Part shown: piece by piece, positions 1 to 64,000 of the stretch
How the letters are laid out: every line of letters begins with the position of its first letter
Numbering within the stretch: position 1 is the stretch's first letter
Source: Microbotryum silenes-acaulis
Taxonomy: Eukaryota; Basidiomycota; Microbotryomycetes; Microbotryales; Microbotryaceae
Length of the DNA stretch: 64,000 nucleotides
Direction of reading: 5' to 3'
Assembly: GCA_003665825.1 (NCBI GenBank)
Contig: QPFY01000006.1
Coordinates: 186,001-250,000, forward strand
Translations under genes and position numbers: made by a program
The notes under the pieces: model-generated
The model's input: the letters and a program-made list of their open reading frames with translations, nothing else
What the model was told of the DNA's origin: nothing
Databases searched by the model: none

Positions 1-338
1 TCTGCTCTCCGTGAAATTTCTTGTGCAGAAGACGGGACGTCGATCGCGTGCTGCTGCTTCTCGCGAAGGCGTCGTTGCCGCTGAGCTTCGGATCTGCGAT
101 TGTTCGAGGTTGTTGGCGGCGCTGACTGTGCCATTAGAGCGGAGGTCGGGTTGTGCGGAGGAGCCGAAGCAGCCTCGCTGGCGGCGCGCTCAGTTTTTTT
201 TTTGTATCAGCCTCGCGGGCGCGCTCAGGTCGCTCACGTTGCCGACGTGTTTGCTGCCCCTGTGCTCTCCGACGTCTCCGTGAAGATGGTCGCACTGGAG
301 TTTCCTGTACGTGAATGTTTGCAGATGACACATCTCGG

Positions 339-651
339 CGGTGGCAGGAACTGGATGATTGAAGGAACTACGCTACGATGTGGTAGACACGCAAAACAGG
401 TCGTCTCAGTCTGCTTCGGGAAGCAGAGGCTAGGATCATGTGCCAGGCTGCTTTGATGGGAAATAGAACCTCGGCGAACGTTGGAACGTCGGCGAACGTA
501 GACGAAACGGTTTGTTGCTGGCCGACCCATGCTGAAACAGCGCTAGCTAGCTGGGACAGCTGGGACGCACTGGACCGAGAGCTGCCTATGACGTCACGCC
601 ACGTGGTTTGTCTTGGGACAACTTTTTTATTATATAGTTTTAAGGATCTTC
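339..651. repeat. Dispersed repeat A, copy 1 (LTR-like)
   Basis: About 300 bp that recur in the same orientation at 8878-9202. The shared part begins GGCAGGAACTGGATGATTG and runs to ACGTGGTTTGTCTT near 614. A further common motif, TATATAGTTTTAAGGAT, lies at 635-651 here and 9186-9202 in copy 2. This copy carries small insertions, including a short duplicated AACGTCGGCGAACG unit. Two copies with a TATA-like end suggest an LTR or another non-coding transposon part. No terminal TG/CA pair or target duplication was established. Nothing else recognisable is seen in 1-740. Confidence 0.7.
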
Positions 652-740
652 GGAAAAGTCGGAGGGAATGCTGTTACGCACACTGGCAGAAGCCAGTAGT
701 GTAGGACTCATTGACCCTGAACCAGGATCAACCATACCCA

Positions 741-1541
741 CTAAAACCCCCTTTGGTGGCTTACAGAGACACTAGGCGACCCTTGGACTCCTGAATAGAG
801 GCTCGAAGCCCCTCGAAGTCCGTTTCGGTGATCGGTTCCAAAAGATCCGACGAGAATCGGCGACGGCGAAAGAGCTTCCAGATCGAGTGAAAGAAGAGGA
901 CTCGAAGTTCGACAAGGCGACGTTCCGAGCGAGACACGACCGGACATACAAAGTCCACAAAGACTGGGTGGGGGGTCGGGGACAGAGCAGACCAGAGACG
1001 CCGGGCGAATGGGCAGCCGACCGCGAGGTGGGCCAGGCACTCGGGTGCTTCCGAGAGGCACACAGGAGGCAGATCGATTGTTGGGGTGAGGGCTGGTTGG
1101 GGAGGCGACTTGGCTGCCCGGATGGAGGGACCCCAGGGAGAGAAGGTGGCCGGTATCCTCGGCGTCCGAGTGAACCCGGCGAACCTTGCGCAAAGCCTTC
1201 CACCAAGCGTTCCAACGTTGCTCAGGCAGATCGAATACCTTCTGGTGTCCCTAGGGGAAGATAGGAGGGAAGATGAAGACTTGGTGGCGTTTGGACGCGT
1301 TCACAAACGAAGACGGGGTCATCACCTCGCCATCGGGCCCTCGAAAAAGCGTCGGGTTTACCGAGAGTTGTATTCCGTGGCCCGCTGGGAAGTAGAGTAC
1401 GTGCGTCGCCCATTGCTCGAGGTTCTGGCTCTTGGAAAGTCCCGGGGGATTGAGCGTGGTCACCGACGCCCAGGCTTCGAAGTATCGGACCCAACGTGCA
1501 GGAAGAAGTTTTCTCGTCTTTCTCACCGCATGGTCCCACAC
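741..1541 (-). pseudogene. Non-LTR retrotransposon (LINE) ORF2 3' remnant
   Basis: Minus-strand fragments read like the C-terminal part of a fungal LINE reverse transcriptase ORF. The 761-1063 stretch contains a zf-RVT-like segment with C and H residues followed by GCPFARRLW, the usual ending of such ORFs. The 1251-1541 stretch contains RWVRYFEAWA, typical of the region just upstream. The frame changes at least twice (near 1060 and 1250), including a one-base shift close to the zinc-ligand region, so the copy is dead and 5'-truncated. The identification rests on motif recognition only. The element family (Tad-like or other) is not resolved. Confidence 0.6.
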
Positions 1542-2002
1542 GGAGTCCGCTGGAAATTGGGAGCTTGAGTCTGATCTAGTCTGAGGGCAGCCAGATGTCG
1601 TAGCTCTTTAGCCACAAGACTTCTCCTGTGCCACGTGCTATGACGACAGAGTACTCGCAGTCATGGGCGTTCATGTCACCGGCATTCTGCATGTTACCGG
1701 CATTCTTCATGTGAACTCGTGGATCCTGGCGTAATGCCAGAAGCTTCCAGCGGCAGCCAGGGTTGTAACATCTCACAAGCAAGGCACACGGACCAGCCTC
1801 GCGCGAGATCACCACTGCATGCAATAAGCACCCTTTGCTTGTCTTTGGATTGCGAGTACGGGCGAAAACTGGTCCAGATATAGCTGCCCTGCGGCGAAGT
1901 ACATTACGATTCACCCCAGGGCCGATACCTGCAGCGCGTCCTCCTCCCGTCCCCGTATTAGACCCCCAGCGTCTCTGCCAAATATGCCGGAATAGACTCC
2001 AC
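1542..2002. other. RPL20 3' flank with an unassigned open frame
   Basis: A minus-strand frame stays open from the RPL20 last exon region down to 1576, but it is not in the RPL20 frame. Its lower part contains two adjacent near-identical units of about 18 bp around ACCGGCATTCT (1678-1711). I recognise no domain. It could be more decayed transposon sequence or chance. Confidence 0.3.
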
Positions 2003-2811
2003 CTAATAGAAGGTCGATGGTCGGTTGGCGAGGAACAAACTGCGGCTCTTGGTGACTCGGTGGGGCAAGGGGAAGCGAAGGTTCGGGGTGATGAGTTGCT
2101 TGATATTGGGGCGGCAAACGTCGCTGTTCTTCTCAATCTCGGCCACGCGAAGAATCTAGAACCGTGGCACAAAAAGGGCACCCAGTGAGCTTCATGGCTC
2201 GGACTCGAGCCTGCGAGGCCATACGGATCAACCGTGCAGCAGAAAGTGAACGGCCGGAGGGAAGGGGTGAAGGCTGCCGGTGGAAAACACTACCTGCCAC
2301 GACGCGATACCGGGACTGAAAAGTACTAACCTGAACCGAACGGAAGCGAGCACGGTGACGTGCAGCCATGTCTTGGTAGCAGGCGTGCACGGCGTCTGCA
2401 CGGGTCAGCTCACGGTATTCCTTGTACATGTTGTGGGTTCCCGATCGCGAATCGTAGCGGAGCCAGATGCCCAAGTTCTTGACGACAAGGGGCTTCTTCT
2501 CGCTGATCTGTAGGGAGAGGCGAAGAGCCTACGATCAGTAAGAGAGCAGACATGCTGGCACCGCGGCGGCGGCGGCGAAGGCGAGGGCGAGCCAGGCTGG
2601 ATGATGGACCAGGGCCACGTACGACGTTGACGGCAACCACTTCACCAGTCGCCTTCTTGACCTTGCGCAGTTTTCGCAAAAAGTACCAGAAGCGGGACTT
2701 GGCGACAACATCGTTGGGCGCAAAGATCCTCATGCGGTAAAGCTTGGGCTGCGGCTCCTTCTCGGACGGCAGCTTGCGGCCGATGACCTGATATTCCTGG
2801 AAACGTCCCAT
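2003..2811 (-). CDS. RPL20: 60S ribosomal protein L20 (eL20, L18a family)
   Basis: Structural protein of the cytosolic large ribosomal subunit. Three exons: 2811-2623, 2507-2331 and 2155-2003, with donors GTACGT and GTTAGT and acceptors CTACAG and TTCTAG. All introns are phase 0, and the 172-residue product matches the family length. Diagnostic stretches are [20 protein letters not shown] in exon 1, [20 protein letters not shown] in exon 2, and FPLPHRV near the C terminus in exon 3. The ATG at 2811-2809 gives the usual [15 protein letters not shown] start. It diverges from the RBM26-like gene across about 640 bp that must hold both promoters. No defect is seen. Confidence 0.98.
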
Positions 2812-3452
2812 GGCTGTGGGCGGATCGGCGCGGCGCGAAGGGGAGACGAGACGACGTGGCGGGACGGGGCCAGGGTTGGTACAGGCACATAACCAAGGAA
2901 TGATCAAAAAGAAAGCAAATGTCAGTGGTTCGTTGCTCAAGGAGTTCAGACACAGAGCGAGACGGGCAGGGCGGCAGGGCGGCAGCGTTGGAGGCTTTGA
3001 GGAGGGGAGGGGGGCGTAGGGCACGAGAATGTGCGTTGCGGGCGGGCAGCAAAGGCCCATCGCAGCGACGTCGGCATGCAACACGAGGGACGAGAGGCGA
3101 GTGCACGGCCAGTACAGAATGAATGCGATGTTGTTCCACGAGTGTCCAATCTACCACGATCTCGGGTCCGACTGGGTCTAGATACGATCGCTGCGTGGGA
3201 CTGACCTTGTGTTTTTTGGTGGACGCAACACGAACGGGGGAGGCAGACAGAGATTTTGTCGCGGCCGGGCCAGAGCGACTCGGCGCCCTCCTGCGCCCTC
3301 CTGCGCCAGCCGCAAGCGGTCCGAGGCTTGGGCAACGCTCGGTCCGCCTCTGTCCGCCTGGCGAGGCCTCGCGACTGCGGTGCGAAGCGAGCGACTGACT
3401 TCTGCGAAGCCGAGCGACGAACCACGCTGAGCTGGCATCCTACTGCCCAGCG
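2812..3452. promoter_or_regulatory. Shared divergent promoter region, RPL20 / RBM26-like gene
   Basis: The 641 bp between the two start codons contain no supported gene. The stretch is GC-rich with purine-rich and pyrimidine-rich blocks. The RPL20-proximal part could hold a 5' untranslated intron, but this cannot be decided by eye. No clear TATA box was seen. Confidence 0.5.
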
Positions 3453-5725
3453 ATGCTCGACTTCAACCCGACCAAGTTGCGTCAGTGGCTGCTACAGCAA
3501 CTCGAACCAATGCAAGTCAATTTCGATGGCTCGAGTCCCAAATCTGACCATTGCTGTGGACATCAACTGTCACCGCGGCAGACCGCGGCGCACCGAGTGG
3601 TCTTGTACGGCGCGAGAGAGCTGATTGGGCAACTCCTTGACGCGAACAGTTCTGATGCAGATCCCCACGTTCTCGCCGAGTACGTCTTGGCCTTACTCAA
3701 GCATGACGCGCCTTTTGAGCAATTGAAGAAGCATTGCGCCAGCCAGCTGCAGGAGTTCTTGGGCCCTCGTACGTCCTGTCTTCGGCCTCAGCCGAGTCGG
3801 CCCCATTGGGGTGTCTCGTCGGGCCACTGGCTGACATTCGACAGCACCATGGGGTCTCGCCTGTTGCCGCTTCGGTTGTCGATTGCACAGAGACCTCCGC
3901 CTTCATCTCGCGCCTCTTCTTTTACCTCACCAGCGCTTCTACGTCGTCGACAAAGCCAGATGGACCAGTGCCGTTCAGTAGCTCGTCCTCGGCGGTAACG
4001 GCCTCGGAGACGCAAGCACGAGGGCCGCGAGGTACCAAGAGATCACAACTATCTCAAAGCGATGCTAGTCAACTCGAGGTGGCTGCTAACTGGATCCAAC
4101 CGGAACCCCGAACCGCTGCCGCCGGATGGGCCCCTTCCTTCAATCTGAGCCCCTCCCCGATCACGCTGTGGCCTTCAACCGTCCCACGGCCTCTCTTGTG
4201 CGAAGCTTACCACCGTAAGTGAGGCACACTACGAATATCGACACCGAATACACCTGCGCCGTCCATCTCCTTTGCTTGCGCCGCCTAGAGCCCTTGCGTC
4301 TCGTTTGCAGAGGCTCGGGGCAAGCTCTGATTCTTCGACGGCTCGGACAAACGAATCTCTTCCCTGCCCGGGCCGATGGCTGGGCACCGTCTGTTGCGCT
4401 AAAGTCAAGCTGTCTCTCTCGCAGGCTACGGCTTCTGTCCGCGAGGCTTGATGTGCATCTATCTGCACGACGTGCGCGGCGATGTGGGTGCACTGCCCCC
4501 GTCGAAACGTGCACCCCAGGATCCCGCTGCACGCCCTCATCAGCTTTCGATGCCGGCAAGTGCTGCTGCGTGTCCTCGGCCGATAGGGGCGCCGCCTATC
4601 GCGCCGATCCATACCAAGCGTCAGCGACCCACTGGATCCATTGCGTACGACCGCGCGGTAGAGCCCGGATCTGGTCGAGAGCGGAAGCGGCGGGCCCTCG
4701 TACCGCCCCTCTCGACTTGCGCGATCAGGATCGAGAATATACCAAGCGACAAGGTCGATCAGGCTGACGTGGTCGAGTACTTGAGTAGATTCGGCGACAT
4801 CTTCGCTGCTGAGGTGAATACGGGTTATCGTCGTGCGGTCGTCATCTATCACGCTCCCGCACAAGCCGAGCTGGCGCTCAACAGTCCCGATGCCGTTCTA
4901 GGCAACCGCTTTGTTCGGGTGTATCGCATGCCAGCCGGCACCCACCATTCCAGCTCCGGCGTACGGATAGGTTTTTCACCGCTGCCCTCGAATCCTTGGG
5001 AGAGGGTACCTCATCTGGCGGCCTCTGGTGCCGGTTCGACTGCTTTGTTCACTCCAAGTGTTATGGCCGACCATTTGGCACGCCCACACATTGCGGTCAG
5101 GCTCGAGAAGAACGCGGCTGAGCAGAAGAGACTGCTGGAGAAAGTTGGTGCATGTTCCGATAGGGCAGAAAAGGCTGCCCTCACGAAGAAGTTGCGTCTT
5201 GCGTCGACTAACGGAGCCATGTTACGGACGGAATCCGAGCGTGCGGAACAAGCTGTGAAGAGCGAACTCGAGCTCGCACGCTTGCGAGTTGAAGTGAGTG
5301 TAGATTCGATCAGTCGCTTCAGATGTTCCTGGATTGAGAGGGACAAATTTTGGTCTTGATTGCAGGCTGCAGCTCTCGGGATCGATGCTTGTTCGCAAGG
5401 TGCTCTATCATGCCATGATGGCACTGGAGGAGCAGGTCAGGCGCAGCGAGGACGAGGATTGCATTGTGGGCGGTCGTGGAGCAGTGCGGATATCTGCAGG
5501 CATCGCCTCGACAACCGTTCGAGGAGCTTGCGTGTTAGAAGCATCCCCGCGGGCACAGATATCGCCACTGTGCGCGAGGCTTTGGAGCGACACGGGATTG
5601 TCACGAGCATGGAAGCCATCCCAGAACTCACCAACCCGCCATCGTACATCGTGGAGTCCGAGTCGACCATGGAAGCCGAAAGGGTATGCCAGGTACACGA
5701 GAGGGTATTCAGCTGCATGCGCTGA
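3453..5725 (+). CDS. RBM26/RBM27-like RNA-binding protein (PWI-like, CCCH finger, RRMs)
   Basis: Five exons: 3453-3511, 3650-3768, 3891-4214, 4425-5293 and 5366-5725, encoding 576 residues with consistent phases. Residues about 1-75 form the PWI-like N-terminal fold (MLDFNPTKLRQWLLQQLEP, then DADPHVLAEYVLALLKHD). The spliced exon 3/4 junction creates a single CCCH finger, C-x8-C-x5-C-x3-H (CEAYHRYGFCPRGLMCIYLH). An RRM follows (IRIENIPSDKV ... VVEYLSRFGDI), then a coiled segment, an RG-rich linker and a second RRM-like segment at the C terminus (LRVRSIPAGTDIATVREAL). This order matches animal RBM26/27 and their fungal relatives, which act with nuclear RNA surveillance and polyadenylation factors. 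That function is transferred from the family. Intron 1 (3512-3649) uses a GC donor, AT|GCAAGT. It is 138 nt and free of in-frame stops, so an unspliced longer form is also possible. Confidence 0.88.
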
Positions 5726-5852
5726 CCCAACGTATTAAGAACCGCAGATTATGATCCATTCATCGGAGCTGAAGTCGGAATTCATGGGTTTGGAGTTATC
5801 ATGGCGGTGACGTGAAAGACCTGGGCGAGCGGGCAGTGCTCCAGCGCCATTT
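5726..5852. other. 3' flank of the RBM26-like gene
   Basis: Short non-coding stretch before the first LTR-like repeat. No gene, hairpin or terminator-like structure was recognised. Confidence 0.4.
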
Positions 5853-6345
5853 TTACGATCAACCGTCAAAGCTCCGAATCGGCTCCATTACCTTCCACGT
5901 TTTCCTTCGATTTCATTGCATCGTCACGCTCCTTGGCCGAAGCTCGGTCGTCCATCGGCGTCCATCGGCTTCCACTCCTCGATGGATCTCGGGCGTCGTG
6001 CTCATTCTCTTTCTTTCATCCGGGTCGCTTCTATCCCCTTCTACACATATTCTTCGTTATTTTGAGATAGTTCCATAACCTTCGGTAAGTTTCTCCGGGT
6101 CTTGCCATAAAAGCGCCCCTTCCGTAAACGTTCCTTTGCTTCCTGCAAGCAACAACATCGTCCTTGATCCCATTTTTCCTCGTCCCAATCCATCTCGAGA
6201 GTGACGACTTTGACCCACTTCCGTTGCTTCACGGTCCTCTGATATCTGACTCGGAACTCCCTCGCACCTCGTTTCTCCCTCGCGGCAAGGGCCGTTATAC
6301 CAGTAGAGCATGACCAGAAGTGTAGAGCATGACAATCGCTGTCAG
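5853..6345 (+). repeat. Dispersed repeat B, copy 1 (LTR/promoter-like)
   Basis: About 350-490 bp shared in direct orientation with 9887-10335. Strongly matching blocks include TTCCTTTGCTTCCTGCAAGC and CCCAATCCATCTCGAGAG, and a CATAAAAG/TATAAAAG box lies about 25 bp before the first block. A TATA box followed by a conserved pyrimidine-rich leader suggests the U3/R region of an LTR or another transposon promoter. The two copies differ by many substitutions, so they are old. No coding content was recognised. Confidence 0.7.
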
Positions 6346-6511
6346 ATGCGAGCGAGGTTCTCGAAAGTTTTAATCAAGAGGAAAAGACAAGAATGCCCTC
6401 GAAAGACAGCGAAAGGACAAAAATGCCCTCGGATTCTCGACTTATGTAATACTTGATATATCAGCTCACAACCAAGAGGGTAGTTTCTTGTACTCGTTGT
6501 GATCAGCGCCG

Positions 6512-6558
6512 TATACTCAAGATCTCCAGAGATGCCGTGAGAAGTCAGTTAGTTATCA
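6512..6558 (+). repeat. Short inverted dispersed repeat, partner at 9355-9402
   Basis: The segment ATCTCCAGAGATGCCGTGAG plus flanks recurs as its reverse complement at 9355-9402 with few mismatches. It lies just outside the Helitron 3' terminus. It may be part of an older element that was interrupted. No function is assigned. Confidence 0.55.
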
Positions 6559-6825
6559 CTGCACACGACGTGCCAACGGCGCGTGTCAGACTTGCAAACG
6601 TCTCGGACTCGGAGCTGAAACTGGTGATCAAGGGCATATCGAAAGCCTGCATCCGTGAGCTCCTTCTTTTCGTAGAAGACTAGGTGCGGCGGCGCGCTCC
6701 GCGCGCCACCTCCCACCGTAACCGTTGACCCGCTGCAATGTGATGTACTTTGCTGCAACAGCTGCGGTACTGTTGAGTAACGGAAGCGTAGTGGTTGAAG
6801 TCGGGAGAGGAGCGCGCGACGACGA

Positions 6826-8150
6826 TCAAATGTACAGAGACTTCATTTCATCACTGAACTCTTTTTTTGTTCTCTGGGAGCCCGATGATGTGCTCGGAGC
6901 TTTGAGGTAACTCTTAATTTCAACATTATCCGCTTCTCCGTTCTCAGTCTGATGAAGCAAAACTCTGACACCCTCCACATTCGTTGCTCGGGACAACGCG
7001 ACATACGACTGGCCGTGAGAAAAGACGGGCGTCTCCAGACACACTCTTACCTGTTGAGACTCTGAAGGTACTCGATCAAGAACAGTGATTCGTCTTGCAG
7101 CAAGTCGAGCACCATGTCGTTGATCTGATCCACCTGCGAATTTTGGGGCGCCAGAATGGTTCGATCTCGGAAGTATTCGACTTTTTCGCCTATTGACGTA
7201 TTGTCCAGTTCGAGCGCGGGGACGGGATAAACGTGTCTGATTAACCCGGATCTGTTCCTCGTGGTGGCCGGCAGGAGAAGCTCACGTGGGAGCGCGATAC
7301 CAACACGAAGGTCACTCCACCGAACCGAGGGATGGTGAGCCGCAATTCACGGAACCAGAGCCTGTTTTCTTGCGTGATTCGTTACAACTATCAGTATTCT
7401 TGCTGTTGTCCATCTGTAGCAATGGCAGTGAAGACTCACATTTAGTGTCCCAATGACCTGGATTCTCCACCGTACGAAGTCAATCCTTCCGCTGTGTCAC
7501 TGACGTCCAATGTCTGTTTTTCGTATCAGTTTTCCGTCATATCTAAGACTGCACAGCCATGTCAAGGGATAACTCACGCATGCAGTGTCACCAGCTGATG
7601 GTGAAGGAAAACAACTCGAAAAGAAGACGTGTTGAAGGGAATTGCTGCTTGGTAGTTTTCCATTAGCTCCTCAACAACATACCAAGAGCACAGTTCATGA
7701 AGTTACTTACTTGAATCCGTAGCTATGCTGCATGCTGCAGCCATTTCTTGAGAAAATTTGTCCCGTATTCGTTGCAGAGCTTTCACGACGACCCCTTCGG
7801 GTGTCGCGAGCTTGAGGCCGATTTGTCTCGAGCACAGTTCGGGTCGGCCCACCCGTTCGATGTCCGCATGTTTGTCTGCGCTTGCACCGTGCCGCTGTTA
7901 GTATAGGGTCTAAAAGTCAGGCAAGGACTACTACTTACAGAGAGATCCCCCAGAGGTCAGCATTCATGATGCAAGTGTCGACGATTTGTGCAGGCGATGA
8001 CTTGGGAATAACGGGAAGGCATTGCTTCGAATCACCTGTGATGTTACAGTCCAACCGGTCAGTCAGTCATGCTGCCCTGCGCTTTGCTTTTGAAAGATTG
8101 GCACACACCTGCCAACACGACGGTCACTCCACCGAACCGAGCCGTTGAGG
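6826..8150 (-). pseudogene. Helitron PIF1-like helicase remnant
   Basis: Minus-strand coding pieces of a RecD/PIF1-family DNA helicase as carried by fungal Helitrons. The GGVTVVLAG strand (Walker B region), the CLPVIPK segment, and the C-terminal SYVALSRATNVEGVRVL motif are recognisable. The Walker A motif was not found. Parts between 7300 and 7820 do not resemble the helicase and belong to the internal repeat described separately. The reading frame is interrupted repeatedly. Some gaps could be introns, but not all are needed to conclude that it is non-functional. Confidence 0.75.
7301..7816. repeat. Internal direct repeat C, copy 1
   Basis: About 516 bp nearly repeated in the same orientation at 8112-8671. 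Shared landmarks are CCACCGAACCGAG at the left and ACCCCTTCGGGTGTCGCGAG at the right. On the minus strand the right part reads as protein-like (ATPEGVVVKALQRIRDKFSQ, then MAAACSIATDS), a segment I cannot assign. Differences include small indels of 3-18 bp. The duplication lies inside the Helitron. Confidence 0.8.
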
Positions 8151-8671
8151 ATCTGCCACGGGATGGTGAGCCGCAATTCACGGAACCAGAGCCTGTTTTC
8201 TTGCGTGATTCGTTACAACTATCAGTATTCTTGCTGTGGTCCATCTGTAGCAATGGCAGTGAAGACTCACATTTAGTGTCCCAATGACCCGGATTCTCAA
8301 CCGTACGAAGTCAATCCTTCCGCTCAATCCTTCCGCTGTGTCACTGACGTCCCATGTCTGTTTTTCGTATCAGGTTTTCCGTCATATCTAAGACTGCACA
8401 GCCATGTCAAGGGATAACTCACGCATGCAGTGTCACCAGCTGATGGTGAAGAAACAACTCGAGGGTTGACATTCAAAGAAGACGTGTTGAAGGGAATTGC
8501 TGTTTGGTAGTTTCCATTAGCTCCTGAACAATCCCACACCAAGAGCACAGTTCATGAAGTTACTTACTCGAATCCGTAGTTATGCTGCATGCGGCAGCCA
8601 TTTCTTGAGAAAACTTGTCCCGTATTCGTTGCAGAGCTACGACGACCCCTTCGGGTGTCGCGAGCTCGAGG
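8112..8671. repeat. Internal direct repeat C, copy 2
   Basis: Second copy of the Helitron-internal repeat, about 560 bp. It carries an extra 18 bp (CCGTTGAGGATCTGCCAC) near its left end and an extra 12 bp near 8463 relative to copy 1. Its left edge overlaps the helicase strand FGGVTVVLAG (minus strand), which is cut off in copy 1. Copy 2 is therefore probably the original context and copy 1 the duplicate. Confidence 0.75.
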
Positions 8672-8877
8672 TGGCGATGGGTAAGGTGTGAAGAGCAGGA
8701 GGGAGAAAGATGGAGAAGCCTGCGCCTCAGGTTAAACCGGGCTCATAGAATGTCGCGGAAGGCCGCGGAACGTCGTGGAGTGAAGCCCAGTGTCGGCAAG
8801 CCGTGACACGCTGGCGGGGCCCCTGACGGCAGAATTGGCGCACTGGCCGACTCTACCCGAGGTCTGGCATAGATTTC

Positions 8878-9202
8878 GGCAGTGGCAGGAACTGGATGAT
8901 TGAAGGAACTACGCTACGATGTGGTAGACACGCAAGACAGGTCGTTTCAGTCTGCTTCGGGAAGCAGAGAGTCATGTGCCAGGCTGCTTTGATGGAAAAT
9001 GGGACCTCGGCGAACGTAGGCGAAACGGTCTGTTGCTGGCCGATCCATGCTGAAACAGCGCTAGCTAGCTGGGACGCGCTGGACCGAGAGCTGCCGATGA
9101 CGTCACGCCACGTGGTTTGTCTTTTGTTCTTTGACGTTCTTTGTCTGACACGACAGATTCTTTTAGTAGTTTAGTAGAAGTAGATATATAGTTTTAAGGA
9201 TA
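8878..9202. repeat. Dispersed repeat A, copy 2
   Basis: Direct copy of 339-651, about 245 bp in the main matching block plus the terminal TATATAGTTTTAAGGAT. It begins directly to the right of the Helitron remnant. Copies 1 and 2 bracket 8.2 kb that includes normal genes, so they are not a simple LTR pair of one element. Confidence 0.7.
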
Positions 9203-9886
9203 AGGATTCCCCCCTTCTTGAAGCGATGTTCCTGTCGAAAGTCGGTGGTGACTTTGGTGTCGGGACGAGACTGCGGAACTTGTAGGCCAACGTCGAGTGA
9301 ACTCGCGCGCCTCGACGCGTCGACGATCGATGAGGCCCCTGACTTTGCGACCGTGATAACTGACTTCTCGCGGCATCTCTGGAGATTCTGAGTATTAACG
9401 CACCGCGGGGCGGCGACCAGTCCCTGAACCTCCAGTGCCCTCTATAAAGTCGCACTCACAATTATGGCCCGAGGATAGGCAGTACCTCCTACTTAGCCGC
9501 AAGCGAATAACCACCACAAGACAAGGCTAGAGACTCTAACGACAAATCCACATTTCATTCAAGAGCCAGCCGCGCGTCCCGAAGACACTTCACGATCCTT
9601 GTCGGCGGCCTCTGCTCCGAAGTCATTGACGCCGTCGCCCTGCGCGTGCGTGGTTCGGCGAAGCCGTGCAGTGTGTCGTCGTCAGGGCGGGCCTGGGCGG
9701 CTGTCCTTGTTAGTCGCCGCCCGTCGTCTGTTCTGATTCGCATTCTCTGTCAATGACCTTTCTCTCGTTCAAAAACTTCAGGGATCGCCTTGCTCAGTTC
9801 TGCTTGACACGACTCCAATGTTTTGTGCCGGTAGACCGTGTGGACAGTGGCGAGATAGGCACTGAGATGCCGTCTGAGGACCAGTG
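9203..9886. other. Gene-free transposon island segment
   Basis: Contains the inverted partner (9355-9402) of the 6512-6558 repeat. Otherwise only short frames occur on both strands and no domain is recognised. It is probably more relic sequence between repeat A copy 2 and repeat B copy 2. Confidence 0.4.
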
Positions 9887-10335
9887 TTACGATCACCCGT
9901 CTCAAGCTTCGAATTGGTTCCATCCACTTCCACGCTCTTCTTCGATTTGATTCCATCGTCGCGCTCCTTGGCCGTTCCATCGGCTTCCATTTCGGATCTC
10001 GAGCTTCGGGCTCATTCTCTCGATTTCATTCTACTCGCTTCTATTTCCTTCTACACACGCTCTCCACTCTTTTAGGATAGTTCCATGACCTTCGATAACA
10101 TTCCACGGGTTTTACTATAAAAGGCGGCCCATTTGTAGACGTTCCTTTGCTTCCTGCAAGCAACACATCATCCTTGATCCCATAGTCCCTAGTCCCAATC
10201 CATCTCGAGAGCCACCACCACCTTTCACACTCGAGACTCCCTCGCACCTCGTCTCTCTCTCATCCACACCGTCTAGCCCCGCCTAGAAGGTCTCCCCAGC
10301 CGCGAGGACCGTCATAACCAGAATGACATTGGCTG
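9887..10335 (+). repeat. Dispersed repeat B, copy 2 (LTR/promoter-like)
   Basis: Direct copy of 5853-6345. It has the better preserved TATA-like element ACTATAAAAGG near 10115, followed by TTCCTTTGCTTCCTGCAAGC. Downstream sequence also matches (CTCCCTCGCACCTCGT). The similarity ends around 10335. Confidence 0.7.
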
Positions 10336-10924
10336 TGCTTCGCTTGAAGATGTAGCCACTCTCACATGCTGGACAACTCTCAGTGCATAAAGGCAATCGA
10401 ATACGCAAAAACAGTTCTCTAGCCCTTGATCGCCGAAGAGAGTAGCCTTGCAAGTTGTGAGTCTGACAGAGAATCTGCAGTTGTTCCAAAGTTGGAATCC
10501 AAACGAAGCTTGACGTTGGACAAGACGAGCTGTCGCAATGAGCAGTGAGCACCTGATCACTAGATCGTCGTCAAGCGAAAGTGAGGTACCAAATCTGTTC
10601 GGTCCATAATAAGCGCACTGTACTCGTTCCCCATGTTGGCACGAGCGACTGCATATTTTCAAGCCCAGCTCCCGAGATGCTGTCCAATGACTCGGCGTCG
10701 GGAGGCACGAGTAAAACACGTGAACTGGGAGAGATCGACATCGCCGCAGGGTGGGTGGACACAAATGACACTTGATACAACTGACTGGTGTGTCGGACCG
10801 ACTGAGCACCGTTCGTCACTGATGAACTACTCCACGGTGCTCCGAGGAGGGCTGTAGTAGATGTAGATAGGCACAACCGATAAGAGAGAGGAGAAGACAG
10901 AGAGTCCCGATTTTTTTGTATCAA
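10336..10924 (-). other. Unassigned minus-strand open frames
   Basis: Three overlapping minus-strand frames (10283-10552, 10312-10809, 10571-10924) cover this block, which lies directly behind repeat B copy 2. Pieces such as TLEQLQILCQTHNLQGYS and SRVLLVPPDAESLDS look protein-like. I recognise no domain and could not find a convincing exon chain. It may be the relic coding part of the element whose LTR-like end is repeat B, or a decayed host gene. Confidence 0.25.
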
Positions 10925-11512
10925 GCCTGATTAGAATTCACATATTCGATTATAGGCAAAACCACAAGGGAGTTAGACTTATGTAAAGTCAAAGCCACTG
11001 GATCTATGCAGCCCTCACATTCACCGAACCACCAAAATAGCCGACGAGCGGCCGACTGTCAAATTCCGATACATAGTACCGGGTCGTCGGAGCGATTTTT
11101 CACATTTCTGGCTGTTGGAGAGCAAATTTTGAGCAATTTCATAACATATGTTCTCCGAACTTTTCCAATGTACCTCTGAAAATAGGTACAAATCGACCCC
11201 TCAGAAACCTTATCCTGAGGTACAAATCGGCCTAAAATCGCTGTTCTTCGAGACGCACATTGGGCTGAGCTTTCCCGGGTCCTGCTATGGCAGACTGCCC
11301 TTAGCCCTCCGCATGCTTTCGCCGGTTCCCCCAGTCTCCAGCGGCGGAATCAAGGAGATACGTCGGCACGTAGTTTGAAGCACGTCACCTTAGACGCAGC
11401 TGCGTGGACACTGGCTACACCTCAGAGAGGCGCTGAAACCCACCCCTACCTCCAACCACTACCTCGGAAGCACGCCGTTCGTTGCCGGCTCATCGTCACC
11501 TGTGGGCTCGCC
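10925..11512. other. Upstream region of the OTU gene
   Basis: No gene recognised. The part around 10980-11250 is AT-richer. It contains the short direct repeat AGGTACAAATCG at about 11185 and 11218. It presumably includes the promoter of the OTU gene. Confidence 0.35.
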
Positions 11513-13634
11513 ATGGGGTCCACCGCGAAGCGGAGACGGATGCGGTCCACGCGCACCGCTCGGTCGAGGACCCGTTCCGACAAGCCCAACGTAAGTCGAC
11601 GCATCCAAGGTGACGGATCATGAGACGAAACAGCGTCCCCCATCGACGAGGACCGATGCCAGCAGCTGACGCGGGCTTTGTGCGACACCGCGCAACACAA
11701 GCGATGATCATCAATCACCCATCACGGCAGCGCGTGCTCGTGTCGAGCCCGTAGCCGACAACTTCCGTGGCTCTAGATGATCTTGGCCCGCCGCGACTGA
11801 CCCACGACTGCCTGCTTCTTTATTCGAGAGCAGCTCATCGACAACCCGTCGCAAGAGGAACGTGTACTGAAAGCCCAGCTCGCAAATGTCGGCCTCTACG
11901 CCGTCGACACGCTCGGAGGTCAGTGCGCCAAAGAGCTCGGACGAACAATGGAGCTGCCAGCTGTGTTGAACGGTGAACCCGGGCCCCTACTCGGTGCAAC
12001 AGCTACCACTGACTCGGACCTGCCTTGACGCATTCGTCCCTTCGGCCTGCAGATGGGAACTGCCTCTTCCGCGCCCTGTCGGACCAATTGTACGCCTGCT
12101 TCGAGCATCATTTGCAGTTGCGCCAAGAGGTCAGTCGTCCCTCCGGCGATGTGCTCGTAGCAATCGAGTCGGACACCGACGGCCGAGCGAGCTCCGAACT
12201 ACGGACTGACGAATGCGGGACCGCATATTATCGCACCTGTTTCTGTGCTCTCACGTACAGCAGATATGCGACTATCTTGTGGTGCACGCAGAGCGTTTTC
12301 GCCTCTTCGTGGACGAGGATGAGGGTGGTGGCTTCGAGGGTCACGTGACAAGCATGCGATCCGCCGGTGAGCCCCACATACCCCCCCCACCCCCCCCCCC
12401 CCAGGCTTCCGCTGACCTTGCACATCACACATACCTTGGATCGTACCAATAGGTACATATGGTACCAACCTCGAGCTTTCCGCTTTTGCGAGTCTTTATC
12501 GGCGACCTGTGAGAGTGTCTCAGCCGGGTCTCGTATTCGTCATCTCTTGCGGAGAGCCGGACGAAAAGCGGGCAAAAAACACCAGTCATCAGACTTTAGC
12601 CGATCCAACGGGCAGCGATTCGGCTCTTGATTCTTCGCTCAACCGTTCTCGCAGCGTAGCTCGTCGTTCGGCGGCATCGGCAGACGACAAAGCATCATCG
12701 AGCCTTCCCGCGACCCTCCCAAGCTCGCGCAGAACGCGCCACAAGGCCGACGCACAAAGCCAACAGGTTCCGGGGCAATGTAGCAATGTTTGCTCAAGGT
12801 GTGGCTTCCTCCAGCGACGCCCCTTGTCCCAGCCGATCGAAACTGTCAATGTTGCGTGAGTGAATTTTGTCTCCGTACGCCGGGCGCGGCGTTGCGTTCT
12901 GCCTGACTCGTAAGGACACGAGACAGATACCACAGCTACGAACACTACTCGTCTCTGCGCCCAGTTACCACAAGCCTCGAATCTCGCTCTTTGAATGTGC
13001 GTTCGTTCTATATGATCATCTCTCGCACCTTGCTTTCCATCGATCTCCTGATTTTTCGCGCGTCCTCGCCTTTCTTCAGTATGCAGTTTGCGAGCCTCAT
13101 ACAACAACCCAGTCCGACCCGCTGCCCAAGCTGATTCCGGTCACCTTAGATGGTACCCAAAGAGAACGGAGAAAGCAGGAAGGGACTCAGCGGCGATCGC
13201 TCCTTGGAACCGCCTTGGAGGGGAATGTCCACCATGGTCCTGCCACGCCGTCCATCTGCGATGACCGAAAGCATCACGAGCGCTCACCATCATCACCATC
13301 ATCACCATCATCATACAATCTCTCTCGTCGACGAAGAGGGACGCGATCCTGTACTGAGCCGAACGAAGGTCTGATCCAGAGCGGCTCGTGCAGCGACTGC
13401 AGCGATACGTCATCCTCAAGCCGCGAGGCTAGCTCCGCCGCCCCATCAAGGGGCTTCGCCAACGATGTCTCATCGCCACGCACTCGAATATATAGTTCAA
13501 GGCAGCCGAGGAAGCATCTTCTGAAGGCTTTTGCAGGCCAACCTTCTGCTGACGGCCTCGGGTCCAAGTCACCGCCGTCCCGCCAAACCCGGTCCACCGA
13601 GCTTTCCGGTCAGGTGGCCGTCTTGTACATTTAA
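11513..13634 (+). CDS. OTU-domain deubiquitinase, OTUD3-like
   Basis: Cysteine protease that removes ubiquitin. Seven exons fit: 11513-11590, 11831-11918, 12053-12129, 12261-12366, 12453-12855, 12915-12996 and 13080-13634, giving about 462 residues with consistent phases. The OTU core is assembled across introns: GLYAVDTLG joins GDGNCLFRALSDQLY (catalytic Asp and Cys), then ICDYLVVHAERFRLFVDE, GTYGTNLELSAFASLYRR, and VATRDRYHSYEHYSSLR with the catalytic His. Domain order and spacing match OTUD3/OTU2-type enzymes. The C-terminal exon is Ser/Arg-rich and holds a CAT/CAC microsatellite (near 13287-13313) read as Ser-Pro repeats. The 240-bp first intron could hide one small exon. The exon 4 acceptor may shift by one codon. 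The intron before exon 5 contains a long C tract. Confidence 0.85.
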
Positions 13635-13808
13635 TCAGCAGATTTCTTTGCATTGCATAGCGTTGTGTTGCACCACTGTCCCCATCGTCCTCGCGCAAGG
13701 AATGAGCTTCCTCAAGGGTCATGTAGGATGCCGAGATTTTCTCTATGATCTTTAGACATTTGTCATTATGAGATAACCAGACTCGTATCCCGGAACCGTC
13801 ACAAGACT

Positions 13809-16800
13809 TCACCGGCGATCGTCGGCTTTCGTAGCCAGTAGCACCTTTCGAGCTTCGACAATGCGATTGGCGAGTCTCATGACGTTCGCTGCTGCCATGA
13901 TGACCTCGCTCGTGAGCTCCACTTCGAACGCCTCTCTGATGGCGTAGGCGATGTGCTTTGCGTCGGCGACTGAGTAGATCGCAAAGTCGTCCTTGTCCGA
14001 GAAGACCAACTCAGGCCCGCTGTTATCATTGGGCCCCCGAAACGGTTCTGAAGAAGCTGTGTCGTTTTGGGAAGGGTTATCGTCGAATTCGAGCAGGCGC
14101 GAAGCTGACTTGGGCCTCGCCGCGGGGTCCGAGGCGAGAGCATGTGCAACAATGACAGTCAGTGTCTTGTAGATTTCTTGCGGATCGTTGGCATCGTTGG
14201 GCTCCTCGACTATTAGTGGTCAGAAGCTGAGTCAACGAGGGCGGCGTAAATGTGCGATGCTAGAGCTGTTGTACGAACCGTAAATATGTACCGGCTCGGC
14301 TCGGGCCATGACACTGTGCTTGCCATCATGGTGGTATCTGAGACAGCTAAAGTCGTGTCAGTGTCTAGGTATCTTCCCACGGCCGCGATATCTGAGCAGG
14401 GACTGACCGGATCTCGTACGATCCTGTTGACCATGGAAGCCGCGCGCCAGAGAACGTCACAGAGCCACTCGCCACCTCGTGCTTCAAGTCCTTTGAGTCC
14501 TCGGTACCTGGCCCATTCGTGCCTTCATATTTGTCTCCCCGCCACTCATGCTCGTGCACACCCAGCCACCGACCGTGGCTCGATATGCGCGTCACAAGCT
14601 GGCTCTGGTTCGCGCCTTGGCAATAGATGCCGATCCAATCTTTCCTCGAGTGGTTGAGCGGTGCCTGCCATTGGACCCTGATAACCTGACCGAGATGAAA
14701 GCTCGGAATATCGCCTCTTGTGCCACCGGACGGTCGGAGCGACCTGGATTGGGGCGCGCTCAACTTAAGGCCGTACTTTGACGCATCGTACTCATCGAGA
14801 TCGTGGGCGACACGGCTGCACAAATGAGGGGCAAGCTGAGATCCCTGTACATATTCGAGGCCGCTGAAAGGTACTCGCACCTGATCACCAGGCGTTCACT
14901 CGTCTGCTTGAGCAGCACTTTCGTTTCATTGACGTAACCTTTGACAATTGGACAAGCTGTGGAGGGTAAAATGCATTGACAAGGGGCCACAGTCGGACAG
15001 ATCAGCGCGAGAAGTTGATGAAGATCGAGCGGACTGACATTTGTACAACTTACAGCGGTTCAGGAAGTCTTCTAGAACGTCGGCGGTCTCGTCGAGTACC
15101 TTCTCGAAAGAACCTTGGACCTCCCTCACGCTTCGACTGACGCCACCAAATACATGCGCGTTACGAGCGGCCACACCCCTAATGGTTTTGGTCACTCCTG
15201 CGTCCTGCCGAAGCGTGTTGCCATACAATCTGCGCATGTGCGGGCTAGAATGTCCAGCAGCGGCACGTAGCAAGTCGTCGTAGTCAGCTGCGCGGACGGG
15301 GCCAAATACCGTTGAAGAGCCACATACTTTTCCACAACACTAAGGAACCACCAATGCGCAGCAATGGCGATCACGGCCTGGGACAGCAGGAGCTTGCTGC
15401 CTGAAATAAGCACCATGCCGAAAAAAGCTGCACCGCCCATTGACCGCTCTGGGTTGTTGAGGAATCGGAATATGCCAGTATAGTACAGCTCATGAGGGTA
15501 GTCCTGTATAAAGAAATCCCCTATTGCTCGAACCGAGGATGTTTCAGGGGACTGGTCAGAGGCTCCGAATACTGGCTGGGGCAGAAATTGGTGCGGAGCC
15601 GCGGCCTTGCACCCCTCTCAGAGCCACAACTGACCGTAGAACCACCCGAAAGGACCCAAAACCTCCAACGTGGACTGAGTTGTCCAAAGGTGCAAGGCAA
15701 CTAGCGACTGAAGCGACCGCCACGCATTTCAGCTGCTCGCCGGTCAGCTCGTCTCGGCCTGGCAAAGGACGTGCGTCAGATTAGACTCACGATACCAAGC
15801 ACGTGTTGAACGAGCTGAGCCCCAACGGTCCAGTCTACTGGAAGACTGTAACATTGCCACGCCAGTGCACCGAACGAGGCTGACAAAGCGTTCGAGTTAA
15901 GGAATGAGCTTGATATCGAGGATAACGATGCACCGCGATAAGCCTACCATAAGACATGCACAAACTCATGTTGTACGTGGCCTTCCAATTCTTGAATGCG
16001 TCGTCGACAGCCTGGGCACAAATCGATGCGAGCACAATCAATCTTGCAATCCAGGCCTGTAGGAGCCACCAGCCAACTCGATCAAATTCGCCGACGCACC
16101 TCTCCTTCGACTTCGTAGTGATAGTGCTTCAGGAAGTGACGGACAATCCATTTGCGCTCGCTTTGCGCCTTCAGCGCGGACCCGAGCCCAAACGAATGGA
16201 AGCAGCGCCATGCGAGTGTATGCACGAAAGCGAGGGAAATTTGCGCTTGAGGGCCAAGCGGTGGCATGAAGACTACAACCGCGCCGTAGAAGACGACCAG
16301 GAGGAAGGCCAAATCACGATTGCTGTTACAAGAAGGCGACGTGAGGGCGCTGATACCGAGCCCAGTTGGATTCACAGGATCAAAGTCGCTTACCGGAAAA
16401 CGTCGAGGTTCTTGAAGATGAGGAGGTCGTTGCGGAAGTAGTGATTATCGAGATCGTGGCGTGTCGCAACCACCCTGCGACGTCGAACAGTCGGCTCCAG
16501 CGTCGGATCTAGAGATGCGCCATATTGGGGCGAGCTACTCGCCTGGGGTGGCTGACCCTGCTGGTATGGTGAGTGGCCCGCCCGGGATGCCGAGAAAGCG
16601 GGGGCTGCTTCGAACTCCGACTCCGACCCTGTGGACGCGTGGTCCGTCAAGTCTGGTGTGGACGACTCCGTGATTGAGCCATCAGCTACATGTGGTGACA
16701 CAGCTGGTAATATCGATACTGCTGGCCCAGAGATCGGCGCTTGAGCTGTTCGGGCGGCCAAAGGTTTGCGCTGACCATAAGTTCGCTCAATGTCTGTGCA

Positions 16801-18671
16801 TGCGCAAGCTCGTTCGTTAGACGGGCACCGAGCTTGCGTCTATATTTTTGCTGAGCAAGTTGAAAGCTCACGAGGATTCTCAAAGTACACCAGAAACCCG
16901 AATTGACAGGCGTGCGCCAGTATCGAAACAACCAAGACTGTTTGCGAGGCCACCAGTAGCGACAAGCCATAGTAACCCGCATAGCCCACCGAGTACATCG
17001 GGTGCGGAGCGAACTGTGGAGTAAGTACATGGTCAAGCCAGCGGTCTTAGACAATCCAGGCCGAGCCCGGAGTTCCCGGGACACAGGCAGAGACTTACTT
17101 CGAATACACCATCAAAGACCAATTCTTGCAGGCTCAAGAAAAAGGCGTCGCCCCAGTACCAGCTGCGTCGTGCAGTGCTGCAGTCAGAGATCCGAACTCG
17201 ATAAGGACGTCGCATCGGATGCGACTTACGCATAATCCTTGACAATCCGATGCGCATCGACTTTGACCCAAAGGTTGAACAAGATGAGCGTCACGCCGCC
17301 GATCCAACGCAACACATGGAAGGCGGTCGAATGACCGGGCGGGGTTTGCAGGAATGACAGGGCGAAAAAGAAATACGATAGGAAGTCGTTGAGGAGGATA
17401 ACGTCGACAAAGTGTCGGAACATGATCCAGACCTGCAAATCATGACGTGGCGAGATGAGTACCGGCTATGATCACTGGCGGAAGCGCTTGAAGTCAGTAC
17501 ATGGCACTCACGTTGAACTCGATCGGTACCGCCTAGGGCGTGGCGTAGGCAGAGAAGAGGGAGCACACCAAACGTGAGCAAGACAGCTCCAAAGCATCAA
17601 GCATCGGAGTGCCGTCAGAAGAAGCATACGCCGCGATGGGCACAGATGGACGACGGCGACATTCCGAAGCGCGACTCACGTCGAAAGCATAATCCGCGCC
17701 CATCTTGGCCTTGAGCTCGCTGGTGACCCACCGATGCACGCGCGGTCTACGAGATGGATCCATCCAACCTTGTCTGAGCACTGTGCGCACGATCCACCTG
17801 TGTTCGCTCTGCCGCTTGAGTACGACGCCGAGCCCGCAGTCGTACGCGAGCCTCCACAATGCGAAATAGCCAAGGAAGAAATAGCGCGATCTCGCGAGCG
17901 GAAGTGACAAGAATAGCACCACTTGTGCGGCGAGTAGAAACAAGGTGAGCAGGTCGATGTGCTGCAAACGAGCAAGACGAGACGAGAGGACGGAGAAGAC
18001 GGGCGCGATAGAGCAATAGAGGGATAGTCCGGCAAAGCGATGACGGTGCATGTGACACATGTCGACGTCAGAATCGGTTAGTGCATGTTTCGTCAATTGC
18101 AAGACGGAGGCGCGCTTGGAGTTTAGATCCTCAACTCAACTGATTTGGGCAGCCTGGGGTCGAACAAGGACGACAGCATATCGTGTGTCTGAGGAATACG
18201 GAACACTGGTAGCCGTCGCCGATCGACGAAACCGTGAGCACAGATCGTGGGGTATGGTCAGCGCTGATTTGTGATGTGCGGCTGCTGCCACGTCACGACC
18301 GGCGTGACCCGAGCCGACCGGCGTGACCCGGGCCGACCGGTCGTCTCCATACGCGACGCCATACGCGACGCCATGCGAGATGCGTGACATGTGATAGATC
18401 ACGACGCCGTTGGGCTGACCCGCGACGAGCTGAGCACGCAGTACATCGCTCGCATCACTGACTGACCTTTGCCATCCGGGGTTTTGCCTAGTGGAGCGTG
18501 CGACTTGTCCGAGTCCGACGACTGGGTTGGGTTCACGGTTGCTTGCGATGGCTGTACAGTTTTTGGCGTGGTCGTGGTCGTGGTGGTCGTGGCCGTGGGC
18601 GCAACGTCGGTCGTACCGCCAGGCGCTCGTCGCCTCAGCCCAGACGGGTCTTGTTCGTGATCACGGCTCAT
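13809..18671 (-). CDS. CHO2: Phosphatidylethanolamine N-methyltransferase (CHO2 family)
   Basis: Multi-pass ER membrane enzyme for the first methylation of phosphatidylethanolamine to phosphatidylcholine. About 18 exons. Start ATG 18671-18669, stop 13811-13809. In order: a polar N terminus ending [26 protein letters not shown] (18205-18141); the first PEMT half with [19 protein letters not shown] (17961-17680); a 21-nt exon (17532-17512, AVPIEFN); [55 protein letters not shown]; a Ser-rich linker; the second half with [28 protein letters not shown] joining [20 protein letters not shown]; then the C-terminal beta domain with [22 protein letters not shown] and the end at ADDRR. This is the full fungal CHO2 architecture, not the short OPI3 type. 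Some exon edges are approximate. Confidence 0.93.
17512..17532 (-). other. CHO2: 21-nt microexon of CHO2
   Basis: Seven codons (AVPIEFN) bounded by acceptor CCCTAG and donor GTGAGT. Skipping it keeps the frame, but the residues are expected between the first membrane block (ending YAFD) and VWIMFRHF, where CHO2 proteins have similar sequence. Confidence 0.75.
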
Positions 18672-18960
18672 AACGAAGCCTATCCTCTGGGATCTCTCCT
18701 GTACGCGCACGCAGGTGAAGTTGACGGGAGGGAAGGGGGGGCGGGGAGGCAAGTCTATGCTACGTGCGAACTTAGGTCGGGCGAGCAGGTCCCAGGTTGA
18801 AGCAAGGGTGGGCCGCCCCCCTGGGGGTGGCGCGCATGCGCTTAGAGTGGAGTAGGCGAGAGAAATGCCTGTTCGCTTCTGCACCTTATTCGTTTCGCTC
18901 GAACGGCAGTGCTCATTGCCTCTACACTCGCGAAACTTTTCGACCCTATTGGTACCGACA

Positions 18961-20214
18961 ATGACGACTGCTTCGACCTCTACCAACGACCACGCCGCGC
19001 CCTCCTCTACAGAGTCGCCGGCGGCAACGATGGGTGGCGCCGCGGGCGTGGCCCCGCAATTGCCCCCGATGCAACTCTCCGGCGCCCTGGACACGACGGC
19101 TTGTACCACTTACGATGGCGCCTTGTTCGGCATCTCTGCCGAAATGATCAAGTGGGCGAAGGATCGCAAGGATCCTCCGATGTCGTGTCTGTCACGACAC
19201 CAACAAGTGAAGATGAGTCTGGATTATGGTGTGGGTTTCAAGGCGCGGATGGAGGCGGGTCTGGTCTTCGACGGTTGCCTGCCGCGCACGCAATGGCAGG
19301 ACGCGCGCTATTCCTATGTGCTCCTTGTCAAGGAGGCGGTCGACCCGATGACGGCCTCGATCATCGTCGGAGGCGCACTGTCGCCTTCGGAGATGTTTGA
19401 CCGACACTTCGAGTCCGTTGCGATGCGGACCTGTGACTCGAACTGGTTCATCATGCGTAAATACGACTTGACGGTCCGTTCTTTGTGGTGGTCGGGATTC
19501 AAGGTCTCGAAGATAAAGGTTTTCGGACCCTTCGACCAGTCGATCATGGCTCAGGTCTCGGCTGCCCTCAACGTGCCCGCCATGAAGTGGGCTGAGCTCG
19601 CGGCCGAGCACCAGTCATCGTGGGCCCGGGCGATGGAGCGCCCGGTGGACGATCTCATCGAGGCGCGTGGCCGCATTCAAGCCATGGAGGAGGCAACGCT
19701 GGGGGGCGAGGATTGGAAGCCGATTCTTCCTCTCTTCAAACCTGTAGTGGTTGCGCCTGCAGCGGTAGTCGTAACTTCGGTGGTTCCGCTCAGCGCTGCG
19801 GCTGCCGCGCCTGCTGCCGCGCCTGCCACCGCCGTGTCTCCGCGAAAAAGGGCGTTCGAGACGGCCGGCTTTCGAGGCTCGCCAGCCCGTCCGGGATTCC
19901 CGTTTCGTGCCAGTGCGAACACCTCCTTTCCCACGGTTTCAAGGGACTTCAAGGCCATCAAAGGCACGGGCTCCCCCGGCTACCAGATGTGCGCAGGTTG
20001 CGGAAGCGACGAGCACAACGTTTCCGCGTGCCGGTTTTTCAACCAAACCTTGTTCGCTCTCCAAGGTGGTGGGCTCGTCGACAAGTCTGACGCTACCAAG
20101 CGATACTGCACCAACTATAACGTCAGGGGTTGCGTCCAATCCTGCGTTCGTGAACACGCGTGTTCTTTCTGTAGAGGCCAGCACGAGGCTTATATCCACG
20201 TCGGGTCCGCATGA
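18961..20214 (+). CDS. DIRS element gag-like ORF1
   Basis: An open frame of 418 codons including stop, still intact, starting at ATG 18961; the same frame has an upstream ATG at 18865. The C-terminal part carries a CCHC knuckle, C-x2-C-x4-H-x4-C (CAGCGSDEHNVSAC), then a Cys/His-rich stretch (CTNYNVRGCVQSCVREHACS) typical of DIRS/Ngaro gag-like proteins. The middle is Ala/Pro/Val-rich. The stop at 20212-20214 is followed at once by another open frame, 19907-20650, of no clear identity. By family it binds the element RNA. Confidence 0.75.
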   Translation: MTTASTSTNDHAAPSSTESPAATMGGAAGVAPQLPPMQLSGALDTTACTTYDGALFGISAEMIKWAKDRKDPPMSCLSRHQQVKMSLDYGVGFKARMEAGLVFDGCLPRTQWQDARYSYVLLVKEAVDPMTASIIVGGALSPSEMFDRHFESVAMRTCDSNWFIMRKYDLTVRSLWWSGFKVSKIKVFGPFDQSIMAQVSAALNVPAMKWAELAAEHQSSWARAMERPVDDLIEARGRIQAMEEATLGGEDWKPILPLFKPVVVAPAAVVVTSVVPLSAAAAAPAAAPATAVSPRKRAFETAGFRGSPARPGFPFRASANTSFPTVSRDFKAIKGTGSPGYQMCAGCGSDEHNVSACRFFNQTLFALQGGGLVDKSDATKRYCTNYNVRGCVQSCVREHACSFCRGQHEAYIHVGSA

Positions 20215-20731
20215 CCGAGTTGGCGCGTCTGCATCACCATCCTTTCCCTCTTCTCGTGTCGTGCAGTCTCTTCCGCCCCGTTCCGATGTACCAACAACCT
20301 CCTCGGGTCCCACTACCGTGCCGGGCTTTCCTACTTCGCCTTCGATTCCACCGTCTTTCTCGACTCCGTCTCCGATTCTCGCTCCCGGCGCGCCTCCGAT
20401 TCCCGCTCCCGGCTCGCCTCGAATTTGGCCCTCACCGCACGCTAAATACTCGTTTCCCGTACGATTCGAACCGCTTTCTGTGGCCCTTTCTGAGGTCGTT
20501 ACCTCTCAGGCATCGCGTCGCGTGCCTCCGTTCTCTGGTTCAGGGGTCGAATCCCCCACCGTTCGCGCTTCCTCACGTCCGCGTACGTGTAGATGCCCGG
20601 TCCCGACGGACCGGCTGGGCGTTGCCCCTTCCTGCGCAGCCGAGGGCTGACGTGCTGGATTTGAATTTCCAGACCCGCTAAGCGCTGCTCCGGCAGACCC
20701 TCCGAGCATCAGCGACCTGCCCATCCACGGG

Positions 20732-22650
20732 GTGGGCAGGGCTCCACTCGAACCTGTCGCGGCCGGCAGCAAAGGAGACGTCCCGTTCGTGCCTTCAATG
20801 CCCGCGCCGGGCTCTTTGCCAGTGCCCGAAACTTCCGCTCGCATGCGAATTATGGCCCGCGAAGTCGACTCGTTCCATGATGCGATGTACAAGATTGTTA
20901 CGCCGCTCGATGCTGGTGCGTTCGAAGCCAACATTAAGGCACTCGCAAGGGTCGCGCACGTCGCGCCGTACCTGCCCGCTATACCGAAGCAGATCCGAGA
21001 GGGCTTTGATTTCGGCATCAAGGACCCTCCGTCGGAGCGTCACATTGCGAAGAACGCACCGCTCAGTGAGGAGCAACAACTGGTCATGGACGGCGAGATG
21101 GAGCGCATGCTCGATCTCGGGTACATCGCGGGCCCGTACGACAAGGACGAGCTCGAGGCCGCGATCGGTCCTTTCCGCACGAATCTGATCAGCTATGTGC
21201 CGAAGTCAGTAGCGCCCGGAATGCCGCCGAAGTGGAGATAGATCGAAAATCTGTCTTACCCCACGGCGAAGCCGATCGATCGAACCACAGACCCTGACGA
21301 AGCGAATCATCCGTCGACGAGCGGGCATGGACCGTCGCAACGGAGTGGTTCGTCTAGCCGTCCGGAACTCGTTTCCATTAATGACGACCTGAAGTCTGCG
21401 GACTTCCCTTGCCCATGTTGTACCGCAAGTTTCGCGAGCTTCCCTTGACGGCGGAAGTCTGCGGTTGGGATTTTGCCGATGCGTTCTACCAACTCCCTTT
21501 GCGATGGGACCAGCGATCGAGCATGTGCATCTTGTGGCGCGGCCTCATCTTCGTACGACGAGTCCCATGCTTCGGTGGCAGGACTACTCCCGGTGTCTTT
21601 GGGAACGTTGCGGACCTGACCCAAGACTTGGTCGAATGGAAGTTCCCCGGCGTGTCAATCTTCAAGATGGTTGACGATGTTTGCGCGGTCCGAACGTCGG
21701 ATGTCATATCGCAAGAAGCCATTCTTCATTTCGTACGATCCCTCGGCTGGCGCCTCGCGGAGCAGAAAGGCTTCACGTGGACACGTCAATTTGTCCACGT
21801 CGGGATTGAATGGGATTTGGATCTAATGACCGCGACGGTCACCGATCAGAAGCGGCTGCGCTACATCGACAAGATCGACGCCTTGGTGAAAGGCAGCCGC
21901 GCCGATCAGAAGGAACGCTCAGAGGTCGAGTCGGTCACTGGGTCGTTGGGGTATGTCGCCTACATCCTACCTGCATTACGGACCCATCTCAACCGTCTAT
22001 ACAGACAGTGTATCGCGTACGGGGACCGGAAGGCGGTTTTGCGGGCGCGTCGCCTGGACCGTCGCACGTACGATCAACTCGAATACTGGAGAAGGTTCCT
22101 CTTGTCGGAAGGCCCATTCTCCACGTCGTTCGAGGCCCTCCCGATCCCATCGAAGCTTGCGCTAGCGTCGGATGCCTGTATGCACGGACTAGGCATCGTC
22201 ATCAACGGATACTCCGCGTACTTCACTCTCCCCGAGGGGTAGACGGATCTGCCACCGCCTCGACACTCGGTCTCAATCACGAACGCGGAGGCGTGGGCAG
22301 TCGAGGCGCTGGCTGAGGCTGCGTTACGAATGTCTAAAGATGATATACATTTCGTTCTACAATGCGACAACACCGGGTTTGTGCTTGGATGGAGGAAAGG
22401 GCATTCGATGAATCCCTTGTTGAACTCGTCGCTTTCAAACCTGCGCAGCCTTGAGGAAACTCGAGGTGTGAAGTGGTCGATTGAATACATCAACACGAAG
22501 GTGAACCCCGCGGACGTCGTGTCCCGGCAGCCAGACCGCCCGCGGCAGTACGAACCGTTCCCGTTCATGATCGCGCACCCACTGTCGAAGTATCCGGCGG
22601 GGCGCGAGTTGCTGCTGGCGGCGGGAGAGCCCCTGTGGGCGATAGGCTGA
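20732..22650 (+). pseudogene. DIRS reverse transcriptase / RNase H, disrupted
   Basis: RT palm landmarks are present: GWDFADAFYQLPL (first catalytic Asp), FKMVDDVCAV (the DD motif) and KLALASDACMHGLGIV opening the RNase H-like part, which ends near SIEYINTKVNPADVVSRQ. Lesions are a TAG stop at 21239-21241, a frame change between there and 21409, and a TAG stop at 22240-22242. The reading frame is otherwise well kept over 1.9 kb. This suggests fairly recent inactivation, or point mutation by a genome-defence process. The intact product is not reconstructed here. Confidence 0.85.
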
Positions 22651-22962
22651 GACATCTGACTCCCTTCGTGGAAGGTGGAGCTTCGTTCGTACGGAGTTGC
22701 GTATCCCTGTGTCTGCGAGGTCGTGTACCTTTGTTTGTTTGTGAGGTCGAACCCTCTTGCGTCCTGTTTTGTCAATGTCACGCTATCATGACTCAGAGCC
22801 GCGCTCTTATGCCTCGGTTGCGACTTTGCAATTATCCGGTCCTATCCCGTCTCCGCCGCGAGAGAATCGCGGGATCGCGGGCGCGTGCTTGGCACGTTCG
22901 GCCTCTCCCCACACTTTGTCGGACGAGGGGGTCGCACGCCGTCTCGAAAATACAGTATGAAC

Positions 22963-23625
22963 TACGATCCGAAGATGTGGACGATGCAACTGGCTGCGGC
23001 TGCGGCCACAGCTCCAGCCCCCAACCCAGAGTGATTGGCGGCGACTTTGGACGGCCTCAGGTGCCTGGCCGCGGGGATCGACAAGTGCAGTCCGTTTGAT
23101 ACGGCGGTGTTTGCTGCAGCGTGTGCGGCGTTCTTCACGATGGCGAGATTGGGCGAGTTTACGGCGGGTTCGGCGGACGAAGAGTTCATAGCCGAGCGGC
23201 ATCTAGCGGTGGCCAATGCGCGCCGGATCGATGCAACGAGCGAAGCTCCTCTCCGATACGAGTTGGACCTCCCGTTCGACAAGGTGCGTCGGCGTGTCGG
23301 CCGCACGCTGGTAGTCTCGGCGCAAGACGGCGAGCTCTTCTGCCCGGTCGGAGGCATCGATAACCATTTCCGCCTAAACGACCCTCCACCAGGGCGGTTG
23401 TTCTCATATCGGGCGCGCGAGGGAGGTCATCGACAGCTGACCTCCTCGGCGTTCTCGCGACGAATCAAAGACATTCTCGAGGCGACCGGGAGGGCGCCCT
23501 TGAACAACCACTCCTTTAGGTCCGGTGGGGCCACGTTTTACCTTCGAGAAGGTGTACACACGGATCACATCCGAAACCTTGGCCGTTGGTCATCGAATGC
23601 CTTTAACAGGTATTGGCGGCTGTAA
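22963..23625 (+). pseudogene. DIRS tyrosine recombinase, one stop codon
   Basis: Tyrosine recombinase (phage-integrase fold) used by DIRS elements in place of a DDE integrase. The catalytic set is visible: Arg in MARLGEFTAG, the H-x-x-R box in NNHSFRSGGATF, and the nucleophile Tyr in FNRYWRL at the end. A TGA at 23032-23034 interrupts the N-terminal part. The frame is open afterwards from 23035 to the stop at 23625. It stands alone downstream of the RT frame, as usual for the group. Confidence 0.85.
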
Positions 23626-24289
23626 TACACCCCGTAGGAGTGCACACCGGAGCGACAACGATAAGATCACAGGACCAAAGTATGTAGGATTGACACTGGA
23701 CACTCTACGTTAGTCGCTGAGGAGAGACTAAGAGTGCCCAGGCGCGCGCCCCCCCTCCTTCTAAGGCCCAGGCGCACGGGCCTTACAGCGGCAGCACAAG
23801 GAGATTGCGATCCAAGTGCTGAGCAAGGCTGGCAAGCTTGCACTCGATTCGGTTAGAGCCTGAATGCGTTGTAACGTAGGCATCTTTCGCTGTGTTTCTT
23901 TGGTTGTAAATGTGGGGGGCGTGACCTGTGGCACGCGTCCAGCGCCAGGGCGCCTGTCCGAACCGGGGCCTCGGGAATTGGGGTGTACGCATCATCCCAG
24001 GGTCTCGTCCAGGAAGATTAATCATCTTCCTCATCCCAACACAACCAAACAAACCGAAAGATACACAAGGAAGGTTGCAATTTCTTTCCCGCGCTCGAGA
24101 ACCCCATTGGCATCCGATCGAGACATCGGAGGGGAAAAGCGTAGCCGGGGTCCTCCTATCGAGGGAGCATTGTTGAAATCGGGCTGCCCTATTGCGTTCG
24201 AACCGATGGGCGCTGAAATCGGGCTCTCCTATTGGAGCTTAAACAGCCACGCGGGTGCGGGGTATTTCGGCCATTTCGTACCCCCCATT

Positions 24290-24569
24290 TTTCGAAACGA
24301 AACCTTCAGCTCTAACGAGCTTCAGGGATTTGATGCGTTGAATGTATTTTTGTATGCTGTTGTGTCGACGAATCCAATTGTAAGACATTTGATTACTTTG
24401 CGAGCAATATCCTATTCATCTATTAATCTGTTAGTGATCGCGCACTGGGTGTTTGGTCCGGAGATGCCGGCGAAGCTCGCGTCGACCCTGATTAATGGAG
24501 GTTGTCGGTTGTGGACAGGTCCACAACCGTGCGAAGAATGCGGGCGAAGCCCGCAGTCTCGAGCCCTAG
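24290..24569 (+). mobile_element. Helitron-like 3' end (non-autonomous)
   Basis: The right end has an 11-bp stem with AG loop (CGGTTGTGGAC ... GTCCACAACCG, 24506-24529). A second perfect hairpin follows, TGCGGGC-GAA-GCCCGCA (24539-24555), then ten bases and CTAG (24566-24569) followed by T. This fits a Helitron 3' terminus on the plus strand. The upstream sequence is AT-richer than its surroundings and has no helicase. The left end is not defined; 24290 is a guess from composition. Confidence 0.55.
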
Positions 24570-25120
24570 TGCTTCTGAAACATAGCATGATGATTCAGAG
24601 ACGCATTTTTTGTCTCTTTTCAGCTCATTTCCTCGTGCAGATCATTCGAGTGACGACTCTCTTGAGGTTTATACCATGGCCCATGGCTTTACGCATACGT
24701 AAATATCTCATAGAAACTTCGTCCATTGCATAACCAAGGTCCACAGGGGATCACGAAGGAGGGGAAGAACCCGTCCCGGCTAAGTGGTGCTCAGCGCCCC
24801 CCCCCCCCCCCCCCCCCCCCCAATGGGACAGGAGGCCTCGATCAGAATGTGATTTGAGTCGACATCGCCGCGAGTCCCGGCCTTCTGGTGGACTGAGGAC
24901 TCGATAGAGTAGGAGTAGGGTTGACGTCGAAGAAGTGCGAGTAGGGTCAGCCGCATGTGATACATGCCAAGTCCCACTGGGATCAATCGGACTTCAGATC
25001 AATCCCCATTGACACATCTATCAGACTTACACATCGGCTGCTAGCCACCGTGACAAGCCCTACTTAATGCAGTTCCGAATGCAGTTCCGAAGGGCCACAA
25101 CTTCAGGCAGGCGTCCCCCT
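24570..25120. other. Gene-free stretch with a poly-C run
   Basis: No gene seen. It contains a run of 25 C (24797-24821) and two similar AGTAGG-rich stretches around 24906-24950. A minus-strand frame at 24780-24986 is a by-product of the C run. Confidence 0.4.
24797..24821. repeat. Poly-C homopolymer, 25 nt
   Basis: An uninterrupted C run on the plus strand. Its length may be unreliable in sequencing. Confidence 0.9.
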
Positions 25121-25321
25121 TCAGGCGATGATGCAGACCGCAACCCAAAAGTTGGACATGGGATTGCGCTCCTCGTCGACAAGATTGCCAGTGTTGTCCT
25201 TCTCAGAGTGAGAGTAGGTGCTCGTGACGTTGACTTGAGACCCGCGCTCTTCGAAGCGGCTCGGGGCAGGCTGGGACTTGGCCGAGACGGCGAAAGGGGT
25301 GGACAATGCGATGGGGGCCAT
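25121..25321 (-). CDS. Possible small protein gene, 66 residues
   Basis: Minus-strand ORF starting in a good context (GCTACCATGG) and reading MAPIALSTPFAVSAKSQPAP to the end NFWVAVCIIA. Three things make it better than chance. A long pyrimidine-rich leader (about 25325-25400) is typical of fungal 5' UTRs. A TATAAA box at 25501-25496 lies about 175 bp before the ATG. No intron is needed. The family is unknown. The C-terminal VAVCIIA is hydrophobic but too short for a confident membrane segment. No homologue or domain is recognised. Confidence 0.4.
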   Translation of the reverse strand: MAPIALSTPFAVSAKSQPAPSRFEERGSQVNVTSTYSHSEKDNTGNLVDEERNPMSNFWVAVCIIA

Positions 25322-25495
25322 GGTAGCGAAGTTGAGCGTTCGGGTAGAGGTGTCGTGAGGAAAGAGTGAACGAAGCGAGCGAGTGTTGAAGAAGAGAACA
25401 AGAGCACTGCACCGATTTCCTTCTGGTTTTGGGAGCGCACGCCGCCAGCATGCACTAAGCCAGCTTCATTGTATTGACAAAGAGAGCGCCGTCCC

Positions 25496-25501
25496 TTTAT
25501 A
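25496..25501 (-). promoter_or_regulatory. TATA box candidate for the small ORF
   Basis: TATAAA on the minus strand, about 175 bp upstream of the 25321 start, followed by a CT-rich leader. Confidence 0.4.
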
Positions 25502-25559
25502 CCTACGGCACAGTCACCGGACCGCGCGGAGCGCGGAGCGCCGAATCGCACCACGCCAT

Positions 25560-26110
25560 CGGGTCACATAGGGAAATATAGATCGCCACCGAAAAATGAC
25601 GATCGATCCCGAGATTTGATTCGGCGGGCCCTTTGGCCAGTGCTCTAGGGCACTGCTCATGAACAATACGATAGGCAACATACCCACAAAGAAGGTGCAG
25701 CCGGGAAGATTCAGCGGGTAGACCGGGTACACATGCCAGTTGCGCGAGAATTATGGCACCCTCAAGGCATCCCTACACATGCGCGCGCGAAATTTATGGC
25801 GGTCCTACGAAATTAGTGCGTGCCCCGTATGGCGAGCGCCTGTACGGCAGGTGTAAAATACCTGGCAGGTATTGTTTACTAATGCCGTATGGCGCGCCAC
25901 CTACGGATCCCGGAGGGTTACGGCCTGACGGTTTCCGTAGGTGACGCGCCTTATGGCACCCGTAGATCCCGGCCCAACAAAATCTGTATGGTCACCTTAT
26001 TCGCGCCCTCTCGCCGCCAGTCTCCGTCTGCCTCCGACCGCATTGGCTCTTGGCTTCATCCTTGCCTCCGCCAGGCTCCTGGAGTCTCCTGTAGCAAGCC
26101 ATTCGCTCAC
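25560..26110. promoter_or_regulatory. Upstream region of PFD3 with repeated TATGGC motif
   Basis: No gene seen. TATGGC occurs five times within 206 bp (25752, 25795, 25828, 25888, 25952), mostly followed by G or A and a GC-rich triplet. The region lies between the small ORF and PFD3, and could serve either gene or be a decayed repeat. Confidence 0.4.
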
Positions 26111-27070
26111 ATGGCGGCTCAACCGCAGCCCCAACTGCAACCGCAGGCGATGAACGCGAGAGGAATTCCCAAAGCCCATTTCATTGTACGTGCCCGTCTG
26201 GGGGCGGAGGGGGGCTGCGCCTCCCCCCCCCCCCCCCCCCACCACCCTCCTCGACCGTCGCCCCAAGATCCTTGTCGAGTGTTCCGAAGCTCATCGCGCG
26301 CTCGCCTCGCCTCGCAGGAAGACGTCGACGCCTTTATCGTCGGAACAGATCCTGATCAGTCTTTGCAACAACTTCAACAAACACTTGCGTGAGTCGAGTC
26401 CTTCCAAAACAATTTAAATCCTCACGACCGCACCCCTCCCGTCCCAGGTTGCTGACACAAGGCGGTCGAGGCGACGACGACGATCGCGTGCAGTAAATAT
26501 CGATTCATGGAGAACAACAAGCGGCAAAGGAGACAAGGCTTGGAGGAGAAGATCCCCGAGCTGCAACGCACACTCGCCATGATCGAGACCTTGCAGCGCA
26601 AGAAAGTGAGACGGCGCACACCCGCGCTGCGAGTGGCAGAGCGACGCGGTCAGCTGATCTTGTGCATTCCCGCTTGGTCCGTGGGCCGGCATAGGACGCG
26701 GAGCAATCATTCGACACAACGTTCGAACTCAGCGACACGCTGTACGCCACCGGCTGCGTTGAGCATGTGGATGAGGTGTACGTCTGGCTTGGAGTGAGTT
26801 AAGTCCAGTCTGTTCGGGCTAGAGGTGTTTGTGCCCACGGCAAGAGGAACTGACGTCGGTATCGACACTGCTACTTAGGCCAACACGATGCTGTCTTATC
26901 CACTCTCGGCGGCGCTGTCTCTCTCGTCGGAAAAGCTCACCACCGCGCAAGCATCGCTGCGAAACGTTAGGGAGGATCTGGATTGGTTGCGCGAACAAAT
27001 TACGATCACAGAAGTCAATGTGGCACGTGTTTACAATTGGGACGTCAAACGGAGAAAGGAAATTCGGTGA
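26111..27070 (+). CDS. PAC10: Prefoldin subunit 3 (VBP1/PAC10)
   Basis: Subunit of the hexameric prefoldin co-chaperone that delivers nascent actin and tubulin to the CCT chaperonin in the cytosol. Five exons: 26111-26185, 26318-26388, 26494-26605, 26695-26793 and 26879-27070, giving 182 residues with all phases consistent (family about 185-200). Alpha-prefoldin layout: an N-terminal helix (KYRFMENNKRQRR, IPELQRTLAMIETLQ), a central beta hairpin (TTFELSDTLYATGCV, EVYVWLG), and a C-terminal helix ending EVNVARVYNWDVKRRKEIR, a strong subunit 3 signature. Intron 1 contains an 18-nt C run. Confidence 0.96.
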
Positions 27071-27158
27071 AACATCATAAAAAGTCATGGTACCTATCTG
27101 CGATAAGCCAATTTTCGATTCAAGCTATATAGTTCGCTCAGCAGTAAAGGTGCATCGT

Positions 27159-28643
27159 TTATGTACAAAACAGCGAAATGATAGAACAAAAAACCGCATA
27201 GATACCGAGCACAATGGGGACTGTCGCAGATAAGGAAGAACATGAGCTGCTCTGAACAGCGGAAGTTGGGGTCGAGCTTGAGGGCTGCGTCACCCAGGTT
27301 GCTCTGGGCGAGCTTGCCGGCAGAGAAGCGAGAGATGGGTGGCTCGGCGCGACTGATACGGTGGAGGCTCTAGAGAAAGAGATTGCTTTGGTCGACGACG
27401 TCGTCGTGAAGCTGGATGCGACGATTGTCGTGACACTGAAGGTGACGATCGCCGTTGGGCTTGGGATTTTGCCGAAGAAGACTGTAGCGCCCGCGAGGTT
27501 CGTGGACGTTGGGCTCGGAATGTTGAGCAACGAGACGGACGTCCCATCCGGAGCGTCATCGGCCGTGCTCGAATTGGCCGGCGCGATCCTGATCAGATCG
27601 GTGTAACCAACAAAGGAGTCATCCCGGAGCGAAGTCACGGCGATCGAATCTGGGAGCGATTCAGTTACAGGTCAGAAAGAATTTACAGCGCGCGCAGGGC
27701 CCGGGTTACCACGGACAATTTCCTACTTCGGACCATCCGCTCGGCACTTTGAACTCGACCCTTCCACATTCGACCCCATGCGTGACAACTCCCAGACCAT
27801 AGCCTCCGTCACAATAACCCTCTTGAGATATCGAAGGGTAGCTCGCTACGATCGTGTATCTGCAACAGGCCGAGAGCGCGGGAAAGAGGATACAGGCGTA
27901 CGAGCATGAGCGATCGCAAGTCGCCAAACGCGACGGTCGAGCCGAAGGTGTACGTACGTCGTGCCACCCTTGACCGGAACCAATTCAATCGAAACGTTGC
28001 CCGGCGGAGGCCCTAGCCAGTTGACGGCGACCGTGGCACTTTTCCTCCATGTTACCAAGCACTGCGAAACACCGAACAAGGGCGCATGACATGAAGAACC
28101 GGGGTTGAATGCCACTTCAGTCGACTTACCTTGTAAAACGAGCACGCGGGTTCGGTGATGCTGTATCATGTGTCAGGAGGTGCGATGAGCCACACATGCG
28201 CAGTCAGCATAATTCTCTGCCACTGCATCATGATCCATGTGCCTCAACGTCCAAGCGGCCCCGGAACAAAGACACGTCGTCTCTACGCCACGCTGACGTC
28301 GCGCGTTGCGGCTTGCCGATCGGACCCCGCTTCAGCATGGGCGCATCAACGCGGTGCGTCCGGACCTTGAACGCGTCGAAGCGATGCACGTTCTGAAGGG
28401 TCCGGACATACTTACTAGAGTATTGTGCCTGTTTCCAGCGAGGTTCAAAGGTGGGTCAAGGCGACAATGGATCAGCTGGGATTGCCTACGCGGTCGCGTC
28501 GCACCACACGACGAAGTGCTCGCTCACGAACCCGTAGGATCGTCGGCATCGAAGTCGGACGCCCAAACGGTGCCGACGAGCGCGAGCAACGCTAGGGCAG
28601 CCCACCACGATGGAGTGACAATGGCCTTTCCAGAGCGCAGCAT
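27159..28643 (-). CDS. GPI-anchored Ser/Thr-rich wall protein, KRE9/KNH-type domain
   Basis: Secreted surface protein. The start ATG at 28643 gives a signal peptide (MLRSGKAIVTPSWWAALALL, cleavage likely after VWA). Later exons carry a KRE9/KNH-like beta-sandwich: CLVTWRKSATVAVNWLGPPP, NVSIELVPVKGGTTY, YTIVASYP, EFKVPSGW, and after splicing at a GTCCGT donor GNYSIAVTSL then SFVGYTDLIRI. The last exon is Ser/Thr-rich and ends in a hydrophobic tail (TVPIVLGIYAVFCSIISLFC), consistent with a GPI-attachment signal; stop at 27161-27159. The family is tied to beta-1,6-glucan and wall assembly. Small exons between 28520 and 28100 (one perhaps 13 nt) are uncertain. Confidence 0.78.
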
Positions 28644-29968
28644 CGTCCTACGGCAGGTTTTTCGAGTGTAATCCGACACGGAAGAGGTGGAGATACGCGA
28701 ATCGGAAGCAGTCAAACGGGAAGACGATCAATCGAAGGCGACGCGGGCGGCGAGCAGTGAACAACGGAATTGAAGACGGTGTCGGGGGCCGGCTAATGCG
28801 CTCAAGGAATATAGCAGTTTTCACTGAGTGCCAGTCCGCTCATTCGGGGTGCTAGTTAAAAGCAGGTCGATGGATACTTTACGTGAGCGAGTTCGAGAAA
28901 CGGAGCAGCGCTGGCCGCACACTAGCCGACCAATGGGAGCTCGCGCCTCCGCAGGCGTTCCGCAGCGACACAGGGTTTTCGCAGACGCGCGCGGCACGTC
29001 TCGACGCGATAAAACTAGCCTGATCTGGCACAAGGCTCTTGCGGTCGTCGGCCTCGTCGCACCCACAACGGATATCCATCGGAGTGTTGAGGGGATGTAC
29101 ACCATAATGGGACTTTGCTGCAGTAATTGTACCTATCATCGGCGTTGGGCGCACCATGGCAGGATTGCGAAACTCTCGCCAGGGTTCAGGTACTCTGATA
29201 GGTCGGAGGTACTACCGACCGCACGGCGCACAATCATAAACAGCAGTCCGTCGGACTTAGGGGCGCAACTAATAACTGGCCGATGTCGCTCGCTTAGGAT
29301 CGAGCTCGGGGCCATCATGGAACTGTAGTCGACGACGAGCGGTCAATTACTGATTGAGCTCACAATGGCGGAACAGTTTCGACGTATCGGCTTGACGTCA
29401 CCGCGAGGCTTTACTGCTGGCCGAGGGGGCCAGCTGAAGCCTCAGGGCGCGCGAACTGAGTTAATGCACCGGCTAGGGGGCCGCTCTTGGCCGCCACAAG
29501 CCCACATCAAAAGAACCTTGGTATCTTCGGCAAGGTCACGACAGTGTTGATGCTGAGCTCGGAGACGGCGGCAAGGTGACCAGCCAATATCTACACTTCG
29601 TCAGAGGGCATCAAGTCGTCATGTTCACGCCGGGAGCATCGTCAAAGGAAGAGAGAACCACTGCAGAACAGGTGGTATAACATAACGCGGACGTATTTGT
29701 GTGTGAGCTCGGACGGCTCGGACAGCCATGTTGCGCGTCCAGCCTGTCACACTTATTGATGAAGAGCCTGAAGAGGTTGTGTTCTGTTTAGGTTTATCTC
29801 CTGATTCTATGTGCTAAATGGAAAGGTGAGATGTCATTATATCTATTACTCTGCGACCGTTCTGACTGAAAGTGCCGTTCACTGCGAGATACATAGCGGG
29901 GTCCCAGATCCATCATACAGCTTTCGGGCCGGCCGGGGCATCCGAAGGAGAGGCACGTGGAATTTTCC
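28644..29968. other. Gene-free interval, 1.3 kb
   Basis: Lies between the start of the KNH-type gene and the 3' end of the chitin deacetylase. Short frames occur on both strands (for example 28828-29328 plus), but none shows a domain or a splice chain. No repeat copy shared with the rest of the window was found. It presumably includes the KNH gene promoter. Confidence 0.4.
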
Positions 29969-32658
29969 TCAGCTGAGTAAGATAAGGAATGTCGCGAAAG
30001 CCAACGCTGCAGCGAGGGTTACTCGAGTGAGGAGCTGGGACGCGGTTGATAGTTGCCGAGGGATCGATGTTTGTGTCGACGAGCCTCGGCCGGAGGTCGA
30101 AGTCGATCCACCCGCGGCACCGGTGGCCGAGTTGCCATCCGAAAGCGGGGTCGAGTAGTTGCCGATAGGTCTCGTTTGATCGTTGAAAGCGCAGGAACTT
30201 GCCGCGCAAGTGCACTTATTGCCCACAGGATCGAAGAACGGCGTGGAGCAGTTTGTAGGCAAATGGGCCCTGACACCGAGCGTTGTATTCTGTGCCGGAA
30301 CCGGGTTTTGTGGGGTTGGCGGCGTCACGGGGCACCCATAGCAAGTTGTCCACGAAAATTCGGTGAAGGGACATTGCAAGAGTAGGCCATCTTCATTCTG
30401 TGCGAGCCCATTGCAGATCTTGAGCGATGCATCGACGGCGGGCGTGGAGCACTGCAACGCGGGGGATTGCGCGATCTGGTCGTTCGATTTGGGGTCTTGC
30501 ATCCACGCCAAGAGCTGCTGATTCGTCACGAACCACACGTCCGGGAAGGTCTGTACCCAATCAAGGAACTCTTGCAGCATCTCGCGCTGGGCCGTCGGGT
30601 TCGTCAGACCAGGATAGTTGACCGCAAGGTGGATGGGATGGGTGTAGAGTCCGAACGGCTGGCGGTTCCCACTGTAGTGCGAGATAAAGCTTGACTTGAG
30701 CCAAGCGAGTACCTCCGACATGTCTTCCGAGTCCAACCACGGATCCCTACGCGTGCGCGACGCAGGAGAAACCGAGCAAGGCACTGGCTGTGAGCAAAGG
30801 AGGAAAATACCCCTGCGTGTCCCATCTTACGGACTCACATGAGATGAATATCGGAGGCATTGTTCGCTTCGAAAACGGCATACCTTTGCATTAGATGAAG
30901 ATTAAATGACCATTTGTGTTAATACAAGGTACTGTCATTACGGGAACACCACGACTCACATTGGGACCTCCCACAAGCCCGGCAGCTTTAGTGCTCCTTT
31001 GCACACCCCCGTCACATCCAGACAGTTGTTTGCCAGGCCGTTGTCAAGTGTGTATGGCCAGTACGCGTCCGTGGCAGCTGCATCAGCTGGACTCGCCGAC
31101 GTCGCCGAAGAGTCGTATAGGAAACCGGACGTGTGCAGGGTCATCAAAGTGCTGCTGGAGAAATTGAGCATTGGCGCACGAAACCCCTTGAGCTCGACCA
31201 ATGGAATCCCGGAGAAAGCGTTTAGCGCAGCGAGGTTGCCGTTGATCTCGGTCTGTGTCAAATCACAACATGCATGCGAGGGAGTGAGCCCTTCAAAAAT
31301 TCGATCAAAGATTTCTCTTCTCCCGTCATGCTTGCAGAGAGCGTAGACCGCTTGGCACTCACGGCAGGGGGGTCGCCAACATGAGTCATAGTGTGGTCGG
31401 CGATTTCGTTGCCGGCAACGAACCAGTCGGTGACCATGCTGTAATTGCTGTACATGAGCTGTGAGTTTTTCTGGGTGAGTGAGTAGACCTCAAATTACTT
31501 GGTCGGAACCGAGGTGGCAAGTACTGACCGAGTTGAAGTAGGTCATCTTGGGTTGACATCCATTCGGGTTCTTGCGCTTGGACAGGAGATAGTCAAGCAC
31601 CTCGATCGTGAAGGTGTTGACGGCGTCATCGGCGGTGACCGCTGAGCAGGGGGATTGTTTGGGATAGAAGCACAGCATGTGAGTGATCGAGGACTCGAGC
31701 CAAGGGTTTCATACACCGAGCGCGGTTGTGTTCCCATGTAGAGTCGTACCCATTTTCGCCCTGAGCTTGCGCGGCAAGTCGACTCACTGATGAATTGAGG
31801 GGTATTCTTCGGACTCAGTCGCCCTGGTGGATTCACGGATGCGCACTGTTGATCGGGCGCCAAGTTTGGTGGGACAGATGGTGCAACGATCGGGAAGGTG
31901 TGGGCAGGATCAAGGGAAAGTGGCGATCAGCATGACTCTCATCACGGTCAGGGACCCCACGCAGCCAGTTCAGTGACGAGCTCGGCAATTCCTTCGGCGA
32001 GCAGCTGTGGAGTAAGGAGCTCGGAAGCAGTGTGATGTAGAGACAGACCACCTACATGGCATGAGGGGAGCACGCAAGTAGTGTCATCACAGGTGTATCC
32101 TGCAGCTCTGCGGAGTCGTAGAAACATCGATGATCATCCGCGAGGTCAGCCGCGAGTCTTCTGAGCGAGCATCATAGTCGAATCATGGTCGCTCGGTCGA
32201 CGCGACCCCAAGCGGCTGCCGGCTGCCGGCTGCCACCTCTCCGCGCGCCCGTCCGGCCGCGGGCCCCGCCGAAGCTCGATCGTGCGCTCGGCGCTCGGGG
32301 CTTTCGAGTGCCTTAGCTCGACCAACGATCACTAGACCTGAGCGGGTGCATTGTGAACCAGCGTGCGGAGAAAACATGGCAGAGCGGGTACTCACTCTGC
32401 AGAATTTGAGCCACTCGAGATGGCCTGTCCTTCACCCGAGCTCGTCGTCGACTGTCGTTTCCAAAACGGTACAGCAGCAGAGTCATCGGCGGCGGCCCGT
32501 TCGCACTCGAGCTTGAGTCGGTCGAGGTGTCGCGCAAAGACTTGGGCCCCAGCGCCCTCTCGTTCTTCGAGCAATGACGACGGAGCAAGACCGCCGGAAT
32601 GTGGATGTGCCATAGTGAAAGGCAGACTGAAGACGAGCAAACTTATCGCAAGATGCAT
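29969..32658 (-). CDS. Chitin deacetylase-like, GPI-anchored polysaccharide deacetylase
   Basis: Wall enzyme of carbohydrate esterase family 4 type. The ATG at 32658 gives a signal peptide (MHLAISLLVFSLPFTMA). Joined exons give GYTCDDTTCVLPSCHC, NPPGRLSPKNTPQFI, TVTADDAVNTFTIEVLDYLL (motif 1 Asp pair), NEIADHTMTHVGDPP (metal-binding H-x3-H, motif 2), KGFRAPML (motif 3), PWLDSEDMSEVLAWLKSSFI and PFGLYTHPIHLAVNYP. The tail is Ser/Thr/Gly-rich and ends in a hydrophobic GPI-type signal (LAAALAFATFLILLS, stop 29971-29969). The catalytic motifs look intact. By family it converts wall chitin to chitosan. About ten exons; several edges are approximate. It is separated from the KNH-type wall gene by 1.3 kb, on the same strand. 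Confidence 0.88.
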
Positions 32659-33123
32659 GGTCACGGCGGTACGTCAGGGCCGGCTTGTCGTCGATGGACA
32701 GCAGCGAAAGAGTGAATAAAGAAGCAAGGATTCAAGAGCTCGGTCCGCCGACTTGGAGGCACCGCCGAGATCCGGCAACGGACGCCGCTCAGCACAGCAC
32801 CGCGATTCAAGAAGCTAAGGCATAGTTCGTCCGTGGGGGCAGGTCACGGGACTTGTGGAGTTTTACTCAAGATCCCCGAGGTGCCTCCAAATGAAGCATT
32901 GCTAACGACTCACGAACGTCAGCAGGGGTAGATGCCCAGTACCAACACGTCATGCGCCGCGACGCCTCAGTCCAACTCTTCGAGTGTCGAGACTAGGAGC
33001 AGTCACTGCAACGATGTCAACGTGGGCTGAGACATCGCGCGCAATTATGCATCAGACATGCACAGACAAGTCGACGACTTCTGTTTGTACAGCTTACAAC
33101 AAAGTCTATCCTTTCCCGACCGC
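32659..33123. other. Intergenic, deacetylase promoter and VPS36 3' flank
   Basis: 465 bp without a recognisable gene. Presumably the promoter of the deacetylase and the 3' UTR of VPS36, both on the minus strand. Confidence 0.4.
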
Positions 33124-35461
33124 TCAAAAATTGGTTCCATCCCAATCTCGCCCTGCGCTCTCAAAGTAATTCCTAAACCATCTGACCTCACTCTCGCCCC
33201 CGCCGGCGCCACCTTGGTCCCGACAAATTTCGCCCCTCGTCTCGACCATCTCCAACAACTCTTTGACCAAACCAATACCAATACCTTCGCCTCCCCCTCC
33301 ATGCGACTCGTCGTCGGATTGAGCGATTTCGATCGTCGATAGACCTTGCATCCGCAAAGGCTCGTCCGGGGACTGGCAGCTCGAGAGGGAAATGGCTTGC
33401 TCGAGGTCCAATAGGTCCCAAATCCGTTGACTAAAAACGGGGAGCGAGTATCGTGAGGTGTGCAGAATCGTGAGACCACTTGGGAGCGTGAGAAGTGAAA
33501 GCATCGGCGATGTGTGCATCGGTAGGTATGGGGTCGCGAGTCGAAAATCTTTCGGCGAGATGAGGGCTGGAGAGGAGAGGCACACAAGCGGAATGCGAGA
33601 GACTCACGACAACGCTCAGCTCTAGAATCACGTATCTGGTACCATCCGAGGCTTATCACTCGACACTCACCCACACCTCGAGCCCTGTTCCAAGCGCACC
33701 ACGCTTCGTCCAGCCCGACGACACCTCTCCGCCTGACGACGGCGTCGGAGCGATTCAACAGCGTTCCGAGTTCTTTGGCAAGCTCTTCATGGTACCTTTG
33801 ACTTTCGCTGATGAGATATGGAGTGATGGCCAACTCGATCAAACCCAAGGAAGCGAGGGACGAGGTCGCGAGGGAAGAAGCCGCTGTCTTCTCCGAGGTT
33901 GACACCGTAGGAGTGCTGGTTCCGGCGGTAGAGGTGCTGCCAACGTTCGCCTGTGCAAGTCGTTCGTTGATCGATTGCGCGAGCTGGATCATGTCTTTGG
34001 CTTTGGACATGAGCGCCTGGAGATCCTTTAGGGCCGATTCGAGCGATTGGTCCCGATCGGCTGCTTCCAATGTGAACGATTTCATGATGGCACCTGTGAG
34101 TAGAAGAGGGATGAAGAAAGCCACTCACAAGTTAGCCTCGAAACTCGCTTGATTTGGAATTTGGAATCAGCCTCGTCGGAAAAGCGCCTACCAATCCCAC
34201 CCGCTCGCTCATTGATCGCCCCAGGCGCTCGCGCCTCGGACGACCCGTTGCTCGACTTGGACGGTCGGAGCAGTGCATTGGCACTTTGCCAGTCCCAAGC
34301 TTTCCTGGCCAGGGCTTCCTTGAGTGCGTTGTAGAACTCGCGTTCGCCGCCGGTTCGAAAGCTCAGGCGCATAAAGTGGTCGTTCGACGATGCGAGAGAG
34401 TCCGGGGTCGAGGGCCTCGAGGTCGACAAGGAGCCTCTTCTCGGCGCGCTCAAGGTCGGGGCCGGACGAAGCGAAGGCAGAGGCGAGTCACACAGCTCAC
34501 ATCTTGACATGGAGTGATGGTTCAGAAAAGTGCAGACGGGGCAGGGGAGCTTGCCGTCGACCAAAGTTAGGGCGGCTGGGTCAGGGACAGAGTTTTCGGC
34601 GTCGGGCCTCTGCTGCGAGGTGGGGCCAAGAAGCGAGGCAGGTAAGGGTGGTAGTGGAGGAGGTGTTGACGATTGAGAACAGTCTGTCCGAGATGCGACG
34701 GACCGAAGAGCGGGGGAAGATGGAGCAGGACTGGCGGGAAATGAGGAAGACGGGGAGGGAGCTGAGGCTGCTGCGGTGAGGAAGGCGGATTGACTGCTCG
34801 AGGTGGTGAGTTTGTCGCGGGTGATGCCGCAGAGCGAGCATTTGATCGAGGATATATTGGACATGCCACACACGCGACATATCCACGTGCGTCGGCCACT
34901 AGCACTCGATGACGTTGGTGTAGGGGAGGTGATTGAACCGGCGGGCAGTGGGGACGGCGCCGAGGTCGAGGCTGACGAGGTCAGAGCGGTGGATTGGCTC
35001 GAGGCAGAACTCGACGAGAGGAACCCGGCAGCGGTGGTGGCGGCGGTGGTGCCATTGATCGATGTGGACGCTGCATCGGGTGATCCCAAGAGAAGGGTGA
35101 TCTTGGGGCTGGACTTGAGGAAACCGGCGTAGTACTCGGTCTGTCTTACGTGCGCGAGGTCGAGGACGAGCGAGTACCGGTGCGGCTTGTGCGACGCGAC
35201 GAACAGCAGTCGATGGCTCGTGAGATGCAGTCGACCAGCAAAGTGGTTGGGCGATTTTTCCTTGCTGCGAGCGTTGCCGTGCGGTGGGGTCAGCTTCCCG
35301 TTGATCGCTCGCTCCATATATAAAGTGGGGGGTAACTGCACTGACCCATCGTAGAGGCCGACGCCGTCCTGGGCTTGTAGCAGTGTCTCGTCCGGATAGA
35401 GCGATGCCGATAAGGTCTGCAGTGAAACATCGATAGAGGTGCAGTACCTGTCGAGCGCCAT
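33124..35461 (-). CDS. VPS36: VPS36, ESCRT-II subunit with GLUE domain and two zinc fingers
   Basis: Endosomal sorting protein that binds ubiquitin and phosphoinositides and forms ESCRT-II with VPS22 and VPS25. Three exons: 35461-34129, 34093-33671 and 33566-33124, giving 732 residues. The GLUE domain starts at residue 1 (SLYPDETLLQAQDGVGLYDG) and is split by a long insert with two NZF-type fingers: CRVCGMSNISSIKCSLC near residue 190 and CPVCTFLNHHSMSRCELC near 307. GLUE closes with FMRLSFRTGGEREFYNALKE near 365. The C-terminal winged-helix part begins IMKSFTLEAADRDQS and includes LDEAWCAWNRARGVALISP. The finger insertion resembles the yeast protein. Intron 1 is only 35 nt. The start at 35461 is preferred over the in-frame codon at 35539, because MALDRY opens the family-like region. 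Confidence 0.93.
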
Positions 35462-35659
35462 CGCCGAGGCTTGGGTGGCCCACGAGCAGTAAAAAAGCAC
35501 GAGAATTCTAAATGAGCCAGCATGGCGTCGGCAATTCACGCCTTGGTGACTCTGAGCGCGAGTAGGCGCGGTAATAAGGCGCAGTAAGTAAGGCGCCGTA
35601 ACTGGCTCTGTCAGTGCAGGTTGGCAGGTGCAGCTCCCTCTGTCCTCCTCTGTCAGGCG

Positions 35660-36090
35660 CGCGAACGCGCTTTTCCCCTCCGATGTCTCGATCGGATGCC
35701 AATGGGGTTCTCGAGCGCGGGAAGGGGATTGCGACCTTCCTTGTGTATCTTTCGGTTTGTTTGGTTGTGTTGGGATGAGGAAGATGCTTAATCTTCCTGG
35801 ACGAGACCCTGGGATGATGCGTACACCCCAGGGACCGCGGTTGCAAAAACGCCAATATCTACATCTACATAAAAGAGTGCACGACTAAATAAGGTTCTCT
35901 GGAATAAGACAGCACCTTATTCGGGACGGTGGGTGGGTCGAAAAGTTTCGCGAGTGTAGAGGCAATGAGCACTGCCGTTCGAGCGAAACGAATAAGGTGC
36001 AGAAGCGAACAGGCATTTCTCTCGCCTACTCCACTCTGAGCGCATGCGCGCCACGCCCAGGGGAGCCCAGGGGGGCGGCCCACCCGTAGC
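35660..36090 (-). mobile_element. Internally deleted DIRS derivative
   Basis: Read on the minus strand, 36090-35925 matches the left end of the DIRS element at 18805-18952, and 35835-35666 matches its right end at about 23970-24144. About 90 bp of sequence not seen in the full copy joins the two. The element's ORFs are absent, so it is non-autonomous. It sits between the VPS36 start and the TFC3 promoter. Confidence 0.85.
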
Positions 36091-36384
36091 TTGAACGAGC
36101 AGCCCACGCCGATCGCGCCCGACTGAGCTCGACGACTGTTTGACCTTGACCCACTACCAAGCTCAACACCTGGTCAGTGCTCCCGTACGACTTTAGTCGA
36201 TCCCGCCTCTTGGACCGTCGGCTGCGACACGCCCCACGCACAACAGCACCATACAGCTCCCGACATCCGGTCGATCGTCGACTCGTCGTTCACGCGTACA
36301 CGCGTACACGCGCACCCAGACCACCCGCGCCGACCATAGCGACCCAGCGCCGTTCAGTCAGCACAGACCAAGACCCGGAACGAG
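36091..36384. promoter_or_regulatory. TFC3 upstream region
   Basis: About 290 bp between the DIRS derivative and the TFC3 start. Contains a CGCGTACACGCGTACACGCG-type alternating stretch near 36292-36312. No TATA box was seen. Confidence 0.35.
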
Positions 36385-39300
36385 ATGATCGACAAGCTGG
36401 TGCAATACGTCTTGGAGGAGATCGCCATGGACGGCGATGAAGGTCAGTGCATAGCTCCCTCCTCCCCGACGACGATGACCGGCCACAACACACCAGCCCA
36501 GCCCAGCCCAGCCCAGCCAAGGCCAGCCGGCCCAGGTAGCCCGGCGTGGTCCTTGTCCGACGCCCCCACTTAGAACTGGACACTCGGTGTGATTTCTCGC
36601 TCTCACTGGCTTGCCGTCGTCGGTGAAACTCAACCTCGTCACTCTGCCCGTCGCCCCATCTTCTCCCGATTTTATCATCTCCGTTGGTACTGTTCGCTGA
36701 TCTGTCTCTTGGTTCGACAGGGACCGACATGACCCGACTCACGTCCTTTATCCGAGAAGCTTCGGCCACGACCATCTCATTCGACCCCTCCTCACAAGCC
36801 TCAACCTCGCAGGTCAGACAGGTCATCGACGACGCCTTCGTGTCGTATGTCTGGTCTATCCTCACCGCACAAGAAGACGTCCACGTCGGCGTGCTTGAAA
36901 GGATGAACGAAGTGGCCGAAGAGCTCGCCCAAGCCGCCTCGACGAGCAGCAGCCCGAAAAAGAAGGGCAAGGCTAAGATCGAAGGTGGAACGCCGACGCA
37001 TACCATGCGCTACCTCGACGATACTACCCCTTCGAGGGACGAGCTCATGGAGCGCCATGGCTCGGAACTGCGCATCGTCGTCGGCGCCGATACGGCGTGG
37101 CTTGCCATCACGGGCTCCTCGACCCGACCGACCGCGTTGACACCACCCGTCTACGCGCTCCTGCAATACGTTTCTCGGGGGCGCGGTGATGGCGCAACGG
37201 TCGTGACCATCGGCAAGCACATCGGCTATGACCAGAAGAGCACGTTCCACTTTGTTCGCGTTGCGGTCCAACTCGGCGTCGTCAAAAAGTTCCGCACCAC
37301 CGATCACGGCAGTTGGACGAACCGCGTCGTGCATGTGCGCTACCTCGACCGATCCAAGGAATGGAAGATCCACAACCTCAACGAATCGGCCGAGGACGAG
37401 GACGAGATCAAGGCCGGCAAGGGAGCTGACGCGGAGCACGACGACGACGACGACGAGAACGCACTCCTCGAGGCCGCCGGCGCGGCAAGGAGGATGAGTG
37501 CGATCAGTCACCGCCACATCAATACCAACTCGGAGATGGTACTCAAAAGGATTGTGCGAGCACTCAAAAAGCGCGAGGGCCACTTCATGCCCCATTCGCA
37601 GATTGCACCCACGATCGTCAGTGGATCCTAGGCTGTTACCACTTTCATGTCCTGAATACTGACGAAGCTTGCCGGATGCGCCTTCACATCATCGACCAGG
37701 GTCTGTATCACTATACTCGCAAGGATTTACGACGATTGAACAGCCTCATCACGATGATGGCCAAGGACGGCGTCATCGAGAAGCTCGTGGTCACGGATTT
37801 TTCGGGTCGATCGAATGCGCAGACTCCATGCGTGCGCCTCGTCGACGTCGATGCCTATACCGACGGCGAAAAGCCTGGACGCATGTTCGAATTTGACGAG
37901 GAGCAACGACCCGAGGACGATGACTCGCCCCATGCCTACACTTTCGTTCCGCTGGACCGACAGATGCTCGACCTTCTCGCCGAAGCCGGCGCCGAAGGTG
38001 CAACCTGCGCCGAGTTATCGGTGGCGCTGGGCGGCATCAACATGAGGACGATTGATCAGACGTTGACGAGGCTGATGAGAGAGTCGTTGGTGCCTGCGCA
38101 AACGAAGGACTACTGCGTCAAGATGATGACCGAAACCTTTGGAAGGGAGAAGCGTTCGAGGTTTTTTACGGCTGCTGGCTACGTTGCCCGGTGCCGTCAA
38201 GACGAAGCCGAGGTGCGGGAGGGGGACAATGCGCTCGACTCGGACGTGGTCGGAACGTGGCAACCCATCGAACAATGCTACGACACCCTCGAAAGCAAGA
38301 GAAAGTGGACCGGTGAGCTCGATCTCCGTTCCGGGGCCACCGTCAAACGAGGCAAAGGCGGATTCCACGCCATGGAAGCGAGGGAAACGTTGTGGACTCG
38401 AACCGGTATTGCAAAGAGGGTCCAGGCACCCCGACGTGCCCCGATCAAGTTACCGAAACCGGTCAAGGCTTCCAAAGTGGTCAAAGCGTCTAGAGATGAA
38501 GGTTAGTCGAGTTTAATCGAGTTTTATCCGCAACTTGAACGAGAATACACTCCCGTTTCTTACCTTTACTGTGCTCATACATTCACAGCTGCCACAGATG
38601 ACAATGCTGAGGGCGGAACGCAGTCAGCGAGTGAAAACGTATCGTCGCCGGCACTCAAAGGCCCTCGTGGCCGCCCTCGCAAACGACCCCTAGAAGAGGG
38701 CGTTCTCACGTACTACGATAGGCGCAAGCTCGAAGACGCTGAGCGACAACGACTCGGGATGCTGCCTCGCCAGAAAGGCTGGAAGCGGGACCAAATCAAG
38801 GCAGATCGAGCCGAGTTCGTAGCGCGACAGGAGGCCGACAGGATCCAGAGGGGGCTTCCTACGCCCTCACCAGATTTCGTAATCGAGAAGAGATCGAAAG
38901 GGACCGGAAAGAACGCGGCGTCCAAAACATCAGCCAAGGACATGGCGAACGAAGCGATGCCCGTCTCTGGCGGACCACCGGCCAAGGATGATCAGTCCCC
39001 CGATCATTCCTCGTCCGACGGAGCCGAGGAGGCTGCAATCATGCTCGGCCTTCGATCCCCTGCGAAAAAGCCCCGTAGTGCCGGTGAGACTCTGGCCTGT
39101 ACGCACCAAACCTCAGCCGGGTATGAGCCCACCCCTGAAACAGTGGCCGCGGTTGACACGGTCAGGCGACGCGGCCGGCCTCGTTCTCGTACAGTGGACG
39201 AACCCGCGACGTCTCCCGTGTCGGTCGAGCGTTGCATTGATCCCGTTGTATCTTCTGTTGTGTCAAGCCTGGTGGAGGAGCCCGTAGTTTCACCCGTGGT

Positions 39301-42300
39301 CAAGCGTGGTCGAGGCCGTCCGCGAAAAAATGCTAACAAGGCCGGTGAAGTGCAAGCTACTGCTCCGCGCGACGAGCCGGACGACCCCCAACGGCCGCAG
39401 CAATCACAATCCGCCTCCGCAACTGATGCCCCACTCCTGGAGCAGCCAACTTCGTAAGTCTTCATGGCACTGTAGGTACAAATACGCGCGGCTCGAACTG
39501 ATTCGGCCCCAAATGACACAGAGCCCCGAGAAGGCCGACGAGGGCGTCGGCAGCTTCATCATCGCTGGCGGAACTTATTACCCCTTCGCGCCTCGTTGTT
39601 CATAAGCGCACACGCTCCGGGAGAGACGACCTCGACTTGGAATCGACGCATGCTGCGACCCCCGTGCCCTCGAATGCACCCGTCGGCCGTTCTGACGCTC
39701 CAGCGGAGGATGAAGGTGCACAGCCAGCAAAAGCGCACGAAAGTCCCGCAAAGAAGCGGCGCGTCGACTTTGCCATCAAAGAACCGTCTCCGCCCTCGAG
39801 CGCATGCCAGGAGTCGTCGCAGCGAATCGAGTGCCGCGGCTCTCAGGTGGTCGCGCGATCAAGTATCGACGCTGCCCGGCCGTCGGACACTCCGACTGTC
39901 TCACCCGGCCACTCGACTCCGACTGCGACGGCCCGCTCCTCCCAGCAACAAGGACGCTCTTCCCTCCTCGTCACCTCCAAGCGTCGCAGCGAGATCCTGT
40001 CGTACATCGAACACGTCGGAGGCATTACTGAACCATTCTTCAGGCTCAATCAGGCGATCAAGGACTTTGTCGAGTCTCGATCAGGCGATGATCGCACCGG
40101 GATGATGGATCGCAAACATCTCGCCAGGCTTCTCGGCTCTTTGGTCGACCGGGGCTCGCTTCGGCGCCTTGTTGCGCAGTCAGGGGGTGTGGCGTCTCGG
40201 GTTGAGGTTTATTACCTGCCATCAGTTGACGTAGATGGACCGCAAATGCGCGAGTTTCTGGCAAACCTCTCGACTCGAACCGGCTCGACCCGTGGCAAGT
40301 TGGTGATGCGTTCGGCCACCGAGACTGCTCTTATCAACAGTCAACTGCCCCACGACGATGCTTCCGGGCAGGTCGACAAGAGGGATGTGCCCGCCGCCGG
40401 CTCTGAGCGAGAGGTCATCCGCGACTTCTTCAGACAAGCACCAAGCGTTTTGGGCGCTCGCTTCGGGGTTTACTATGGCCGTTACGCCCGTGCCCGGCAT
40501 TTACACTCGTGGCTGTGGAGATACCTCAGTGAGCTCTCCGAAGTCGAGCAGACGTCATCCGGTCTAGTGCTCGCCATGGAGCCCGATCCTATCGTCGCGC
40601 ACGAGCTGTTCGAGACCGAGATGCCTCTAGGCGACTATCTTCGAGTCGTGCAACTCCCCGTGGAATCGGAAGAGCTTGACGATTTTGTCCGAGATGCGCT
40701 CAGCTTGACCACGCGATTGAAGGACTTACCCCCTTCCATCCTCGCCGTTCTCGCGCCTCGATCAGCGAAGCGGCGGACCAGTCTTTGGGCGACATTGCAA
40801 GAGCTGATGGATCTGGAGCTGATTGCACCCCTGGCTCCAGCCGAGGAGATTTCGGACGAGGTCTCGCTTCTCGCCTCGCTCCGAACGCCTGCTCGCATTA
40901 AGTTTGCCACCCACTGGACCATCCTTCGACTCGTTCCCTTGTACAAGTTTGCAACCTCCACCAAGCCGCTCGTTGACACCTGCACCTTCACGACGGGCGA
41001 TGACGCGCGTTCTTACTGGTCCCGGCTGCGGAGACTGGCATTCCCTTCATCGAAGCCCTCGCCTGCCGCGATCGTAGACGCGACCCTGGCGAAAGGGTTT
41101 GCGCTGACGAACCTTGCGTCAAAGCGCATGGCGCAGTACATCAGCTCCACGACCAAATGGTACGACCAGTACATGTTGCTGCCCGACCAGCGACGCTTCC
41201 TCGCACGCCTGCATCGCTACGACCACGATCTGATTAACGACAGCGTGCAGATCGCGCAAGTCGCCGACGATCTGCTCGCCCCCGTTTCGGTGGTGGAAGC
41301 GTTCTGGCGCAAGCTTGACCACCGAGGGCGGGTAGCGGGTGAGCCCCCCATGGGCAAGCGTCATCGACGGCAGAGTAGCGCTCGTGGGCGCGGGCGTGGG
41401 CGCGGGCGCGGGCGCGGTCGTGGCCGAGGAGTGCAACGCACTCAGCGCAGCATCAAGAGAAGGCGCGTTAGGGCGGAGGGCGGATCGCAAAGTTCTCGCA
41501 GCGACAATGAAGACTTAGATGAAGCGGCGGAAGCGTACGGCGCGCGGCAAGCTCTCTTGAAGAAAGCGAACGATGCAGCGGCCCAGCGTGCGCGCGACTT
41601 CGACGCACTGCTTCAACGCTTCAAGTCGACTCACAGCAACGTCGAGCTCGATCCGGAAGTTGTCGCCTACGTCAGGAACCGGTTCTGCGCCGCAGGCCGT
41701 CATGCTATCGACCTTCGACAAGTCGAGCTCGAGCTTCGTGCCTTGTTGCCGCCGATCGACGTAGACCACCTCGATCCATCCCGCTACAAGTCAATAGTGC
41801 CGCATGCGGTGTTCTCCGCCAATCGGTCCAGTCAGGATCCGTATGCCATACCTCGATCCTTCAAGTCGATGCGTCGCAAACCGAAGGCGAGCGCACAGGC
41901 GATGGACGCCGTCGGCAACGTCAACACAGAAAACGCTGGTGCGCTTGCGCCATCGCCAAACCCGTCGACGTCGGCGGCGTACAATCCACAGAATGAATTC
42001 CTGAATGCCCCAGCTCGCGAGGTTCCCTCGATCGCGTCTGGACATCGACTGCCGCGCAACTTCATGCGTGAAGATCAGATCGACCTGCTTTTCGACTGCG
42101 TAGCCATACTCAAAGCACGTGCCGCGCACCTCCGGCGCAAGGTGATCTTCACGCCTCTTGCAAAGGTGTTCCCGGCCCCTGCTTACGGCAAGCTCCGCCA
42201 AGTTTATGGGCGTCGCATCGAGACCTCTCCTGCCGATGCGGCTTACTTCGACCGGCTGCAGGCATCCTGGTCGCAGACTTGGATGGAGCACGGTGGGAAT

Positions 42301-44064
42301 CTCCCCGACCCTAATCCCACTGATCCGGCCGATTTTGATCTCGTCGCATTCGTCAGGTTTTTGCGGAAACATGTCGACAAACGGGCTCTGTGTGTTCTTC
42401 ATCCCTCGCTCGGCAGGCTGCCGTTATCGCTTTGCTTGTTGCTGACCAAGACATCTCCGTACTTTCATGGCTCGCAGTCGCTTGGGAGCTCCAGTCGCCA
42501 AGCCGATCGCCGTCGTCGAGTTGCCCGAAACCTTGGAAGAGCTCAACGCATCATTCGAGATCGATAGGAGCAATATCTCGACCTCGGCGGCGATGCGCTG
42601 GGTCGAGTTTTGGTCCCGGTCTCAGGCAGCGAATCTGGTTCGAGAACGAGCAGCGGCCAACGTCTCGTTCGCGATTCCATGCAAGTCGAATGATCCTTAC
42701 GGAGCGGCAGGACCGGATCTTCATCGCTTCAATCTGGCCCAAGGTGTCTTGAAGGTAAGATGAGCTCTATCCTGTTCGTACTGATGCGCAGTGCTGATGC
42801 GCAAAATCGAGAAACATCGCTGCCCTACAGATGGTTCTTGCTACGTCGCGGTCCGTCTACTCCGAGGAAACGGCAAAAGAACTCTTGGCCCCCTTCGAGC
42901 TTTTCATTGATCAAGCCGTCGCCGATCTGCTCCACGGCCAAGTCATCACCCGTCGCAACAAGGACTCCAGTCGTCGGGGGCCAGGACGCAACTTCATCTT
43001 CTCCGAACGCTTTCTCGCCGCCCTCGATGATTCGCCTGCCCCTCACCGCCTACGCGACGCACAGAACATGGAGCACGAACTCGTGCAAGCGGAGGCGAGC
43101 ATCCTCCCCCTCGACGTCTCGGACGGAGCGATGCTTGCGCTGGTCCGGATTGTGGCCCTCGACCTAGCCACCCTCGAGATCGACACGTCTCCAACGCAAG
43201 AGCTACGTGATCCCGATGACTACCAGACACGCACCAAGGATGACGAAGCGATTGAGTGTCAGGTCAATGTGACTGTCAGACCTGGCATGACCTTTGCGCG
43301 GCCCACTGCTGCCAACGACTTGACCCCACTTTCCCGCCCCCACTCTGGCTATACCGACGACGCGACCAAGCTAGCGAAGGCCCGCGGATTACTAAACGGG
43401 GCTTTGCACGCTGACGAGCAAGCTGCGCTCGAGCTGCATGGCGAACTCGTCAATGCTGGTCGTGATGGTCTTAGCGCGACTGCGGCCATGGACTTGCTTT
43501 CGATCTTTCCGGACTTGGCGAGCTTTGAACGCGCCGCCAGCGTGCTGGTCTCTACTGTCCCACCCTTGGCTTTTTGGGCCGGTCTCCGGGTACCTACGCT
43601 GATCGCCTCGCAAGAGCTTTCGCGCTGGTGCATTCGACTTCCCAACCAAGTTACCAACGAGCCCAGCGATCCCGAGAACACCGAGACGCTGGCGCCTTTC
43701 GTCTTCCCGGCACTTTGGATCGACATTCGCGGCGAGACCGTACTGGGTATGTGGGTACGAATCGCATCATGGGTTCGAGGATTGATATCGCGGCACGCTG
43801 GAGCTACTATCGTCAGTTTGTTCGGTCTTGCGCCGGTGACCGTTTGGGAGCGGCATTCACTGACATTGGCCCAATTTGTCACAACCGTAGAGTTACCTCG
43901 CCGCAGAATGCGAGTCCATAAAACTGCTCACCTTCGTCGAATTGATGACTGCGATTGAGACGCTCGAGCTAGAAGGGTATGTACAGCGCAAGCCTTTCGA
44001 AAACGGTTTCGACGCTGCTTCGTGGACTGAGGCGCGGTGGTACCTGGCGGACAAGTGGTTCTGA
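36385..44064 (+). CDS. TFC3: Transcription factor IIIC largest subunit (tau138/GTF3C1), B-block binding
   Basis: TFIIIC subunit that recognises the B block of tRNA-type promoters and recruits TFIIIB and RNA polymerase III. Eight exons: 36385-36442, 36721-37620, 37668-38501, 38589-39453, 39522-42389, 42478-42754, 42831-43811 and 43891-44064. All phases agree and the product is 2318 residues, in the range of GTF3C1. The B-block domain lies around residues 150-215 (ATVVTIGKHIGYDQKSTFHF). Three AT-hook-like motifs sit near 622, 789 and 836 (GPRGRPRKRP, RRRGRPRSR, KRGRGRPRKN). An RG repeat near 1505 precedes basic sequence. The family C terminus is present: WIDIRGETV ... GLISRHAGATI, then ELMTAIETLELEGYVQRKPF and the end YLADKWF. 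The exon 2 donor (A|GTGGAT) is weak, and the 37621-37667 intron is the least certain join. Confidence 0.93.
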
Positions 44065-45953
44065 TACCCATCGAGTGTGGCACACGTCCGCGTGCTTTCT
44101 GCTTGCCTCAATTCTATCTACTTGGGTATGCCCCATTTCCCTACGCTTGTACCTATGGCTCGAAACTAAGGCTTGTATTAATGCATGCCATGGGACTAGC
44201 TGCCCAGAAGACCACCCATCTATCTTGCCCGCCGTATTGTTCTTGCGCAGTCTACGTTTGGTTTTCGGTCCACTGCAATTGCAGCGACATCGTGTTGTAT
44301 AGTACCAGTCCAAACGGCGGCAAGGCCGCACCTTTCTCTAAGGTGCCCATATATCTAAAGAACGGTTTCAGGTCCGATCTAGACGCACCCAGTGCTAGGC
44401 GCCAAATAAATTGCCGGCGTGAGGTAGGTAAGTACACAACTCTATGATCAAGCAGGAAGAGGGACAATCTCCTCGTCGTGGGACGAAGATGTGAAAGCTC
44501 TTCGACTCGTGCTCGATCGGATGGCAGAAGTGGGTATTTAACGATATTTGGCCGCCGGTATGATACCTAGCTAGGTAGCTTGCGATTGGCTAGGCAACAG
44601 ATCACTTCTAGTACCAAAGGTTTTGTTTGTTTTGTAGGACAGTCGCGAATCTAGGATACCGATTTTAGTACCCTTGTGGCCCGAGACCGGCGCGAGTCCC
44701 CGGCTACTAATACTATAGTAGTCGACACGGCGCGACAGCGAAAGAAGCGAGCCAGCCGGTAGGTAGATTATCTACCCAGATAACAGGAAGATATCTACAT
44801 TGGAAGCTGCTTTTGCTGACTGGCGAGACCTACTGGGCCAGCGCCTACAACATTAATTGTAATTATATGAGTTGGGGAAACATAGAGGGCCTCCGCCGTG
44901 GGCCGTGCCTGCGGCGCGCCGGTTGTGAAACCCCTTCCATGGCCTTCCATGGCATTCAAGTTGAGTCGTTGCTTGAGCTTTTACCCATTTTTGCATCTCA
45001 TCTCATCTCATCTCCCATCGCATCCTCCCCTACATTGAGAATCTTGTGCAGTTCCGTCAGAACATCATCTCCACTATCTGAGTGCCTGTATCAAGATGAG
45101 GGTACGCTCCACGCCTACGGTAGGATCCCAGGTTCCTGCCTCGGCCAAGGAAATCTGCCTGTCCGGGATTCCGCGGGGACTCGAGAGCTCCAGAGTCATG
45201 ATCTGAGTCGCCAAGGCGATCGCCGCAGGCATGATCGGAGACATCGTTCCGGCACCGGGTCCGAGACCGGCACAATTTATGTCATACTTGTCACTAGCTA
45301 GTATGACCTCCATCTCGGTATAGTCTCAAGTGCTTCATGGAACCACATAATCCAGTCACGTCCCGAGTAGGTACCTAAGGGACACCAGAGTGGCAGGAGG
45401 CTCAGCTGCAGCGGTGGCTACAACTTGAAGGTGCCACCTCCTACGAGGAGCGCGCCTACTGTATCTGTACTACCCAGCTAGGTAGGCAAGTACCTAGTAA
45501 ACTACTTCCAGCCTGTATACCTGGCTAAAATGTAGGTAGTAGATGTGACGGCAACTCGTGAGTCGCGACTTCCAGGGACCAGAACACGGCGGATCGAGGC
45601 TCGGAGGCCGGTCGTGCTTGGAGGCATTAGGGACCAGCCTTTGAGCCCCGCGGAGCTAGGACGGCGCGGGATGGGACCGCTAGCAAATAGTTCTGAACGA
45701 GCCCCAGTGGTTCTAAATCATCTGTGATCGGGCTCTTGTAGGATTCCGAGAGACCGCAATGTCGGGTCGCCTCGCTACCCGCTACCTGTCTACCTGTCTA
45801 CCCACTCCTACGTGCTCTACCTGAGTGCTCGCCTTCGCCATTCGGCTTCCCCGCCTCTGCACTCTTTCTCTCCGCTTCCTCACTGCCTTACCCTTTCCTC
45901 CGCCCGCTTCAAAAAATTGCATTCGCCCTCCACATCACATCCACTCAATCAAG
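44065..45953. other. Gene-poor region rich in TAGGTA/TACCTA
   Basis: 1.9 kb without a convincing gene. TAGGTA, TACCTA, CTAGCTAGG and TCTACC variants recur many times (for example 44565-44580, 44758-44778, 45366-45376, 45474-45496, 45773-45803). A short ATCTC run lies at 44995-45015. A minus-strand frame at 45074-45313 is protein-like in places (GPGAGTMSPIMPAAIALATQ), but I could not assign it. It is probably a decayed repeat cluster. The last 150 bp should contain the promoter of the next gene. Confidence 0.4.
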
Positions 45954-46591
45954 ATGATGATGCGCTTCGTTCTCGCCCTCTCGTTGCTTTTTGCTCAGGC
46001 CCAAGCAATCACTTTCACGATGACGTCGGGTACCGGTCTGTTTGTGGGCCCCGACGGCACCGGATCTTCGTTCGACGTCTCGAGCTACTCCTTCGCCCCC
46101 GGCGTTGTTACCAGCATCATCATGACATCGGGCAGTGCGGCGGGCGTGGGCAAGCCGCAGCTCTCGACCTTTTCTTTTGAGAAGAAGTTCGACGCCTCGT
46201 CGTTCCCCTTGTACCGCGCCATCTTGAGTGGCAGGTCGTTGGAACCAGTAACGCTCACCGTCAAGGATCCGAACAACAAATTGGCTTCGACCACGATCTT
46301 CACGTTCACGGGCGTACGTGTCCTGGGACTGGAACGATGGCTCAGGTGATCGCGGTCGACTTGTAGTTTCGTGAATGCTTACCTTCCCCCTGGGTTTTAC
46401 CTTCATATTTATGTGCGCAGGTCTATGTCACCCAAATTGGGACTACGGCCACAACTGCCGATAACGCGGCTACGGAGACCTTCCAATTTGTCTTCCAGAC
46501 CATCCGCATGGATTACACGCCAGCCTCGAATGGCAAGGTCCCCAAGACCGCGACCCTCTCATATGACGTGACAAAGAACACAGTCCAATAG
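45954..46591 (+). CDS. Secreted Hcp-like protein (type VI secretion tube fold)
   Basis: Two exons, 45954-46313 and 46421-46591 (donor GTACGT, acceptor GCGCAG, phase 0), 176 residues. It starts MMM with a signal peptide (RFVLALSLLFAQAQA, cleavage before ITF). The mature part follows the order of the bacterial Hcp family: a short first strand, FDVSSYSF, STFSFEKKFDASSFPLYRAI, LSGRSLEPVTLTVKD, a strand then VYVTQIGTTATTAD, ETFQFVFQTIRMDYTPAS and ending LSYDVTKN. The FxFxKxxDxxSxxLxxAxxSGxxxxxxxLTV pattern and the E-x-F-x-F ... Y-x-P block are the Hcp hallmarks as I know them. The intron, signal peptide and fungal neighbours argue against bacterial contamination. Function is unknown; Hcp assembles hexameric rings in bacteria. 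Residues 1-2 may not be used if a later ATG initiates. Confidence 0.8.
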
Positions 46592-47336
46592 TGGTCCAAC
46601 ACTAGTCCGAGTTTTTTAGCTCTCGGGGTATCTCTTTTGCGTTGTTATTTGGATGACACATCTTCAATGTCGCGCCCTGAATTGGTTTCCTTCGTTGCCT
46701 TCAGACTGTGATTCGAATCACGCAGGGGCGCGCTCCTTCTTGGAAATTGCTTTGTCTGTCGAGGACCTGCCTGGTATGAAGGCACACAAAAAGTGAACGT
46801 TTGACCGATGTGACCCCGTGCAACTCACCGGCAGTGCGCAACAGCCTCGGGCATTCTGAGGACCCACTGTTGTTCTCAGAATGGCAACGAATCGAGTTGA
46901 TGTCTGGGACTTCGACTGCTACTCAGCAAGGACCTAGCACCATGGCCTTGTTCAAAAGTTTGATGGGGAATTGATGCGAGTGGTGCGCGCTACGACTAGA
47001 GCCCCATCGCCGCCGCACGGACGCCGTTGGCAGGGGCGTTGCCTCCCATTGTCGCAGTGGCGCCGCATGAAACAGGGGATCATCACCGCGCGCCCCAGTC
47101 CGAAGCTGCACCGAGCGCCATGGCCCACTAGTATATTCCAAACACCCTCGCTGTCACGTCCTCATCCATCATCCTCGGAATATTCATGCGCCTCGACCCC
47201 CCATCAGGTGTCACTCCCTCATCCAACCTGTGGATGCTGGACTACAGATAACGGACCTTAAGCCGCAATCCTCTTCTTCACTGTTTCTCTTCTTCACAAA
47301 TCCTCTCCTCCCCCTTCGCCCGTTCAAGTCCTCGTC
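46592..47336. other. Intergenic; 3' flank and duplicated promoter block 1
   Basis: No gene seen. The block 47000-47225 resembles 49480-49715 upstream of the second RNase III-fold gene. Shared pieces include CACGGACGCCG, CTCCCATTGTCGCAG, GCATGAAACAGGGGA and AGGTGTCACTCCCTCATC. The duplication of the two downstream genes therefore included their promoters. Confidence 0.6.
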
Positions 47337-48403
47337 ATGTTAGGTTTTTTATCCCTTTCGAGGGCCATGCTCCGCAACCACGCGCTGCGCTCGGGCGTCC
47401 AGCCGATGGTTCGCCATGTTTCGACCGCGCGGACTCCGGCGGCGACAGCTCGCACGTTGCGCGCCGCTAAGTCGGCGGTCTCCGCCCCCCGCCGCCGTTT
47501 GGCAGCCATGGCGACCATGGCAACCTCAGCTACCCCCATTCCCCTTCCCGCTTCTGCGACAGCGGCGCTGACGACGAACGTCCTCTCCGCCAAGTCCGAG
47601 CTCCCCGAGTTGCTCGATGTGCTTCGCATCACCCGTGAGGCCATGACCCTCGACATCCCGACGTCGCTCCCTGAGCTTACGAGCGACGGCCTCGCCAACA
47701 TTGTCTTTGGCCAAGGTGACTTGAGTTTGAAACCTGGATCGCTTTGGGCGCGCGAGAACCTGAAGGCGTTCGGTCAGCATCAGGCGAATCGCATCGCTGC
47801 CGAGGTCGTTCTCCTTGCGATGCAAGTTCACAAAGTGGAGACCCAGCCGGGCAAGAGGCGCGCGAGCCTGGCTACCTTGTGAGTCGACATTGCGGGCGAA
47901 GCTCGGCATGTGTGCTGCCTAAATCGAAGCTTGAAGCGCTGCCTATGCATCGATACTGATCGAAGATCGTCCTTCATACCCTTACCTTTCCCAGGTCGCA
48001 ACGCATGACGAAGAATCGCATATTCGCGCATTGGGCCAGAGAGGTCGGCATCGTGGAGGAACTCAAGCGCTTCGGTGGACCTACGGCCAAACCTTTGGTG
48101 AAGACTCTGGCCGAGAATCTGGAGACGTTCATCGGCGCGCTTAGTCTGGTGCAAGGCTCGTCGGCGCCGACTTTTGTCTTGGCCCCCCTCATCTTGCGCG
48201 AGTACAAGCGCATGGTCGGGTTCGTGGATTCTCCCACCGCGGACTCAGATTCAGTTACCGAAGGTACTCGTGCTCCTTACAAGTCGTGGGTTCCCAATAC
48301 CATCTCCGCGAGCGACTACCAGGACATTCAGATGGCTCTCCAAGACTCGAACAAGCCAGCCCGTGCCACCAAAGTCCGTACCCCAAGGAACCCGCCACGG
48401 TGA
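47337..48403 (+). CDS. RNase III-fold protein, paralogue 1 (degenerate catalytic sites)
   Basis: Two exons, 47337-47878 and 47995-48403 (phase 2), 316 residues. The N terminus is basic and Arg/Ala-rich, suggesting a mitochondrial targeting sequence. The rest resembles an RNase III domain: ENLKAFGQHQANRIAAEVVL aligns with the family signature helix, followed by MTKNRIFAHWAREVGIVEEL and LAENLETFIGALSLVQG, the second signature region. Compared with active RNase III, the second Glu and the GD Asp of the signature are Lys and Gln, and the Asp of the LAD-x-x-E motif is Glu. It is likely inactive as a nuclease, as in mitoribosomal proteins of this fold. It may be one, but this is not shown. A downstream intron could give another C terminus. 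Confidence 0.75.
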
Positions 48404-49832
48404 AGCCCTCGGCTTTCAGTGTCTCTCGCGCTTTTGAGACGATCAACGCTTTCTCGGCGTTCAAGACTATGCACGACGTCATCATTCACATGATCGAGAT
48501 GCTTGGTGATAACTAGGTTCCCGAGTCTCAGGCCACTCCAGTGTTTTGTTTGGTTCACATTGTTCAGATGACTTGCAAGAATGATGTTGCTTCTCTGAAG
48601 TGTGGACTATGGGAAGCCTTTTGAGACCGCCATTAGAGAAGAAGTGTCAGGTCAGAAGACTCGGTGACCCACCGTGGGGTTTCCGAAAGTTCCTATAGAA
48701 CGGCGTCAAGTCAATGCACATTGGGTCCCTCCACCAATCTGAAGCGGGTTCACAGCCCTCACACATTTACCAGGCGCGCAATGCTGGGCTCAGTGACCGG
48801 GGCAAACTTTGAACCTTGCATACAAGCGCCGATCGGGGCGTCAGCCAAAGTTCACACTGTCTTGAATTCTTACAATCTCGATCATGTAGAACAAAATTCT
48901 CAGCAAGATACACGAAGCATCTCGAGGAGCAAACTAGTGCTTGGGATTCATTGCCGACTTCACAGGGCCGCAAGGTTTGATTTATTCTCGATCATGCTCG
49001 CGCAGTGCCTTGAAACGACCGGGAAGAGACTAGGTGATCATCGAAATAGATACTACGAGCGAGACAGACTTTGAATACGATTAATTCGACCAGATAATAT
49101 CTGCACTACTCGCGGGGTAATCAGGAAGAGCGGACTGGGCAGCAGGGAGCCGGTGGGGGTGGGGGGTTCTCAGTCCCGGCGCCCTGTGCAGCGAGGACAA
49201 GGGGCCCAGTGCTGGTGGGCGCTGTCCGGCGCACATCATTTCCTAGACACGACGAAGGCTCAAAGCTGTGATCGGAAGAGAACTGCCGTTGATGCGCCGA
49301 AAGCGGCACTTAGCAGCTCGACCAGGACGGGGCCGCCTGGGGCCACAGTGGTGGGTGCTGAAATTGGCAACATGTCTACTACTTCACCCGATGCTCCGGA
49401 GAGGCCCAAGCCTCGGGCTTTGTCCAATACTCTGACGAGGAACCGATGTGAGGGGTGGGACCTACGTCTTTAGCTCCTTCATCCACGCACGGACGCCGGT
49501 TGGGGCGACGACGTCTCCCATTGTCGCAGCAGCGCCCCGCCGCCGGCATGAAACAGGGGACCCTTGCCGCGCGCGCCGGTCCGAAGTGACAACCCGTGCC
49601 GCAGTGGCCTCGTTGCACTATGCCGATGCCTTCACTGTCACATCCTCATCCATCGCAATCCCCGAAGTCTGAGGCCGCAAAGTTCTTGAGGTGTCACTCC
49701 CTCATCAAACCTTTGGACGAATGCACGATGTAGCCCCGGAGCGCATTTGAATCACCTCGATCTCAAGCCCTCTTGTCTCCTTCTGTTTTTCACAATACAC
49801 CATCTCTCTCCACCTCATCCACCTCTCCAACC
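48404..49832. other. Intergenic with duplicated promoter block 2
   Basis: 1.4 kb between the paralogues. 49480-49715 repeats the promoter block upstream of paralogue 1. An open frame at 48664-49074 shows no domain. No other feature recognised. Confidence 0.5.
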
Positions 49833-51255
49833 ATGATGCACATCACCCCCCGTTCCAAGCTCGTGTTCCGCAACCAGGCGTTGCTCTCGGCGTTCCGGAC
49901 CAAAAACCGTCCCGCCTCGTCCTTGAGGACCCCTGCCGGCACGCCCTGCTCGCGCGCCCCTGAGTCCTCGCCTGCCGCTCCTTGCCGAGCTTTGGCGACG
50001 ACGACGACGACTCCTACCGCCGAGTCCGCCGATCTGATGTCGCCGATCACTCCGATTGCTTTGGACACCGTCATTCCCGAGCCAACGATGACCGAAAAAA
50101 CGACCACCACCTCCGACGAGCTCGAGCTGCCGTCGCTGCCTGAAGCCCTCCTCGTTACGCGGCACGCCATGTCCTTTGGCATCCCCAAAAGAGTCCCCTC
50201 CCTGGCCAACAAAGGACTCGCCGAGGTCGTTTTCGGTCAAGGTCGGAAAGGTTTGACACCCGATTCGCCGTGGTTCCCCAAGCATCTCGAGTTATTGGGC
50301 GATCGTGAAGCGAGTCGAGTCGCGTCGCAAGTCCTTCTGCTCGCGCTACAAATGATGGAGAATACTCGCAAGCCCCGACAAAAGACCTTGAATATGAGCC
50401 AATTGTAAGTCATCTTCGAGAATAGCCTAGGTCAATAATCAAGATGGAAGTGCTGAGCCAGCCCTTCTACTGCTTTATTCAAGGTCAAGCGCCATGACGA
50501 CCAATAAGATCATGTACGAGTGGGCTCGCGAGGTCGGCCTAGTCCAGGAGCTCGAACGCAAAGGTGGGATGAGTGAAGGCCAGATCAAGACCATTTCAAT
50601 CAAGAAGCTCGCCGACCACTTTGAAACTTTCCTCGGCGCTCTTCACGTCGACCAAGGTACCGCAGGGCCGGACTACTTCTTGGCTCCCCTGTTCGTGCGC
50701 GAGTATAATCGCCTGTTGGGGGTCAACCTCCTCCTCGATGGTGCTTGTAGCGAACGCTCGCCTCAAGCTTTCAAGGTTTGGATTCCCAATACGATATCGT
50801 TTGAGGACTACAAGGATATGCAAGGCGTACTCGAGGCTTCGAAGCGAACGACGGGAGAGACGGATCGATTGAACACCAAGAGAACTGATGAATCGACAGC
50901 GACCGCTCCGACGCCAACTTCGGTCCCGTCCAAGCCGTTGTTCCCTTCCAAGCCCGCGGCGAGCGTCAAGACAAGCGGACCTGTGTCGAAGACACCCAAA
51001 GCCAAGAAGTCAAGCGTTTCTACCCCGCTTTCAGCGCCCTCGTTGGAGAAGAAGGCCAAAGCGAACGAACCCAAGTCCAAGCCCCAGCCTCAAGTCACGC
51101 CAAAGAAGCCGATAGCGCCCAAGTTGCCGCAGATCAAGCCCAAGAAAGTCTCGGTCGTAATGGCCAAAGCTTCTGTTGTCGAGACCAAGGCGATTCCGAC
51201 GACGGCAGTTCAGTCGGGCAAGAAGGGTAGAGGTGCTCGCGCCAAGGCCGAGTGA
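49833..51255 (+). CDS. RNase III-fold protein, paralogue 2 (most catalytic acids kept)
   Basis: Two exons, 49833-50404 and 50484-51255, 447 residues, with the intron in the same place and phase as paralogue 1. The presumed targeting N terminus is basic and Ser/Thr/Ala-rich. Signature region: FPKHLELLGDREASRVASQV, keeping the second Glu and the GD Asp but with Lys at the first Glu. Then MTTNKIMYEWAREVGLVQEL and LADHFETFLGALHVDQG, keeping Asp and Glu of the second site. A long Lys/Pro/Ser-rich tail of about 130 residues replaces the double-stranded-RNA binding domain seen in classical RNase III; paralogue 1 lacks this tail. Mitochondrial location and RNA-related role are inference. Confidence 0.78.
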
Positions 51256-51412
51256 TCGCGAGTGGGTCTTGCGTGTGCTGCGTTTCCTCCCTGCCATTAT
51301 CCCGAATTTGTCTGTCGGAGCGGTATCTGTCTGTCGCTGCCTGTGGATCCGTATCTAGCTCTCTTGGTCCTTCTTACTTCCTTTTGCAACCAAATGATTG
51401 TCATCTGTCACT

Positions 51413-51470
51413 GCGCTGATCGACGCGCTGATCGACGCGCTGATCGACGCGCTGATCGACGCGCTGATCG
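51413..51470. repeat. 12-bp tandem repeat, about 4.8 copies
   Basis: Perfect units GCGCTGATCGAC, between the convergent 3' ends of paralogue 2 and MRPS16. It lies outside both coding sequences, probably in a 3' UTR. Confidence 0.95.
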
Positions 51471-51517
51471 AATTTGCACTGGGGTATCTACATTACATTA
51501 CATGCGGATCGCTTCAA

Positions 51518-52140
51518 TTACGCTGACGGTGTCGACGATGCCTGTCTTGAGGCCAAGTGTTGAGATGGCAATAGACCGGCTTTCCTGACGGCATCTCGTA
51601 TCCTTCGGTCGTTGGAGATGGTTCTTGTCCCTGCGTTGACCTGGGGCAGAACGGCCATATCTGAAGTGCCCGAGCAGCGGAGAAGCGAGTGAGCTCGACG
51701 TCACACCAACCCACCGGCTACGAAGGCCGAACTGTGGACTGACCGAGGATGCCAGCCTTGACCAAGAGCTTCTCGGCGGCCTTGGTCGGTTTCGCGCCTT
51801 GGCCCAACCAATACTTGACGCGATGTTCGTTCCAGACGACCCTCTTCTCCCCCGCTGCGACGGTCGCGGCCTGGACCGATTCGACACGTGTTGTAGGCTT
51901 GTTGGGGGAAGGCGATGAAAAGGAAGGCAGTTGCAGTGGCGGACCCCATAGTTTGGGATCCCTGATTTCTCCGTTGGGCGAATGGGACTGGGTCGGTACA
52001 GCGACGGGGATCGGAGTCCAGGTGCCGAGTACTTCCAAGGGACGCGCATTCGGTCGCAAGGAACGGCGCGTGGCGACGAGAGAGTAGCTGGGGGCGTTGC
52101 GGGTCAGGTGGTGGCGCGAGAGACGTAGTCGGACGGACAT
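51518..52140 (-). CDS. MRPS16: Mitochondrial small ribosomal subunit protein bS16m
   Basis: bS16 family protein of the mitoribosome. Exon 1 is 52140-51744 and exon 2 51660-51518, 179 residues with matching phase. The N-terminal domain reads MSVRLRLSRHHLTRNAPSYS, then NARPLEVLGTWTP, as in S16. An insert of about 45 residues precedes the conserved ERVKYWL-like end (WNEHRVKYWLGQGAKPTKAA, then EKLLVKAGIL). If exon 1 read through its donor (CTCG|GTCAGT), a stop would follow at 51718, giving a shorter alternative of 140 residues. Convergent with the RNase III-fold gene. Confidence 0.85.
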
Positions 52141-52175
52141 GGTGGGCTAGGAGGGTGGAATGGAGTCTAGGGAGG

Positions 52176-52229
52176 AAGGTGGCAAGGTGGCAAGGCGGCA
52201 AGGCGGCAAGGCGGCAAGGCGGCAAGGCG
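52176..52229. repeat. 8-bp tandem repeat AAGGCGGC, about 6.8 copies
   Basis: The first two units read AAGGTGGC, the rest AAGGCGGC. Just upstream of the MRPS16 start on its strand, so probably in its promoter or 5' UTR. Confidence 0.95.
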
Positions 52230-52656
52230 CGTGAGATGGGTGAGAGCTGAGGCCGCTACGTCTAATAAGCTCGTCGATTCACGCTAGATATCGTTCTTAG
52301 TTCCGGCTATTGTCTGCTATTGTTCGCGCTCGTGACCGAGTTGGGCTGCGAAAACGGTCGCCGCATCTCTTCCGCTTCCTGCCCCTCACTGCACCCATAC
52401 CTTCACCTTTTCAGTTCACACATCATACACGCCCATACACGCTCCTTTCCTTACCGCATCTCTTGCCTCCAGCCACTCGTAGCCGCTCGTCTCCTTTACC
52501 CACCAGGTCAGTCCGTCCCCCTGCACAGAGCTCTTTTCCTGCCAATGTCTCGTAACGTGGATCCCACCACACCCCTCTCCACACACCACGACCGCAATCA
52601 AATCACCTGATGATCTTTACAAAAACTTAATGGATAATTTGCGACTGAATTACAAC

Positions 52657-52660
<4 letters not shown>

Positions 52661-52696
<36 letters not shown>
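52661..52696. repeat. (AC)18 microsatellite
   Basis: Perfect dinucleotide run in intergenic DNA. Confidence 0.97.
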
Positions 52697-52699
<3 letters not shown>

Positions 52700-53095
52700 C
52701 CGCTGCTCTGAAAGGAGGTTCAGTTTTTGTGTGGGTGTGGGTGTGTGGGTGTGACTTGAGTGATACTCTTTGCATGTCTGATGATTGCGGATTGACGACC
52801 TACATATCTCAAACCATCGCCATGCCTTTCGGTGAAACTGACCCTGAGGTTTCTTGGCGCTTGCTCCTGTACAGACTATCGCATGAGGTACGAGGAGCTC
52901 GGCCTGCTATAGTGTACACATCTTGATCTGGCCCTCCTGCAAAGATTTAAATGTTCATTAAAAAGTTTCAAGTATCCCTCTCGAGAATGCTCTACTGTGC
53001 AAAGTCGTCTCTCCTTCCAATTCCTCCCCGCAAAATACCATCCTGCTTTGGGCAAAATGCCACACTGCTTTGCTTTCCAACCCCCATCCAATCGC

Positions 53096-55118
53096 TCATC
53101 GTTCCCCACCGCCCAAACTCCCCTGTACGACCTTATCCCACATCCCTTGATTCAAACTGACCGCCTTCGCCAACTGCATCTTCATTTTTTCAATCTGCTC
53201 CTCCAACTCTTGCACCTTGACCAACGCTTCCGAACCCCGATCCACACCAGTCGCCATCGTGACTTTGTCTCGCGAGCCGAGCGTGCCTTCGGAGGAATTC
53301 AACGTACCCGACTTTATCCGAACGAACGCACCCACGTCCCTAACCAACGGTACCCTCATCTCCACGACCCTGCCCTGACTCCCACCTTTTAAAAACTCTT
53401 CCCCCCCACTCCCCCCTGTAGTATTCAACACCATACTCCTCCCCAACCCATGCACGAACAACGTCCTCGCCCCTTCAGTAGGGTTCGTCGTAGTGGTCGT
53501 GTTGGATCCTAGGTTCGAGGGACGGAGGAGGGTCGTGAGGTAGGTTATGGCGGAGGGTGGGGCCGTTGAAGGGGGAGGGAGTATGCTGCGTATCGCGAGC
53601 AGCGACGGCAGGGACAAGAGGTGGATCTGCGAGGTCGACGTTCCGACGAGCAAGGTCGGGGATAAGGAGGATAGCGAAAGTGCTGTGATACGATCACTGA
53701 GGATCGGAGCGAGCGATTCGCCGATCAGCGAATAGGATCGCACGGAGGAGGTAGGAAACTCGGCACGTACGAGATTGAATAGATGTTTTGCTCCACGACG
53801 GTCTGCACCCTCCCATGTTCGTCATTCCCAACCAAAGGTTCGACCGCACTCGCCAGACCATCCGAACTCGGCGTTGGATTATGGTACAATGGAACCTTGA
53901 TGACGCGGTATTGGGTCGAGTCGGAAGGGGATGCGGGGTCCGGTCCCGAGGCAAAAAAGTAGCGCTCCAGAGGGTCCCAGGCCAAGAGTTCGATCGGGCT
54001 TGGGAAGGAGAACGTGGCGAGGAGAATCGAGGGGCAGGTCGAGATGTCCCAAACCTGGATTAAAGTGCATGCGAAAGTCGTGTGTCAACATTGTGCAAGG
54101 AGAAGCCCACCGGCAGCCTAAATCGATAGGGGCAACGGACCTTGACGGTCGAGTCGAGAGAAGCAGTCATGATGTGACATTTGGGGAACGAGCCCAAACC
54201 GATCGCGATCGAGGTGATGGGTAGTGTATGGTCCGACAGGGTGGCGAAAGGTGTCGGTGGGTTCCGAGGGGATGCGTTCAGTAATCTACAAGAATGGAGC
54301 CTCGTCAGCTCAAACTGGCTACGGACGGAGCAAGGAGGAAGGCACGACTTGCCTGCCCATGGCCCAGACTGATACACCCGAGTCTTCGGAACCGGAAACG
54401 AGCGCGGCGTCGTCGGAAGAGAATTCGAGTACGGAGATGGCTCGATAGTGGGCGTCGATCGTCAGAAGGAGTGAACCCGAGGAGGTCTGGAGACGAGCCG
54501 ACGAAATTGGCCGAGATGGAGGTGGTGTGGAGTGATGAATTAGCTCACGAGCCGAACCTATGTAAAATTTTTGGATTCGATCCTACTGCGACTCACCTCC
54601 CACAAGAATATGCGACCGTCGAGGGTGCCGCCGGCCAAGTACAATCCCGAATGAGCCACGGCGATCGTTGTCAAGCGCACCGGGGGGATCAGGCGCTGAA
54701 CGACTTGTGCCTAGTGAGTGGTGATGGGTGATGGGTCAATACCCAGATCTGAATAGCTTCCAAACTCCCATCGTGCTGGGGCTACCTTGTGGAAGGACCA
54801 CAGATTCACTCCCGACCTGCCATCCTTGCCTCCAAGACCGATCAGATAGCCACCGACTCCATTCGACGCCGGAGCATATCCAAACGACTTGCGATCCGAC
54901 AAGGCCCAGCTCGACCGAAATTGATTCGGGTCTTGTTTCCCTGAGGCTGTTGTCGAGGTGGTGGTGGACGATGCGGAGGAGGAGGCGTTTGGGGATTTGA
55001 AGGAGAAGACTTGGGCGCCGGTCTGGATCGAGTGGAGCAGGGTCGTGGTCAGAGGTGAGGCGGGGGAGGAGCTGGTGGAGGACAGGATCAGCTCGCTCGG
55101 CATCGAGGTCAAAGTCAT
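53096..55118 (-). CDS. IPI3: IPI3/WDR18, WD40 pre-rRNA processing factor
   Basis: Subunit of the Rix1-Ipi complex acting on nuclear pre-60S particles and replication licensing. Six exons: 55118-54786, 54710-54597, 54486-54353, 54285-54141, 54054-53771 and 53696-53096; phases agree, 536 residues. WD40 blades are visible: IAVAHSGLYLAGGTLDGRIF, then LLTIDAHYRAISVLEFSSDD with ALVSGSEDSGVSVWAMGR, LSDHTLPITSIAIG with CHIMTASLDSTVKVWDIST, and DRITALSLSSLSPTLLVGTS. The C-terminal coiled segment ELEEQIEKMKMQLAKAVSLN with MWDKVVQ is characteristic of IPI3/WDR18. Intron 3 has a GC donor (AG|GCAAGT). It diverges from the methyltransferase gene across 299 bp. Confidence 0.92.
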
Positions 55119-55417
55119 GGCTGCGATCCTACTCGATTGAGGAGATGGTGAGAGACCAACTGAGCCGAGGCTGATTGAATAGATGCGCCGCTGCGGTGAT
55201 CGAGACAGTGTCGAGACTGGCGCGTGCGAAGTGCCGAGTGTCACGCTGTCGAGTGCGGAGGAGTGCGGAGGGGTCGAGGTGCGCAAGTGGTGCGGAGCTC
55301 AAACACACTTGCGAAGGCCGAACAGGGCCGAACCACCCGGCCGCCACGAGGTCGACTCACCCCGGGTGCGCGTATAGCTTGGTTCTCGTACACCGACAAC
55401 CTGCCTCATTTCAAAGC
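55119..55417. promoter_or_regulatory. Divergent promoter, IPI3 / methyltransferase
   Basis: 299 bp between the two start codons. GC-rich, no TATA box seen. Confidence 0.45.
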
Positions 55418-56570
55418 ATGACCCGGATAGAGAATCTTCCCCAAGTCAGCCCCCCGCTTCTCCACGCAAAGGGGATCATCTGGCCCAGCTGACTCTCCGC
55501 GACTCTCCCACCCCTCGCCCGCGCACGTGATCTCGCCAGCACAACGCCCAGTACGGCACGCAGGCCTACTGGGACGAACGCTACTCGAACGTGCGCCGAT
55601 CATATATCAGTCCTATACGTAAACGTTGGATTGCTCATTCGTTCGGTTTCTTCACCTCACAGGAAGCCGAGGACGCGAGCTTTGACTGGTTCCAGACGAT
55701 CGACCTCGTGCCACTGGTCCAGCGCTTCGTACCCGATACAAACGCTAGAATATGCATGTTGGGCTGTGGCAATTCACGTAAGCCCATCGTCAATACCAAC
55801 GACTCAGAGATGTATCCCAAATGTACCTATCGTCCCCCGCCTTTCACCGTCGAACAGTCCTCTCGGCGAACCTCTACGACAAGGGCTACCACTCCATCGT
55901 CAACCTCGACTATTCGCCCATATTAATCGAAAAGATGGAAAAGATGAACTCGGCAAGAAGACCCGAAATGACATGTAGGTTTTTCATGCGAAACGACCCC
56001 ATCAGGTTTGGGCCGTCGGTTCAAAACCCCTGTCCCGACTTGAGGGAATTGATCAGGACGATCCGTGATGGGACCCGGTTTGCATTCGCAGGGCAAACCG
56101 CCGATGTCCGAGCATTACCTTTCGACGACGAATCCTTCGACGTCTGCATCGACAAAGGTGCGTTCCAAATTGTCATGCTTCAGCAACCAGTATTGCCACC
56201 GAATGCTGAAAAGACCCTCATCAGGCACGATGGACGCGATGATGACCTCCATCAAAGACCCTTGGAATCCACCCGATCAAGTGATCAAAGATTGTAACGA
56301 TGAAATCGATCAGGTTGTCAGGGTGCTCAGGAAACCGAACGGGGTGTTTTTGTACCTGTACGTAACCCGGTCTCGAGAACTTGCCGGCGGATCTCGGTCT
56401 GACTCGACGCTCTTACTTCAAATAGTACATGGGGTCAACCCCATTTCAGGAAGCAGTACCTCCTTCGAGAAGGTTGGCAATTGGAGACCGTCGAACTAGG
56501 CGACGGCTTCTGCTATTACCTCTACGTGTTGCGCAGGAAAGATCGCGATGACAAGACAAAGGCGCCGTGA
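55418..56570 (+). CDS. eEF1A lysine methyltransferase-like (METTL13/EEF1AKMT4 family)
   Basis: Class I SAM-dependent methyltransferase. Seven exons: 55418-55444, 55540-55590, 55663-55777, 55858-55974, 56092-56157, 56225-56357 and 56426-56570, phases consistent, 217 residues. It opens with MTRIENLPQHNAQYGTQAYW and DERYSN, the family start. Motif I is ICMLGCGNS. Then follow NLYDKGYHSIVNLDYSP, PEMTWQTADVRALPFDDESF, DVCIDKGTMDAMMTS, and WNPPDQVIKDCNDEIDQVVR. It closes with TWGQPHFRKQYL. This pattern matches animal EEF1AKMT4/METTL13 N-terminal domains and their fungal relatives that methylate elongation factor 1A. The precise lysine cannot be told. The first exon is only 27 nt. Confidence 0.9.
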
Positions 56571-56718
56571 AGAATGATCGCCGAACAATCAAGTTCGTTG
56601 TTTGTACGACAAAGTCGAAATGTTGCAATTGCACACGCGCACATAATATGCGGGAAGGGAGAATTTTGCGAGATTCGAGAGACGGGGTCGTCAATGTGCA
56701 AAGAAGATGAAAGAGTCG

Positions 56719-59700
56719 CTACACGCTGTCCTCCAAGACGAGGCGAGGCGCGATGTTCATGGCCATCAGTTCCTGTAAAAGCGACGACACGAGGTCAGGA
56801 TGCATGACACAGGGTAGAACACCTCAACACCAACTTACCTGGAACAAGAGTTTGCAAGCGTATGGCACCGTCAACTTGACGACCCTTTTGGCGCTTTTGC
56901 ACCGCATGCACCACCCATTGTAACCCATGAAACCGCAATCCTGGCAAACGTCAACCTTGAACGCATCGGACGAGATCATCAGACGTTCGAGCAAGAGTTG
57001 CGAAGCACCGTGGGCTATAAGGCAATCTCGTTCCATTTCTCCGAGACGAAGACCACCGTCGCGCGATCGACCTTCGGTCGGTTGACGCGTCAGGACCGCT
57101 CGAGGTCCCTTGGCTCGTGCGTGGTACTTGTCGACAACCATGTGCTGTAGATTATTAGAAAACGAGCTCAGTTAGTTGATTTGCTCCGACTGCACTAAGA
57201 TCGAGCACAGGACCCACCTTGAGTTTTTGGTAGTAGATAGGACCCATAAAGACATAACTCTCCAACGGCTGACCGGTGATACCTGAAGTCAAGTAATCCT
57301 TGCCGGCGTACGAGTAGCCCGCCTCAATCAAGACCTTGGACATGTCCTCGGCCTTGCTACCTCCGAAAGCGGTACCGTACTCGAACTTGCCCTTCAACAC
57401 ACCGGCTTTGCCCGACAACAGTTCCAACATCTTGCCGACCGTCATACGCGATGGGAAACCGTGAGGGTTCATGATGATGTCGGGGCAAATACCGGCGTCG
57501 TTGAAGGGCATGTCCTCCTGCGGCACGATCAACCCACAAACTCCTTTCTGCCCGTGACGGGACGAGAATTTGTCCCCCAATTCGGGTCGTCGAGTCTGTC
57601 GAATCAATACCTTGACCAACGTCGTGTCCTGATCGGTATCGGTCAACAAGACCTTGTCGATGTAACCCGGGATCGGACCTCGGTACGTCAGACCCGTGTT
57701 CTTCCACGTTTGCGCACCCGCCGCGGTCGAGTTGGCGACCGTCTGCACGTTGTTGTCGTTGGCTCCAGAGGGCGTTTGCTTGTTGATGTAAATCTGCCCG
57801 TTCTCGACCTGTTCGCCGACGTGGGCGAGACCATCGTTGTCGAGCGCATTGTAACGAGCCATGACCGTGCCATTCGTCTCTTTCGGAGGATCGGCAAGTC
57901 GATCGTACCTGCGGGTAGCTCGCAGTCAGCAATCAGAAATGACTTTCCCCCCCTGCTCGAAGCGACTCACAATCCATTGGGATACCGCTTGATCAAAGTC
58001 GAGTACTTTCGGAAGACCTGACACCTCCCAAACCCACGATCCAAGCTTGCCCGATTCAAAATCAAAGCATCCTCGATATCGTACCCGGAGAAACTCATGA
58101 CCGCGACCATGGCGTTCTGACCGGCGGGTAAGCGGTCGTAGCCGACCAACTCGATCGTACGCGTGCGACACATCGGCGTTTGAGGATAGACCATGAGGTA
58201 CAACAAGGTGTCGATACGTTGAAGTTGGTTGTACGCGATCGCACCGATCGCTTGTTTACCCATGGCGCATTGGTAGGTGTTTCGAGGGGATTGGTTGTGA
58301 TGCGGGTAAGGGATGAGACCGGCAACGGCACCGAGGAGTGTGAAGGGCTCGATCTCGAGATGGGTCGTCATGGGGATGATGTCGTGTTCGTAAAGAGCGA
58401 TGTAGGCATCGTTCTCTTCATTGACGTCGAGATATTCGATCAGGCCTTTTTGCAAGAACATGTCGAAGGTCATTTTTTTCTCGCGAAGTAGCTGAGGAAG
58501 ATCAAGTCAGTCAAAGAGCGCCATGGTCATCGACGGAGGAGCCTGCAGACCACTCACCCTCATATGAACCTCCTTAACTCGACTGCGCTCATTCTCCACA
58601 ATGATCATAGGTCGACAAATACGTCCACCATCCGAAGCGATGTGGATGCATCGTTGCGTGAGGTTGACGTAGATGGAGACGAACTCGTTGATCTTGCCCG
58701 TTCGACGCAGCAGGCGGAACTGACTGACGAAGCGCGTGCCCGTGCGCGTCAGGCCCAGCACATTACCATTGAGGTACACGATGTAGTAACCTTCGGTGTA
58801 GATCTCGTTGCCGTCGAGCGTGTTGATATCTGTAGAGGAGCGTGAACCGGTAGTCCAGTCAACCTCCCGAATGACGTAACACAGCCGAGAGCATAAGCGA
58901 ACGCACCTTCACAACCAATGAGGAAGCAGATATTCCAGATCGGCGGCTCCTCCACGTCGGTCGTGATGTGAGTCATGAGCGCCAAGTTTTTGACCAGTCC
59001 ACACGCCTCTCCTTCGGGTGTATCACTTGGACAGAGCATACCCCACTGCGAAGGTTGCAGCGCACGAGGACCCGAGACCTTCCTCGTCTTTTCAAACTGT
59101 GACGAGATACGCGTCATCATACCCAGTGCCGAGATGAAGGACAAGCGCGATAGGACGTGGGTGATGCCCGCCCGCTCCATCTTGAAACGTTTGAGGGACC
59201 AGTTACCCGTCGAGATCGCTCGGACGAAACCTTGCGTGATCCCATCACCGTGCAGTTGGAACTGCTTGATCGCGTCAAACTCGGTCGTCCGATTCGGCTT
59301 CTTCAAGATCTTGTCAATGTTGAGTTTGAGGTCGTGGTTGAACTTTTTGAACAAGTCCTCGAAAAGAAGTGACAAGAGCTGACCGGCCAGCTCGAGACGC
59401 TTGTTACCGACGTAATCTCGATCGTCGATGCTCTTGGGGTCGACCATGGCCATGAGCACACGTCGCACCATCATGGCGATGTAGATGGCCTTGGGTCGGA
59501 AGTTGAGGTCCTCGACGGGGACGTGGGCCAATACGACGGTGGCGAGCACCTCGATAGCCTCTTCACTCGCCGGTCGTCGTTGACTCCACGAAGCACCGGG
59601 TCCCGTCCTCCGAATGATCTTGACCCTCGAGCCAATGTAGTCGAGCGCCTGCTGCTGCGTCTGTACGGGGATTTGCTGCCCAGACTTGGTCTTGAGGTCT

Positions 59701-60844
59701 TCGAGCTCTTCGATGTTGATGGCGAAATGCGAACGGAACTCGTCGTCGTTGCCGCAGACGAGCTGTACGATCTCACGAGACGAGACGACACCGAGCGCTC
59801 GCAAGACGATCGCGACGGGGATGTCTTCGTGGATCGAGTTGTGCTTTAGGTAGATCTTGCCATGCTTGGTCAGGATGTAGGTCTTGGACTTGCGTTCCAA
59901 CGTTGAACTGCAAGAACCATTATCAGGTCAATCTTCGGTCGGCGGCACCAAAAAAGTCCTTGTCGCACTCACCTCGTCACGGAAGCTTGCACAAGCCCCT
60001 TTTTGGGCTCGGTCTCCACTATGATACGATTCTTGGATAGCTGCTCTTGCACGAGAATGACCTTCTCCGTGCCCTTGACGACAAAGTATCCCCCGGGGTC
60101 GAGTGGGCACTCGTTCATGCTTGCTAGCTGGGACTTGTCCTTGCCCGTCAAAACGCACTTGTTGCTCCTCAGCATGATCGGTAGTCGTCCAATACGGATA
60201 CCTTTGCTCGACACCTCCTGTCTGCCGCGTGTGTATCTGATGTTGACGTAGACGGGGGCGGAGTAGGACAGGTCGCGTAATCGACATTCGTGAGGGGTAA
60301 TACTCGAATTCATTGGGTTTTCGTCCGATCGTTCGGGTGCGCCAACGCGAATGTCCTCGTACTCGAGGTAGAAGTGTGGATCGACATCCGAGGTGATGCG
60401 GGCGTTGGCGCGGAGAATGTTTTGCAGGTCGACGTCGACAAAGTAGTTGAACGAGTCGATGTGCTGCTTGACCAGACCTTTGACGGCCAAGAATGCGGGT
60501 AATAGATCCCACTTGTCCTGAACACGCACACGATCATGAGAGAGAATCCGTCATCCAGCCCGAGCGTGACGGACTGAACCATCACAGAAGATGTCCCGGC
60601 CAATTAGGAGGTTGTGGAAAGGAAAACTCACCTCGACAGCCTTGATCGGATCCGCGAGATTCTTGCCCTTCCAAACCTGTTTCCCCATAGCCTGCAACCC
60701 ATCGCCCAAAGTCTGCAAATCACCGACATTCTGCATCCCCTTCATCTCCGGGCCCGAGCTGCTCTCGGGGAAAAGTTCCTTGGCCTTGGCCTTGCCCTTG
60801 CCCTTGAATCGAGCTGAATCTGATCCCGCCGCCGCCGCTGCTGC

Positions 60845-60880
<36 letters not shown>

Positions 60881-61240
60881 GGTCTTGGCCGTCGCTGTCG
60901 ATGCGGTCGGGTACACTTTCTCGTCGTTCTCGTCCGTCACGGTGTGTCCCTCGACTGGGTCGGCCATCTCGGTGTCGCCCGTCCCTTCCTCGACGGTCTC
61001 GTCCAGCTCCATCGGTTCAGTGGGGAGAGCGACCGCGGCAGGGAAACCAGCGGCATCCGTGCCCGTCGAAGTGGATGCGAGGGGCTTCACATCATCGGTG
61101 ATGGTCGCTGAAGTCGCATCCGAGAGCTGGCCCTTGTCGTCGTCCTTTTCGGGGTTGGGAGCATTGGTAGCAGCAGGAGCAGTCGCCGCAGCTCTGGCTT
61201 TCTGGGCCGCCCTCACTTTGGCGAACGACCGAGGTGGCAT
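56719..61240 (-). CDS. RET1: RNA polymerase III second-largest subunit (RPC2/RET1)
   Basis: Catalytic beta-like subunit of Pol III, which makes tRNA and 5S rRNA. Eight exons: 61240-60632, 60517-59973, 59907-58907, 58829-58558, 58491-57971, 57908-57218, 57144-56839 and 56772-56719; all phases agree, 1332 residues. The core starts in exon 2 with [20 protein letters not shown]. Beta-subunit landmarks follow: [66 protein letters not shown], and the C-terminal zinc site [16 protein letters not shown]. The RPC2 identity follows from the zinc-site context and overall wording. An N-terminal extension of about 200 residues (acidic, with about 18 alanines) is unusual for the family. The extension is exon 1 itself, which joins the core at a phase-0 intron. 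Confidence 0.94.
60826..60881 (-). repeat. GCN trinucleotide repeat coding polyalanine in RPC2
   Basis: A run of GCC/GCT on the plus strand (GGC/AGC on the minus strand, read in the alanine frame GCA/GCG) encoding about 18 alanines in the RPC2 N-terminal extension. Confidence 0.9.
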
Positions 61241-61781
61241 CGTCGTGGCCGGAACAGCGAATGGGAGCGCTTAAGCCGGACCAAATCCCTGAGCTGGAGC
61301 TTTCCCACCACTTGAGGGCTGAACCAACTGCCGCGTCGACAGGGTAGTCTTGGTTCGATTCGCCCGTCGAGCTCGAAGATGACACTGAGCGCGAATGCAC
61401 CGGTGCGCCCGGGCGCGAGTTGCGAAGTCGAGCCGCTGCCAACTCGAGTCAGCGCTAATTAGAGCGAGTTCACATTGGTAAGCGACAATTTCAACACGGT
61501 TTCAACTCGTATTCCGCTCTCTACTGAGAGAAGTACTATGACTAGGATCTCATGCACTGAACATTGCGCGTGATATAGCGATGGAGAGAGGGGGAGAGAG
61601 AGAGAGGAATGAAAACGACGAAAGAGTAGATCATCCACAGAGACAAGAGACACAGTCAGAGCAAAAGAGCAGTGAGAAAAGGGGTTCAAAAGAACTTTGG
61701 GAGAAAGACGATGCAAGTCCGCACAAGAGCAAGAAAAGAGAAGAGAGGAAAGGAGGAAAGGGAACAGGGACGTGAAGAACA
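61241..61781. other. RPC2 upstream region and NST1 3' flank
   Basis: 541 bp with no gene. The part 61575-61780 is purine-rich (GAGAGA, AAAGAG) on the plus strand, thus pyrimidine-rich in the NST1 3' UTR sense. Confidence 0.45.
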
Positions 61782-64000
61782 TCAGACAACGTATTGCGCG
61801 CAAGGCTCGCCATTCTGCAGGTCCATCAGGAACGTCCCACCGCCGTTAACGATGTTGCCTTCGACCGCCATCGATTCGATCAATTCGGGGACACTGCAAC
61901 ACAAACACACATACATCAGTTCGATATTCCTACTCAAGTATGTCTCTTCACCGAAAACTCACTCAATCGAACCCGAGTCGGGCCAGCCAGCGACGACCTC
62001 GCGATGGATCTCGTTGATCGGGATCACCGCATTGCCGTACTTCTCAAACAGGCGGAAGTAGGTCAACCGCGCACGGTCACGCACGATCGAATGACGGTCG
62101 GGCGTGATCATCGCCGTCGGCATCGCAGGAGCTCCCCAGATTCCCGTCGAGAACGGCGACGACCATTCGGCTCCGGGCACCGCAGATCCAGGTGGGCCAG
62201 GTGGGGGCTGCACATTCGAGGCGCCTCGCGGTGGCGGCACGACGATCTCGTCGTCTTCGAGCAACGCCGATGAGCCAAACACCCGAGGAGGGGGTGACAG
62301 GGAGCGTTGGCTCGAAACGGATGACCCGGGGCGACCAATCACTCCGCCGATCGGACCAACATGGAGCGGACGAGGGCTCGTCGCGTTCGACAGAGACGGT
62401 GGTGCTATCGGAGCGGGCTGCGAGAGCGATGGCATACCGTTCGGGCGAGTCGAAGGTGCTACAATTGAGGACATGTTTGAACCACCCGCCGAGAGCGGTG
62501 CCGGACCGATGGCGGCGTTCCGTCCCAAGGCGGCAGGCGAGACCAGCAGATTCGGGTGCTGCTGGGGCGGCGGCGACATGAAACCTCCACCGACCATTGA
62601 CGGCTGTTGCTGTTGACCATGCAGACCACCAAACAGCTGCGGCGAGGGCCCGATTGGCGTCGGCGAGAACAGGCGCGACGATCCGGGGACGGGAGGAATG
62701 CCATTCGGCAGCTGCTGAGGCACGGTCGAAGGCAATCGTTGCCCAAAGGGGGGCATTGCTTGCTGCGGCTGTTGCGGCTGCTGATGCGGGATCCGCTGCT
62801 GCAACGGCGTCGGCTGTTGCTGAGAAAGCATCGGCAGACCATGCTGCGGTTGCTGGTACTGTTGCTGCAGATGCTGCTGCAAGCTCGGCGGCATGCTCGA
62901 GATCGAAGGTTGCCTTTGCGTGGGCATCTGGCCAGGTGCAGCGTTCGACGATCGCATCGGTTGCTGCTGAGTCGGAGCGGACAAGGACGGCGCCTTGGGG
63001 GCACCAGGACCATTAGGAGCCTTGGACGAGGATCCAGGGGCGGCTCGAGTCGCATTGGGCGATTTGGACCGGGAGGCGGCGGCGGCTTGAGCAGCAGCGG
63101 CCGCAGGTGCAGTGGCCTGCCGTTGCTGTTGTGCCTGCTTGGCACGGGCAGCTGCTTGACTAGCAGCTTTGGCCTCTTGAGCCACACGCTGCCGTTCACG
63201 CTCAGCCTCCGCTTCCTTGGCCTCTCTGACCATCCGAGCCTTCTCCTCCTTCTCCTCACGCTCCTTCTTCTCAGCCGCCTCGCGTGCCTTCTTCTCTTTG
63301 ACCTCTCGCTCGGCCGCCAATCGTGCCTCCTTGACCAAGCGCGCCTTCTCTTCCCTCAACCGACGCTCCTCCTCCTTGAGCTGCCGAGCCCGTTCCTCGC
63401 GCTTGAGACGTTCCTCGTCCTTCTTGCGACGTTCCTCTTCGCGTTTCTGGCGTGCCTCTTCGCTGCGACGACGCTCTTCTTCGAGTCGAGCCTCTTCGGC
63501 CTCGCGCGCGGCTTTCTCGGCTGCTTCGCGTTCGGCTTCCTTGCGTAAGCGCTCCTCTTCCTTCTTTTGCTTTTGATCCCTGCACGAACGAAAAATATGT
63601 CCGCCCGTCAACATCCGTGCAAATGAAAAGGGAGAAAGTGAAAACCCACTTCTTCTTGTCCTTCTTCTTCTGATTCTCTTTGGCCTTTCTCGCCTGCGCC
63701 TCCTCGGCCTGCCTCTGCTCGGCCTCGAACTCGCGCAGCAACTGGTTCTGACGTTCGTCGGCCAACTTTTCGCGATACGCCGTCAGAACGCGTTGTTCGA
63801 ACATTCTCGCCGCAAAGATCTGGAACATGCGACGCCCTTCCTCCATCCTCTCTGCCTCCGTCATGACCTCATCATCATCCTCATCATCGCCTTCATCGTC
63901 CTCATCATCTTCCTCATCGTCATCGTCGTCGTCTTCCTCTTCGTCCGAAGGCTCATCGTCCTCGTCGTCGATGAGCATCGTCGCATCGCGTTCGCGTTGG
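61782..64000 (-). CDS. NST1: NST1 stress response protein, 5' end beyond the window
   Basis: Fungal NST1 family, linked in yeast to salt tolerance and splicing-factor interaction. The gene enters from the right edge. Visible parts in order: an acidic D/E tract, then [20 protein letters not shown] and [20 protein letters not shown] (the family signature); a basic/acidic coiled coil of about 180 residues ([20 protein letters not shown] and similar); a Q/P/A-rich low-complexity region; then the C-terminal exons with [37 protein letters not shown] and [20 protein letters not shown], ending CAQYVV, stop 61784-61782. An intron lies at about 63650-63580. The N-terminal portion is missing from the window. 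Confidence 0.9.

Follow-up and report, generated by a model that had tools for sequence, protein, structure and literature searches.

An intron-containing gene for a predicted secreted Hcp-family protein in the plant-parasitic fungus Microbotryum silenes-acaulis

The window, here the whole 64,000-nucleotide stretch of the Microbotryum silenes-acaulis genome that was analysed, carries at 45954-46591 (+) an intact two-exon gene whose 176-residue product is homologous to Hcp over nearly all of its mature chain. On balance, we favour the reading that the gene is nuclear and fungal, that it came from bacteria long ago and that it encodes a secreted single-domain Hcp, the barrel of which would be exported to the cell wall or apoplast and possibly forms rings there. 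Hcp has been studied as a component of a bacterial injection machine, being the building block of the tube of the type VI secretion system (T6SS). In the open-access literature, no paper on a fungal Hcp was recognised by its title or the start of its abstract among the matches listed. The terms Hcp, type VI and horizontal are absent from the main text of the Microbotryum lychnidis-dioicae genome paper (PMC4469406), as are Hcp and type VI from an article on Microbotryum effectors (PMC6831777).

Results

Gene structure and predicted product

Exon 1 (45954..46313, +), read from the open reading frame and the splice site, comprises 120 codons and encodes residues 1-120, namely a signal-peptide-like start and the first part of the Hcp domain. 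Exon 2 (46421..46591, +), delimited by the splice reading and the match to the Pfam family PF05638, contributes 56 codons (residues 121-176) and the stop, and includes the remaining Hcp domain and a conserved tail. The two are separated by a spliceosomal-type intron of 107 bp (46314..46420, +; GTACGT...GCGCAG), a length not divisible by three, with a branch-like CTTAC at 46378.

Sixty GT-AG joins giving products of at least 100 amino acids were compared. The 46314/46420 pair ranked first with a profile of canonical Hcps (67.7 bits, against 34.7 for the unspliced reading), and with a second profile, of 21 rows, the donor at 46314 (73.8 bits; unspliced 41.1) was level with a donor at 46320 that adds six bases and two residues (73.9 bits). 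The join to exon 2 contributes signal, as exon 1 alone scored 33.8 bits with PF05638 and the spliced product 51.2. Codon usage was compared with that of nine neighbouring ORFs, which served both as comparison group and as codon reference set: the spliced gene had a CAI-like value of 0.73 and a GC3 of 0.75, the neighbours spanned 0.65-0.73 and 0.64-0.75, respectively, and the five alternative frames of the spliced gene gave CAI-like values of 0.50-0.63. Both the ranking of the joins and the fungal codon usage argue for the two-exon structure with an intron at 46314-46420 proposed in the initial annotation, which is probably correct.

Residues 1-18 (45954..46007, +) form a signal-peptide-like stretch with a hydrophobic core, FVLALSLL, followed by A-Q-A ending at residue 18, a judgement made on composition and hydropathy. 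These features fit the secretory start proposed earlier, and a secretory signal peptide with export through the endoplasmic reticulum (ER) is predicted. The mature chain after residue 18 has 158 residues, with a computed mass of 16.7 kDa and pI of 8.2, and a sequence check found neither cysteines nor N-glycosylation motifs in it.

Membership of the Hcp family

The Hcp domain, as delimited by the Pfam profile, covers residues 39-152 and is split by the intron (46068..46516, +). The spliced product matched Pfam T6SS_HCP (PF05638) with 51.2 bits (E = 2e-13; cut-off 23.5) over profile positions 19-129 of 129, and this was the sole Pfam family matching it up to E = 1. The search had been specified in advance as the check on the Hcp pattern that the initial annotation had read along the chain; it confirms the pattern and excludes the absence of a profile match. 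Two bacterial Hcp profiles built in this study, one of 21 mostly signal-peptide-bearing rows and the other of 38 rows from loci of a scan of genome contigs, gave 73.8 and 67.7 bits, respectively, with the fungal protein; among 2000 shuffled versions of the mature chain the highest score was 8.9 bits.

A single-sequence search of the PDB returned 14 distinct sequences up to E = 1. The top 12 were Hcp-type chains or Hcp fusions (E = 4.5e-7 to 5.1e-4), including three that at first lacked an Hcp name, two of which are titled Hcp or T6SS elsewhere and the third of which (4tv4) is uncharacterised; the last two matches were gamma-glutamyltranspeptidases (E = 0.05 and 0.6). With the NCBIfam TssD model TIGR03344 the fungal protein scored 20.2 bits, far below the cut-off of 58.9. 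As it matches PF05638 above threshold and TIGR03344 below it, the protein is considered a member of the Hcp family and not a standard T6SS tube protein. It shares with the T6SS inner-tube protein Hcp/TssD (PF05638; 1y12 from Pseudomonas aeruginosa) the Pfam family, core positions and the tail, at approximately 24-28% identity, but differs from it in its signal-peptide-like start, its intron, the TIGR03344 score, the loss of an I-x-G-E...H stretch, and a genome in which no TssB was found.

Conserved positions and predicted fold

Conservation was assessed on 67 bacterial rows, 11 long-branch rows of the original 78 having been dropped. Among the 28 columns conserved in at least 60% of the bacterial rows, the fungal protein is the same in 17, similar in 3, and different or gapped in 8. 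Residues K77, D80, S83, L86, G93, E139 and Y152 are retained, and the I, E and H of the bacterial I-x-G-E...H stretch are missing, with a shorter loop at that place. This loss, together with the TIGR03344 score under the cut-off, suggests that contacts between ring subunits may be lost. The initial annotation had also placed a strand-loop at the position of the Hcp extended loop; the alignments are compatible with this (MTSGSAAGVGK in correspondence with MHSGSGGGAGK), and the part of the claim that stands is a likeness at the level of sequence.

A model of the exon 1 product only, with 74 of 84 database Hcps in the alignment, had a pLDDT of 52.6, its better part consisting of a strand at 72-77 and a helix at 81-92, and a structure search of the PDB with this poor model gave three matches, all with E > 5. 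For P0014, a bacterial relative with a signal peptide, folding together with 41 others gave a pLDDT of 82 and 1y12 as the top structural match (E = 6e-15; target TM 0.83-0.85); the 50 rows listed in that search were Hcp or Hcp-containing, save 4tv4, titled only as uncharacterised. The Hcp beta-barrel is predicted for the fungal chain because of its homology to Hcp, and not from its own model.

Bacterial relatives and phylogeny

Of 582 pattern matches in the scan of genome contigs, 41 encode a relative; judged by record titles, these are from Pseudomonadota, plus one Akkermansia record. In the phylum of the Akkermansia record, taken from its title as Verrucomicrobiota, 28 of 288 genomes have PF05638. 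In that of a genome titled Variovorax (G002), 26 of 398 match the fungal protein at E <= 1e-3, the best being G002 itself (47.7 bits, 30% identity), followed by a genome at 36.3 bits. A database protein search with an Hcp alignment (A2), which scored only the 7993 candidates sharing most words, yielded 84 proteins, all with PF05638, and the five rows with an organism were all bacterial. A tblastn search of the fungal protein in plasmids gave no match at E = 0.01, and none of the 18 and 55 pattern matches obtained in viral contigs with the fungal protein and a different alignment (A1) as queries, respectively, was confirmed.

For the tree, 168 rows were collected, of which 167 passed the length rule and 79 were left after thinning at 62% identity. 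The fungal protein fell within the Hcp tree, in a fork of 21 rows (83% SH-aLRT) mixing secreted and T6SS Hcps. Its end branch measured 2.18 changes per column; it belonged to no starred set, and no starred branch joined it to the secreted bacterial Hcps. Bacterial ancestry of the fungal gene is the natural reading, because every other full Hcp met here with a stated source was bacterial, and the same observation lends support to the transfer from bacteria suggested in the initial annotation.

Secreted Hcps in bacterial genomes without a TssB match

The sheath gene TssB was present in 12 and gave no match in 16 of the 28 Hcp-positive genomes of the phylum taken as Verrucomicrobiota. With each genome represented by its best Hcp gene, 12 of the 16 TssB-less genomes showed a secretory start, as against none of the 12 TssB-bearing ones (Fisher p = 6.6e-5, kinship ignored), by a hydropathy rule anchored at the starting methionine and written after the result of a looser rule had been seen. 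Three of the four TssB-less exceptions (L055, L070, L071) have a stretch that looks hydrophobic on inspection but misses the rule, and the fourth (L077) has none. The looser rule marked 26 of 43 frames of the phylum, 61 of 84 database proteins and 1 of 40 others, with at least one false positive. Of three Pseudomonadota genomes searched for TssB, two were positive and G002 had three Hcp matches but no TssB match, so that the lack of a TssB match can also stem from an overlooked gene or from gaps in the assembly. Bacteria seem to possess a class of secreted Hcps that are apparently T6SS-free.

The initial annotation described Hcp only as a T6SS ring protein. In the phylum sampled here, signal-peptide-bearing Hcps occur in genomes without a TssB match, so the transferred gene could have come from a source other than a T6SS. 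The fungal protein resembles such bacterial Hcps (e.g., L054, L058, P0014), whose annotation often reads simply T6SS Hcp, in that a secretory start precedes the Hcp domain and the genome gave no sheath gene, and the profile of secreted bacterial Hcps fits it slightly better than the canonical one (73.8 against 67.7 bits). Identity to them is 24-28%, and several of the bacterial loci hold two adjacent genes, whereas the fungus has one. Both features by which T6SS-free secreted Hcps were recognised here, a composition-based secretory start and a genome in which no TssB was found, are present in the fungal case.

In genomes without a TssB match, Hcp genes were often seen in side-by-side pairs (L054, L055, L057, L058 and others), of which the second has a longer open frame, of approximately 280-800 codons. 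For granules of Candidatus Accumulibacter, T6SS_HCP-domain proteins have been listed among the secreted or extracellular, possibly aggregating proteins, and proposed as subunits of tubular proteins (PMC12019908).

Counterpart in Microbotryum saponariae

Among 130 candidates, the sole database protein matching the full query at E <= 1e-3 was a 113-residue protein of M. saponariae (P0001). Its first 30 residues are identical to those of the window protein at 28 positions; the difference lies in the remaining 83, which have no significant counterpart in the window, match repeats and have no Hcp domain listed. This tail matches 111 places elsewhere in the window's own genome, none of them inside the window, and its two halves match mostly at different places.

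Of the 21 matches beginning at the first or second residue of the tail, 12 were fetched (L089-L100). Eight copies align to L089 over 314-329 bp with 97-99% identity, and the other three align in pieces; AG immediately precedes the start of the P0001 tail in the 11 repeat copies shown, and ARAGORN reported a tRNA or tRNA-like gene in all nine near-complete copies. The repeat is approximately 315 bp long, near-identical across these nine copies, and bears a tRNA-Ser-like gene (e.g., L096:543-856). Given these tRNA genes, it is regarded as a tRNA-bearing, SINE-like element. We infer that the P0001 model joins the same first exon, by splicing, to this SINE-like repeat; either the gene is disrupted in M. 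saponariae or the model is a misprediction.

Other fungal members were sought with residues 20-176 as query, and none of 106 candidates matched up to E = 10 in a search that needs shared five-residue words and by our estimate may miss homologues below approximately 50% identity. Records near the source genome may be left out of the searches, and the lack of other orthologues therefore proves little.

Genomic setting

The gene was the only Hcp copy found in profile and sequence scans of the 29.85 Mb fungal genome, exon by exon. A scan of the same genome for TssB (PF05591), which ignores introns, gave no match, with a positive E. coli control; a control scan for PF00106 gave 22 matches, which shows that such scans succeed in this genome. 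For the T4 gp19 tube family there was no match in the genome and likewise none in the controls, so that this negative carries no weight.

The gene lies in a eukaryotic neighbourhood: six of ten neighbouring ORFs scanned have Pfam matches, to pieces of TFIIIC upstream, RNA polymerase second-subunit domains and Vps36. The neighbours covered by the scans (10 + 4 ORFs) included no recognisable linked gene for a toxin, immunity protein or cargo, and Rfam gave no match in the window at gathering scores. Two neighbouring ORFs, at 48005-48403 and 50494-51255 (+), neither with a Pfam match, are 42% identical over 124 columns, which points to a tandem duplication in the segment that immediately follows the Hcp gene. 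The region 18865-22242 (+) holds ORFs that look retroelement-like by eye, two of which were scanned and had no Pfam match up to E = 0.01.

Discussion

According to the reading favoured here, a bacterial Hcp gene would have been acquired long ago and would later have gained an intron and fungal codon usage, and its protein would be exported through the ER. Outside the cell, Hcp barrels would pack edge to edge into rings or short tubes that have a structural or host-facing role in the wall or in the plant apoplast; the protein would then act like the apparently T6SS-free secreted bacterial Hcps, and not like a T6SS tube. Extracellular rings or short tubes in such a structural or host-facing role have, in our estimate, a little less than an even chance of being real. 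More tentatively still, a eukaryote may export a ring-forming Hcp whose rings or tubes work at the surface or in the apoplast as carrier, wall element or host-facing factor, without an injection machine. The ring reading draws support from the Hcp fold predicted for the bacterial relative P0014, the 17 of 28 conserved columns kept, the secreted bacterial relatives without TssB, and the bacterial precedent described in the Accumulibacter study (PMC12019908). It is weakened by the lost I-x-G-E...H stretch and the low TIGR03344 score, by the poor exon 1 model with its lack of a meaningful PDB match, and by the break of the M. saponariae model after 30 residues.

The change of the I-x-G-E...H stretch and of first-strand residues, together with the long end branch of 2.18 changes per column, would also suit a monomeric secreted effector, in which the barrel is a stable scaffold that has lost its ring contacts and acts alone on the plant or its surface, and a small secreted protein is in keeping with the biology of a plant parasite. 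We regard this as unlikely, albeit worth serious consideration: the strongest core positions, from K77 and D80 through S83, L86 and G93 to E139 and Y152, are kept, and the protein has no cysteine, unlike the Cys-rich families reported among Microbotryum secreted proteins in PMC4469406, a difference that is weak evidence. That the transferred gene is a relic, no longer needed and being lost in the genus, could be read from the annotated M. saponariae model, which enters a repeat after 30 residues, and from the lack of any other orthologue found. However, that model is possibly mispredicted, near relatives may be absent from the searched databases, and the copy in the window is intact, with neighbour-like codon usage and its core residues kept, making a relic improbable.

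Hcp rings bind effectors in T6SS bacteria. A secreted Hcp-like protein might by analogy bind effectors or parts of bacterial injection machines as a decoy, or carry antibacterial cargo; only the fold speaks for such a role, none of the 10 + 4 neighbouring ORFs scanned was recognised as encoding a toxin, an immunity protein or a cargo, and we hold it to be very unlikely. Bacterial contamination, misassembly and a chance match, for which no point in favour was found, are rejected with near certainty. Against them speak the intron, the fungal codon usage, the large size of the fungal contig and the TFIIIC, RNA polymerase and Vps36 genes in the window, as well as a 5' end in common with an annotated Microbotryum protein and the shuffle control, with its best score of 8.9 bits.

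Under the favoured reading of an exported, bacterial-derived barrel, the fungal protein looks like a eukaryotic member of the secreted, apparently T6SS-free Hcps. The protein is small and expressible, which makes ring formation without a machine directly testable, and with orthologues mapped the gene would provide a datable transfer from bacteria to a plant-parasitic fungus. If the reading is true, a secreted eukaryotic Hcp, alongside secreted bacterial Hcps in genomes where no sheath gene was found, would mean that the Hcp barrel has a role beyond the T6SS.
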